From Tetracentron sinense (Eukaryota; Streptophyta; Magnoliopsida; Trochodendrales; Trochodendraceae), in assembly GCA_015143295.1 (NCBI GenBank), contig CM026565.1:16254548-16318547 (forward strand): 64,000 nt of DNA, written 5' to 3'. A program made the position numbers and the translations under genes. Under the pieces are notes generated by a model. It ran no database searches and was not told where the DNA came from. It worked only from the letters and a program-made list of their open reading frames with translations. Positions 1 through 64,000 of the stretch are shown here, one piece after another (within the stretch, counting starts at the first letter, position 1; every line of letters starts with the position of its first letter).

Positions 1-1381
1 AGCCTCTTCTTTAACTCCATGAAGCTTACCTCGTACTTCTTGCTCCAAGTAAACTTAGCGTTCTTCCTCGTAAGATAGGTAAAAAGAGCCGCTAAGCTAG
101 AGAATCCTTCCACAAACCTCCTGTAGTACCCTGCCAGGCTGAGAAAACTGTGAATCTCGGTGACACTCTTCGGTGCCTAGTTCATCACTACATTCATCTT
201 CGTAGAATTGACTGAGATCCCCTCGGTAGATACCATGTGGCCAAGAAACGCCACCTTCTCCAACTAGAACTCGCACTTGCTCAACTTAGCATATAGGCTA
301 TGCTCTCGAAGAGTCTACAACGTAAGGCGGTGATCTCTCACATGACCATCCCGTGTCTTGGAATACACAAGGATATCATCGACGAACGTGATCACACATC
401 GATCGAGAGATGACTTGAATACCCGGTTCATCAAATCTATAAAAGTTGCCAGGACATTCGTCAGACCAAAAGGCATAACCAGGAACTCATAGTACCTATA
501 CCGAGTCCTGAAGGTAGTCTTGGGAGCATCTTCAGCCTTGATCTTCAACTGATGATACCTAGATCGAAGATCAATCTTTGAGAAGAACTTCGCTCCCTTA
601 AGCTGGTCAAACAAATCGTCTATCTGAGGTAATGGATATCGATTCTTGATCGTCACCTTGTTTAGCTGTCTGTAGTCAATGCACATCCGCATCAACTCTT
701 CCTTCTTCTTCACGAAGAGCATAGAAGCTCCCCATGGTGAAACACTCGACCGGATGAAGCCAAGGCCCTAAAATTCCTCCAACTGCTCCTTCAACTCCTT
801 AAGCTCAATAGGGGCCATCCTGTATGGAGCCCTAGAAATCGGAGCAGTACTAGGAGTAAGCTTAATAGCGAACTCTATCTCTCGATCCGGAGGCAATCCC
901 GATAATACCTCTGGAAACACATCCAGGTACTCACTCACTACTGGAATAGCTGAGGTGTCTTGCACTTGCAAACTCGAGAGACTAAGGGCTGCAAAGCAAG
1001 CGATGTCTCTCTTACGTATCCCTAGGAAATGAAATGGCTTCACACCCGCTGGCCTGAAGTCCAGCATCTTCTCAAAGCACGCTACATGCCCATAGTGAGT
1101 CGAGAGCCAATCCATCCTGAGGATGACATCGAAGTCCAAATATTAGAACTCAAGGATGATCATATCGACTGGTAACTCATGCTGCTCAACTTGCACAACA
1201 CAACCCCGATACACCTTGTCTGTATCAACCGACTTGCTGAGCAGAGTCGAAATGGACAAGTCCTGTGGTAATCGACTCGGCTCTAAAGTAAAGCCTTTGG
1301 CGAAACTAGGCGAGATAAATGAATGTGTTGTTCCAATGTCAAACAACACCCGCGCTAAACACTCGCTAATGAGCAAGGCGC
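1..1381 (-). pseudogene. pol: E1 pol: protease, RT, start of RNase H (decayed)
   Basis: Read from 1381 down. The aspartic protease region has a D-I-G triad followed by THSFIS (about 1340-1310); active retropepsins have D-T/S-G, so the site may be dead. RT follows: [18 protein letters not shown] near 690-640, VMPFGLTN near 480-455, and the FVDDILVYS catalytic box near 385-360. RNase H begins below 300 and is cut by the window edge. In-frame stops near 1140 and 770 divide the frame. Homology is clear from motif order. Confidence 0.88.
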
Positions 1382-1518
1382 CTAAATATTTAAACTAACT
1401 TACGTTAATAAATTTCACAAGTCACACATATTATATAGGTAACATGTTTGTACAAGCATGTATATACATCACATACAAACAACATTTCATAAACTTAAAC
1501 AACTTCACTTGAGCGTAC
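1382..1518 (-). other. E1 candidate spliceosomal intron, gag/protease junction (137 nt)
   Basis: On minus, the donor is CAAG|GTACGC and the acceptor ATTTAG|GCGCC. It lies between the gag zinc-knuckle exon and the protease exon. Removing it joins a first-position G to the next exon (phase 1) and keeps the frame open; retained, it ends gag at an in-frame stop. The same GT-AG insertion occurs at the same codon in E2, E3 and E4. Splicing is inferred; no transcript evidence is available here. Confidence 0.72.
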
Positions 1519-2737
1519 CTTGCACAACATCATCTGATGCATGTGCATCCTGCTCGGTCATAGCGAAAACTCTTCCTTGATTCGCCTAGCGAGGCGGCTG
1601 GGTGGGATGTGGAGGCTTAGAAGCCTGTGAAGATCCTTATTGTGCAGTCTGCCTAAGTGGAGGTTGGACTCCCTAAGGCGTGGCCTGCAACTGCCTCCTT
1701 GGGCAATCCTTGATCACGTGGCCATGCTTGCCACAATGGAAGCAACTACCCGAGAGCTTACGGAACTCTCCTACCCTGTGTCTCTTGCCACATATGGCAC
1801 ACTCATCAAAAGAAAACTACGGTGAGGAAGCTAGCGGCGTATACCTAGGGACCTGTGAAACCATAGAGCGCAGTGCCTATGGGGCAAAAGTAGGCCTATG
1901 AGCCTGCATAAGCAGAGAAATCTGGAACGAAGCAGTCCTGGCCCTCTTCTCAGTCGGTGCTGAGCCACTGGACTATCCTCTGGACAGGCCTCTTTCGAAG
2001 CCACTGTCCCTCCTCTTGAGAAACTCCAGAGAATTCCTCTCGGCGATGTTCGCCTTTCCTACAATATCCTTCCAGGTCTCCACCTAGAACATAGAAACCC
2101 AATCTCGGATAAAAGACCGCAACCCATCCTCAAACTTCTTGACTCACATACTCTCAGTAGCGATCAGATGTGGGGAAAATCTCAAACGTTCGACGAACTT
2201 CGCCTCATACTCGGCTACGCTCGTCTCTCCCTGCTCAAGGAACACAAATACTCTTACCTTCTGTTCCCTGATAAATCTGGGGAAGTACTTCTCATAGAAT
2301 ACATCTAGAAACTCTCCCCATGTCCAGGGTAACCCTGCCTTTGCAACATCTCTTTGCCTCTGGGCAGCTCTCCACCAATGCTTGGCTTCACCTTCCATCA
2401 CCAAGGAAGCCCACTTGATTCGCTACTCATCTGTACAGTGGAGTGCCTAGAAGATCTTCTCTAACTGCATGATCCATGTCTCCAAAACCAGGGGATCCAA
2501 AGTCCCATAAAAAGTAGGAGGCCGTAGTCTCCGAAAAGCCTCTAGTCCTGAAGTGTGATGTATTGGAGGAGGTGCAGGTGCAGCAGTAACAGGAGTATCA
2601 ACCCTGTTTACAAGCCCAGTCATTGCTACTACCATTGTTCCAAGGCTTTGAGTCAAGTCGGGCTGCTCATCACCCACAGGAACATCTCCTCCATTTCCTC
2701 GGGTCTGATACCCTCTACCTTGAATGTTCTACCTCAT
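1519..2737 (-). pseudogene. gag: E1 gag (decayed)
   Basis: The start is the ATG whose complement is at 2735-2737, equivalent to the gag start of the other copies. A retrotransposon gag domain is visible as FRRLRPPTFYGTLDPLVLETW (about 2540-2480) and EGEAKHWWRAAQ (about 2400-2350). A CCHC knuckle, CFHCGKHGHVIKDC, lies near 1745-1695, preceded by a second Cys-rich motif. In-frame stops include codon 3 and a cluster near 2445-2405. Gag packages RNA and forms the virus-like particle in intact relatives. Confidence 0.82.
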
Positions 2738-2747
2738 GATAATAATC

Positions 2748-2749
2748 CT
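2748..2749 (-). promoter_or_regulatory. E1 candidate leader splice acceptor before gag
   Basis: Minus reads CCTCAG|G, 10 nt before the gag ATG. E2, E3 and E4 have YAG|G at the equivalent place. It may pair with the LTR donor at 4138. Inferred from conservation only. Confidence 0.4.
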
Positions 2750-2992
2750 GAGGATAATAGGAAACGTCAAACTCTTGAATACTTCAGTTCAATGAGCATT
2801 TAGTGCTTTATATAAGCATCATATACATCAGAGTATACACATGAAGCATAAGCATACCACAGAGTCCTAGCGAAGCTACGTTCTCACAGTCTCGTATATG
2901 TTCGTCTGAGTTCTAAGTTCAACTCAAGGAACACCGCCCTAAACCTACTTCCACTTAGAGCACAATCGAGCCCAAGGGAAGTTAATCCCTAA

Positions 2993-3004
2993 GCTCTGAT
3001 ACCA
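2993..3004 (-). promoter_or_regulatory. E1 primer-binding site
   Basis: Minus reads TGGTATCAGAGC, the complement of the initiator tRNA-Met 3' end, 4 nt inside the 5' LTR. It primes minus-strand DNA synthesis. Confidence 0.9.
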
Positions 3005-3275
3005 AGTCTATCGCGACCCAAAATACCTCCTAGGAGTTAGGGATACTTTAGTTCGTGACCGCCGTATCATACATCCCGCATGACACCTAAGGCGTACATA
3101 ACAACCTGTCAGAGTACACAAGTTATATAACATAGCGTAAATGATTTATAATAAAATACTCCTATAATTCAGTCCAAGTCTTGACCAAAATAACATATCC
3201 AAAAATATGGAGTATGAAGTGGACAAGTCCCACTCTCAACATGCACAAAATATCAGTATGATCCCTCTCACTCTC

Positions 3276-3419
3276 TCAACCGAAATGAAAGTTGGGTCGC
3301 CTATCCAGCAATCCATCATCCTGGTAATGCTCCATAGAGGGCTCCGGATCATAGTATTCTTCCTCTATCCAAGACTCCATACCACAAACGTCAAATGGAA
3401 CACGTGCACCTACCGAAGT
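3276..3419 (-). pseudogene. E1 LTR small frame (start codon lost)
   Basis: Homologue of the small frames at 8707, 22457, 30040 and 60813. The peptide keeps VPFDVCGMESWIEEEYYDPE, aligning with the PFDxC and PW(V/I)EEEY core. The codon where the others have ATG reads ACT. The frame is open upstream as far as an ATG at 3456-3458, so translation from there is possible. Despite strong nucleotide divergence the WIEEEY core is kept, with GAA for GAG changes. Function unknown. Confidence 0.5.
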
Positions 3420-4353
3420 CAATAATCGGCTGAACATGGAATACTCAGTGATATACAAACTACTAACTAACAGTGAATAATATCATGAACATGCATAAGC
3501 TTAGAGTATATCATTCGTGAAAGTAGTTACCAAAATCCTTTTCTTAATAGTATTCGTGTGAAATCAAAACCAAGTAAATCTTGTCATGTGATAATCATAT
3601 TCTTGTGAGTTCTTGTGAATTCTTACGAAAGTTGGGATTCCTTATGAGCATTCGAGGATCTAAGTATGCATGATTACTTGTGAACTTGCGAGCTTGTGAA
3701 CTTGTGAGCTTGTGAGACATGACTACTTGTGAGTCCATATATGATGGGATTCCTTGTGAGCTTTAAAACGATCTCTGAACTTGTCACTTACCAACCCATA
3801 GTTTGGTCTTATCAATTCTTGTGAGCTTGTGAGAATTCTTTTAACAAAACCTTGCTCATAAACTTTTTGAAATACCTTTCTTGTGAGAAATCATTGGATC
3901 ATGTGAGACATATAAACATCATGCTAGACTTGTGAACATAAGGTGCATATAGTACTTGTGAATCTCATGGTGAACTTAGAAAACTTGTAAACATGGCATC
4001 ATATTCATAGAATTTCAATAGTAGTGATAGCTTACATCTCATATACCAATCATCATCCGAATCAATCCAAGAACAACCTTAAACATAGTGTTTTGCCTTA
4101 AAAATAATAGTACATGGTAGGTAGTAGAGTGTATCTACCTTTCTAGATCAACCCTTTGATCTAAAACGCTTTAGAAAGGTTGAAAAGCGAGAAGGAACGC
4201 CTTTGATGTTGAGAAATCAACTCAAGAACATCCAAGCACCAAAACCCAAGAACCTCTTCCTTCTTCCTCTTTCTTTTCTTCTCTTTCTCTCTCTTTTCTC
4301 TTTTCTCTTTTCTTAGTGATCTAGGGTTTGTGAAACCCTAAGGCACGAAATTG

Positions 4354-4367
4354 GGCTATTTATAGCC
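4354..4367 (-). promoter_or_regulatory. E1 LTR TATA box
   Basis: Minus reads GGCTATAAATAGCC, about 75 nt downstream of the palindrome array. A transcription start is expected about 30 nt further on. Confidence 0.7.
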
Positions 4368-4438
4368 AAAGGGAATGAGTCAAAGACTCATACACCCTTC
4401 AAAATATCTCAGAAGGTAGGCCATGGGCAAAAACAGGA

Positions 4439-4575
4439 TGATCGGCCGACCGGTAGAGATGATCGGTTGACCGGTCAAAAATCATCTCTCTGTCCAAAAA
4501 TCCCATACAAAATTTTGGGCATTTGGTCGACCGATCAAGGTTCGGTTGACCGGTAGCAAATTCGATCAACCGGAT
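4439..4575 (-). promoter_or_regulatory. E1 palindrome array with central box
   Basis: Five to six degenerate words of the form CGGTTGACCGGT or TTGGTCGACCGA. In the middle (4484-4515) is the shared box, here CTCTCTGTCCAAAAATCCC followed by ATACAAAA. It lies just upstream of the TATA box. The same design is seen in all Tekay-type and SIRE LTRs of the window except truncated copies. Confidence 0.65.
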
Positions 4576-7145
4576 TTGCCTATATTTTCCCTGTTTTGTC
4601 CAGTTCTATGTTCTTCTTCCCTCTTCCTTCTTCTATACTTATACTTATTTTACTTTAAAACATTTAAGTTCAAGTTTTAAATTAAAATGAGGAAGTACCC
4701 GCTATTTGAATCCAATAAAAATAATTTGAAATTCCACTTCTTCATAACTCAAAATCTGAATTTCTAGTTTTAGGCAAAACCCGATAAATCTGGTTCGTCG
4801 TAACTTTTCCCATTGCTCGAAAGCCATTCTAATCATATGAATAAAACCCCATAAAATTAACTAAGCTTAGTTAACCTATAAACAACCATTACCAGGACTT
4901 TTCATCTCAAATTTTGGAAATTTACATTTCATGGTCACTATTCATAGCACTATTCACAGCACTATGAAAATGAGATCCGGGGTTCTAAAGTTAGAGTCAG
5001 ACTTGATGCTGATGAGTCCAACTCCTTGGATTGTCATAAGATGTAAACAACCTTGCCATCCGGCTAAACCATCCTTTTGCATTCACCTGGACTTCTTTTC
5101 TTCTCATTCTCGCCTGACAGTCTCTTTGACGGTGTCAAACTTTTTGAAGGCGTTAAAGAGACCTCAGCATCCTTTGGAAGTGTAACTCCAGAAGGCTATG
5201 CAAATATATTTTCTCCTTGAACAACTAATTCATCATTGAACAATACATCCGCATCATGAACTTTAGAGTGGTCAAAAGGCATGGAGGTGCTGGGATGCGA
5301 ATATTTCGGCCTCTATAAACACCCTTAACACATTGATGAAAAGTGGATGGTACAAGTTGAAATTTGTGAAATCAAGGACGACCAAGGAATACTTTGTAAT
5401 TCATTTACATCAATAACATGCATTCGAACTAAAGCATTAATAGGACTAACTTGTAAATCAATTGAAATAAAAGCCACTGTATTTTGACATTGCCTGGCAA
5501 AACAAGATATTTCAATCGGCTATTTCATAATTTTGGAGAGGTTTAGACCTATTACCTTGGTTGTAGATAGTGGCAAAAGATTTAGAGAGGAACCTGGATC
5601 CATCAAAGCTCTTTTGGCTTCAAAAGTATTGATCAAGGCAATGATATAGAGAGGCCTATTGTGACCTGTTGAGGAAACATCCATGTTATCAACAGTAAAA
5701 TTGATATTTTGAATGGCTTCTCTGATAGGCTTCCTTGTTGCAGCATATGTGAGCAAACAGTGCTCTCAGCTATTGCCATCAAAGAGACTATAGTAGCTAT
5801 TCTTGACGTTATCAAGAATCTTTACTAACCAAAGAAGCTTTTAAACTTTGGTGAACGAGACAAAGTCTATATCTCGGAAGATGCACAGGATGTAACAGCC
5901 TTTTGATCATCCTCTCCTGACGCTATTTCTCCCAAATTGTGACTGGACATTGCAACCACATCCTTACCATTATGGCTCGGTAATAGATTCTTATGCACTG
6001 ACTTCTCTGGGTCAATGAAAATTTTCAAGTGTCTAGTAGCAATCTTTTCATGAAAAATCCATCGTAGGGTGAAACAATCTCGGGTTGCATGATGTACTAT
6101 TATGTGGTACAAACAATACTTTTCATCTTCTTTTTCACTTTCTGAAGGCGAATGCAGCTGTGGAGGAGGCTACAAGACACCATCACTTATCCAGTTATCC
6201 AGAATATGAATTACTTCTATTATACTGCAAGGGAAAGGCGGCGGAATATCTTCTGGCTTAAATTTGAATCTCCTATCTGACTGAGGAGGGTATTATCTTG
6301 ATGTTGGTCATCATCCTTAGGCTTCCATAGCCATTGCTGAAAGTCTTCTATCGTGACGATTTGGCTTATCATCATATCCAAACTGAAGGGCTCTCGAAGT
6401 ATTAGTGCGTGAAACAGCAGTGTTAAGGCATTGAGCTACATCATATAACTTTGCAAATTTACCAATAGTGTCTACTTCCAAGTAAGCCCTATATTCCCTT
6501 GTAGTATCATCCACGCACAACTAAACAAGTCTTTCTTCAGTGGCAGGCTCAAGACAATTGAGAACCAAATGCCAAAAACAACGAACATACTCAGTTAAGT
6601 CCTCACTACTCTTATGTCTCTCCATAGAAAGGGTGTTCAAAGTGATGCACTCCTCCATAGAAAGAATTTCTTCGAAAAGGCGCTAACCATTTCCTCCCAT
6701 GAATGGATTGTATTAGTCGGCAGTATCGTGTACCAGGAAAAAGCTCTATCGCTAAGAGACTTTGAGAACTCTCATATGTGTAAGTTTTTGCTTCCAGCAT
6801 TCCTGCCCAAAGTATCAACAAAGCGTATAACATGTTCCCTACATTTCTTGTTCTGCCATTGTAAAGAGTAAATTAAGGAGCGATGTAACCTGGAGGATTC
6901 TCCATTCGAAGGAGTTCTAGTGAAAATGGAGGTGTAGAGCCCCGGACTTTTTCACATTTAATGCATGACACTTTCGTTGCCATTTTGCCTTTAAATAGGT
7001 ATAATTAATAAATAAGGAAGAAATTGGAAATTATGAAACGTCAGAAATGTTCGTTTTCGAAGTACGAACCCAAGCAAGTTGAATCGTCAAAATCGGACGA
7101 ACGAGTCAAAAGTTATGGCCAAAACAGTTTGGACCTGCAGACCAC

Positions 7146-7334
7146 CGATCGCTCGGTCCATGGAGCGATCGATCGGTCCAAAACCAATCGCTCGGAGGCT
7201 ATTGACTGGTCAAGATTTTTGTATGGGGAAATTTTCCAGAGAGTGAAATTTTAACCGATTGCTCGATTATGAAACTGATCGATCGGTAGGCAACCGATCG
7301 ATCGGTCATTAACACCGATCGCTCGGTACTCGCG
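7146..7334 (+). promoter_or_regulatory. Solo LTR A palindrome array and box
   Basis: Repeated CGATCGATCGGT and CGATCGCTCGGT words, on both sides of GGGGAAATTTTCCAGAGAG (7223-7241). Confidence 0.7.
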
Positions 7335-8706
7335 TTTTTGTAGAAATTTCAGTAAGGGTATTATGGTCTTTTGGTCGGTTCACTCTTACCTTAAGAGTTT
7401 AACCCGAGTCTTTAGGGCTTCATTTCGACACTTAGAGAGATTGGGAGATAAGAAGAGAGGAGAGGGCGATTCCTAAACCTAGGGTTTCCATTTTGGAGAG
7501 AAATGAAGGGGTTTGTGAACCCACACTCAACTCAAGCCCATTTTTCTTCAAGATCAAGGCACAAGCTTGTGAGGAGCATCTCCTCAAGCTAGGGCAGCAA
7601 CTCACGGTCGTTTTTGGAAGGGGATTTCTTCCTCACTTGATCAAGGTCGGTACTTCTTGCTACCCTCCTAGTTATAGTTCTTCTTCCCCTTTATTTTCTT
7701 TGTGTTCCTTTATACATCCATGTATTATGAGATGGGTTGTGGATGGTGAATGGTGAATGGTGAATGGTGAATGGTGAATGATGAATGGAGATGAATGTGG
7801 GCGATTGGATGCCGTGTGTATTAATGTGATGGATGAACGGGGAGGGCATTGTACCCATAATAAACATACATATGTGAAGTGAGTAAAACCCACCTAGAAA
7901 AGCATGTTGTAGGGTTAATAAATAATGAATGCACCATGTTTGATGAAATGCCAAGGTGAATAAAATGAATAATAAATTAAGAAAATGCATGTTTAAGGTT
8001 TATGGAAATTGTTAGGGTCATGATAGTGTGATTGTTTGCTTTCCCTAAATGATATGAATATTAAATTGCCCAAATCATTGATGTTATGTGTTATGAATTA
8101 CTCAAATGCCATATTTAATTCCAAATGCAAGTATGCACACGACCTCACGAGCACGCATACATGACATGATTTACCGAGGTTTTCAAGAATGGGATTTAGA
8201 GATGGGGCATATCCTACGATATGTTTTACCTCGCTTTTGGCAAGGACAAGACAATCATGCATACATATCATAAGAAGGGTCTCCCTTCCCTCGCAAGTGC
8301 ATCTCACAAGGACATCTCACAAGTGAATCTCACAAGTGGAAGGACAAGCATGAGCAATCTAGGAAGAAGGGTCTCCCTTCCCTCACAAGTAGATTACTTT
8401 TCAGAACAAGCAAGCATGATACACGCATGATACAAGCATGACACGCATGACACGGTAGACAAGGTTTCAAGCATAAAAAAAAAGGGTAATTTCAGTCAAG
8501 TCAAGTGCACAAGATTTCAAGGGTTTTACCGGCTTTTATGATTGCACACATGATGAATTATATTGCTTTACTTTATTGTCATGATATGAATCATTCCTGC
8601 TTTATATGTGTGAATTATTTCCTGCTTTATGTATGCTATACGTATGCTATGACTGTTGGTTAGTGCTTGGTACCCGCTGAGTATTCCATGCTCAGCCGTA
8701 CTTCTT

Positions 8707-8826
8707 ATGTCGGCAGGTGATGGCGGAGCAGCTGCTCTTTTTGATGTCTGTGCTCCGAGCCCTTGGGTGGAGGAGGAGTACGTCGAGGAACCTTTGGAGG
8801 AACCTCCAGTAGAGGGTTACCATTAG
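8707..8826 (+). CDS. Solo LTR A small ORF, acidic PWVEEEY peptide (39 aa)
   Basis: ATG TCG GCA GGT start, then a peptide with FDVCAPSPWVEEEYVEEP and a C-terminus EGYH. It is strongly acidic, with no signal peptide or membrane segment. It starts 11 nt after a conserved hairpin (GCTGAG, 9-nt loop, CTCAGC). Compared with the 60813 copy, indels are in multiples of three and many changes are at third positions, which suggests selection on the protein. I recognise no known family. A role in element expression, RNA handling or as a leader uORF is possible; none is shown. Confidence 0.6.
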   Translation: MSAGDGGAAALFDVCAPSPWVEEEYVEEPLEEPPVEGYH

Positions 8827-9679
8827 GTGGTTGTAGATTCTGAGTGAATAGCTGTGGGTGAGATGAGAGATATACATTCATGTATTTTGGCGGGTCTGTC
8901 CGCACTTTCTTTTGGTTACTTTTTGTATAAACTTTGATTTGCGTATGCATATACATAGAGGTTTGGTAGACTTCCGCTGTGTCTTATAGTTATGCTTCCG
9001 CTGTTATCCTCTATTGTATATGCTCTGTGGGCGTTTTTGCAGGTGGTTTGTCAAGCAAGTCATGTAAGTCATGATTTAGTCGTCCGCGATTCACTCTAAC
9101 TCCTAGGGTGGGTTTTGGGTCGCGACAGGAGGTCTGATGTTAAAGGCGCCTATAATTTCTAATCGTCAAGCATGCTCCTTCTCAAACATGGTTGAAAAAT
9201 CCTCTGTCCTAATGAAGGCTATCATCTTACCATGATCATGATCTCTAAACTCTTGATAGTCATGGCTGGGATATGTAGTGAAATCTTATGCATGACTACC
9301 ATGCACAAGAGTTTTGATTATAGGACTTCTTTCAAGATTCTGGCCTGGCGAAGGAGTTCGATCTGGGTGATCTTTAGCTTGAATATGTTAAACCTTCCTA
9401 AAGGTCTCTTCCATATATTTCTCAGAGGCTAAGATCTGGTTAGTCATCTTGTCATGAATTTACTAAATCTGGTTCTGTAACTGAGCTTGCATCTGGATCT
9501 GCATCTACGGCTGAGAAGCTTGAAGTTGCGTGATGATTGGCCTAAGAAAAGAACTCAGATTTGCTCCTTCAGGCCTGGAAGTGGTAGATCCTTTCCAGAC
9601 ATCTTCCAGAGTAGCCGAACTTGAAGGATTTCCCCTCTTACTCACCATTGTCTTTCAGGATTGATGCAACTCTTAGGTA

Positions 9680-9696
9680 CGCAGTGGAGTCGCTAA
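9680..9696 (-). promoter_or_regulatory. Old Tat-type element, probable primer site
   Basis: Minus reads TTAGCGACTCCACTGCG, close to the TGGCGACTCCACTGGGG-type primer site typical of Tat/Ogre elements. It lies about 30 nt before the gag ATG at 9648. Confidence 0.5.
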
Positions 9697-9698
9697 TT

Positions 9699-9803
9699 GT
9701 TGAATCTTAGGATTTGGAAGCTTCTTGATCTGGACAGATGATTGTATCATCATCTTTAAGCTTCAATGACTGGATCATCTTCTCCAATATTTCTGATGGA
9801 TCA
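9699..9803 (-). repeat. Old Tat-type 5' LTR, inner end
   Basis: Sequence between the primer site and the E2 insertion. It should join the LTR-like sequence at 19047-19800 across E2. The 5-bp flanks of E2 are GATCA (left) and AATCA (right), one mismatch. Confidence 0.45.
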
Positions 9804-10839
9804 TGTAGAACCACAGACTTTTCGTACCTAATGAATAGCACTCTCATAGCCAATTGGCCTTTCACGTATTCCGATTAATAAATAAAGAAGAATGGGAAGA
9901 TTCTAAAATGCCAAAAATGTTCCTCTTCGAAAGATGAATCCAACGCAAGTTGAATCGTCAAAATCCGATGAACTAGTCAAAAGTTATGGTCAACTTACCA
10001 AAGTGGGAAAATGAGAGAAAACAAGAAAATTAGCAAAAACACACAGTCACTGGTTGATCGAATCTGCTACCGGTCGACTGAACACCTACCGGTCGACTAA
10101 TGCCCATTTGGGGGAAAGTTTGATCATTTAGGTGACCTAGATCATCCCCAAAGCTTGGATTTCTCAATCCAAAGCTCAAGCACGCGTGGAGTTCTTTCTC
10201 CAAGCTCGGCAGCGTTCGTCCTCGGCATTTTCAAGGGTTTCTTTCCTTCTTCAAGGTCGGTACCCTATGCTACCCTCTTAGTCATATTTTCCCTTCTCTT
10301 TCCTTATTTCTTTGATTCTCCTAAATTATGAGCAATCTATGAGATGGATTGCATGTGTGGAGATGTATGTTGGATGATGGATGCCATATGGATGTTGTGT
10401 TGTAATGAAAATAAATGTGAAGGGCATTTTACCAAATAATGAATACAAAATGGATGATGGATGGATTTGATAAATCATTAATCAAGAAAAACATGCTTCA
10501 AGATGAGTGAAAATTCTAGGGTTTTATGATAGTGTGATTATTCGTGATTATTCGCTTTCTATAATGGCATGAATATTTTTATGTGTTGAAATAAATGCGA
10601 TTCCATGTGTTATCAAATTTCAAATGTCATGTTTAATTCCAAGCTATAGCATGTACACGACTTCATGAGCACGGCATGCATGACATGGTTCATCAGTGTT
10701 TTTCAAGAACAAGGGTTTTATTCTCGATTCACGAACACCATGACAAAGCCAAATGTAAGGGTTGGTAAAAAGAGGTAAGGCATATCCTAAGATATGTTTT
10801 GCCTCGCTTTTGACAAGATCAAGAACGTGTCAAGCAAGA

Positions 10840-11010
10840 TTTCATTTCATTGAAATGAGGGGCTATACCACCCTTCCTCACAAGTGCATCTCATTGAAAT
10901 GAAGGGGTTCTATACCACCCTCCCTCGCAAGTGCATCTCATTGAAATGAGGGGGTTCTATACCGCCCTCCCTCACAAGTCCATCTCATTGAAAAGAGGGG
11001 TTTCCCCTCC
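10840..11010 (+). repeat. E2 LTR tandem repeat, about 48-bp unit
   Basis: About four units, each containing TTCATTGAAATGA or CTCATTGAAATGAG (a self-complementary word) and CCTCCCTC(G/A)CAAGTG. The 3' LTR (18185-18325) has about three. It occupies the same LTR position as the 69-bp repeat of E3. Confidence 0.8.
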
Positions 11011-11325
11011 CTCACAAGTGCATCTCACATGTTTAATTTCCAAGCAAGCAAGAACATGACATGACACGCATGACACGATAAGACAAGCAAGATAGAACAT
11101 TACAAGACAAGTTTTCAAGCACGAAAAGATTATCTTAAGTCAAGTCAAGCACACGATGATTTCAAGAGTTTTTCCAGCTTTGATGTGATGCAAGCATAAA
11201 ATATAAACTGTTTACTTCCCTGTTATTATATGAACTGCTTCCTGCTTTATTTCATAATTATGTTGCTATGACTGTTGGTTAGTATTTGGTACCCGCTGAG
11301 TATTCCATGCTCAGCCGTACGTCTT

Positions 11326-11430
11326 ATGTCAGCAGGTATTGAGGGAGCTATGGCTCCATTTGATATTTATGCTCCTAGTCCCTGGGTGGAAGAGGAGTAC
11401 ATCGAGGAGGTTCCTGGGAGCCTCAGGTAG
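11326..11430 (+). pseudogene. E2 5' LTR small ORF (frameshifted at the 3' end)
   Basis: ATG TCA GCA GGT, then PFDIYAPSPWVEEEYIEEV. A small deletion after codon 30 leads to an early TAG, 34 codons in all. The usual C-terminal EGYx end is present downstream in another frame. The conserved part carries synonymous third-position changes relative to 8707 (for example CCC and GAA). Confidence 0.5.
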
Positions 11431-11734
11431 AGGGTTACTATTAAGTGGTAGATTCTAAGTGGGTGTGGGTGAGCACGAGAGATTTTATTCCCATGTATTT
11501 TGGCGGGCATGTCCACACCTTTCTTTTGTTTACACTTTTTGATAATGTATATACATAGAGGTTTTGGTTAGACTTCCGCTGTGCTATGTTAGTTTATGGT
11601 TCCACTATTTTGTCCTACATTGTATATGCTCCATATGTTTTGCAGGATGATTCATCAAGCATGTCATGCAGGTCATGATAAGTCATTCAAGATTCACTCT
11701 AACTCCTAGGGTGGGTTTTGGGTCGCGACAGAAG

Positions 11735-11746
11735 TGGTATCAGAGC
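11735..11746 (+). promoter_or_regulatory. E2 primer-binding site
   Basis: TGGTATCAGAGC, complement of the initiator tRNA-Met 3' end, 4 nt after the 5' LTR. Confidence 0.93.
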
Positions 11747-12076
11747 TTAGGCTTTAGGTCTCATAGGGTCACTTAGAGTCCGGTACCACAACCTAACAAG
11801 GGCATATGTCAGGAAGCAAGTTAGGAAGGAAGTAAGTCGGAAGCGAGTCGTGTTCCAAGTGTAAGATTAAACTTCAGTCTTAGTCTAAATTGGTTGAGCC
11901 CAACCAAGTATGTGTCTAGAAACACTAGACACCAAAGTATAATATTATAAATACTTTGATGATTGGATGTGATGAATATGATAGGACTATATTATGATTG
12001 ATTGCTCTACTGTGAAAATTGAATCAATGCGATAAATTGTGGTTCCAAGTTAGACTCATGTGGTGCTATTGTTCTT

Positions 12077-12078
12077 AG
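12077..12078 (+). promoter_or_regulatory. E2 candidate leader splice acceptor
   Basis: TTCTTAG|G, 10 nt before the gag ATG, at the position conserved in all four Tekay copies. A donor partner (AAG|GTCGGTAC) is at 10256. Confidence 0.4.
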
Positions 12079-12088
12079 GACTTTAGTC

Positions 12089-13359
12089 ATGAGGCGGGGC
12101 ACATGGGGTCGCGGACCACACACTAGAGCTTCCTCTTCTTCTCGAGATGAGGATGAGTAGTCGGACCTCTCTCAGGTCTTAAGCTTTATTGCTGAGACAT
12201 TAGCCATACTGGCAGCTAGGCAGACTATTCCATCATCGGTAGCACCTACTCCACCACCTACAACACCAGTACATCGTATAGCTAGGGTTGAGGCATTTCA
12301 GAGAATGAGGCCTCCATCATTCCATGGGAGTGTGGACCCTTTTACTATAGAGGCTTGGATCCTCCAGTTGGAGAAGATCTTCACGGTCCTCTCACCCACA
12401 GAGAAAGAAAGAGTGGCATGGGCTGTTTTCATGCTAGAGGGTGAGGCTCACCATTGGTGGTTGTCCACCTTGAGGACTCGGGAATTGACCAGGCAAGGTC
12501 AACCATGGACTTGGGGTGAGTTCATGGATACCTTCTACAAGAAGTACTTCCTGGTGAGAGCTCCGGAAAAGAAAGAGAGGGAGTTCATCAACCTTGAGCA
12601 GGTTTCTATGTCGGTGGCTCAATGTGAGGCCAAGTTCTTGGAGCTGTCACGTTTTGCACCCCACATGATCACTATGGAGGCGATGAAGGCGAGGAGGTTT
12701 GAGCAAGGGCTCAGAGACATCATTATGGAGAGTCTCTTGGCCTTCAGGCACGCCACTTATCCAGAAGTGGTGGATAAAGCCTTATTAATCGAGACTAACT
12801 CTGAGGCCATGTCTAAGAAGTGAGATTTAGCGAGAGGCCAATCTAGCAGTTTAGCACCTCTAGAGGCGGGCCCGAACTGGCCCTTATCAGTACACTTGCC
12901 CAGCACCACCTCAGTATACGTGGCCAGCACCACCACAGAGGCCATCTTATGTGCCTCCAGATCCACGGTAGTATGCCCCTCAGGTACCACGACCTCAAGC
13001 TCTTCCGGCCCCACAGCCCATTGCACCTCAAGCAACGAGGTATGCTCTAACTGCGGCCCCTCTGACTTACACATATAAGGTCTGCACGTTTTGCGGCCGA
13101 AGGCACCCGATAGGAGATTACCAGAAGGCATCGAGTGGATGTTTCCACTGTGGTCGTCAAGGCCACTTAATCAAGGATTGCCTTAGTCTGCATTTGCTAG
13201 GCCAATCTCAGGGGATTAAGCCCTCAGTTCATCCAGCAAGATCATATTAGGCGTCCTCCCATCCTGCACGGTCTGTACCTCTGCCACACCAGGTGAACCA
13301 GGGGTGAGTATTCACCTTGACAGAGGTAGATGCACTTGCATAAGATGATGTAGTGCAAG
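12089..13359 (+). pseudogene. gag: E2 gag (decayed)
   Basis: The ATG at 12089 matches the other copies (MRRGT). The gag domain runs from FQRMRPPSFHGSVDPFTIEAW to EGEAHHWWLSTLRTRELT and WTWGEFMDTFYKKYF. The zinc-knuckle region at 13083-13182 has two Cys motifs, the second CFHCGRQGHLIKDC; in the first the pattern GEC has become GDY. Stops at 12158 (TAG) and 12821 (TGA), plus a +1 shift between 12823 and 13083, break it. The last codon is shared with the pol exon across the intron at 13360. Confidence 0.88.
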
Positions 13360-13500
13360 GTACGCATTTAGAGTTATTCATTTATCCATTATGGTCTTAT
13401 TAAGCATTATTCTTTGTGTACGTATATGGCATGTTATGTATCTATATATCTATACATTTGATGTTGATGCATGGATTGACTTAGCTAGTTATAGTTTCAG
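13360..13500 (+). other. E2 candidate spliceosomal intron (141 nt)
   Basis: CAAG|GTACGC to TTTCAG|GAATC, T-rich, phase 1, interrupting a Gln-Gly codon pair between the zinc knuckle and the protease. Retained, gag ends at TAA 13401-13403. Removed, gag (in its zinc-knuckle frame) and pol are in one frame. Identical position and donor in E1, E3 and E4. Confidence 0.75.
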
Positions 13501-16500
13501 GAATCTTATTAGTCAATGAATGTTTAGCTAGAGTGTTGATCGACATTGGGTCTACTCATTCATTTGTATCATCGAGTTTTTCCCAAGGCTTTTCTATAGA
13601 GCCTAGTCGACTGGAACCAGAGTTATTCATTTTGACTCCTCTTGGCAAGACAATGCTAGCAAATAGCATTTTCAGAAGCAATATAGTTGAAGTTGGAAGC
13701 CACGAATTGGCAGCTGATCTCATCATCCTTGGATTCCCGGATTTTGATGTCATCTTAGGGATGGATTGGTTAGCAGCTCACCATGGTCAGGTGGCACGCT
13801 TTGAGAAGATGGTACTCTTCAAACCGATGGAAGGGAGGCCATTTCATTTTCGGGAATTGAGAAGTAAAGATATAGCCCGCTTTGCGGCATTGAGTCTAGC
13901 GAACCGCAAGGCAAAGGACACTTTGACTATTCCGGTCATGCGTGAATTCCTGGATGTATTTTCAGAGGAGTTGCCAGGGTTGCCCCCAGATAGGGAGATT
14001 GAGTTTATCATCGAGCTTGCACCAGGCACAACTCCCATCTCACGGGCTCCGTATAGGATGGCCCCGATTGAACTCAAGGAGTTGAACACTCAATTGGAGG
14101 AGATACAAGGCCTTGGTTTCATTCGACTAAGTGTCTCACCGTGGGGTGCCCTGGTGCTATTTGTGAAGAAGAAGGATGGCTCAATGTGTATGTGCATTGA
14201 TTACAGGCAGTTGAACAAGGTCACAATAAAGAATAAGTATCCATTGCCTAGGATTGATGACTTGTTCGATCAGTTAAAGGGAGCAAAATTTTTCTCTAAG
14301 ATTGATCTTCGGTTTGGTTACCACCAGTTGAAGATCAAGGTGGAAGATGTTCCTAAAACTGCTTTCAGGACTCGGTATGGGCATTACGAGTTCTTAGTGA
14401 TGCCTTTTGGTCTCACGAACGCGCCGGCAGCCCTTATGGATCTGATGAACCGAGTGTTTCGACCATACCTGGATCGATGCGTGATAGTGTTCGTTGATGA
14501 CATCTTGGTCTATTCCCAGACACGGGAAGATCACTCACGAGAACTCCACCTTGCTTTGGAAATGCTTTGAGAGCACAAGCTGTATGCCAAGCTAAGCAAG
14601 TGTGAGTTTTGGTTAGAGGAAGTGGCGTTCCTAGGCTATGTTGTTTATGCGGAAGGCATCTCGGTAGATCTGAAGAAGATAGAGGCAGTCATGAGTTGGG
14701 CGAGGCCCAAGAATGTCACAGAAATCCGTAGCTTCCTTGGGTTAGCAGGCTACTACAGGAGATTCGTAGAGGGATTCTCCAGCCTTGCAGCGCCGATCAC
14801 TTATCTGACAAGAAAGAATGCCAAAATTATATGGAGCGATAAGTGCGAGATTAGCTTGACGGAGCTGAAGAAGAGGCTTACCACGGCCCCCATCCTTACA
14901 GTACCATCCAAGCGTGGTGGTTATGAGGTGTACAGTGATGCCTCGCACGTCGGGCTTGGCTGTGTTCTCATGCAGCACAAGAAGGTCATTGCCTATACGT
15001 CAAAGCAATTAAAGGAACATGGAATGAATTACCCCACGCACGACTTGGAGCTTGCTGTGGTCGTGTTTGCACTCAAGATTTGGTGCCATTACCTTTATGG
15101 GAAGGAGTTCTATATGTTGACAGACCATAAGAGCCTCAAGTACCTCTTTTCCCAAAAGGAGCTGAATCTGAGGCAGCGGCGTTGGATGGAGTTTCTGAAA
15201 GACTATGACTGCTTCATTCAGTATCACCCGGGAAAAGCGAATGTACTGGTTGAAGCTTTGAGTAGAAGACCTCTAGGGCTGTTGGCTCACATGATGGTTC
15301 AGGAATGGAAGCTATTGGAAGACTTGGCAAACCTGGACATCAGTGTCAATGATTATGTCCACAGTCCTGTCTTGGAAAATATTACGGTTCGGCCGTACAT
15401 CATAAATTAGATCCGAGAGTTGCAGGCCTCGGATGCTGACTTGTTGGCTTTTCGGGACAAGGAAGTTGCCAAGGGCAGTGAAGTCTTTTCTTTGACTAGC
15501 CGAGGTGCTATCACATTCAGGGGAAGATTGTGTGTCCCTGCCAATGCAGAGTTGAGGCGGGAGGTTATGGATGAAGCTCACCATTTGAGGTATACAGTGC
15601 ATCCTGGGAGTACGAAGATGTACCGAAACCTCAAGGGGCACTTTTGGTGGTGAAATATGAAGAGAGATGTTGGAGAGTATGTGGCACAGTGCTTAGTGTG
15701 CCAACAGGTGAAAGTAGAGCACATGCGACCGGTAGGTCTATTATAGTCTCTCCCTAATCCCGAATAGAAATAGGAGCACATCTCCATGGACTTCATTGTT
15801 GGCTTGCCACATACGGCAAGGAACTCAGATGCAATATGGATTGTGGTGGACTATTTGACGAAGTCTGTGCATTTCTTACCGTATCAGACTACGTTCAATT
15901 CAAACCAGTTAGCGGCATTGTATATCAAGGAAGTAGTTCGGTTGCATGGGGTGCCAGTCAGCATTGTATCAGATCTGGATCCAAGATTCACATCCAGGTT
16001 CTAGAAGAGCTTTCAGAGCGCTATGAGTTCCCGATTAGACTTTAGCACAGCCTTTCATCCACAGACGGATGGACAAACCGAGAGGGTAAACCAAATCATC
16101 AAGGATATGCTTCAGGCATGTATGTTAGACTTTAAGGGCAGCTGGGAAGAGCACTTGCCTTTGGTGGAGTTCACTTACAACAATAGCTACCAGGCAAGCA
16201 TCTAGATGGCACCATTTGAAGCCTTGTATAGACAAAGCTACAGGTCTCTTCTCTAATGGGATGAAGTAGGAGAGAGAAAGGTGTTAGGTCCTGAGTTGAT
16301 CGAGCAAACTGTGAACAAAGTCAAGATCATCCAAGATCGGATGAAAGCTGCCTAGGATCGTTAGAAGAGCTATGCAGACACTCGCCACAGGGACTTGGAA
16401 TTCCAGGTAGGGGATCAAGTCTTTGTGAAAGTATCTCCTAGCATGGGGATTATGAGATTTGGCAAGCGAGGCAAGCTCAGTCCTCGATACGTTGGCCCCT

Positions 16501-16825
16501 TTGAGATTATCACACGATTTGGTGAAGTTGAATATCGAGTAGTGCTTTCAACTCATATGGCCGCAGTCCACAATGTGTTTCACATATTGATGCTTCAGAA
16601 ATACATTTTAGTCCCTTCGTATGTCATAGACTTGGAAGCATTGGAAATCTGAGAGGATCTCAGTCTGGTTGAAAGCTGGTTCAGATATTGGATCGGAGAG
16701 ATCAAGTGCTTCGCAACAAAACTATCCCGTTGTTTCTCGTGCAATGGCAACATCATGCTCGAGAAGAGGGCACATGGGAGTGAGAGGCTAAAGTTAAAGC
16801 AAAGTACCCAGACTTGTTTGAATAA
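13501..16825 (+). pseudogene. pol: E2 pol: protease-RT-RNase H-integrase-chromodomain
   Basis: One frame to about 16670. Protease: [12 protein letters not shown] (13535-13570), with I in place of the usual [21 protein letters not shown] (14197-14250), [20 protein letters not shown] (14490-14517). RNase [11 protein letters not shown] and TDHKSL. Integrase: zinc region, [18 protein letters not shown]. Then KLSPRYVGPFEII (GPY/F module) and a chromodomain-like tail (THMAAVHNVFHI to PDLFE). Stops include 14568, 15408, 15651, three between 15740 and 15775, 16002, 16203, three between 16250 and 16365, and 16650. A 1-nt deletion lies near 16671. Inactive. Confidence 0.92.
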
Positions 16826-16901
16826 GTTTTTGTATGTGTTATGTAATTCTGTTTTAGTTTTGTAATGCATGTATCGTTCAAATTTTGAGAATGAAATTTT
16901 T

Positions 16902-16916
16902 GTAAGTGGGGGAGAA
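16902..16916 (+). promoter_or_regulatory. E2 polypurine tract
   Basis: GTAAGTGGGGGAGAA directly before the 3' LTR; primes plus-strand DNA. Confidence 0.85.
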
Positions 16917-17148
16917 TATAGAACCCCGGACTTTTCGTACCTAATGAATAGCACTCTCATAGCCAATTGGCCTTTCATGTTGTCCAATTAATAAACAAAG
17001 AAGAATGGGAAGATTCTAAAACGCCAGAAATGTTCCTCTTCGAAAGATGAATCCAATGCAAGTTAAATCCTCAAAATCCAATGAACTAGTCAAAAGTTAT
17101 AGTCGACTGACCGAAGTGAATAGGAAAATTGGCAAAAACACATAGTCA

Positions 17149-17285
17149 CCGGTCGACCGAACACCCACCGGTCGACCGATGACAATTACCGGTCAACCGA
17201 ACATCGCACTGAATGAATGGAAAAATTTTCCAGAGAGGTCATTTCCGACCGGTTGACTGAAGGTCACAACCGGTCGACCGGTCAT
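17149..17285 (+). promoter_or_regulatory. E2 3' LTR palindrome array and box
   Basis: Five to six CCGGTCGACCG-like words on both sides of GGAAAAATTTTCCAGAGAG, ending about 75 nt before TATAAAA at 17359. Confidence 0.72.
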
Positions 17286-17358
17286 GTCGAAATTTGCCTA
17301 GTTCGGTCTTTTAAGCCAAATCATTAAGCGTAAATGGGTCTTTGACCACCCCATCCTC

Positions 17359-17365
17359 TATAAAA
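17359..17365 (+). promoter_or_regulatory. E2 3' LTR TATA box
   Basis: CTCTATAAAAGCC context; the matching segment is deleted in the 5' LTR. Confidence 0.75.
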
Positions 17366-18624
17366 GCCCCAATTCGTGGGTTAGAGTTCTCATAAACCAT
17401 TGAACACAAGTTTTGGGGAGATTGAGAGGAGAAGAGGGTTTCCAAGTAAGGGTTTCAATTTTGGGAGAAAGTTTGATCATTTGGGTGACCTAGATCATCC
17501 CCAAATCTTGGATTTCTCAATCCAAAGCTCAAGCATGCGTCGAGTACTTCCTCCAAGCTCGGCAGTGTTCGTCCTCAGCATTTTCAAGGGTTTCTTCCCT
17601 TCTTCAAGGTCGGTACCCTATGCTACCCTCTTAGTCATATTTTCCCTTTTTTTTCCTTATTTCTTTGATTCCCCTAAATTATGAACACTCTATGAGATGG
17701 ATTGCATGTGTGGAGATGGATGTTGGGTGATAGATGCCATATGGATGTTCTGTTGTAATGAAAATAAATCTAAAGGGCATTTTACCAAATAATGAATATA
17801 AAAAGTATGATGGATGGATTTGATAAATCATTAATCAAGAAAAGCATGCTTCAAGATGTGTGAAAATTCTAGGGTTTTATGATAGTGTGATTATTTGCTT
17901 TCTATAACGGCATGAATAATTTTATGTATTGAAATAAATGCGATTCCATGTGTTATTGAATTTCAAATTTCATGTCTACTTCCAAGCTATAGCATGTACA
18001 CGACTTCACGAGCACGGCATGCATGACATGGTTTATCGGTGTTTTTCAAGAACAAGGGTTTTATTTTTGATTCACGAAAACCATAAAAAGGCCAAACATA
18101 AGGGTTGGTAAATAGAGGTAGGGCATATCCTAAGATATGTTTTGCCTCACTTTTGACAAGATCAAGAACACGTCAAGCAAGATTTCATTTCATTGAAATG
18201 AGGGAGTTCTATACCACCCTCCCTCGCAAGTGCATCTCATTGAAATGAGGGGGTTCTATACCACCCACCCTCGCAAGTGCATCTCATTGAAAAGAGGGGT
18301 TTCCCCTCCCTCACAAGTGCATCTCACATGTTTAATTTCCAAGCAAGCAAGAACATGACATGACATGCATGACACGACAAGACAAGCAAGACAGAACATT
18401 ACAAGACAAGTTTTCAAGCACGAAAAGATTATTTTAAGTCAAGCCAAGCACACAATGATTTCAAGAGTTTTTCCGGCTTTGATGTGATGCAAGCATGAAA
18501 TATAAACTATTTACTTTCCTGTTATTATATGAACTGCTTCCTGCTTTGTTTCATTATTATGATGCTATGACTGTTGGTTAGTATTTGGTACCTGCTGAGT
18601 ATTCTATGCTCAGCCATACGTCTT

Positions 18625-18747
18625 ATGTCGGCAAGTATTGAGGAAGCTGCGACTCCGTTTCATATTTGTACTCCTAGTCCCTAGGTGGAAGAGGAGTATT
18701 TCGAGGAGGTCCCTACGGAGGTGCCTCAGGTAGAGGGTTACTGTTAG
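18625..18747 (+). pseudogene. E2 3' LTR small ORF (one nonsense codon)
   Basis: Full length, 41 codons including the stop, ending EGYC. The conserved Trp codon TGG is TAG at 18682. VEEEYFEEVP follows in frame. Length and C-terminus match the intact copies, showing the 5' LTR copy was shortened by its deletion. Confidence 0.5.
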
Positions 18748-19046
18748 GTGGTAGATTCTAAGTGGGTGTGTGTGAGCAAGAGAGATTTTATACCCATGTA
18801 TTTTGACAGGCATGTCCACACCTTTCTTTTGTTTACACTTTTTGCATAAAAACTTGGATCATGTATATACATAGAGGTTTTGGTTAGACTTCCACTGTGC
18901 TATGTTAGTTTATGCTTCTGCTATTTTGTCCTCTATTGTATATGCTCCATAATTTTTGCAGGATGTTTCGTCAAGCATGTCATGCAGGTCATGATAAGTC
19001 ATCCGAGATTCACTCTAACTCCTAGGGTGGGTTTTGGGTCACAACA

Positions 19047-19800
19047 AATCATCTTCTCCAAGCTCGTCCTCTATAATTTCTTAGTAATTCTGCAAGCCGT
19101 GAAGGAGTTCTACTATACTGCAATAGCTCAAACTTCTCTAGGATTCCTGAAATGAAGAGATAATGGATAAAGGGAAAATATTTAGAACATTATCTAGAGG
19201 GAGATTAGAGTGAACAGTGAAAAAAGTATGTTGATTTTTGCAGCAATTCTCTCAAGAACACACGCATGATCTTAGAAATAGAATCTCTCTAAAGTCTCCA
19301 GAAGAAGTCAGAAGTCTCTATGTCTAAAAAGTATTTCTTTCCAAGGTATCTGAAATCATCCGGGTTTTTCTTTATTTCTAGAGAAAAACCCATAATCAAC
19401 CAATGATCTCACATCAGAACATTCCCTCACATCAAAATATCTTTACTGTGACAACTAACAAACTCTGACAAATACCAACTGTATTTAGTTAAGTGGAGTC
19501 GTTCTGTTAAAATATGGATGTATTCTGTTAAGTGGAGCCTATCTGTTAAATGGAGCATGTTCTATTGAGAAAGAGCTACCAGCTCATCAAAACCACCATA
19601 ACTAACTTTCAGTTACAATTTAATCCTTCGAATTGTTATGACCTAAAACAATCCTTTGGATACATTCTTCAAAGGTTAAAAGAGTAAACTTCCACAAAAA
19701 GGAGTTTATCTACTTTAACCAATTCCCTCCTAGCCCTCCAAACCACATCTCATAATCCTTCCCCTAATACATACATATATATATAAAAATCATCGTACAA
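19047..19800 (-). repeat. Probable LTR of the old Tat-type element (continues 9699-9803)
   Basis: AT-rich sequence without a coding frame. On minus it runs into the primer site at 9680-9696 once E2 is removed. The outer boundary is not visible; I place it near the start of the LINE sequence at 19800. It contains short direct repeats of a CTCCACTTAACAGA-like word near 19490-19570. Confidence 0.35.
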
Positions 19801-20395
19801 CAAAGGTGGGTATTATTCTTTATCAATCTATTGGACTCATGGAGGTAGAGGTAGAATCTGATTCTAAATCTCTTGTTGAAGCTGGGAATAGTAACTGTGA
19901 TCATCCATGGTCTATGTGGTATTGGAATAAGAAGATTAACAAAGTAAAGAACACATGCTCCTCTATCATTCATATTACAGGGAAGATAGTTCGGTTTTTG
20001 ATTTCCTTATTAATTTTAGTTGTGATACTCAACAATCTGATTATATTCTCTCTAGTCAGGAAACTCCTTCTCTCCTCAGTTCACTTATTTTCCTTCATAA
20101 AGTAGGCTCGGGAAATGTTAGATTGGTTCAGAGTCTTTAATTTCTTTTGTTGTTTTGGGTTGATTGTAAGGTTGGGGTTTTCAATTCCCCTTGTGTCTTT
20201 TCAGGGGTTTAGGTTTTTTGTCACCCCTTGTTGATTTTTTAAAGGGGTAAGGTTTTATGCCCCACCCCCCCTTTTTGTGCTCTTGTAGGGGTAATGTTTA
20301 TGTCCCCCCATAATTTTTCTAATTAATAAACTAGTAGGTCTACCAAAACACCCACTCTCTTTGAGTGGTTTTTTTATTAATAATATTAATAATGG
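19800..20395 (+). mobile_element. LINE (L1-type) 3' end: RNase H remnant and 3' UTR
   Basis: Two overlapping frames (19806-20105 and 19955-20140) together resemble the RNase H domain that ends many plant L1-type LINEs: VEVESDSKSLVEAGNSN, a HPW block, and in the second frame YREDSSVFDFLINFS, matching the YREGN-x-VAD-x-LAN end. A T- and G-rich 3' UTR follows to about 20395. The 5' part is absent, as expected for truncated LINE insertion. A frameshift separates the halves. Confidence 0.5.
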
Positions 20396-20850
20396 TGGGT
20401 CATATGCCTTTGGGATAACTTATCTGTGAGAAATCATAAGTGTTGGACGAGGGCACCATTCTTAGGGTGGGTACGACATCCACCGTCAGTCTCAATCATC
20501 TAGTACGAGAGAATGGGACTATAGAGGCCACACTCCTCCAATAGCCTACAGGGAAATGGGGCAAGATACATCCCAGAAATCCCTCATGACTGTCAGCCTA
20601 GGAAGTAATCCATACTTTGTCGGAATAGGATATGGGAGGAACACACATGCTCATTCCCACAAGGAAGGCAATCAGTACCTTTTCCCCTTAACAGGGCAAT
20701 AGGGTACATGGTGATCCGAATCCACCAAATCCCTATGGAGACGAGGTTGAACCGGTAACCGCCTTTTTCATCTCAATGGAGTATAACTCCTTCGAGCTTT
20801 TGAACAGCATAAGCTCGCAATGCCATTGATTCAAAACCTATCATGAAGAA
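20396..20850. other. Unassigned; end may be decayed SIRE gag
   Basis: No clear frame. Near 20778-20845 the plus strand has ACTCCTTCGAGC and following words that loosely resemble the TP(S/K)EFxRIS part of SIRE gag. This would fit the LTR at 20851-22874 having inserted into the gag fragment that resumes at 22875. AAGAA occurs on both sides (20846-20850 and 22875-22879). Weak. Confidence 0.25.
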
Positions 20851-21281
20851 TAGAATATCATAATGGCATTAGAAAAATTCAGTAATCTAATTCTACTTAA
20901 ATCTTACCAATGACGAATTTGGTCCTGACGAAGTATGCCTCCTTTGAGCTTTCTATTAGGATCTGAAAGCTAATTAGTTGATCAAAATCTATTTCTTTGA
21001 TCATATCATCTGTTAAATACTCAAACTACTTTAGGCCATGAAGGCGTAATGAGTTAATCAACATGCTTAGAGTTTGGCTCTTATTCTCGAACGTGGCATA
21101 CTTTAAGGTTTTTGAACCTTCTAGATCATCATAATTTTAATCCACATGGCTTCTGACTAGTTCAAATTCTGATCTGACTAGGAAATAACTTTCACATGTC
21201 AACACATCGTTTTCCATCATCAACACATCCTAATTGGATTAGGATTCTGAGAAAATTAATTTCTAATTAACCCTAGGCCTA

Positions 21282-21288
21282 TATAAAT
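21282..21288 (+). promoter_or_regulatory. LTR C TATA box
   Basis: CCTATATAAATACC, about 180 nt before the donor-like site at 21459. Confidence 0.6.
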
Positions 21289-22456
21289 ACCTTAACTAGT
21301 GGGTTTTAGGGTTTCTATCATTCTAAAATTTCTTAGAGAGTAAAGGAGAGAAATCGTAAGGTTTCTCAAAAGATTTTATCGGAGAAGAGGAGAAATCTTA
21401 TGGATCACTCTCATGCCTATTCTAAAGTGATTCGATTGTAGGGAAACGATCAAGGAAGGTACGATGCACTATTCTGACCTAATAATATGTATGAATAAGT
21501 ATTTTATGATATGAGAATTGTGTTTACATGTTGTTATTGGTTATTGATCATGGTAAGGTAAGATTGCATGTTTTCAAGGGAGTTTTCATGATGATTATTT
21601 CGGATGAGATGATGAATGTTGGGTTTTAGATATGCTCTAGAATTATGATTGTGATTGTAAGGCAATGATGATGATTGTCCATGATACTATGTTGATTTTT
21701 TGGAAATCTGATTTCCTTATGATTTAAATTAGAGAAAATGGTGAATTATGGGGTTTTGCACATGAATGGAATTGGAAAGAGAGATTTGTTGAATGATGAT
21801 TAAATCTGGAAATAGTGAATATAACTATGATTCTATTCTTTTTATGATAAAGTATTCTTATATGACTTCCATGTAAATTATGCCAAATTATGCATGTATA
21901 TTGATTGGTTGAATTTCGAATAGATAAATACTGAGAGATTGATATTAACGGCCTCAAATTCTCTAACCATCGTTATTGGTGGCTTTGATAGAGTTTCAAT
22001 GGTTTGATATCAGAATCTAAGGGATAACCTAGATGAAGGTTGACCATGACACTCAAGCACATGTTGTACCGCATGATAAGTATTACAAGTACGTCTCATG
22101 AGCACAAGCACCGTTATGATTACATGTTATTGTGGACTATCATGTTACATGTCATGGGGGAATCATTTGTGTTACATGTCATTGGGAATCTTCATCTTAC
22201 AAGCATTTTCGAATCATCTTACATGCATTGGTACACATGATTACATGAACTTACATGAACATGCACAAATCTTACATGTCTACACAAGTCATGAATCTCA
22301 ACATACCATGAATGAATGATATTATGTTTACATATTTGTGGACATGAACTGTAAGATATGTTTATTTATGATAAAACATGACAATGACTATATGCTAGGC
22401 TATTGTTAGCTAAGCTTTGTATACACTGAGCTTTCGTTTACTCAACTATACTTTTT

Positions 22457-22579
22457 ATGTCGATAGTTTTAGGATGGTTTTGTGCTCTGGGACCTTGGAT
22501 CGAGGAAGAATACACAGAGGAGCATAAAGGTGATTACCATGATGGAGAAGTTGATCTGAATCATCATCTATACTATTGA
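22457..22579 (+). CDS. LTR C small ORF, PWIEEEY peptide (40 aa)
   Basis: ATG TCG start after TTTTT, as in the other copies, then CALGPWIEEEYTEEHKGDYH and a C-terminus HHLYY. The surrounding LTR is only weakly alignable with LTRs A, B, E2 and E3, yet start, length, PW(I/V)EEEY core and aromatic C-terminus are kept, with codon changes such as ATC for GTG/GTC and GAA for GAG. This is the strongest single argument that the frame is translated. Function unknown. Confidence 0.58.
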   Translation: MSIVLGWFCALGPWIEEEYTEEHKGDYHDGEVDLNHHLYY

Positions 22580-22874
22580 TCTAATAGTAGATAGTTATTT
22601 TATTTCAGGTGAAAGAAATGTAATAAGATAATTAAGTTGATGTTGCTTAGGTTAAATTTATACTTGAGATCACAAAGGGTGATCGGATGATATTTTTTTA
22701 TTTGGTCAACAATTTCATTTGGTTATACTATTATTGAAGTTTCTATTGATTAATTATGAGAGAAATTTTGAGACTCACATTTTGGCATGCCTTTTATGTT
22801 GTTAAGTTATCATGGATGTTAATTGTCATAGACCAAAGGTCTCATTGACCAACATGGATTTTGGGGTGCGACAA

Positions 22875-23604
22875 AGAAAAATTTGATGACTTTTATGCTA
22901 AACTTAGCAATAAGTCAATTCTAGCTTTAACTTAAGTGAACGGATTACAAAAGCCAAAATTGTTAGAAAAATCCTAAGATCTCTACCTAAGAGCTTTCAA
23001 ATTAAAGTCACTACCATTGAAGAAAGCAAGAATATTGATGCTTAGGATTGGGGAAATGATTGGATCCCTACAAACCTATGAATTCAATTTGAGACCATCC
23101 AAGAAAGAAAAATCTATTGCGTTGAAATCAGTGAAGAAATCATTGGATGAGTCTGACAGTGAATCAAGATTTTGTGAAGAGGATGTTGTTTTATTCTTAA
23201 AGAAATTTGAAATTTTCCTTAAAACGAATTAAGGGTTAGAATCAATACAAAGAAGAAAAACCCTTGAAAGAAGCTTAAGCACTAGGAAACTAGAAGAAAC
23301 CCAAAAAATGCTCAGAGGAGATTCCCATGAATTTAGTGTTATGAATGTTAAGGTTTCGGACATACTTCACCAGAATATCCAAACAAAATAAAATATAAGG
23401 GCAAGGTGATGAATGCCATAAGGTATGACTGTAAAACCGATTTGGAAAGATCAGGCAGTCCCTCTTCGAGTGAGGAAACTAGAAATTATGCAGTCTTCAT
23501 TGCCTTTTGGACATTATGACCTGAAAAGTAATTTAGATTGTAAGATTCTTATTGATTAGATTAATAAAGATATCTTCTTTATGTATTGTGAATTCATTAT
23601 GGGT
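22875..23604 (+). pseudogene. gag: SIRE/Maximus gag fragment (decayed)
   Basis: Similar to the SIRE gag at 57812-59002: FDDFYAKLSN, KIVRKILRSLP, IEESKNIDA, then GSLQTYEFNLRPSKKEKSIA and SEETRNYAVF in changing frames. Frameshifts and stops throughout. Left end cut by LTR C; the right end merges into non-coding sequence before the LTR at 23605. Confidence 0.72.
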
Positions 23605-24559
23605 TGTAAGCACCCCAATTTTGCACCTCTTTAGTACATTTTCACAACCTTAAAAACACTTTTAAAAACTCTCATTTAAAACCCTCTTTTCCCGTGCTTC
23701 GATTTTCAGAAACGCCCCTGAGGTGAAAAAATGACCAAAATGCCCCTGAGGTAAAAATGACCAAAATACCCCTATAAAAGTCTTTAAAAAATTTCATTTT
23801 ATTCAAAATAATTTTACAAATTTTTTGGTCCAATTTTAGCTATTTTTTAGATCAAATCAGACTTAAAACAGTAAAAATGATCAAATTGCCCCTGGAGTTC
23901 AAAATAACCAAAATGTCCCTGGAAAATATTAAAACACTCACTTTTCATCTAAAATATTTTTTCGTGGATTTATTAGTTCAATTTCAGCTATTTCCAGACT
24001 CAAATCGGACTTAAAATGCAAAATCGAGCTTTCGGTGAACCAAAAAATGACATGTGGCGAAGCAAGAAAAAGGGATTTAGGCTAGTCATTTTTGCCAAAA
24101 ACAACTAGGCCTTTTTGGGCTGGTTTTTTGAGGTCGTTTTTCTTGCATGAACCACCTTAACTTTCCGTCATTTTTCACTTTTTGTTCTGGTCGTTTTTCA
24201 CAAAAACGACCAGAACATATTTTTTCAAAAAAAAATAGTCCCACATCAGAAAAGAGGGGGTTTTTCCTCTTTTCCCTTCCCTAAAAAAGTCAAGGCCCCT
24301 TTCCAAACATCTCACAAATTCACACCTACTTTTCTTAGGTTTTTTTAATTCCCAAGACTTAGAAAACCCTTAGAGATTTATTTCTCGGGATTTTAAAGTT
24401 TGGAAATTTTGTTCTCTCTAGAAAGTCCCTCTTTTTTTCGAAAGTCCACCAAATTTTTGGGCAAGTAATCTATCTCTAGTCTTGCTTTCAATTTTTTATT
24501 AGCTTTTTATTAACTGCTTAAATTCTAATTTTTTTAGTCTTTAAATTCTAGTTTAGAGT

Positions 24560-24690
24560 GTTAGCCTCGCCTAGCCAAACCTCTGCCCAAATCCCAGTTC
24601 AAAACTAGCCTTGCCTAGTTGAACCTCTGCCCAAATCCCGGTTCAAAATTAGCCTTGCCTAGTCAAACCTCTACCCAAAACTCGGTCTAA
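24560..24690 (+). repeat. 47-bp tandem repeat, about 2.7 copies
   Basis: Units contain TAGCCTTGCCTAGT, AACCTCTGCCCAAATCCCGG and TTCAAAA; inside the Tat-type LTR. Confidence 0.75.
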
Positions 24691-24990
24691 AAATTAAACC
24701 CTAGATTATCCCTAGCTTAACGCTGGTTAAACCCTAGTTAAACCTAGATTAACCCTAGTTAAACCCTAGACTAACCTTAGTTAAATCTTAGTTAAACCCT
24801 AGTTAAACCCTAGATTAACACTAGTCAAACCCTAGATAAACCCAAGTTTAACCCTAGTTAAAACATAGTTAAATCCAAGCTTGACCCTAGATTAACCCTA
24901 GTTCAACTCTAGTTAAACCCAAGCTTAACCTTGGTTAAACCCTAGTTAAACCCTAGGTAAACCTAGGTAAACCCTAACTAAACCCTCGTC
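24690..24990 (+). repeat. Degenerate AACCCTAGTTA array (telomere-like words)
   Basis: About 25 copies of an 11-12 bp word of the form AAACCCTAGTTA with variants. It contains AACCCTA of the plant telomere repeat, but with extra bases, so it is not a true telomere array. The Tat LTR at 47642-49974 has related GGTTAGGGTTGCTAACC words. Confidence 0.7.
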
Positions 24991-25399
24991 TGAACCGGGT
25001 TCAGTATTACACCAGCAAAATCCCATCGCTTCTTAGCACGAACTTAAAAGGCCATTTTGCACACACATCAGCGAAATCCCTTAATCTTTCAATTAAACCA
25101 TCAATCATCTGAAACTACGTGCTGCTTGATTCCATTGAAAATGGATATGTAGGCAACCATGATTGGGTTCAGCTCCCCCTTGGATAGAATCCATATCCCG
25201 TTTCTACCCTATCCATCTCATTATATTCATTACTGTTAATATTATATTTGCTTAGCATATAAATGAAATTTCAAGCTTCTCTTATGGTTTCCCCACTTTG
25301 ATTCAGACTTAGGGAGTAGGTAATCATTTTTGGATAGGAGTTTAAGGGTGCCTAACACCTTCCCCTAACTCAATTGAATCCCTTACCCTGTCATTTGAC

Positions 25400-26557
25400 T
25401 TCCAGCGTCCACGACAAGTGAAGATGAAGACCGAAGAAGATCAGTTGAAGACATTCCGATCATATCCTTCATTTCGCTCATTAGAATGGTAAGTAAGACT
25501 TAGAGACCAAAAATTATCCTAATGAATTGCCCATAATCATGGAATTTGGTTCCAAAATGCCTATGATAAAAAGAATCAAAGTACAAGGCCTTTAAGGTGG
25601 AAAATCAGTGAAATTTCACCATTGGCTCGACCTAGACCATATTGGGTCGACCTAGTCTTAAAGGATTTTATATGGGAAAATTTGGCAGAAAGCACCAAAA
25701 GTTAGGTTGACCCAAAGGGAAAGTTTGGTTGACCGAACTGCTTAGTTGGGTCGACCCAATCCCTTTGGTTCGACCAAGTCCTTAAGGGAGTTTCTAAATT
25801 CAATTTTGGCAACTTCTAAATGCTTGGTTTGGCTTCTCTATTTAATAGAACCCTTCTAGTCCGTGAATGTGGACTTGTGGAGAGTGTTGAGAGTGCATTG
25901 GGCTACCTCTAGAGTTCTCATAAACTCTAGAATTATTTTCTCTCCTTCCCTCTTGTTAGTTGCTCTAGAGATGTAGGTTTTACCATTCTAATCTTTGTAA
26001 CTTGCTTTAGTTGATCCTCAAGCTTTTGATGGGATCACTCTAGAGTTGTCCTAAAACCATCAACCCATTCGGGAAAGAACAAATTGGTCAGATAGTTTCG
26101 GAGCCTTTACGAAGGAGATCGATCCGAGGATAGTGGTTGTGTGATTTGGTCGATCGAATCCGAAGCCGTCATTGATGAAGATCGATCGTGGAGATCGTGG
26201 TTGTCGAGTTTTTCGAGATCGTGATTACTTTTTGAGGCATGGACGACTAGCCGTGGATCTAGGAAGTCAAGTCCTGTTTGGGTGAGGTTCGAGTCTGTGA
26301 TGGTACTTTGTCTTAGTTGATTCTCGTTGCTAGATTAGGTCCCGTGGTTTTTCCCAGAAGGGTTTCCACATAAAAAATTGTTTATGTTGTGGTTTGCTTG
26401 TTTTGCTTATTCCGCACTTTAATTTCATAATCCCTTAATTAATAATTTGATTGAATAATCTTTAAAATGGTAGATAGACTTATAGGGAGACCTAACCATC
26501 CCCTTGATTTTGTGAGTTCTCAAATCAAACATTAGATTTGAGGTTCACCAAAATTTT
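25400..26557 (+). repeat. SIRE-like LTR (second subfamily)
   Basis: The right end TGTGAGTTCTCAAATC to AAAATTTTCA, then a primer site, aligns with the SIRE 5' LTR of the element at 53978-60396. Upstream are a palindrome array of TTGGGTCGACC words (25624-25792) with a box (25666-25690), and a TATA-like CTATTTAATAG near 25829. The left boundary is unclear, abutting the Tat LTR. Confidence 0.65.
25624..25792 (+). promoter_or_regulatory. SIRE-like LTR palindrome array and box
   Basis: GGCTCGACC, TTGGGTCGACCTAG, AGTTGGGTCGACCCAA and related words on both sides of ATATGGGAAAATTTGGCAGA. About 40 nt before a TATA-like site. Confidence 0.6.
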
Positions 26558-26636
26558 CAATTGATATCAAAGCAGGTTCACTAATTTCTTAGTGTGATCT
26601 TGTCTTACATTTTCGATGAATATGAATTCCATTAGA
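26558..26636 (+). other. SIRE-like primer site and internal start, truncated
   Basis: TTGATATCAAAGCAGG corresponds to the SIRE primer site at 59041-59056 (complement), followed by leader sequence up to a GATGAATATGAATTCC gag-start-like stretch. Similarity stops at about 26636. Confidence 0.55.
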
Positions 26637-27987
26637 GAGTGAGGTGAATGGAATCCAGATAAAAATTTATGTGAAAGACTAGATCTCAAGGATCTTTACA
26701 CCATAGAAAGAAACTAATACTAACTACATGCTTAGAGAATTACCTCGATAAATGATGTTCACCGGTGAAGCAAAAACTAACTCGAACAGTCAGAACTCTT
26801 TGTAGAGATTTCTCAAAGAAATACTCAAAACTCGATCCTTGTTCTACGCTATCTCAGCAAAGCTTTTGAATCTCTACTTGGTCTTGAAGAAACAAAGAGA
26901 AGAAGAAGAATGTTGGAGTAGACTTTCTATCTCACAAAACCCTTAGGGTTCAAAACTCAAGGCTTCAAAATAACTTGGAAACACACCCTAGGGGCTCACG
27001 AAAATTTGAGGAGAGAGAACTCTCTCAATAGCTCACGGTATGGAGAGGGGGAGAGAAAATTCTCTTCTAAAATTTATGCCCCATGGTTTGGGGTGTTGGG
27101 GTATTTATAGATTAGGAAAGTTTCCTAATCCTAATCCAATTAGAAAACATCCCTTAAAGAGAGTTACTAAATAATGATAACTCTTATCATTAATTAAAAC
27201 AAACTTTCTAATTTAGGTTTCCTTTTCCTAAAATGAGTTCATAATTAAAGGGGTGTAACTAATTCCCTAAATTCTAGGAATCCCAACAACCTCCTAACTT
27301 TTAGGAATCTTAATCCAAATTAGGAAATCCCCAAAGGGGTGGGCGTGAGCTTATGGGAGACATGAGCCATTGGGGAGCTTGGTCTCCAAGTTTTGATACA
27401 CTTATATTCTTTTCTCCTTCTTTCTTGCATTTCAAGTATTAGAATCTAATCCCATAAAATAAGGAGTTATTAATTAATAATTATTTAAGTAACAAAATCC
27501 TAATCCAATTAGGAAACACCAAATGGGCACCCCACCCTAGGGATTTATTTCATGGGCTTGGGCCCACTAGTAAGGTCCATACTTTATGGGTTTAATGGAT
27601 ACAGGTCAAACCCATTTCCCCTTATTTTATGTTAATTAAATAACCATTATTAATATCCTTTAATTTAGATTAACTTTTAATATAAACCATGGATTAACAT
27701 TTAATTTATTTATTAATGATTAACATTTAATTATTTAATTATAGATTAACATTTAATCTATTATTGAGCTTATATTTCTTATGTGAGCATCTCCACAGAT
27801 TGCTCTAGGACATTCTAACCATGGCTTACCCAATTTTATACCATTGACTATAAATAGGAATGACATCAGAATTGCAAGTGACGTGAGATATCCATGTTGC
27901 AATTGAATCCCAGTGTAAGAACATTAATCATTAAGGATCCCGTCACATGAAGTTTTTAATTTATTTGATCCTTCTAGTTACATTATC
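26637..27987 (-). repeat. Unidentified LTR-like sequence, part 1
   Basis: No coding frame. On minus there is a TATA box (CTATAAATAC, 27102-27110), followed by leader-like sequence rich in AGAGAGAA and a polypyrimidine stretch. Highly AT-rich at 27590-27780, with repeated ATTAACATTTAAT words. It continues at 38012 after E3, with the TTATC duplication. Family not recognised. Confidence 0.4.
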
Positions 27988-28195
27988 TGTAGCACCGCGA
28001 ACTTTTTCATCTTTAATGAATGGCACTTTCATAGCTAATTGGCCATTTTCGTAGTCTAATTAATAAATAAGGGAGAAATTGGAAATTTCGAAATGTTAGA
28101 ATGTGCGTTTTCGAAAGACGAACCCAACGCAAGTTGAATCGTCGAAATCCGACGAGCGAGTCAAAAGATATGGTCAAAACAGTCCAGACATACAG

Positions 28196-28384
28196 AGCAC
28201 CGATCGCTCGGTCCAGTCAGCGATCGATCGGTCCATAACCGATCGATCGGTAGCTATCGCACGGTCAGAAATTTTGTATGGGGAAATTTTCCAGAGAGTG
28301 AGTTTTTGACCGATCGATCGGTCAAAAACACCGATCGCTCGGTAGGCAACCGATCGATCGGTCATAACCACCGATCGCTCGGTC
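28196..28384 (+). promoter_or_regulatory. E3 5' LTR palindrome array and box
   Basis: Eight CGATCGATCGGT/CGATCGCTCGGT-like words. Box GGGGAAATTTTCCAGAGAG at 28279-28297. Repeated in the 3' LTR at 35816-36002. Confidence 0.72.
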
Positions 28385-29360
28385 TTCGCGTTTTTGCAGA
28401 AATTTCAGTAAGGGCTTTATCGTCTTTTGGGGGTTAAACCCTTTCTCCTTAAGGCTTGCCCGAGCCTTAGGGCATCATTCACTATACTTAGAGAGATTTG
28501 GGAGATAAGAGAGAAGAGAAAAGGGTTTCCTAAACCTAGGTTGCTTTTGGAGAAGAAATCAAAGGGGTGAAGACCCTAGATCGTCCCCAAGCACGTTTTC
28601 TTCAAGATTTCAACTCAAGCTCGGGTGGAGGTGCATTCTCCAAGCGAGGGCAGCACTCACTCACGTTTTGAAAGAGGTTTCTTCCCCCAACTCAAGTCCC
28701 CTTCAAGCAAAGGCTTCCTCCTTCCAAATAGAGCTTCTATTTCAAGGTTTCTTCAAGATCAAACCTTGATCTAAGGTTAGTACACCCTACTAACTTACCC
28801 TAGCAATAAATCTAGGTTTTCCTTATGAAATGTGATTTATGCTATTATGTTTGCCTCCCATATGAAATGTATCATCTCCAATGAACCTAAATAAGATAAG
28901 AAAAAGGTATGGATGTGTGTGGGTGTTGATGTGGCGATTGGATGCCGAGGTGTATGTTGGGTGATGTGTGTGATGGAAATGGTGGATGGGTACTTTACCA
29001 ATAATGAACATACCTTGATTTTTGGATGGAAAGTAGGCACTAAAAAGAAGAAGATGAACCATTAAGGAACCTTGCATGCTATGTGTTTGACAAAATGCCT
29101 AAACTAGGAATAAATGGACTTAATGAAGAAAATGGAAATAGAAATTGTGTAAATTCCTTAGGAATGATAAATTGCTCAAATGTGCTATATGTTGCCTAAA
29201 TTCTCATACCACTATGCTAAGGATTGAAATGCCATATTCTTGTGATCCGCCCATTTAAGTATGTCATCATGATTACCACTATTGATAAGCACACAAGCAC
29301 GCATGCATGCATGAATTGGGTTTTCCAAGAGTAATTGTGCATAATAAAGCAAACAAGAAA

Positions 29361-29770
29361 ACAAGAACATGACAAGGAGGTTGGTAGCCCAAGGAAGGGT
29401 GCTAGCCTCTGGCTCACAAGTGAAATGAATCAAGAACATGACAAGGAGGTTGGTAGCCCAAGGAAGGGTGCTAGCCTCTGCTCACAAGTGAAATGGAACA
29501 AGAACATGACAAGGAGGTTGGTAGCCCAAGGAAGGGTGCTAGCCTCTGGCTCACAAGAGAAACGGAACAAGAACATGACAAGGAGGTTGGTAGCCCAAGG
29601 AAGGGTGCTAGCCTCTGGCTCACAAGAGAAACGGAACAAGAACATGACAAGGAGGTTGGTAGCCCAAGGAAGGGTGCTAGCCTCTGGCTCACAAGAGAAA
29701 TGGAACAAGAACATGACAAGGAGGTTGGTAGCCCACGGAAGGGTGCTAGCCTCTGGCTCACAAGTATACA
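29361..29770 (+). repeat. 69-bp tandem repeat, six copies
   Basis: Each unit contains AAGAACATGACAAGGAGG, TTGGTAGCCCAAGG, GGGTGCTAGCCTCTGGCTCA and CAAG. One copy has lost a base. Because 69 is a multiple of three and the unit lacks stops, long open frames appear on both strands; they are not genes. The 3' LTR has five copies. Confidence 0.93.
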
Positions 29771-30039
29771 AGTCAAGAACAAATCAAGACATGAAATACA
29801 AGACAAGACACGACACACATACATGATTTGACCGAGACACGAAAAAGGTTTCCGAGACATGAGTTTTACCGAGGTTTTTGCATTCATACACGCATGTCAA
29901 GATATGGCTATGTATCTTATGCTTTCACTACTGCTTTAAATTAATATCTTGTATTGCTCACTGTTGTTATGCTTTCGCTATTGTTATGGTTAGCTAGTAG
30001 TTTGTACTCGCTGAGTATTCCATGCTCAGCCGTACTTTT

Positions 30040-30180
30040 ATGTCGGCAGGTACTGTGGATGTCCTCGACCCCGAGCCTTGGGTCGAGGAGGAGTATGTAG
30101 AGGTGAAGGAGCCACCTATCCCATGGCATTCTCAGGAGGATGGGGACTTGGATGTGTGGCCATACCTCGACTACTGTTGA
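30040..30180 (+). CDS. E3 5' LTR small ORF, acidic PWVEEEY peptide (46 aa)
   Basis: ATG TCG GCA GGT, then DVLDPEPWVEEEYVEVKEPP, an acidic C-terminal half and the end YLDYC. It starts 9 nt after the hairpin. Longer than the LTR A/B form because the C-terminal part differs, but core and start are kept. In the transcript it would lie in the leader upstream of gag. The 3' LTR copy (37590) is frameshifted by a GT-to-A change at codon 4. No known domain. Confidence 0.6.
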   Translation: MSAGTVDVLDPEPWVEEEYVEVKEPPIPWHSQEDGDLDVWPYLDYC

Positions 30181-30466
30181 GAGGAGAGGGTTAGAGAGTT
30201 CCTTTTTTTGTATTTTGATAGGTGGTCATGTCCACCTTTACTTTGATTGTATTTAGTATATGTTAACTTGGAATACTATATGGAGTTATAGAAGAAAAGA
30301 AAAAGTTGGCTTATGCTTCCGCACTTATGTTTAGTTTCAGCGCTCTGATTATCATTGTATTATATTATGTTTAGCCTCTTGCATTACAGGATGGTTTGAC
30401 AGGTACACGTAGTCACCTCTAATGTATCCCTTAACTCCTAGGGGGTATTTTGGGGCGTGACAGAAG

Positions 30467-30478
30467 TGGTATCAGAGC
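30467..30478 (+). promoter_or_regulatory. E3 primer-binding site
   Basis: TGGTATCAGAGC, 4 nt after the 5' LTR. Confidence 0.95.
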
Positions 30479-30781
30479 CCTAGGTATTAGAGTCCCTAGG
30501 GTCACTTAGATGATTGAACAAGGTATTAGAATCACCTTAGAGAGTTATATTCCAAGTATGGACTAACAAGTTAGTCTTAGTCAAAATGGGTTGAACTTCA
30601 ACCGAACATAGAGTCCTACACTAGGAACACGGATTGTATGTTATGCTATTGTGTTATATACCATGTGTACATTATTGGTGTTGTACTTATTAAATGTGCT
30701 TGATGAATATGTATTGAGTGAATTGCGAAAAATTGTACTAAATGCGTATCCAAGTTAGACTCATGCTGTATTGTCGTTCTC

Positions 30782-30783
30782 AG
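30782..30783 (+). promoter_or_regulatory. E3 candidate leader splice acceptor
   Basis: CGTTCTCAG|G, 8 nt before the gag ATG at 30792. A candidate donor is at 28776. Confidence 0.42.
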
Positions 30784-30791
30784 GAGAAATC

Positions 30792-32028
30792 ATGAGACGC
30801 AATACCCGGGGTCGCGGGTACAACACGAGGGGTAATGGAGGTGATGCTCCATCGGGTGATGATCAGCCCGACTTTGCCCAAGCATTCGCATCCATAGCCG
30901 AGACTTTGGCTATGTTGGCGGCAAGGCAACCGGCCACTCCGCCTAATGCGGCACTTATACCGGCTCCTCCTAACCGAGCCCAAGCCAGGATAGAAGCTTT
31001 CCGGAGGATGAGGCCTCCAACTTTTTGTGGAAGCATTGATCCACTTGTTGCTGAGGGTTGGATTCGGCAACTTGAGAAGATATTCTCGGTTTTGGCACCT
31101 ACGGAAGTAGAGAGGGTCACATGGGCTGCCTTTATGCTTGAAGGCGAGGCCGACCATTGGTGGAAGTCTGCACTTCGGACCCGAGAGTTGACCCGGTAAG
31201 GCCAAGAATGGACATGGGGAGAATTCTTGGATGTTTTCTACAAGAAATACTTTCCGGTTGGGATGAAAGAAAAGAAAGAAATTGAATTGATTACCTTGGA
31301 GCAAGGTAATATGTCTGTAGCGGCTTACGAAGCCAAGTTCTCAGAGCTATCTCGATTTGCTCCACACATGATAGCTACCGAGGCTATGAAGGCCCGGAAA
31401 TTCGAGAGGGGGTTGAAGGCCTACCTCAAGGATCGTGTCTCAATGTTCCGACATGAGACATATTCAGAAGTTGTGGACAAAGCATTGTTGGCCGAGTCTA
31501 ATTCCGAAGAGTTCTTTAAGAGAAGAGGAATAGAGAAGGGACAGTCTAGTAGTTCAGGGGAGAAGAGAGCTAGGACTATGTCTTATCAGTCCGCAGGGCC
31601 GGCTCAGTCACAGAGGATGTACTCGGCACCACAGGCCCCCCGCCCTTTTACTCCACCGGCTTTTCGCCCGGCTACCTCGTATGCTCCTCGCCCCGCCGTG
31701 ACTCAGGCTACAGGTTATACTCCTCCCACTTATTCACATGATGTCTGCACCCTTTGTGGAAGGAGGCATCCAGCAGGGGAATGTCGGAAGGCTACAGGAG
31801 GCTGTTTTCATTGTGGCGACCAGGGCCACATGATTCGGGATTGTCCCCGACGTCTATTGCCAGCTCAGTCTTCGGGGAGCAGGCCCCCGATTAGGCAGAC
31901 ATCTCAGCCTAGCTCTTCTCAGGCTTCGAGGGCCTCACAGTCTACCCGGCCTCCTCGCCCAGCCACTCAGGGTCGAGTTTTTGCTCTATCGGAGAGAGAC
32001 GCACGTGCATCCGACGATGTCGTGCAAG
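30792..32028 (+). pseudogene. gag: E3 gag (one nonsense codon)
   Basis: The ATG at 30792 (MRRNTRGRGYNTRG) is preferred over an upstream non-ATG frame extension. Order: Gly/Arg-rich N-terminus; gag domain from FRRMRPPTFCGSIDPLVAEGW through EGEADHWWKSALRTRELTR and WTWGEFLDVFYKKYF; a Pro/Ser-rich linker; Cys motif CTLCGRRHPAGEC; CCHC knuckle CFHCGDQGHMIRDC (31803-31844). The only lesion is TAA at 31197, where E2 has CAA. If the intron is retained, translation ends at TGA 32043-32045. Gag forms particles and binds RNA. Confidence 0.93.
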
Positions 32029-32162
32029 GTACGCGAGAATTTTGAGTTTAAGTTGTATAAAATTTCTGTGGTTTGTTATGCGGTTAGTTATACTAAGGGT
32101 TACTTATGTATGATGCTTGTTACTATTTGAAATCTACTGATATTAGTTACTTAATCGCACAG
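32029..32162 (+). other. E3 candidate spliceosomal intron (134 nt)
   Basis: CAAG|GTACGC to CGCACAG|GC, about 67 percent A+T, phase 1, with a possible branch site CTGAT near 32137-32141. Joining the flanks keeps one frame from gag into pol; keeping it gives a Gag with a five-residue tail. Same site in E1, E2 and E4. Confidence 0.78.
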
Positions 32163-35100
32163 GCGCTTTATTAGTGAACGAGTGTCTCGCTCGAGTGTTG
32201 ATAGACACAGGATCTACTCACTCTTTTGTCTCCCCAAGTTTTGCAAAGGGCTTTTCGACTGAGGCTACTCCGTTGGAGCGGGAGTTGACCATTGCAACTC
32301 CACTCGGCAAGTCGGTTGATACAGACAAGATATTCAGGGATAGTGTGGTTCAAGTGGGGGAGAATGAATTGTTAGCCGACCTTATCGTCCTGGGTTTCCA
32401 AGATTTAGACTTTGACGTCATTCTTGGTATGGATTGGTTGGCAAACCATCACGGGCATGTTGCGTGTTTTGAAAAGATGGTGAATTTCAAGCCGGAAGGG
32501 GGTAAGCCTTTTCACTTCCGAGGATTAAGAGAGAGGGACATTGCTCGCCTCGCAGCCTTGAGTATAGCACACCCAGAAGCACAAAACTCATCGGCTATTC
32601 CAGTTGTGAGTGAGTTCTTAGATGTGTTCCCGGAAGAACTTCCCGGATTACCTCCTGATAGAGAGATCGAATTCGCTATAGAGCTTGCTCCGGGTACCGC
32701 TCCGATTTCAAGGGCACCATATAGAATGGCCCCTATAGAGCTTGAAGAATTAAAGAAGCAGATTGAGGAGTTACAACAACTTGGTTTCATCCAACCAAGT
32801 GTCTCGCCATGGGGAGCTCCAGTTCTCTTTGTGAAGAAGAAGGACGGGTCTATGAGGATGTGTATAGACTACCGTCAGTTGAACAAGGTAACTATCAAGA
32901 ATCGTTATCCCTTGCCAAGGATAGACGACTTGTTTGACCAACTGAAGGGAGCGAGATTTTTCTCCAAAATTGATCTTAGATCGGGGTATCACCAATTAAG
33001 GATCAAGGCGGAAGATGTTCAGAAGACGGCTTTCAGGACTCGGTATGGGCATTACGAGTTCCTTGTCATGCCTTTTGGGCTGACGAATGCACCGGCGGCA
33101 TTCATGGATTTGATGAACCGGGTGTTCCGATCTTACTTGGATCGATGCGTGATTGCATTCATTGATGACATTTTGGTGTATTCCCAGACATGGGAAGATC
33201 ACGCACGAGACCTCCGTCTTGCTCTGGAGATGTTGAGAGAGCATAGGCTATATGCCAAATTGAGTAAGTGCGAGTTCTGGCTAGAGAAAGTCGCATTTCT
33301 TGGACACGTGGTGTCGGCCGAGGGTATTTCTGTAGATCCAGCCAAGGTTGAGGCAGTCATGAGTTGGGAGAGGCCCAAGAGCGTTACGGAGATACGTAGT
33401 TTCCTCGGATTGGCAGGCTACTACCGGAGATTTGTGGAGGGATTCTCCAGTTTGGCTGCACCTCTCACCTACTTGACAAGAAAAAGTGCAAAGTTCAGTT
33501 GGAGTGACCGATGTGAAGTAAGTTTCCAAGAGTTGAAGAAACGCCTCACCACAGCCCCTGTCCTTACTGTGCCATCCGGACATGGTGGTTATGAGGTATA
33601 TAGCGATGCTTCGCATATCGGACTTGGGTGTGTCCTTATGCAGCATAAGAAAGTCATTGCCTACGCATCAAGACAATTGAAGGAGCATGAAAAGAATTAC
33701 CCCACTCATGACTTAGAACTCACCGCAGTTGTGTTTGCATTGAAGATTTGGCGACATTATCTTTATGGGGAACAATTTGAGGTATTCACAGATCATAAAA
33801 GCCTTAAGTATTTGTTTTCCCAGAAAGAGTTGAACCTGAGGCAAAGAAGATGGGTAGAATTTTTGAAAGACTATGAGTGCTCCATTCAATACCACCCGGG
33901 CAAGGCAAATGTAGTAGCCGATGCTCTTAGCCGGAAGCCTACTGGACTTTTGGCGCATATGATGCTGAAGGAGTGGAGATTGCTGGAGGATGCATCCAAC
34001 CTCGACATCAGTTTTAGTCTCCCTACCTATGGGCCGGTAATGGCTAGCATCACAGTTAGGCCATTTATGTTGAGCATGATCCAGGAGTTGCAGGAAATGG
34101 ATGCCGAACTACTTTCTTGCCGAGACAAGTCAGTTAAAAGTGGCAGTAAGGACTTTACGGCGAGGGAAGATGGAATTATCACTTTCAAGGGAAGAGTATG
34201 TGTCCCAGCCAATGAGAAGCTTAAGTGAGAAATCTTGTACGAGGCTCACCGGTCCAAGTACACCGTTCACCCCGGGGGTACCAAAATGTATAGGGACTTG
34301 AAGAAGCATTTTTAGTGGCGGAACATGAAGCGAGAAATAGCGGAGTATGTGTCTAAATGCTTGGTGTGCCAACAAGTCAAAGCCGAACATAGGAGACCGG
34401 CTGGACTTTTGCAGTCCCTCCCTATTCCCGAGTGGAAATGGGAACATATCTCTATGGACTTTATCGTGGGATTGCCGAAGACGGTCAAGAAGACCGATGC
34501 TATATGGGTAGTTATTGATAGACTCACGAAGTCCGCTCATTTCTTACCGTACCGAACTACATTCAACTCCAATCAGTTAGCGGAGCTATACATCAAGGAA
34601 ATAGTCCGATTACACGGGGTGCCAGTGAGTATTGTGTCGGATAGAGACTCAAGATTCACATCCAGGTTTTGGAAAAGTTTTCAAGGTGCAATGGGCTCCC
34701 GATTAGACTTTAGCACAGCTTTCCACCCAAAGACCGACGGGCAAACCGAGAGGGTGAATCAGGTTATTGAAGATATGCTCCGAGCATGTATGCTAGACTT
34801 CAAGGGAAGTTGGGAAGATCACCTACCTTTGGTGGAATTCGCTTACAACAATAGTTATCAAGAAAGCATACAAATGGCGCCTTTCGAGGCTTTGTACGGA
34901 AGGAGTTGCAGATCCCCGTTGTATTGGGATGAAGTGGGAGAAAGAAAGATTTTGGGCCCCGAGTTGATTGAACGAACCGCGGATAGGGTCAAGCTTATAC
35001 GGGAGAGGTTGAAGACCGCACAAGATAGACAGAAAAGCTATGCCGACAACCGAAGGAGGGATCTTGAATTCCGAGTAGGTGATTTTGTGTTTGTAAGGAT

Positions 35101-35494
35101 TTCACCGACCAAAGGTGTTATGCGATTCGGGAAGAGAGGCAAGCTTAGCCCGAGATATGTGGGTCCGTTCGAGATCATTACTCGAGTTGGCGAGGTGGCT
35201 TACCGTGTTGCTTTGCCCGCTCACATGGCGGCGGTCCACAACGTGTTTCATATCTCCCAGCTTCGGAAGTACATCCCGGATCCTTCTCACGTCATCGAGC
35301 TTGATCCGGTTGAGATTCGAGAGGATCTCACTTTGGTTGAGAAGCCGGTTCATATTTTGGATCGAAGAGACCAAGTACTTCGCAACAAGACTATTCTGCT
35401 AGTTCTCGTGCAATGGCAACATCACGCTCGAGAAGAGGCTACGTGGGAACGTGAGGCCGAAGTCAAGGCGAAGTACCCCGAGTTGTTTGAATGA
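32163..35494 (+). pseudogene. pol: E3 pol: protease-RT-RNase H-integrase-chromodomain (two nonsense codons)
   Basis: Single frame. Protease [12 protein letters not shown] (32200-32235) has the normal [36 protein letters not shown], catalytic FIDDILVYS (33160-33186). RNase [31 protein letters not shown]. Integrase: HRSKYTVHPGG and CLVCQQ zinc-binding region, [10 protein letters not shown] with the first catalytic Asp, SDRDSRF with the second, TDGQTERVNQ leading to the Glu helix. Then KLSPRYVGPFEII and a chromodomain-type tail (LVQWQHHAREEATWE to PELFE), typical of Tekay. Stops: TGA 34226 (from CGA) and TAG 34313 (from TGG). Confidence 0.95.
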
Positions 35495-35590
35495 TTTTGG
35501 GTATAACTTGTAATTTTATTTCGAATTGTTATGCTAAGTTGTTAAATTTGTAAAGCACGCATTGTCCAAATTTCGAGGACGAAATTTTTG

Positions 35591-35604
35591 TAAGGGGGGG
35601 AGAA
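35591..35604 (+). promoter_or_regulatory. E3 polypurine tract
   Basis: TAAGGGGGGGAGAA next to the 3' LTR. Confidence 0.9.
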
Positions 35605-38011
35605 TATAGCACCCCGGACTTTTTCATCTTTAATGAATGGCACTTTCATAGCTAATTGGCCGTTTTCGTAGTCTAATTAATAAATAAGGGAGAAATTGGA
35701 AATTTCGAAATGTTAGAAATGTGCGTTTTCGAAAGACGAACCCAACGCAAGTTGAATCGTCGAAATCCGACGAGCGAGTCAAAAGATATGGTCAAAACAG
35801 TCCAGACATACAAAGCACCGATCGCTCGGTCCAGTCAGCGATCGATCGGTCCATAACCGATCGATCGGTAGCTATCGCACGGTCAGAAATTTTGTATGGG
35901 GAAATTTTCCAGAGAGTGAGTTTTTGACCGATCGATCGGTCAAAAACACCGATCGCTCGGTAGGCAACCGATCGATCGGTCATAACCACCGATCGCTCGG
36001 TCTTCGCGTTTTTGCAGAAATTTCAGTAAGGGCTTTATCGTCTTTTGGGGGTTAAACCCTTTCTCCTTAAGGCTTGCCCAAGCCTTAGGGCATCATTCAC
36101 TATACTTAGAGAGATTTGGGAGATAAGAGAGAAGAGAAAAGGGTTTCCTAAACCTAGGTTGCTTTTGGAGAAGAAATCAAAGGGGTGAAGACCCTAGATC
36201 GTCCCCAAGCACGTTTTCTTCAAGATTTCAACTCAAGCTCAGGTGGAGGTGCATTCTCCAAGCGAGGGCAGCACTCACTCACGTTTTGAAAGAGGTTTCT
36301 TCCCCCAACTCAAGTCCCCTTCAAGCAAAGGCTTCCTCCTTCCAAATAGAGCTTCTATTTCAAGGTTTCTTCAAGATCAAACCTTGATCTAAGGTTAGTA
36401 CACCCTACTAACTTACCCTAGCAATAAATCTAGGTTTTCCTTATGAAATGTGATTTATGCTATTATGTTTGCCTCCCATATGAAATGTATCATCTCCAAT
36501 GAACCTAAATAAGATAAGAAAAAGGTATGGATGTGTGTGGGTGTTGATGTGGCGATTGGATGCCGAGGTGTATGTTGGGTGATGTGTGTGATGGAAATGG
36601 TGGATGGGTACTTTACCAATAATGAACATACCTTGATTTTTGGATGGAAAGTAGGCACTAAAAAGAAGAACATGAACCATTAAGGAACCTTGCATGCTAT
36701 GTGTTTGACAAAATGCCTAAACTAGGAATAAATGGACTTAATGAATAAAATGGAAATAGAAATTGTGTAAATTCCTTAGGAATGATAAATTGCTCAAATG
36801 TGCTATATGTTGCCTAAATTCTCATACCACTATGTTAAGGATTGAAATGCCATATTCTTGTGATCCGCCCATTTAAGTATGTCATCATGATTACCACTAT
36901 TGATAAGCACACAAGCACGCATGCATGCATGAATTGGGTTTTCCAAGAGTAATTGTGCATAATAAAGCAAACAAGAAAACAAGAACATGACAAGGAGGTT
37001 GGTAGCCCAAGGAAGGGTGCTAGCCTCTGGCTCACAAGTGAAATGAATCAAGAACATGACAAGGAGGTTGGTAGCCCAAGGAAGGGTGCTAGCCTCTGGC
37101 TCACAAGTGAAATGGAACAAGAACATGACAAGGAGGTTGGTAGCCCAAGGAAGGGTGCTAGCCTCTGGCTCACAAGAGAAACGGAACAAGAACATGACAA
37201 GGAGGTTGGTAGCCCAAGGAAGGGTGCTAGCCTCTGGCTCACAAGAGAAACGGAACAAGAACATGACAAGGAGGTTGGTAGCCCACGGAAGGGTGCTAGC
37301 CTCTGGCTCACAAGTATACAAGTCAAGAACAAATCAAGACATGAAATACAAGACAAGACACGACACACATACATGATTTGACCGAGACACAAAAAAGGTT
37401 TCCGAGACATGAGTTTTACCGAGGTTTTTGCATTCATACACGCATGTCAAGATATGGCTATGTATCTTATGCTTTCACTACTGCTTTAAATTAATATCTT
37501 GTATTGCTCACTATTGTTATGCTTTCGCTATTGTTATGGTTAGCTAGTAGTTTGTACTCGCTGAGTATTCCATGCTCAGCCGTACTTTTATGTCGGCAGA
37601 ACTGTGGATGTCCTCGACCCCGAGCCTTGGGTCGAGGAGGAGTATGTAGAGGAGAAGGAGCCACCTATCCCATGACATTCTCAGGAGGATGGGGACTTGG
37701 ATGTGTGGCCATACCTCGACTACTGTTGAGAGGAGAGGGTTAGAGAGTTCCTTTTTTTGTATTTTGATAGGTGGGCATGTCCACCTTTACTTTGATTGTA
37801 TTTAGTATATGTTAACTTGGAATACTATATGGAGTTATAGAAGAAAAGAAAAAGTTGGCTTATGCTTCCGCACTTATGTTTAGTTTCAGCGCTCTGATTA
37901 TCATTGTATTATATTATGTTTAGCCTCTTGCATTACAGGATGGTTTGACAGGTACACGTAGTCACCTCTAAAGTATCCCTTAACTCCTAGGGGGTATTTT
38001 GGGGCATGACG
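35605..38011 (+). repeat. E3 3' LTR
   Basis: TATAGCACC (5' copy TGTAGCACC) to GGGGCATGACG, 2407 bp. The 68-bp shortfall is one tandem unit (five copies, 36979-37320). The small frame at 37590 is broken at codon 4. The last base is G instead of A. Confidence 0.96.
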
Positions 38012-38516
38012 TTATCCCTAATGGGCCTTTGAGATTAATATACTATCTAACTCATACCCCATTGCACATCATCCGGGTTTTCAAGACTACTGATTAAGCC
38101 ATGAGAAACTTTTTCTCTTGTAAAACATTTTAAGAAAAGCTTTTTATAAGTATAATATATTTTAATAAAAATATATTTCAGACTTATTTTATTTCAAAAT
38201 CACCTGCGCAGGATTTAAGCTTAATCGACTGTCTTATCCGGAACTTGGATAATCTCTCAAATCAATGGGCATGGATTTCTTGTTTGAAATTCATCAGTGT
38301 ACATTTAAGCACCCATATGCTGATGTTTAGTCTCCACTACAATGGTTTGAGATAAAACTACGTCTCAACCATTGAGAACATCTTATCATTGTGGCAGCCA
38401 TATGAGTGAAGTGCCTAATTTCATCCATAGCTGTGACTATAGAAGGTATAAAGAAATGAAAAGCTATATCTGCTTATGATAGTCCCATCACATAGCTTTC
38501 CTACAATATATCCTAT
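38012..38516 (-). repeat. Unidentified LTR-like sequence, part 2
   Basis: Starts with the second TTATC copy and continues the sequence that ends at 27987. AT-rich, no frame. It meets the truncated E4 3' LTR at about 38517. It contains an inverted pair around 38341-38380 (ACAATGGTTTGAGA and TCTCAACCATTG), able to form a hairpin. Confidence 0.4.
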
Positions 38517-39978
38517 AGACCTTCACTTGGGCTACCAACCTCCTTGACATGTGCTTGTTTCCTTTCACTTGTGAGCCAGAGGCTAGCACCCTTCACTTGG
38601 GCTACTAACCTCCTTGACGTGTTCTTGTTTTATTCACTTGTGAGCCAGAGGCTAGCACCCTTCACTTGGGCTACCAACCTCCTTGACATATGCTTGTTTT
38701 CTTGTTTGATTTATCACGTATAAATACTCTTGAAAAACTCGGTGTGCTTGTGTGCTTGTCAATAGTGGTAACCATGATGACACGAGCAATTTAAAGAAAT
38801 GGCATATGACATTCTAAATTCTAATTCTAACATAAGGAAAATAGGCAAGCATATAAGACATTGAATCAATTTATCATTTTAGGGAAAATCACACAAGCCC
38901 TACTTTCATAATCTTCCTTAAAATTCATTAATTTCTTATTTAGGCGTTTTATCAAACACTTGACATGCACCATTCATGGTCATGTTATTCCCATTTCTTA
39001 GAGCGTATATTTCATACAAACATCATGGTGTATTCGTTATTTGTAGAATGCCCTTCCACCATTTTTCACACACATCACACCACATTCATACGACATCCAA
39101 TCGCCTCATCCCATCATACATTCATACATCCCACCATTTACATTCTTCTTGTTTATATTTAGGGAAAATAGTGCATCTCAAGGAAAAGGGTAGAATACAA
39201 GATTAACATCATCATTTTGTTTGGAAAACCTAGGTTATTACTAAGGAAGTTAGTAGGGTGTACTAATCTTGAATCAAGAAGAGAAAACCCCTTAAAATGT
39301 CGTGGGACACGCTGCCCTAGGTTGGAGAATGAGTCCTTCACGTGCTTTGCCTTGGATTTGAAGAATCCAAGCTTTTGAGTGAGATATAGGGAGCTTAAAC
39401 TCTTGATTTTTGCTTAAGAGGAACCCAAGGTGAAAGCCCCTCTTTCTCTTCTCTCCCTTTCTCTCAAATGTCTGCCTTAGGGTTTCTGAACCCTTAAAGG
39501 CTCGGGTAAACCCTTATAGGCAAGGGTGTAATGCCCAAAAAATGAAAAAGCCCTTAATGAAATTTCTGCAAAATGCGATATACCGATCGATCAGTGGTTA
39601 ACACCGAGCGACCGGCATTTTGACCGGGCGATCGGTCAAAAACATACTCTCTGAAATTTTTTCCCATACAAAAAAGTTAACCAGTCGATAGCTACCGATC
39701 GATCGCTAATAATGACCGAGCGATCGGTTGTGAACCGATCGATCTCTATATTGGACCGAGCAATCGGTGATCTACAGGTTTCACTGTTTTGACCATATCT
39801 TTTGACTCGTTCGTCGGATTTTGACGATTCAACTTACGTTGGATTCGTCTTTCGAAAATGAACATTTCTTACATGTCAGAATTTTTAATTTATCCCTTAT
39901 TTTTTAATTAGACTATGTGAAATGCCAATTGGCTACGAAAGTGGTATTCATTAAGTACGGAAAGTCCGGGGTGCTACA
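38517..39978 (-). repeat. E4 3' LTR (truncated)
   Basis: Starts on minus at 39978 with TGTAGCACCCCGG, contains the palindrome array (39579-39771) with box (39644-39675) and about 2.5 tandem units of the CTAGCCTCTGGCTCACAAGTG type (38517-38700). It stops before the hairpin, small frame and U5 end. The donor-like site reads CAAG|AT, so GT is lost. Confidence 0.9.
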
Positions 39979-39993
39979 ATCTCCTCCCCTTAC
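39979..39993 (-). promoter_or_regulatory. E4 polypurine tract
   Basis: Minus reads GTAAGGGGAGGAGAT just before the 3' LTR. Confidence 0.85.
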
Positions 39994-40069
39994 AAAAATT
40001 TAATCCTCGAAATTTGGACGATACATACATGCAAAAAACTACAAAAAAATACAAAGGAAGTTCAAGGTC

Positions 40070-43000
40070 CTAAACAAATAACTGAGGATACTTTTCTCGC
40101 ACTTTGGCCTCTCGTACCCATGTAGCTTCCTCCACTAAATGGTGTTGCGATCTTACCAAGACCATGGGAATGGTTTTGTTGTGCAGGACTTGATCTCACA
40201 TGTCCAAGATCTATACTGGTTGCTCAACTAGTGTGACATCATCTCGAATTTCTACCGGATCAAGCTCGATGACATGAGAAGGGTCGGGGAGGTACTTCCG
40301 GAGCATGGAGATGTGAAACACGTTGTGGACCGCCGCCATATGAGCGGGCAAAGCAACACGATAAGCCACCTCACCGACTCTAATAATGATCTCGAACAGG
40401 CCCACATATCTCAGGCTAAGCTTGCCTCTTTTCCCGAATCTCATAACACCTTTGGTTGGTGAAATCTTGACAAAGAAAATTCACCAACTCGGAATTCAAG
40501 GTCTCTCATTTGGTTGTCGGCATAGCTCTTCTATCTATCCTGTGCGGTCTTCAACCTCTCCCGGATAAGCTTGACCCTATTCCCGGTTTGTTCAATTAAT
40601 TCGGGGTCCAACACCTTCCTTTCCCCAACTTCATCCCACTATAATGAGGATCTATAACTTCTCTCATACAAAGCCTCAAAAGGCATCATCTGTATGCTTG
40701 CCTAGTAACTATTGTTGTAGGTGAACTTTACCAAAGGTAGGTGATCTTCCCAACTTCCCTTGAAGTCTAGCATACATGCCTGGAGCATATCTTTAATAAC
40801 TTGATTCACTCGCTCTGTTTGCCCATCCGTCTGTGGATGGAAAGCCATGCTAAAGTCCAACTGGGACCCTATTGCACTTTGAAAACTTTTCCAAAACCTA
40901 GAGGTGAATCTAGTGTCCTGATCCGAGACAATGCTCACTGGTACCCCGTGCAACCGAACTATTTCTTTGATGTACAGAGCCGCTAACTAATTTGAGTTGA
41001 AGGTAGTCCGGTACGGTAAGAAATGGGCCAACTTCGTCAGTCTGTCGACCACAACCCATATAGCATCACAGTTTCTAGCCATCTTCGGTAACCCCACAAT
41101 GAAGTCCATAGAGATATGTTTCCATTTCCACTCGAGAATAGGGAGAGACTGTAAAATTCCTGCCGGTCTCCTGTGCTCGGCCTTGACTTGCTGGCACACC
41201 AAGCATCAGGACACGTACTCCGCTATTTCTCGCTTCATGTTCCGCCACCAAAAGTGCTTTTTTAAGTCCCTATACATTTTGGTACCCCCGGGTGAACGGT
41301 GTACTTGGACAGGTGAGCCTCATACAAGGTTTCTCGTTTTAACTTCTCATCGGCTGGGACACATACTCTTCCCTTGAAAGTGATAATTCCATCGTCCCTC
41401 GTCACAAAATCCTTGCTGCCACTACTAACTAACTTGTCTCGGTAAGAAAATAGCCCGACATCTATTCAATGCAACTCTTGGATCATGCCCAGAATATAAG
41501 GCCTAACTGTGACGTTAGCCATTACCAGCCCAAAGGTAGGGAGACTAAAACTGATGTTGAGGTTGGATGCATCTTCTAATAACCTCCACTCATGCACCAT
41601 CATATGAGCCAAGCATGCAGTAGACTTCCTGTTAAGTGCATCTGCGACTACATTAGCCTTGCCTGAATGGTATTGAATGGAACACTCATAATCTTTCAAA
41701 AATTCCACCCATCGCCTTTGCCTTCAATTCGGCTCCTTCTGAGAAAACAAATATTTTAGGCTTTTATGATCTGTGAACACCTCGAACTGTTCTCCATAGA
41801 GATAATGTCACCAAATCTTCAATGCAAACACAACCACAACGAGCTCTAAGTCATGAGTGGGATAGTTTCTCTCATGCTCTTTCAATTGCCTTTGAGGCGT
41901 AGGCAATGACCTTTCCCTGCTGTATGAGCACATATCCCAATCCCACATGGGAGGCGTCGCTATATACGACAAAATTGCCGCTCCCGGAAAGCACTGTGAG
42001 GATGGGAGCTGTAGTGAGTCGCTTCTTCAACTCCTGGAAGCTCACTTCGCATTTGTCACTCCAACTGAAATTGGCATTTTTCCTCGTCAAGTAAGTGAGA
42101 GGTGCAGCCAAACTGGAGAATCTCTCCACAAATCTCTGGTAGTAACCCGCTAATCCAAGAAAACTCTGAATTTCGGTGACACTCTTGGGTCTCTCCCAGC
42201 TCATAACTACCTCTATCTTCGCTGGGTCAACATAAATGCCCTTAGCTGACACTACATGCCCGAGAAATGCTACATTCTCGAACCAAAATTCGCACTTACT
42301 CAATTTGGCATATAGCCTATGCTCTCTCAACATCTTCAGAGCAAGGCGGAGATCTCGTGCGTGATCTTCCCGTGTCTCAGAATACACCAAAATGTCGTCA
42401 ATGAACACAATCACATATCAATCCAAGTATGATCGGAACACCCGGTTCATCAGATCCATAAATGCCGCTAGTGCATTCGTCAGCCCAAAGGGCATGACAA
42501 GGAACTCGTAGTGCCTATACCGAGTCCTGAAGGCCATCTTTGGAACATCTTCCGCCTTAATCTTGAATTGATGATACCCTGATCTAAGGTCAATCTTGGA
42601 GAAGAATCTCGCTCCCTTCAGTTGGTCAAATAGGTCATCTATCCGTGGCAAGGGATAACGATTCTTGATAGCTACCTTGTTCAACTGTCGGTAATCTATG
42701 CACATCCTCATCGACCTGTTCTTCTTCTTCACAAAGAGGACTGGAGCTCCCTATGGCGAGACACTTGGTTGGATGAAACCAAGTTGTTGTAACTCCTCAA
42801 TCTGCTTCTTCAATTCTTTAAGCTCTATTGGGGTCATTCTATATGGTGCCCTTGAAATAGGAGCGGTGCCCGGAGCAAGCTCTTTAGCAAACTCGATCTC
42901 TCTATCAGTAGGCAACCTGGGAAGTTCCTCTGGAAACACATCCAAGAACTCACTCATGACCGGAATGGCCGAGGAGTTTTGTGCTTCTGGGTTTGCTAAG

Positions 43001-43400
43001 CTCAAGGCTGCCAGGCGAGCAATATCTCTTTCTCTCAATCCTCGAAAGTGAAATGGTTTTACTCATTTCGGCTTGAAATTCGCCATCTTTTCAAAGCAGG
43101 TAACATGGCCGTGATGGTTTGACAACCAATCCGTCCCTAGGATGATGTCAAAATCCAAATCTTGAAAGTCTAGGACAATGAGATCGGCTAGTAGTTCATT
43201 CTCCCCCACTTGAACCACACAATCTCTAAATATTTTGTCCGTATCCACCGACTTGCCAAGTGGAGTGGCAATGGTCAACTCCCACTCCAATGAAGTAGCC
43301 TCAGTTGAAAAACCCTTTGCAAAACTGGGTGAGACAAAAGAGTGAGTGGATCCTGTGTCGATCAACACTTGGGCTAGACATTCGTTCACTAATAAAGCAC
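40070..43400 (-). pseudogene. pol: E4 pol (decayed)
   Basis: On minus from 43400. Protease [15 protein letters not shown] (near 43365-43320). [20 protein letters not shown] (42700-42650), [11 protein letters not shown], and [10 protein letters not shown] (42412-42383). RNase [11 protein letters not shown] and ADALNRK. Integrase: [38 protein letters not shown]. Then YVGLFEII and a chromodomain-like end (HHLVEEATW to YPQLF) with its stop at 40070. In-frame stops near 43039, 42733 and 42415; frame changes lie between 41870 and 41710 and between 40700 and 40445. Confidence 0.9.
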
Positions 43401-43531
43401 CTGGACAATTAAACACTAACATCAATACATTTCAACAAGACATACATCATACATGGGTAACCCCGAGTATAAATAACAACTCATCATATATGGAAATTAT
43501 TCACAACTTAAACTCTAGAATTCTTGCGTAC
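43401..43531 (-). other. E4 candidate spliceosomal intron (131 nt)
   Basis: On minus TAAG|GTACGC to GTCCAG|GTGC, phase 1, same codon as in E1-E3. The Gln codon before the donor is mutated to TAA, but the splice signals are intact. Confidence 0.74.
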
Positions 43532-44762
43532 CTTACACGACATCGTCAGATGCTCGTGCGTCTCTCTCGGATAGGTCAAAAACTCGACCCTGGGTGACTT
43601 GGCAAGGAGGTCGTGTAGACGGTAAGGCCCTTGAAGCCTGGGAAGAGCCCTGCTGAGACATCTGCCTAGCAAGGGGTCTACTCCCCTGAGACTGAGTTGG
43701 TAGATGACGTTAGGGGCAATCCCGAATCATGTGGCTTTGGTCGCCACAATGAAAACAGCCTCCGGTAGCCTTCCGGTATTCCCCTGCTGGATGCCTCCTT
43801 CAACAAAGGGTGCAGACATCATGTGAATAGGTGGGTGGAGCATAACTCATAGTCTAAGGTAATGCAGGGCGAGGAGCATATGAGGTAGTCGGGCGAAAAT
43901 TCGATGGAGCAAAAGGGTGGGGAGCCTGTGGTGCCAAATATATCCTCTATGACTGAGCCGGCCCTACGGACTGATACGAGCTAGTCCTTGCTCTTTTCTC
44001 CCCTGAACTACTTGACTCTCCTTTCTCCATTCCTCTTCTTTTGAAGAACTCCTCGGAGTTCGATTCGGCCGAAAGTGCCTTATCCACAACTTTTGAATAT
44101 GTCTCATGTCTAAACATTGAGACTCAATCCTTGAGGTAGGCCTTCAACCCCCTCTCAAATTTCCAAGCTTTCATAGCCTCAGTAGCAATCATGTGTGGAG
44201 AAAATCCGGATAGCTCCAAAAATTTGGCTTCATAAGCCGCTACGGACATGTTACCTTGCTCCAAGGTAATAAACTCAACTTCTTTCTTTTCTTTCATCCC
44301 GACTGGGAAGTACTTCTTGTTGAAGACATCCAAGAACTCTCCCCAAGTCCAGTCTTGTCAGGCCAGCTCCCGGGTCCGAAGTGCAGACTTCCATCAATGA
44401 TCGGCCTCGCCTTCAAGAATAAAGGTCGCCCACATGACCCTTTCCGCTTCAGTAGGTGTCAATACCGAGAATATCTTCTCAAGTTGCTGAATCCAAACTT
44501 CGACAACAAGTGGATCAATGCTTCCACAAAAAGTTGGAGGCCTCATCCTTTGAAAAGCCTCTATTCCAGCTTGTGCACTATTAGGAGGAGCAGGTATAAG
44601 TGTGGCATTAGGAGGAGTAGCCGGTTGCCTTGCCGATAACATAGCCAAAGTCTTGGCTATTGAGGCAAAAGCTTGGGCAAAGTTGGGTTGATCGTCACCC
44701 GATGGAGCATCACCTCCATGGCCCCTTGTGTTGTATCCGCGACCCCGGGTATTGTGTCTCAT
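43532..44762 (-). pseudogene. gag: E4 gag (decayed)
   Basis: The ATG complement is at 44760-44762 (MRHNTRGRGYNTRG). The gag domain FQRMRPPTFCGSIDPLVVEVW, EGEADH and FNKKYFPVGMKEKKE follow. The knuckle CFHCGDQSHMIRDC lies near 43750-43705, with a preceding Cys motif. A stop near 44390, one near 44120, and TAA in place of the last Gln codon interrupt it. Almost identical to E3 gag where intact. Confidence 0.88.
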
Positions 44763-44770
44763 GATTTCTC

Positions 44771-44772
44771 CT
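44771..44772 (-). promoter_or_regulatory. E4 candidate leader splice acceptor
   Basis: Minus reads CGTTCTCAG|G, 8 nt before the gag ATG, as in E3. Confidence 0.4.
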
Positions 44773-45069
44773 GAGAACGACAATACAACATGAGTCTAAC
44801 TTGGGTACGCATTTAGTAACAATTTCACCATTCATTCAAAGCATATTTACTAAGCACAAAATAATGCACACATGGTATACAACACAATATCATAACATAA
44901 AATCTGTGTTTCTAGCATTGGTTACTAAGTTTAATTCAGTTGGCTTACAACCGGTTTTGACTAGGACTAACTTGTTAGTCCATACTTGGATTACGACTCT
45001 TTCATACACCTATTGCCTTATTCAATCATGATATCAATTCTAAGTGACCCTAGGGACTCTAATACCTAG

Positions 45070-45081
45070 GCTCTGATACCA
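45070..45081 (-). promoter_or_regulatory. E4 primer-binding site
   Basis: Minus reads TGGTATCAGAGC, 4 nt inside the 5' LTR. Confidence 0.93.
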
Positions 45082-45375
45082 CTTCTATCGTGCCCCAAAA
45101 TACCCCTAGGAGTTAAGGGATATTTTAGGTGTGACTGTACGTACCTGCCAAACCATCATATAATGAACAAAGCTAACCATGATATATAATAATTCTAATA
45201 AACAGAGTGCGGAAGCAAATCATGAGTGTGGAAGCGTGAACTAACTTTTTCTTTTCTTCTATAACTCCAAACTAGTATTCCAAGTGAAAATACACATAAC
45301 ATATCAAGTCAAAGGTGGACAGACCCACCTATCAAAATATCAAAATATACAAAAGAACTCTCTCAGACTCTCCTC

Positions 45376-45515
45376 TCAACAGTAGTTGAGGTATGACCAC
45401 ACGTCCAAATCCCTATCCTCCTGGGACTGCAATGGGATAGGTGGCTCCCTCTCCTCTACGTACTCTTCCTCGACCTAGGGTCAGGGTCGAGGACATCCAC
45501 GAAACCTGCCGACAT
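45376..45515 (-). pseudogene. E4 5' LTR small ORF (1-nt deletion and nonsense)
   Basis: ATG TCG GCA GGT start (45513-45515) and a start like E3 (VDVLDPDP). At the PW codons one base is missing and TGG has become TAG. The rest (VEEEYVEEREPPIP to YLNYC) is intact in the shifted frame up to TGA at 45376. Total 140 nt, one less than E3. Confidence 0.5.
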
Positions 45516-46807
45516 AAAAGTACGGCTGAGTATGAAATACTCAGCGAGTACAAGCTACTAGCTAACCAGAGCAATAACGAAAACATAACAACAGTGAACA
45601 CGATACGAAATATCAATTAAAGCAATACTAGCAGCATAACATAAATAGTATTGAACATAAAGCAATATCAATATCTTGACATGCGTGCATGAATGCGAAA
45701 ACCTCAATAAAACTCATGTTGGGAAACCCTTTCCATGTCTTGGTCTTTCTTGTGAAAATCAAGCATGCGTGTCTGTCTTGTCTTGTATTTCATGTCTTGA
45801 CTTGTTCTTGACTTGTATACTTGTGAGCCAGAGGCTAGCACCAGCACATCCCTGGGCTACCAACCTCTTTGATATTTCCTTCACTTGTGAGCTAGAGGCT
45901 AACACCCTTCACTTGGGCTACCAACCTCCTTGACATGTGCTTGTTTCCTTTCACTTGTGAGCCAGAGGCTAGCACCCTTCACTTGGGCTACCAACCTCCT
46001 TGACATATGCTTATTTTCTTGTTTGATTTCTCATGTGCAAATACTCTTGAAAAACTCAACATGCTTGTGTGCTTGTCAATAGTGGCAACCATGATGACAC
46101 GAGCAATTTAAAGAAATAGCATATGGTATTTTAAATTCTAATTCTAACATAAGGAAAATAGGCAAGCATATAAGACATTGAATCAATTTATCATTTTAAG
46201 GAAAATCACACAAGCCCTACTTTCATATTCTTCCTTAAAATCCATTAATTTCTTATTTAGGCCTTTTATCAAACACTTGACATGCACCATTCATAGTCAT
46301 GTTATTTCCATTTCTTAGAGCGTATATTCCATACAAACATCATGGTGTATTCGTTATTTGTAGAATGCCCTTCCACCATTTTCCATACACACATCACACC
46401 ACATTCATACGGCATCCAATTGCCTCATCCCATCATACATTCATACATCCCACCATTTACATTCTTCTTGCTTATATTTAGGGAAAATAGTGCATCTCAA
46501 GGAAAAGGGAAGAATACAAGATTAACATCATCATTTTGTTTAGAAAACCTAGGTTATTACTAAGGAAGTTAGTAGGGTGTACTAACTTTGAATCAAGAAG
46601 AGAAAAACCCTTAAAATGTTTGGACACGCTGCCCTAGGTTGGAGAACGAGTCCTTTACTTGCTTTGCCTTGGATTTGAAGAATCCAAGCTTTTGAGTGAG
46701 ATCTAGGGAGCTTGAACTCTTAATTTTCACTCAAGAGGAACCCTAGGCAAGGGTGAAACGCCCAAAAGAAGAAAAAGCCTTTAATGAAATTTCTGCAAAA
46801 CGCGATA

Positions 46808-47035
46808 TACCGATCGATCAGTGGTTAACACCGAGCGATTGGTCACCTATCGAGCAACTGCTGTTTTGACAGGGCGATCGGTCAAAAACATGCTCTGTGA
46901 AATTTTTTCCCATACAAAAAAGTTAACTAGTCGATAGCTACCGATCGATTGGTTGTGGACCGATCGATCGCTAATAATGACCGAGCGATCGGTTGTGAAC
47001 CGATCAATCTCTATATTGGACCGTGCGATCGGTGA
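46808..47035 (-). promoter_or_regulatory. E4 5' LTR palindrome array and box
   Basis: CCGATCGATCGG, CCGAGCGATCGG and decayed forms on both sides of the box (complement of TGTGAAATTTTTTCCCATAC). Confidence 0.65.
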
Positions 47036-47164
47036 TCTGTAGGTTCCACTGTTTTGGCCATATCTTTTGACTTGTTCGTCGGATTTTGACGATTCAACTT
47101 GCGTGAAAGGCCAATTGGCTACGAAAGTGCTATTCATTAAGTACGGAAAGTCCGGAGTGCTACA

Positions 47165-47641
47165 GAGACTAGGGGTTATATGGTCTTCACTACATCCTTA
47201 TCTGGGATTGAAGAATCTTCTTTAAATGTTGTGAGTGGCCAACACCATAGTGATGGTGAGGATGATGAGAGTCATAATGACTCAGATTCTGAAGGAGACC
47301 ATGAGGCAGCCTATGATGAGCTATTTTAGAATGCCTAAAGCTGAAAAAGGTTCAATTTTTCATGACCAAAAAGGTCAAATCTATTAAAATGGAAAGAGAC
47401 GCCTTAGACCAAGTGGCTTCAAGGTTGAAAACTCTTATGTCACATCTTGAGGAAGAGAAGGCTTCCCTCCTTGTCAAGACTCAGTTTCTTGAATCTGATT
47501 TGCGTACTTGTCTTAATGAAAACACAAGTCTTGAAATCAAGCCGGTTGATCTTGAGCAAAATCAGAGGTGTGGAGATGTGAAGGGAACTCCATCTACCTC
47601 GAACACTGAGCCTAGTGAAAGTTGTACCCTCCTGAAAATAG
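47165..47641 (+). pseudogene. gag: SIRE gag C-terminal fragment
   Basis: Continues after E4 with YMVFTT, GIEESSLNVVSGQHH, an acidic DDESHNDSDSEGDHEAAYDE stretch, then in the next frame (47362-47646) a coiled-coil-like KKVKSIKMERDALDQVASRL and ESDLRTCLNENTSLE. It corresponds to 57560-57990 of the SIRE element. Ended by the Tat LTR at 47642. Confidence 0.78.
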
Positions 47642-49974
47642 TGTGAGCACGAGAATTTCTTCCGCTCACAATTACTTGTGGTACCCTCACAGGTGTGAAA
47701 GGGCTTTTTATCATTTAAGAGTCGTCACCTATTTATTCAGAAGGGATAAGTCCCCCGAGTTTGGATAAGGTCTTGGTCTGCGAGTAAGATCAGGGTAAGG
47801 GGTTCGATTAAGTCCGGGGAAGGCGTTAGGCACCCCGAGGCTTCCGTCTTTACAACGGTTCCGTACTCCCCGGGTTTAAGCCAATTTAAAGTTAATCTTA
47901 ATTAGAATGTCGAAGAGTTTAAGTTAACACAAATCCAAGAAAGGACAAGCTAACTGGGGTCGGGCCTGTGTTGGGCTGCCTACGTACTCACAAGGTGAGA
48001 TCAGACCGAGCGTAGTTCTGGCACATGAGCCTGTGCCGAGGCTAGGGGCGTGTGTGTGTGCACCAAGGGTGGCTAACATAGACTTATCCGGTAGACTAGG
48101 GTTTGGTTGACCGATGAGGGTCAAGTGCATGGTATTTAAGCCTGGTAGGCCTAAGAGGATAGTCCGGTAGACTAGGATGGAGTCCGGCCCAGGTTAGGGT
48201 TGCTAACCGGGGTTAGGCTGAACCAACTATGGTTAGGGTTACTAACCACAGTTAAAGGGATGTGATATGTAGCCCGGTAAGCTAAGGGGAGGCCCGGTAG
48301 GCCAAGGTAAATCCGGTAAACTTGGTTTTTAGGCCCGGTAGGCCGTAAACCGAAGTTAACTACGATTAAGGTTGCTAATCACAGTTAAAGGGGTCTAACT
48401 GTGGTTAGGGTTGCTAACCAGTGCTAGGGAGAGGGCCAACGTCAGTATTATAGTCCAAAGTTTGTTTTAGGAATTTCCGTTTAATTTTTCAAAGTTTGTG
48501 AGGTTAAGGGGTGCTTAACCACGGTTAAATATTAACTGGAGGTGTATTTAACCATGGTTAAGAGTCTGGTACAGTCTGAGGTGGGCCCAGGGGGCTAGGC
48601 AGGGCCTAAAGTCACCTCCTACCAGGTCGGGCCCCTGCAAAAGCTCAAAACAAAAACAAGGTTAATGTCGGTAATGTAATTACCGACATTATGTATAATG
48701 TTTTTAAGTTATGTTTTTGCCTCTGTTAACTAGGGTTAAGATGTAACCCAGGGTGAAACAAGGCATGGGAGTGAAGAAGGGACTCCTGGAAAAGGTTCAG
48801 GCTTTGTGTAGGCCCCAGGGGATGCCTGGAGTGCGTCCCACAAAGCTGCAAAGGTGTTGTACCTGCACGATTATATTGGTGGTAGTTATTCTACCGCCAA
48901 CCAAAACTAGGCCAAAACAGTAATGTCGGCAGACAGTCCACCGACAGCCAGGGAACAAGCTCTACCAAGAATGGCGGTACTGAGTTGACCGCAATTCCTA
49001 GATTCCTCCACAAGCGGGTTTGTGCCCACTAGGGCTGTGTATAGAGATGACCAGGGGTTTCCTCATGATGTGAGGGACCCCTAGAGGATCCGTGATGGTC
49101 TACCAAGCTTAAAGAACTTGTGTATACCCGTAAAGGCTCATCCTACCTATGGTAAAGGTAGGTGAACACCTGTTGGGTTTGGTTTACAAATTTAAACACC
49201 TAAGAGAGCATAACAAAAGTCCCTTGGAGATGACCAGGGACTCACATGGATGTTAAAGCAATGAAAAGATCTGTAGGGAATGGCCCTACCCTATACTCTG
49301 CTTTCTACCAAAATGGAGGAGGCTTGTGTACAGTGGTGACATACTCCGGTGGTGCTGCAGATGCTGGGGAAGCTTGAGGTAGGCCCAAGGGAGGCCTGGA
49401 ATCACAGCCAGAAGGTTGAAGAGGGGTGAGCCTAGGAGTTTGGCAATAGAGGTTCACCTTAGAAAGTTGCCGACAGTTTGCACAGGAGGGTGGTTTGGTT
49501 TTATAGGCAAGGAGCTTGGGACCTACAAGGGATTTGAGGAGAAGGGGGAGAAGGGCATTGGACCAAGGGGAGGTCAACTAAGGGCTGAGAAGGGAGAGCT
49601 GAGGTGAGGGTTGAGTGTGCAGGGGTCTACGCAGGTCTGCAACTCGGAACTCACAAATTTCGGTAGAAGATCTACCAACAATGTGAATGCAGGCCAAATA
49701 TTAATGTCGGTAGATCTTCTACCGACATTCTGAGTTTTATTTTAGAATGGGTTAGGCCCTGCACATACGGGTATGGGTGATTGTTCTAAGGGTTTTGGGC
49801 CTTGTGGGCTGGAGGCTAAAGGTCAGGCCCTATGGGCCATGGGTCTTAAGGTTTTAAGCCCTAAGGGCTCTAAGGTTGTGCTAGGATCACCTAAGGCTAG
49901 GATTTTGATAGGGGTAACCATTGTTAAAAGACTTTAGCTACAGTTAGATGGGGTGTAAAAATTGGGTGCTTACA
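47642..49974 (-). repeat. Tat/Ogre 3' LTR
   Basis: On minus TGTAAGCACCCAATTTTTAC (49974) to CTCGTGCTCACA (47642), 2333 bp, next to a purine tract. It contains repeated GGCCCGGTAGGC-like words and GTTAGGGTTGCTAACC inverted words (about 48110-48560), and TGTCGGTAGA/TCTACCGACA inverted pairs (48880-48965 and 49665-49730). No coding frame I trust. Confidence 0.87.
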
Positions 49975-49992
49975 GCTACCCCTCTTTGCTGG
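49975..49992 (-). promoter_or_regulatory. Tat polypurine tract
   Basis: Minus reads AGCAAAGAGGGGTAGC, just upstream of the 3' LTR. Confidence 0.8.
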
Positions 49993-52522
49993 AGAATGCC
50001 ATGGTCGGCGATTCAAACGACAAAGACTGGAATCACCCTATTTTTACACCGAGCTTGGATAATAGGGATGTAGAGTGATGACATATATGCATGCAGTGAA
50101 AATGGTGAGTGCAAGTAGTGGCAAAGACTACTGCAAGGGGATAGCGAGTAACTGACTACTCACCGGGGATTGATGGATGCAGGGATGACATAGCCCGGAG
50201 GCGTTGGCCGGAGGAATTCGATTGAGTTTGGTCGAAAAGACACACGGGGGTGTTAAAAGAGAGGATATGCAGGTGGTATACACTGTAAAGGTATACACGG
50301 GATGTCGAGGACACACGGGGGTGTCGAAAGAGAGGACATGCAAGTGGTATACACTGTAAGGGTATATGTGGGATGTCGAGGACATATAGGGGTGTCAAAA
50401 GAGAGGATATGCAAGTGGTATACATTGTAAAGGTATACGCGGGATGTCGAGGACATACAGGGGTGTCGAAAGGAGAGGATATGCAGGTGGTATACACTGT
50501 AAAGGTATACACAGGATGTCGAGTACACACGGGGGTGTCGAATGAGGAGGACATGGGGGTGGTATACACTGTAAAGGTATACACGGGATGTCGAGGACAC
50601 ACGGGGGTGTCGAAAGAGGAGGACATGCGGGTGGTATACACTGTAAAGATATACACGGGTGTCGAGGACACACGAGGGTCTCGAAAGAGGAGGACATGCG
50701 GGTGGTATACACTGTAAAGGTATACACGGGATGTCGAGGACACACAGGGGGTCGAAAGGGTGCGGCATGTCTGAGAGCCACTAGCTAGATGATCGAAATG
50801 GCTGAAGGGCGCTAGATTTGATCAAAGATAATGCTGAGGAGTTTGATCACAAGAGGTGTGATGCTATTCAGAGATGTCATGCAGGGGATAAAGGCGAGGA
50901 TACTTTTCCATGACTCTGCTGATTGCGACTTGTGGGGATGCACGGTGTCAGCATTTTCTGCTTTGTCTTGCCGAGGCTGCTCAGTGCAGGTTGGTGTGAT
51001 CTGGTCAGGATACCAAAGAGGAGCTATTTTTTGAAAACATTTTATAAAAGGGTTTGGACCTTTGTAAAAGTTTTTGCTTCCAACAAAAAAGAATGTTCAA
51101 CTAACTGTCAGTTTTGCCAGGAATTTGCCTTAGACAGGGCTTGGGGATCATGTATTCTGCCCTTCACTCTTGGAGAGTAGAGCATGACCCAGAAGAGGTT
51201 TTATCATCATTGGAAAATTTTTGTGGGTAGACTTGTTTGTCTTGTCACCGCTGAAGATTAGACTCTGATTGGGGAGAATCTTGTTGGGGAGCATATTGGA
51301 TGCCTTTGCTTGGGAGATCAGCTGGGGGATGTGATTCTGTTGTAGGCCACGATTGAGGATCTGCTAGGGGATAGGACACTGTCATAGATCACTGCTGGGG
51401 ATCTGAACTCTGCTGGAGGCTAGTGTCGGGGAAGTTGCTCTTCCATGCCATCTGCTGGGGACTGCTGTAGGAGATTTATCTGGCTAGAACGATTACTGCC
51501 GAATTCTATTGCCAAACTGCTCTTCAGCTTTTTCTTCCTTTTTTACCCTTGGAATGACCAAGTCATGGGGTTCGCATAATTTTTGCACGATGAGGCCGTT
51601 ACCGGTTTTCCTTATGTCTACAAAGCTGATTGATTTTTGTCCCTTTTTTGCTCCTGGTCATAAGACTAAGTCTGGGGATCGCACGATTTTTGAGCAATGA
51701 GGCCATTTCTGGTTTTTCTCATGCTTGCGACTTACTCGGGAAGCTTTACTTATACTGGGGAAAATGGGTCTTCCCCCATCATTGCCCTGAATAGTGCTCC
51801 TCTGGGGATTTGAGGATGATATTTCTGCTGGGGATACAGATGTGATACTGTGCTTGCACTCGTAACTCCTAAGGGATCGAGAAGGACTTTGTAGTAAGAC
51901 AAAATATAAGCTGAGGGACCAAAGTTTGGGACACCCTGGGATTTCTCCCGTTTTGTTGTTGATTTGTACTCTCTTGGAGGTTTTGGTTTTGATATAATTG
52001 ATTTTCACTTTCTGGAGGATTATACTTTCTGGGACACTTCTCTGTGGGGAGTCTTTGACTGTTAAAATGTATCAACTTCTATTTTAGGTTTTCTTTTGAT
52101 AGAAATTTTGTACCCTTGAGAATCGACTTGCTTGGGAAGCTGGGAGAGTTTGTCTCTGCTTGGGGAGTGAGGGACTTTGTTCGGGGAGAGTTGATGATTT
52201 CTTTGGGGAAAGTGGGACTCTGTTTGGGGAGAGTCGGGGAGTGGATACCTCATTTGTGACCGCACCTGATTTGACAGGTTGCCTACGTACCTTTGCAGGA
52301 TCAAGTCGTGACGTAGTTCGGGCTAATGCAGTAGAGGATGAGGGAGGGTGTCCCTAAAAAAGTGTAATGAAAGAAGGGCTATCAGGCTCGAGAGGCTAAC
52401 AAGCAAATTTCTTTTGATTTGTAAGCGGGTTACAGGAAAAAGGGATGAAGAGTGTGCCAAAGATGGCCTCTTGTCATTTCCCAGAGAAACTATAAGTGCA
52501 AAGCACTTATCAAACCTACATC
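49993..52522 (-). other. Tat 3' untranslated region
   Basis: 2.5 kb between the pol stop and the purine tract; no conserved protein. It holds a 63-bp tandem repeat (50243-50760) and a stretch of irregular GCTGGGGAT words (51230-52230). Long 3' untranslated regions are usual in Ogre-type elements. Confidence 0.7.
50243..50760 (-). repeat. 63-bp tandem repeat, about eight copies
   Basis: Each unit has GGTATACACTGTAAAGGTATAC (two GTATAC words 9 nt apart, able to pair), then GGGATGTCGAGGACACAC and GGGGTGTCGAAAGAG. Period 62-65 bp. Open frames on both strands here are repeat artefacts. Confidence 0.9.
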
Positions 52523-53977
52523 CTAAGCGTAGTATCTTTTGACTTTGTCCATGTTGATGGGCTCTAGGAGGTCTTCATCATCTATACGTCCGAATCGAAG
52601 GGCACCGCCTGAGAGTTTATCTCAGACGACGTATGGGCCTTCATAGTTGGGAGTGAATTTACCCCTTGGGTCAGGGTGGTTTCGCAACATTTTTTGGAGG
52701 ACTAGGTTACCGATCTCGATGCTTCTTTGCTTGACTTTCCTATTGAATACCCTAGCCATGCACCTCTGATAGGCCTGAGAGTGGTTGATGGCTTTCAGTC
52801 GCCGCTCTTCAATCAAATTTAGCTGCTCATACCAGGTCTGTGCCCACTCTGCTTCTGAGAGCTCTGCTTCCATTAACACCCATAGTGATGGAATCTGTAC
52901 ATCGACGAGGAGGACTGCTTCCATACCATAGGCCAGAGAGAATGGTGTTACCCTAGTTGAGGTTCGGATGGACGTTCTGTAGGCCATGAGTGCGTAAGGG
53001 AGCATCTCATATCAGGTAGAGTACTTGGTCACCATCTTTTCTATGATTTTCTTCAGGTTCTTGTTAGTAGCTTCAACTGCACCATTGGTCTATGGCCTGT
53101 ATGGCGTAGAGTTGTGATGTTGGATCTTGAATTTCTGGTAGAGGTCAGTCATCCCCTTGTTGCAGAAGTTGAGAGCATTGTCTGTTACAATCTCATATGG
53201 GACCCCATATCGGCAAATGATGTCCCTTTTTAGAAAACGTTGAACCACTGAAGCTGTAACATGGCATAAGAGGCGGCCTGAACCCATTTTGTGAAATAAT
53301 CGATTGCTACCAGAATGAATCGATGTCTGTTGGATGCTTTCGGAGCTATGGGTCCGGTGACATCAATGCCCCAAGCTGAGAATGGCCAAGGTGCAGTAAG
53401 ATTGTGCAGCCTGTTTAGCGGTGCATTTACCCTGTCGGCGTAGATTTGGCACTGGTGGCACTTCTATACATGCTTACAATAATCTGATTCCATAGTGGAC
53501 CAGTAGTAGCCTAGTCTTAGTATCTTCTTAGATAGCATCAACCCGTGGGCCGTAAGTTCCTCCGTGAACTTCTTCGACTACCTGTGCTGCTTCACTGGTA
53601 TCTAGGCATCTGAGCCAAAGTAGGTTTGATGACCTTTTGTACAAAATGCCCCCTAATAGGATGAACTGAATAGCTAGTCTTCTGATTGCCCGACGGTCTG
53701 TCTTGGTGGCATCGAGGGGGAAGGTCCCATCCTTGAGGTATTGCTTGATGTCTGTATACCAAGGCTTATTGTCCAATACCTCCTCGGCCTAAAGGCAGTA
53801 GGCAGGCTGATCCCGTTGCTGAATTTCAATTGGCCAGAGCATGATTTCTGTAGGGATCTGTACCATGGAAGCAAGAGTGGCCAGTGCGTCGGTAAATCTA
53901 TTCTGGTTCCTAGATCTGTGGTTGAAGCTGATTCTTCTGAATTAACTGATTAGCAGATTAAGGTAGGCCAAGTACGG
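52523..53977 (-). pseudogene. pol: Tat pol: RNase H-integrase linker and integrase (decayed)
   Basis: On minus: DALATLASMVQIP linker, DNKPWYTDIKQYLKDGTFP, zinc-finger remnant VHGGTYGP, core with KRDIICRYGVPYEIVTDNA and HHNSTPYRP, then MAYRTSIRTSTRVTPFSLAYG and the C-terminal KMLRNHPDPRGKFTPNYEGP. The pol end is KVKRYYA with its stop at 52523-52525. This order is typical of the Tat/Ogre lineage. Several stops and frameshifts (near 53530-53290, 53090-53005, 52621). Confidence 0.87.
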
Positions 53978-55317
53978 TGAAAAATCACTCGGTGAACCCC
54001 AAATAAAATATTCGAGTTGAGAACTCACAAAACCAAGGGGGGATGGCTAGCTTTCCCTATAATACTTTCTACCCTTTTTAAGATTTAATAATTAAATTAT
54101 TAACTAAGGAGAAATAATAATCAAGTGCGGAAAAGGAAAACAAGCAAACCACAACACAAGGTTTTTTACGTGGAAATCCTTCGGGGAAAAACCACGGGAC
54201 CTAGTCCAGCGAAGAGATATCACTAAGACAAAATCAACAAGAACTTACAAGACTCGAACTTGACTCCTTCGGACTCGACACTACGATCCTTCAGTTCTTA
54301 GTCCTCCACGCCTTGAAAAGTCATCACGTACCCGCAAGTCCCGTGATCAACCGCAGTCGCTCGTACTTCTCTTAGATCTCCACAACAACCACGATCCTTC
54401 TCGGATCGATCTCCTTCTACGAAGGCTCCGGATCACAAACACCAGCCAAAGACACACACGTGTCGGGATTGTCAAATTAATTTTCTAACAATCTCTAGAG
54501 GGATCTTAAAACCATGAAGATCACACAATGCAAGAGCTAAGAATAGAAAAGTTATTCTTGCATTCTCTAGAGAGGTTGTGAGAGGAGGGATCAACTATAA
54601 TCAATGAAGAATAAAAGAAACCCTAGGAGAGAGTTCTCCAGCCTCTACTCTCATAAACTAATAAGATCTCCACGAATTAGGTCAATAGAAGTCATATTTA
54701 TAGATTCCAAAGAGATTGCATGTGAATAGAACTCTTATTTAGCAAGGATGGATCTATCCATGGTGTGGACGGATCTGTCCATTGCCCACGGATCTATCCG
54801 TCATCACCAAGGATAGATCCTTCAAAGTCTATTAATGTAAGCACCGATCCATCCAAGTTAGCACCGATCTATCTATCACACCAAGGATAGATCTATCCAA
54901 ATGTTAATCAATCTATCCGTCATTACCAAGGATAGATCCTTCAAAACATAACTCTCTGGAAAAAATCCTCATACATATTTTTTCACCACCGATCTATCCA
55001 ACATGGAGAAGGATAGATCCTTCATTCCATACTTAGCCAATTTCGAATATTTCCAATGACTTGAATACAATAACTTTTTTTATGGAATTATACTAACCTC
55101 CTAGGTTGATAAAAAGGTGTTCTAAGTCAAAAACCAACCTAGGTAATGGGTCACTAAGTCACTTACCTTCCTAGATCTGGAGGTGATACTTGATGTAGAT
55201 TTCTTCTCTTTTCTTTGGCTTTTTGAAGCTTTACCAAGTATGACAAGTTGACTTAAAAATGACTCCACTTAGACTTACGTTTTGATACATAATTAGCCAA
55301 GATATTTTGGACTTACA
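53978..55317 (-). repeat. SIRE 3' LTR
   Basis: On minus TGTAAGTCC (55317) to GATTTTTCA (53978). Palindrome array 54746-55022, box 54949-54980, TATA CTATAAATA (54695-54703). Confidence 0.95.
54746..55022 (-). promoter_or_regulatory. SIRE LTR palindrome array and box
   Basis: About a dozen GGATAGATCC/GGATCTATCC half-sites and palindromes, often followed by TTCA. The box reads CTCTCTGGAAAAAATCC then TCATACAT, almost the same as in the Tekay LTRs. TATA is about 45 nt downstream. Repeated in the 5' LTR at 59825-60102. Confidence 0.72.
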
Positions 55318-55331
55318 ATCTCCCCCTTTGG
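55318..55331 (-). promoter_or_regulatory. SIRE polypurine tract
   Basis: Minus reads CCAAAGGGGGAGAT next to the 3' LTR. Similar GGGGGAGA words recur at about 55611-55618 and 55809-55816; multiple tracts are known in Sireviruses. Confidence 0.85.
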
Positions 55332-57075
55332 CAATTCTGTGTCAAAACTCCTAGACAAACATATAAAGGACGGACTTCCAAAAACTGATTCATAAAAGGA
55401 AAGATGAACTTTACATGACTCAAAAAATAAAATTACATAACGTAACCATTTACCAATGACTCATCAAACTTCTCATGCAATTCAATGTCGAAGTCTGCAA
55501 CCTGTTATCTACACATGCTAAAAACAAAGAACACCTATGAAGCATGGAGAAATAGATATAAAACATAATAATCCATAGGCCATAGGCAGACTTAAGTATG
55601 CTAAAAAATTCTCCCCCTTTTTGGCACAAAATGCCAAAGGTAGATAGGAAGCCAATATCACAATAGATATACCAATTAATCACATATGTAATATCAAAGC
55701 AATAACAATACAAACAAGCAACCGTAGACAATGAGGGGACTTTAGAGCGGAGAACAAGATATATTAATATAAAGCAACAACTCTCCCTCAACACCACAAC
55801 TTGATCTTCTCCCCCTAAGATCAAGGACACCACCTAAAGGACAGAGCAACTCATACTAGAAAGGCCCATGCCAACAAAAAAGAAAAAACACAAAATAATA
55901 AACTAAAAAATATCATGTGTCACACAAACATGCATTATAAGCATTCCAACCAATAGTAATTTAAAATTACTAGGCCAAGGAAAAAACATGATTAATTAGA
56001 CCAATTGAGGATAAACATCTAATTAAATCTCACGGAATGCTAAAGCATAACCAATTCACTTAGTCACAATTAGTGAACAGTTCAAAAGTGAAGCTTTGTG
56101 TGTAGTGGTGGTCTGACTAGATACTAAATCAAGGTTTCTTTCCCTTTCTAAGGATATGACATTAACCACTAAGGGGACTCCTAGAGACTCAAATCTAAGA
56201 AGTCAAACCTAGTTAGATCCAGTTATGCTGATTTTTATTTATATATATTTTTTTTTAACATTTTAGTGCACCTTTATCCATTTTGATTTGACCTAATATT
56301 TTTATTTTACTTTGGTCAAAAACATCCTCACTATTTTGATGTTCTTTTTCTGAACATATCTTTTCATGCAATATTGGCTTTCACACTATCCAAGTAGGTA
56401 GCTCTTCTCTATTGGCAGTAGGGGCTTTTACTCTTGCAACTCCGAAAGATACCTAACTTGTTGACATAGGTAGTCATTACTACTGTTTGCACCCAATAGT
56501 AGCTTTCACACTAGCCTAGTAGGTAGCCCTTTTTATTGCAACAATTTTTTTTTCTCATGGAGGATACACAAAATGGGGATGACTAACTATATGGTCAATC
56601 TAGACAGGTCATACTAGGTCACACTTTATGGATAAGTCATACACCTACAGATTAAGAAATAGACATCTCAACAGAATCAGTCAGAGTGCATGTGATAGTG
56701 CAAAGCATACACACATGGATAAGTCTCTAACCGTGCAAGATAAAACTAGTCTAATTTTTAGCCTAACCAAGAGACTATGAAGGTGATATATCCTCAATCA
56801 GCAACAAACTCATGTTTAACCTTGGACAAGTATAGAAATAAAGATCACACAAGGAATGCAAATCATGCAAGTCTTACAAGGGCAACATGACAAAAATCTT
56901 TTTGGATTTTATATTTTTCAATGTTTTAGAGATTTTTCAAAATAAATAAAACAGAAAAATAGACCATAGCAAATAAAAACTAGTAAAAAGAAAAAACTAC
57001 TAGTATACACAAACTTCATAGCACTAGGACAAGATAGAACACTAACAGTACACCCTAGGCTACGACAGACACAGG
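55332..57075 (-). other. SIRE internal non-coding region
   Basis: AT-rich, no pol motif in any frame. Minus frames such as 55450-55833 have no recognisable similarity. It contains extra purine tracts and a pair of diverged direct repeats around 56380 and 56505 (TTTCACACTATCCAAGTAGGTAGC and similar). Confidence 0.7.
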
Positions 57076-57811
57076 CTAAGTGAAGCCCTTTAGGTCTTCC
57101 TTTCTCACCCAAACAGTTTTAGCAGTTCGATTGACTCTTTGGTCTCTAACCGTTTCAGTTGAGGTAGGTATGACCTTTTGTCTCTTCCTCCTGTTCCTCC
57201 TATTCCAAGATTGAGTCCTAGAATTATGGAGGGCATTATGGTTCTCCCTGTTATCTCCTTTATTTCTAACATAAGGAGTGTCATGACCATGCCACTGTCT
57301 AGAGTTATTATAGATATTCAATATACCATCATTTAACTTCCTAGACATCTCCACTAGGATATCAACTCTTCTTTGAAGATTCCCATTAAAATTGATTTGG
57401 TTCCTAGAATCATGATTGGGCATTCTTCGAAGTTTAGGACATCGAGGCCTAATATGACCCTTCACTCCACATTTATGACATGTAGGAATGAATTTCTGAG
57501 TAGAAGGGTCTTTCCTATTCTCAAGAGGGTGCCTTTTATCACCAGGCTCAGTGTTCGAGGTGGATGAAGTTCCCTTCTCATCTCCACACCTCGAATTTTG
57601 CTTAAGATCAGCTAACTTGAATTCAAGACTTGTCTTTTCATCAAGACAAACATGCAAATCAGATTCAAGAAGCTGAGTCTTGACAAGGAGGGAAGCCTTC
57701 TCTTCCTCAAGTTGAGACACAAGAGCTTTCAATCTAGAAGTCACTTGGTCTAAGGCATATCTTTCCTTTTCAATAAATTTAACCTTTTTGGTCAAGGAAA
57801 TCTGACCCTTT
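57076..57811 (-). pseudogene. gag: SIRE gag C-terminal part (shifted frame)
   Basis: In another frame than the main gag: coiled-coil region KKVKFIEKERYALDQVTSRL to ESDLHVCLDEKTSLEFKLAD, then a second CCHC knuckle CHKCGVKGHIRPRC (about 57485-57440) and a basic tail ending at 57076. Two knuckles and a coiled coil are usual for SIRE gag. A short deletion at the junction with the main gag (near 57812), judged against the copy at 47320-47350, explains the frame change. Confidence 0.78.
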
Positions 57812-59002
57812 TTAGCATTCCTGAAACAATTCATCATAGGCTGTCTCGAGATCTTCCTCAGAATTCGAGTCATTTTGACTCTCTTCATCTTCCTCACCAT
57901 CAATATGGTGTTGGTTACTCACACTTAAATTTGAAGAAGATTCTTCAATCCCATTTATGGAAGTAGTGAAGGCCATGTAATTCCTAATCTTCTCACAAGA
58001 AGAACTATTCGATTCTTCAGATTCAGATTCACTATCATCCCTTACCTTGCTCTTAGATTTTTTCTCATTTGAGCAATCAGCAGCAATATGGCCGAAGCCT
58101 TGACATTCATAGCATTGAAGGCCTTGGGATTTACTGTCCACACTTTTAACATGTTTCTTATATTCATAGTGTTTGGACATAGGCTTTTCAAAAGATCTTT
58201 GTCCATTCGGATTAAATCTTTGATTGAATTTCAGAAATTTTCTGAATTTCTTTGAAAGAAAAGCCATATCTTCTACATCCTCCTCAGAGTGACTATCTGA
58301 ACCATCTATAGATTCCTTGACAGATTTCAAGGCAATTGATTTTGGTTTCTTAGATGGGTGCAGATTTAACTCATAAGTCTGGAGAGAACCAACCAACTCT
58401 TCAATTTTGAGAGCATCAATATTTTTGCTCTCTTCGATGGCGGTAACTTTTGATCTAAATCTCTCAGGCAGAGATCTCAAGATCTTCCTAACAATTTTGG
58501 ACTCAGATATACTTTCTCCTAGGTTAAAACATGAACTAACAATATCACTCAGATCAGCATAAAAACCATCAAAAGTTTCATTGTCATTCATTCTCAAATT
58601 TTCAAATTTAGAAGTAAGCATTTGAAGTTTGGAGATCTTGACTGTTGTAGTCCCTTCATGGGTAAGTTTAAGAATGTCCCATGCATCCTTCGAAGTGTCA
58701 CATTTAGAAATACGCCGAAATTCTTTAGGTGTGACAGCAGTGAAGATTGCATTTAGACCCTTATTGTTCCATCTACAACTTTCAAGTTCTACAGTGGTCC
58801 AATTAGTAGAAGGTTTAGGGACGGTTTGATTATCTATGGTCGTTGTTGGAGAGGTCCAACCTTGTTCAACAGAGATCCATACTCTCTCATCCAAGGATTT
58901 TAGAAAGGCTCTCATACGACCTTTCCAATAGGCATAATTGTTCCCATCAAAAAATGGGGGACAAGAGATGGATCCTCCTTCTTTTTGGAGATTCATATTC
59001 AC
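57812..59002 (-). CDS. gag: SIRE gag (396 aa, C-terminally cut)
   Basis: Copia-type gag (UBN2-like): start MNMNLQKEGG, substrate-like core FFDGNNYAYWKGRMRAFLKS (residues 18-37), RRISKCDTSKDAWDILKLTH (about 103-122), LRSLPERFRSKV, ELVGSLQTYELNL, one CCHC knuckle CYECQGFGHIAADC (about 293-306), then an acidic Ser/Glu-rich stretch. It ends with DELFQEC where intact SIRE gag continues into the coiled coil. It forms the particle shell and binds RNA. The open frame suggests recent loss or continued use. Confidence 0.9.
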   Translation of the reverse strand: MNMNLQKEGGSISCPPFFDGNNYAYWKGRMRAFLKSLDERVWISVEQGWTSPTTTIDNQTVPKPSTNWTTVELESCRWNNKGLNAIFTAVTPKEFRRISKCDTSKDAWDILKLTHEGTTTVKISKLQMLTSKFENLRMNDNETFDGFYADLSDIVSSCFNLGESISESKIVRKILRSLPERFRSKVTAIEESKNIDALKIEELVGSLQTYELNLHPSKKPKSIALKSVKESIDGSDSHSEEDVEDMAFLSKKFRKFLKFNQRFNPNGQRSFEKPMSKHYEYKKHVKSVDSKSQGLQCYECQGFGHIAADCSNEKKSKSKVRDDSESESEESNSSSCEKIRNYMAFTTSINGIEESSSNLSVSNQHHIDGEEDEESQNDSNSEEDLETAYDELFQEC

Positions 59003-59040
59003 CGAATATAGAATGAGATCGCACTAATAAATTAGTGAAC

Positions 59041-59056
59041 CTGCTCTGACACCAAT
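59041..59056 (-). promoter_or_regulatory. SIRE primer-binding site
   Basis: Minus reads TTGGTGTCAGAGCAG, a variant of the initiator-Met type site, beside the 5' LTR. Confidence 0.8.
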
Positions 59057-60396
59057 TGAAAAATCACTCGGTGAACCCCAAATAAAATATTCGAGTTGAG
59101 AACTCACAAAACCAAGGGGGGATGGCTAGCTTTCCCTATAACTCTTTCTACCCTTTTTAAGATTTAATAATTAAATTATTAACTAAGGAAAAATAATAAT
59201 CAAGTGCGGAAAAGGAAAACAAGCAAACCACAACACAAGGTTTTTTACGTGGAAACCCTTCCGGGAAAAACCACGAGACCTAGTCCAGCGAAGAGATATC
59301 ACTAAGACAAAATCAACAAGAACTTACAAGACTCAAACTTGACTCCTTCGGACTCGACACTACGATCCTTTAGTTCTTAGTCCTCCACGCCTTGAAAAGT
59401 CATCACGTACCCGCAAGTCCCGTGATCAACCGCAGTCGCTCGTACTTCTCTTAGATCTCCACAACAACCACGATCCTTCTCGGATCGATCTCCTTCTACG
59501 AAGGCTCCGGATCACAAACACCGGCCAAAGAAACACACGTGTCGGGATTGTCAAATTAATTTTCTAACAATCTCTAGAGGGATCTTAAAACCATGAAGAT
59601 CACACAATGCAAGAGCTAAGAATAGAAAAGTTATTCTTGCATTCTCTAGAGAGGTTGTGAGAGGAGGGATCAACTATAATCAATGAAGAATAAAAGAAAC
59701 CCTAGGAGAGAGTTCTCCACCCTCTACTCTCATAAACTAATAAGATCTCCACGAATTAGGTCAATAGAATTCGTATTTATAGATTCCAAAGAGATTGCAT
59801 GTGAATAGAACTCTTATTTAGCAAGGATGGATCTATCCATGGTGTGGACGGATCTATCCATTGCCCACGGATCTATCCGTCATCACCAAGGATAGATCCT
59901 TCAAAGTCTATTCATGTAAGCATCGATCCATCCAAGTTAGCACCGATCTATCTATCACACCAAGGATAGATCTATCCATATGTTGATCGATCTATCCGTC
60001 ATTACCAAGGATAGATCCTTCAAAACATAACTCTCTGGAAAAAATCTTCATACATATTTTTTCACCACCGATCTATCCAACATGGAGAAGGATAGATCCT
60101 TCATTCCATACTTAGCCAATTTCGAATATTTCCAATGACTTGAATACAATAACTTTTTTTATGGAATTATACTAACTTCCTAGGTTGATAAAAAGGTGTT
60201 CTAAGTCAAAAACCAACCTAGGTAATGGGTCACTAAGTCACTTACCTTCCTAGATCTGGAGGTGATACTTGATGTAGATTTCTTCTCTTTTCTTCGACTT
60301 TTTGAAGCTTTACCTAGTATGACAAGTTGACTTAAAAATGACTCCACTTAGACTTACGTTTTGATACATAATTAGCCAAGATATTTTGGACTTACA
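59057..60396 (-). repeat. SIRE 5' LTR
   Basis: On minus TGTAAGTCC (60396) to TTTTTCA (59057). It matches the 3' LTR with few substitutions. Array 59825-60102, box 60028-60060, TATA 59774-59782. Confidence 0.95.
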
Positions 60397-60511
60397 TACG
60401 GGAGTAGCCTTGGTTCTCAGATGGCCCAAGATTCATTCGCTTGACAGATTACCAAGGATGTGTCACTGTAGGGTCTACCTCTTCAATCCCGATGTCCAAG
60501 GCTTCTTTTAG
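60397..60511 (-). pseudogene. pol: Tat second RNase H domain, downstream part
   Basis: On minus, sequence starting EALDIGIEE continues the RNase H frame cut at 63056. The TTTAG duplication (60507-60511 and 63056-63060) restores the join. One stop follows within about 20 codons. Confidence 0.8.
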
Positions 60512-60812
60512 TGTCGCGACCCAAAACCCACCCTAGGAGTTAGAGTGAACTTTGGACGACTAATCATGACTTGCTTGACAAACCAAGTTGTAAAAAAAAA
60601 CCCACAAGGCATATACAATAGAGGACAAAATACAGAAACATTTTCTAACATGGCACAATGGAAGACTAACAAACCTCTATGTATATATATACTCACATGA
60701 TCCAAGTTTGATACAAAAGATACACAAAGAAAGTACGGACATGCCTGCCAAAATTACATGAATATATTCGCTCATGCTCACCCACAACTACTCACTCAGA
60801 ATCTACCACAAC

Positions 60813-60935
60813 CTAATAGTAGCCCTCGGCCTGAGGTTCCTCTACAGGTTCCTCAACGTACTCCTCCTCCTCCACCCAAGGGTTCGGAGCACAGATATCA
60901 AAAGGAGCAGCCGCTCCGCTATCACCTGCCGACAT
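60813..60935 (-). CDS. Solo LTR B small ORF, acidic PWVEEEEY peptide (40 aa)
   Basis: ATG TCG GCA GGT (60933-60935), PFDICAPNPWVEEEEYVEEP, end EGYY, stop at 60813. It differs from solo LTR A by one extra in-frame Glu codon, several third-position changes (GCA/GCG, GTC/GTT, GGT/GGC) and conservative replacements. It is preceded by the hairpin. Intact although the LTR is solo, so open frames survive in the recently active subfamily. Confidence 0.6.
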   Translation of the reverse strand: MSAGDSGAAAPFDICAPNPWVEEEEYVEEPVEEPQAEGYY

Positions 60936-61222
60936 AAGAAGTACGGCTGAGTATGGAATACTCAGCGTGTACCAAATGTTAACTAACAATCATAGTACAG
61001 CAACAATGATATATATATATATAAGCAGGAAGCAATTAATCTCATGACAGGAAGGTAAAGCAGTTTATAATCATGCTTGCATTTTCGTAAAAGCCGATAA
61101 AAAACCCTTGAAAACATCGTGCACTTGACTTGACTCAAATTGTCCTTTTCGTGCTTTAAAACTTGTCTTGTCTGTCTTGTCTTATCGTATCATGTAGTAT
61201 CATGCGTGTCATGCCATGTCAT

Positions 61223-61480
61223 GCTTGCTTGGAAATAAACGTGTTCATGCTACTTGTGAGGGAAGGGAAACCCTTCTTCCTAAATGCTCATGCTTGCCAT
61301 GCCATGTGTCTTGCTTGCTTGGAAAATAAACGTGTTCATGCTACTTGTGAGGGAAGGGAAACCCTTCTTCCTAAATGCTCATGCTTGCCATGCCATGTGT
61401 CTTTTTTGCTTGGAAATTAAACTACTTATGAGGGAAGGGAAACCCTTCTTCCTAAATGCACTTGCGAGGGAAGGGAAACT
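61223..61480 (-). repeat. Tandem repeat, about 85-bp unit, three copies
   Basis: Units contain TGCTTGCTTGGAAATAAAC, CTACTTGTGAGGGAAGGG and AAACCCTTCTTCCTAAATGC. It occupies the LTR position used by the 69-bp repeat in E3. Open plus-strand frames here (61163-61649) are repeat artefacts. Confidence 0.85.
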
Positions 61481-62460
61481 CTTCTTTATGATTGCTTGTC
61501 TTGTTCTTGCCAAACGCGAGGCAAAACATGTCGTAAGACATGTCCCACCTCTAAACCTTATTTTTGAAAATGCCGATAAACTATGTCATGCATGCCGTGC
61601 TCGTGAGATCGTGTACATACTTGCATTTGAATTTAAATATGACATTTAGGTAATTCACAATACATAATGCATCAATAATTGGAGCAAGTTAATATTCATG
61701 CCATTTTAGGGAAAGTAAATAATCACACTATCATAAGCCCTAGCAATTCCATAAACAATTTTGCATATATTTTCTTAATTTACTATTCGTTTTATTCACC
61801 TTGGCATTTCATCAAACATGGGGTGTGTACATTATTGATCAAACCTATATCATGCTTTTCTAGGTAGATTTATATTCACAACATACTCGTATGTTTGTTA
61901 TTGGTACAATGCCCTTCCCCTTTTCATTCATCACATCATTCACACGGCATCCAATCGCCAATATTCATCTCCATTCACACCATTCACACATTACAACTCA
62001 TATTATAGTTATTGATGGGGGAAAACAAAGAATAGCAAAGAAAAGAGAAAACTATAACTAAGAGGGTAGCACAAGATACCGACCTTGACAAATGAGGGAG
62101 GAAACCCCTTGCAAAATGTGCGTGAGTTGCTGCCCTATCTTGGAGAGCGTAGACCTCACGAGCTTCAACCTTGAACTTGGAGGAAAACGAGCTTGAAGTG
62201 ATCTAGGGCCTTCAAAGCCCTTTGATTTCTTCTCAATAGCAAACCCTAGGCTTAGAATCTCCCTCTCCTATTTCTCTATCTCTCAAAATACTCTAAGTGT
62301 TGTGAATGAACCCTCAAGACTCGGGCAACCCTTATAGGTAAAGGGTATAACACCCAAATACTGAAAAAGCCCTTAATGAAATTCTGCAAAAACACGATAG
62401 ACAGATCGATCGGTGATCAGGACCAAGCGATCGGTTGCCTACCGAGCAACCGGTGATATT

Positions 62461-62770
62461 GACCGAGCTCTCGGTCATAAACAAGCTCTCTGGAAAATTT
62501 TCCCATACAAAAAGTTAACCAGTCGATAGCCTCTGATCGATCGGTTGTGGACCGATCGATCTTGACTGAGCTCTCGGTCATAAACAAGCTCTCTGGAAAA
62601 TTTTCCCATACAAAAAGTTAACCAGTTGATAGCCTCTGATCGATCGGTTGTGGACCGATCGATCTTGACCGAGCTCTCGGTCATAAACAAGCTCTCTGGA
62701 AAATTTTCCCATACAAAAAGTTAACCAGTCGATAGCCTCCGATCGATCGGTTGTGGACCGATCGATCGCT
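62461..62770 (-). repeat. 103-bp tandem repeat of the promoter box and palindromes, three copies
   Basis: Units start at 62461, 62564 and 62667. Each holds GACCGAGCTCTCGGTCATAA, the box complement CTCTCTGGAAAATTTTCCC with ATACAAAA, and GATCGATCGGTTGTGGACC. It is an amplification of the shared promoter-proximal module. Confidence 0.92.
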
Positions 62771-63055
62771 GCAATGGACCGAGCGATCGGTGGTCTGCAG
62801 GTTTTGACACCGAGTCCATTTTTCACACATTCCTACTATTTGGACCCATTCTACTTCTATTCTAACATCTTCTAAACTTGACTAGGACCTCTTTAAAGCT
62901 TATAGGCTTTATTAAATAATTTATCTAATTAATTATAGTATTCTTGACACATTTCCATCGAAGTTTCAAATTTTCATTTCATGAAAATGAGATTACAAGA
63001 CACCATGCCTTGACACACATCCCAAGGTATATACAAAAAGTTTTGGGGTTCTACA

Positions 63056-64000
63056 TTTAGTCCGGCTATGCATGCCTCATTGTTAGAGCATCTGAACTTC
63101 AGCTTGACTGAAATAGGGAGGTGTGCTCCTTTGGGTGAGATCAAGACTGCTCCTGCCCCGTGCCCATGACTATTGGCAGCTCCGTCAAAGTATAACTCCC
63201 AGCCGGAGTACTCTCGCTCTTCTACTTCTGTATATAAGATGGCTTCGTCTGGATACCGATCATGTATAGACACGTAGTCCTGGGTCGGCTTGTGGGCAAG
63301 GTGATCTGCTATCACCTGCCCTTTGATTGACTTCTGTGTCATGTACGTGATGTCGAACTCAGACAATATCATGAGCCAACGGGCAGTCCTTCCAGTGGTG
63401 GCCGACCTTTCTAGCAAGTACTTGAGTGGGTCAATTCGGGAGATCAGATTTACCTAGTAGGAAAGTAGATAGTGCTAAAGACGCTGAGTAGCCCAAACCA
63501 GTGCTAGACAAGTCTTCTCAAGAGGGTTGTACCGCTCTTCATATTCAAGCAGACGTTTACTGATGTAGTAGATGGCTTGTTCTATTCTACCTGTCTCGTC
63601 ATATTGTACCAGGACGCACCCCATGGAGGTCTTTTGTACCGAGATGTAAAGTAGCAGTGGCCGTCCCGATATAGGTGGCACAAGTACTAGAGGATTCAGA
63701 AGATACTGCTTTATTCTGTCAAAGGCTTCTTGGCATTCTGCTGTCCAGACCGTCGGCGTGCTTTTTCGTAGAAGATTGAAGATTGGCTCGCAGATCGGAG
63801 TTAGCTGAGAGACGAACCAACTGATGTACTGAATTCTACCCAGGAAACCACGGATCTCCTTCTCAATCTGGGGTGCTGGCATTTCGATGATAGCTCTGGC
63901 TTTAGCTAGATCAATCTTAATGCCTCTCTTGCTGACTATGAAGCCAAGGAGTTTTCCTGATGAGGCTCCAAAGACACATTTAGCTAGAATTAGTCTCAAG
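63056..64000 (-). pseudogene. pol: Tat pol: RT end, RNase H, start of second RNase H
   Basis: On minus from the edge: AKCVFGASSGKLLGFIVSKRG and IRGFLGRIQYISWFVSQLTP (RT connection), RNase H with YISVQKTSMGCVLVQ and YISKRLLEYEERYNPLEKTC (63999-63475), a stop and gap, then LMILSEFDITYMTQKSIKGQ, ADHLAHKP and the second RNase H WELYFDGAANSHGHGAGAVL with NNEACIAGL (63417-63056). The extra RNase H marks the Tat lineage. Broken at 63056 by solo LTR B. Confidence 0.9.

Follow-up and report, generated by a model that had tools for sequence, protein, structure and literature searches.

A probable PW(V/I)EEEY coding segment in the LTRs of Tekay-like elements of Tetracentron sinense, a candidate spliced exon

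The window, by which we mean the whole 64,000-nucleotide stretch of Tetracentron sinense DNA analysed here (contig CM026565.1, positions 16,254,548 to 16,318,547), consists of Ty3-type elements piled up by nested insertion, their long terminal repeats (LTRs) measuring about 1.9-2.5 kb, as delineated by self-BLAST and Pfam searches. In one of these elements, E3, the 5' LTR runs from 27988 to about 30462 and is followed by the primer site TGGTATCAGAGC; across three E3 open reading frames (ORFs), the Pfam matches to gag, protease, reverse transcriptase (RT) and RNase H exceed the cut-offs. The integrase core (rve) scores 23.7 bits against a Pfam cut-off of 32.6, and the chromodomain (Chromo, E = 7.6e-5) scores 23 bits against a cut-off of 25.1. 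The clade name Tekay is taken over from the original prediction, and the elements are called Tekay-like here. The E3 pol ORF has no relative in the viral contig collection and, among plasmids, matches three records through distantly similar RT; the LTR tail has no match in the plasmid collection. Other features of the window include tandem repeats of 69 bp in the two LTRs of E3 (29342-29917 and 36892-37467), an E2 5' LTR (9803-11730) whose head differs from that of its 3' partner (16916-19046) and is missing the TATA-like part, and a pair of direct repeats (53978-55317 and 59057-60396; 98.2% identical over 1340 bases) that are perhaps the LTRs of a younger, unrelated element.

A short frame with a PW(V/I)EEEY core occurs in nine copies at an equivalent LTR place in seven elements or fragments (E1-E4, S8, O22 and S60), with a length of 39-46 codons across copies. 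The original prediction had put the frame at one shared LTR place, with the copies at 8707, 22457, 30040 and 60813 intact and the other five damaged (for minus-strand copies its number is the lowest coordinate of the stop); re-reading the frames bears this out at all nine places. The four intact copies, open from ATG to stop, are those of the E3 5' LTR (30040-30180, plus strand; 46 codons), which lies about 420 bases short of the LTR end; S8 (8707-8826, plus strand; 39 codons); O22 (22457-22579, plus strand; 40 codons), a fragment for which no LTR borders could be located; and S60 (60813-60935, minus strand; 40 codons), which has one extra Glu codon. The five damaged copies differ in their lesions. 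In the E2 5' LTR (11326-11427, plus strand) the frame is broken after EEEYIEE, with four bases missing relative to the partner LTR, and in the E2 3' LTR (18625-18747, plus strand) the core Trp codon has become a stop in an otherwise full-length frame and the acceptor AG discussed below is lost. The E3 3' LTR copy (37590-37730, end approximate, plus strand) lacks one base, and a Trp codon further on in it has become a stop. The E4 5' LTR copy (45376-45515, minus strand), with its ATG at 45515, is also missing one base, and the E1 5' LTR copy (3276-3419, minus strand) has no ATG at the equivalent place, its frame being open to the stop at 3278-3276.

Comparison of the copies suggests that the block is probably under some protein-coding constraint. 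In a 10-codon ungapped core, parsimony on an assumed tree gives 7, 6 and 15 changes at codon positions one, two and three, the third position taking 15 of 28 (binomial P = 0.02) and two of the 28 changes creating stops. Among 15 between-element pairs chosen from 34 possible ones, the third position is the most changed in 14 and tied in one, and synonymous change lies above simulation (P < 0.05) in seven; these pairs are mutually non-independent, and their alignments were protein-guided, with blocks shorter than four codons or below 40% identity discarded, both of which favour a coding result. Nucleotide-only alignment, in which S8-S60 is misaligned at the extra Glu codon, gives P < 0.05 for six of 13 between-element pairs, with some ratios near or above 1. 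The LTRs of a single element diverge only after insertion, and the bias is missing there: the third position is highest in neither of the two same-element pairs (6/3/4 for E2a/E2b and 0/1/0 for E3a/E3b, where a and b are the 5' and 3' LTR copies). The third-position excess claimed in the original prediction is recovered between elements, by the core count and by the pairs alike, and is absent within them.

The original prediction also held that length changes keep the frame. Within the frame, S8-S60 and S8-E2b each differ by one indel of 3 nt, S60-E2b by two mutually cancelling indels of 1 nt and E3a-E4 by one uncompensated indel of 1 nt, against 20, 24, 21 and 10 indels (16, 22, 17 and 8 of them not multiples of three) in flanks that are roughly four times longer than the frame. 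Over these four pairs frame-breaking indels are few and the extra Glu of S60 is in frame, but the E3a-E4 indel breaks it. Across seven copies, conservation of the LTR tail peaks at 29995-30045, just before and over the ATG (0.78-0.85), and is lower in the peptide core (0.69-0.71). The AlphaFold model of the nine-row alignment is of low confidence (mean pLDDT 67.3, pTM 0.17).

Relatives of the peptide exist outside the window. A profile built from five window peptides retrieves one 47-aa protein among 5.77 billion (E = 1.8e-3); with this match added, the profile finds two more proteins, and a third round finds no others. These three (P0001-P0003) are predicted proteins of 44-48 aa on ENA contigs of 743-1261 bases (the longest contig of each), and their consensus, AP(V/A)PW(V/I)EE(E/D)YVEEP...ED.Y.PD.WPY, has the core and the acidic tail in common with the window copies. 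Since pairwise BLASTP on such acidic peptides gives unstable E-values (2.2, 0.071 and 3e-7), the relatives were evaluated by shuffling. For E3a and S8, none of 5000 shuffles reaches the observed score in any of the six comparisons with P0001-P0003; the tail of E3a alone gives shuffle P values of 0.02 and 0.01, and E1 gives weaker values (P 0.004 to 0.027). A WVEEEYVEE pattern hit two bacterial contigs in the genome contig collection, which we take as chance, and neither this pattern nor that of the hairpin described below had a match in the viral contig collection. The third-position bias, the scarcity of frame breaks and the three relatives that keep both core and tail support the protein-level constraint proposed originally. 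Given the copies, the between-element bias and the outside proteins, a short coding segment probably exists and is not limited to the window.

At the start of the frame, the ATG sits inside an acceptor-like TTYTTATGTCGGCAG|GT. It lies within a conserved block ahead of the candidate exon (30010-30049, plus strand, in E3) in which a hairpin, GCTGAGTAT/ATGCTCAGC, precedes the acceptor-like TTTTATGTCGGCAG|GT. The hairpin, GCTGAGTAT-NNN-AT(A/G)CTCAGC (30008-30030 and counterparts), stands just before the ATG, covers a CTCAG site and has 9 bp in six of eight folded copies. Scored with an approximate dicot splice-site matrix, which underlies all splice scores and ranks given here, the AG over the ATG is the best of 183 in the E3 leader, the best of 147 in E4 and the second of 131 in E2. 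Among the 8429 AG sites of the window it falls in the top 0.65% in six of nine copies and in the top 5% in two more, E1 and O22; E2b has lost it. E1 and O22, the two most divergent copies, have TAG for CAG, so that YAG is kept and the residue changed. When the frame is read from this AG, the PW core is at phase 1 in six of the nine copies; E3b and E4 are broken by a base lost later on. The sequence GCAG|GT (30048-30051 and counterparts) is also donor-like, with donor rank 4 of 129 in E2 and 7 of 147 in E3; recursive splice sites combine acceptor and donor likeness in this way. A second acceptor-like site lies some 80 bases short of where the LTR ends (TTTTGCAG|GATG at 11645 in E2, rank 1 of 131; TTACAG|GATG at 30389 in E3, rank 6 of 183), and another, at 30221 in E3, scores 10.9.

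In the original prediction, the frame was a leader peptide or upstream ORF (uORF) starting at ATGTC(G/A). An ATG is present at this place in eight of the nine window copies and absent in E1, P0001 and P0002. E1 has an in-frame ATG six codons upstream and E3a an additional in-frame upstream ATG, and P0001-P0003 have their initial M close by, their N-termini having been set by a gene caller that must pick a start; the upstream ATG of S8 is out of frame and closed after 10 codons. Around the ATG of ATGTC(G/A), position -3 is a pyrimidine and position +4 is T, a poor start context. In unspliced RNA, moreover, 44-59 ATGs would lie between the donor-like site of the LTR head (see below) and the frame ATG in all seven LTRs measured. 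Initiation at ATGTC(G/A) itself is called into question by these intervening ATGs, by the rank (first or second in the three elements scored) of the acceptor-like site that contains the ATG, and by the sequences that lack it. In view of the in-frame upstream ATGs in E1 and E3a and the M starts of P0001-P0003, a peptide may nevertheless be started near here.

Splice-like signals are also present elsewhere in the elements. About 440-470 bases into the LTR head is a TATA-like sequence (CTATAAAAG in E2b; CCTATAAGGG in S60 and the E4 3' LTR; variants with TTAA in S8 and E3). Next come 225-301 bases that contain 0-1 ATG, the start of this part being assumed for three of the seven LTRs, and then a donor-like AAG|GT(T/C)(A/G)GTA (AAA|GT in E4). 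The E3 site, AAG|GTTAGTAC (28776-28783, plus strand), has counterparts in seven of eight LTRs scanned, with donor ranks of 1 of 147 in E3, 5 of 148 in E4 and 13 of 129 in E2. Past this site, the 44-59 ATGs occupy 1.0-1.3 kb in which base composition predicts 19-26, and in six of seven LTRs the donor-like site falls within the longest run of sequence free of ATG. Against dinucleotide shuffles, the ATG deficit of the LTR head is not significant in any of the seven LTRs (P 0.20-0.49), and ATG depletion was dropped as proof of a leader exon. Ahead of the gag ATG, all four elements E1-E4 carry CTYAG|GA at a distance of 8-10 bases; in E3 this is the acceptor-like TTCTCAG|GA (30765-30792, plus strand), 8 bases before the ATG at 30792 and rank 5 of 183.

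The strongest pattern is an intron-like stretch between gag and protease, 134 nt long in E3 (32029-32162, plus strand), with counterparts at 13360-13500 (plus strand), 43531-43401 and 1518-1382 (both minus strand) in the three other elements (E1, E2 and E4). In all four it is 131-141 nt long, has an AT content of 0.68-0.73 and extends from AAG|GTACGC to AG|G at the codon VVQ|G, and its removal gives a protease start of G(A/I)LL(V/I)(N/S)ECLA. The acceptor was picked by the resulting frame; it is the best-scoring one in E4 and E2, scores 4.9 in E3, behind a site of 5.7, and is unscored in E1. The donor, CAA G|GTACGC, is in phase 1 in all four elements, with a stop one codon before it in E4; it is the only donor-like site above 6 in the internal regions of both E3 and E2 and about eighth among the E3 internal donors. 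These features suggest that E1-E4 are intron-bearing and spliced, the gag-protease stretch possibly yielding Gag when retained and Gag-Pol when removed.

We tentatively favour the view that the PW(V/I)EEEY block is a coding exon of the LTR, that splicing sets its frame and that it may act as a terminal exon in the 3' LTR, adding an acidic tail to Gag. The chance that splicing opens the frame at all is close to even, and it is possible, though somewhat unlikely, that the gag donor is the splice partner. The 3' splice site TTYTTATGTCGGCAG|GT would open the frame, the ATG being a by-product of a T-rich acceptor, and the LTR copy at the 3' end of the element would most likely supply an alternative 3'-terminal exon. 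If the conserved phase-1 donor at the gag end, CAA G|GT, were joined to the 3'-LTR acceptor, pol would be skipped, giving a short isoform of Gag whose acidic tail carries PWVEEEY. Features legible in the DNA itself argue for such an exon, namely the copies, the third-position bias, the outside relatives, the acceptor-like signal, the matching phase and the intron-like gag-protease stretch; the proposal further supposes that splicing occurs, that this donor is chosen, that in the 3' LTR the poly(A) site follows the block and that the tail has a role. An exon is preferred over a free microprotein because the gag donor and the LTR acceptor are both phase 1 and because splicing from the LTR head would leave the frame without a start codon. 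Against an exon, a phase-1 match is expected by chance in one case in three, other good acceptor-like sites lie close by (30221 in E3; 11645, rank 1, in E2), the E3 protease acceptor scores low, the gag donor ranks only about eighth and E1 and E3 have in-frame upstream ATGs. In addition, the junction codon of P0001 encodes Ser, a residue that a phase-1 AG acceptor disallows unless that copy is damaged. Two other splice partners were considered and rejected: leader exon 1 as the source of a start codon, which holds 0-1 ATG and in E3 has a TAA just before the junction in frame, and a donor at the end of pol, where no site above 6 is common to E3 and E2.

The same coding signal could reflect a free acidic microprotein, about 40-50 aa in length, that starts at ATGTC(G/A) or a nearby in-frame ATG and would either act in trans or serve gag as a uORF. 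We regard this as a real possibility, ranked only a little below the exon. It would need a transcript with the AUG of the frame first, for instance one in which the LTR-head donor is spliced to CTCAG|CC just upstream. The ATG found in eight of nine copies and the in-frame starts near it in E1, E3a and P0001-P0003 accord with such a product, as does the CTCAG, kept in seven of nine copies, since splicing there would make ATGTCG the first AUG after an ATG-poor leader. However, the CTCAG|CC acceptor ranks only 15, 17 and 6, unspliced RNA would interpose 44-59 ATGs, the start position varies and the distance from core to stop differs between families. In arrest uORFs this distance is constant, and an arrest uORF as the sole cause was rejected because here it varies.

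Two readings dispense with a functional peptide. The block could act in RNA only, as a 3' splice site with a purine-rich splicing enhancer (GAGGAGGAG) and no selected protein, which would fit the purine-rich core and the position of the most conserved part, in the noncoding block before the AG; we consider this improbable in view of the third-position bias in the core and of protein relatives in which the tail is retained (for that of E3a, P 0.02 and 0.01). More improbable still is an open frame that arose by chance or is a relic, which shared descent has preserved and which is functionless now. The sample of seven elements or fragments from one window, the moderate P values, the non-independent pairs and the damage in five of nine copies speak for it; the difference between between- and within-element comparisons and the relatives found elsewhere speak against it.

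Coding sequence that overlaps the 3' LTR and is reached by splicing is known from MMTV Sag and primate lentivirus Nef, which are long proteins of animal retroviruses; they share with the window block the spliced coding in the 3' LTR that is proposed for it. Plant conserved-peptide uORFs have a short conserved peptide adjoining the stop; the window frame resembles them in its short peptide and possible leader position, whereas its core lies 13-27 codons before the stop. Among plant retrotransposons, BARE1 belongs to Ty1/copia, and in all four window elements the end of gag has an in-frame, phase-1 candidate donor of the kind expected for short-GAG isoforms made by splicing. Sections of two papers place EVADE in Ty1/copia as well and describe host splicing in EVADE, BARE1 and the sunflower elements Tyran and Varan that gives a Gag-only mRNA without pol (PMC12786077, PMC7730604). 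Gag-only splicing is the proposed likeness to these isoforms; an LTR-encoded tail exon is not described in those sections.

Ogre elements, according to part of another paper, have an intron in the polyprotein region, between GAG-PROT and RT, that is spliced in part of the transcripts (PMC6317226), whereas the window stretch lies between gag and protease, in a probable chromovirus. The survey of additional ORFs, as the same part describes it, counted only ORFs of at least 250 codons (Neumann 2019; PMC6317226), and the window frame, at 39-46 codons, falls below this threshold. In sunflower Tekay elements, as excerpts of one study relate, a 5' additional ORF encodes about 400 aa (PMC11728184). 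The window frame would likewise be extra coding sequence, but the sunflower ORF is long and placed relative to gag-pol, whereas the window frame is short and lies inside the LTR. Cer1 CERV, described in an extract of a further study, is a protein that an LTR retrotransposon makes from spliced mRNA (PMC10309623); it is a much longer nematode protein, and its likeness to the window peptide lies in the spliced mRNA proposed for the latter. Portions of a 2025 review describe plant LTR elements as generally intronless save Ogre and EVADE (PMC12786077), and the portions covered of a review of additional ORFs mention no LTR-encoded ORF (PMC7264820). Neither PWVEEEY, PWIEEEY or WVEEEYVEE nor a uORF in a Tekay LTR was found in the literature searched, outside which most subscription papers lie; an intron-bearing, retrovirus-like programme with an LTR exon was likewise not found described for a Tekay-like lineage in the portions of that literature covered.

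Plant LTRs are usually regarded as regulatory DNA. The fullest form of our proposal, which as a whole we hold to be possible and somewhat unlikely, is that Tekay-like chromoviruses keep a selected LTR coding exon, spliced onto Gag via the 3' LTR or expressed from its own mRNA, that would give an acidic PW(V/I)EEEY peptide within an intron-bearing, retrovirus-like programme. If true, such an exon would account for a conserved LTR segment that is invisible to long-ORF surveys and, together with a gag-protease intron, would change the view of how Gag versus Pol is set in a common plant lineage.
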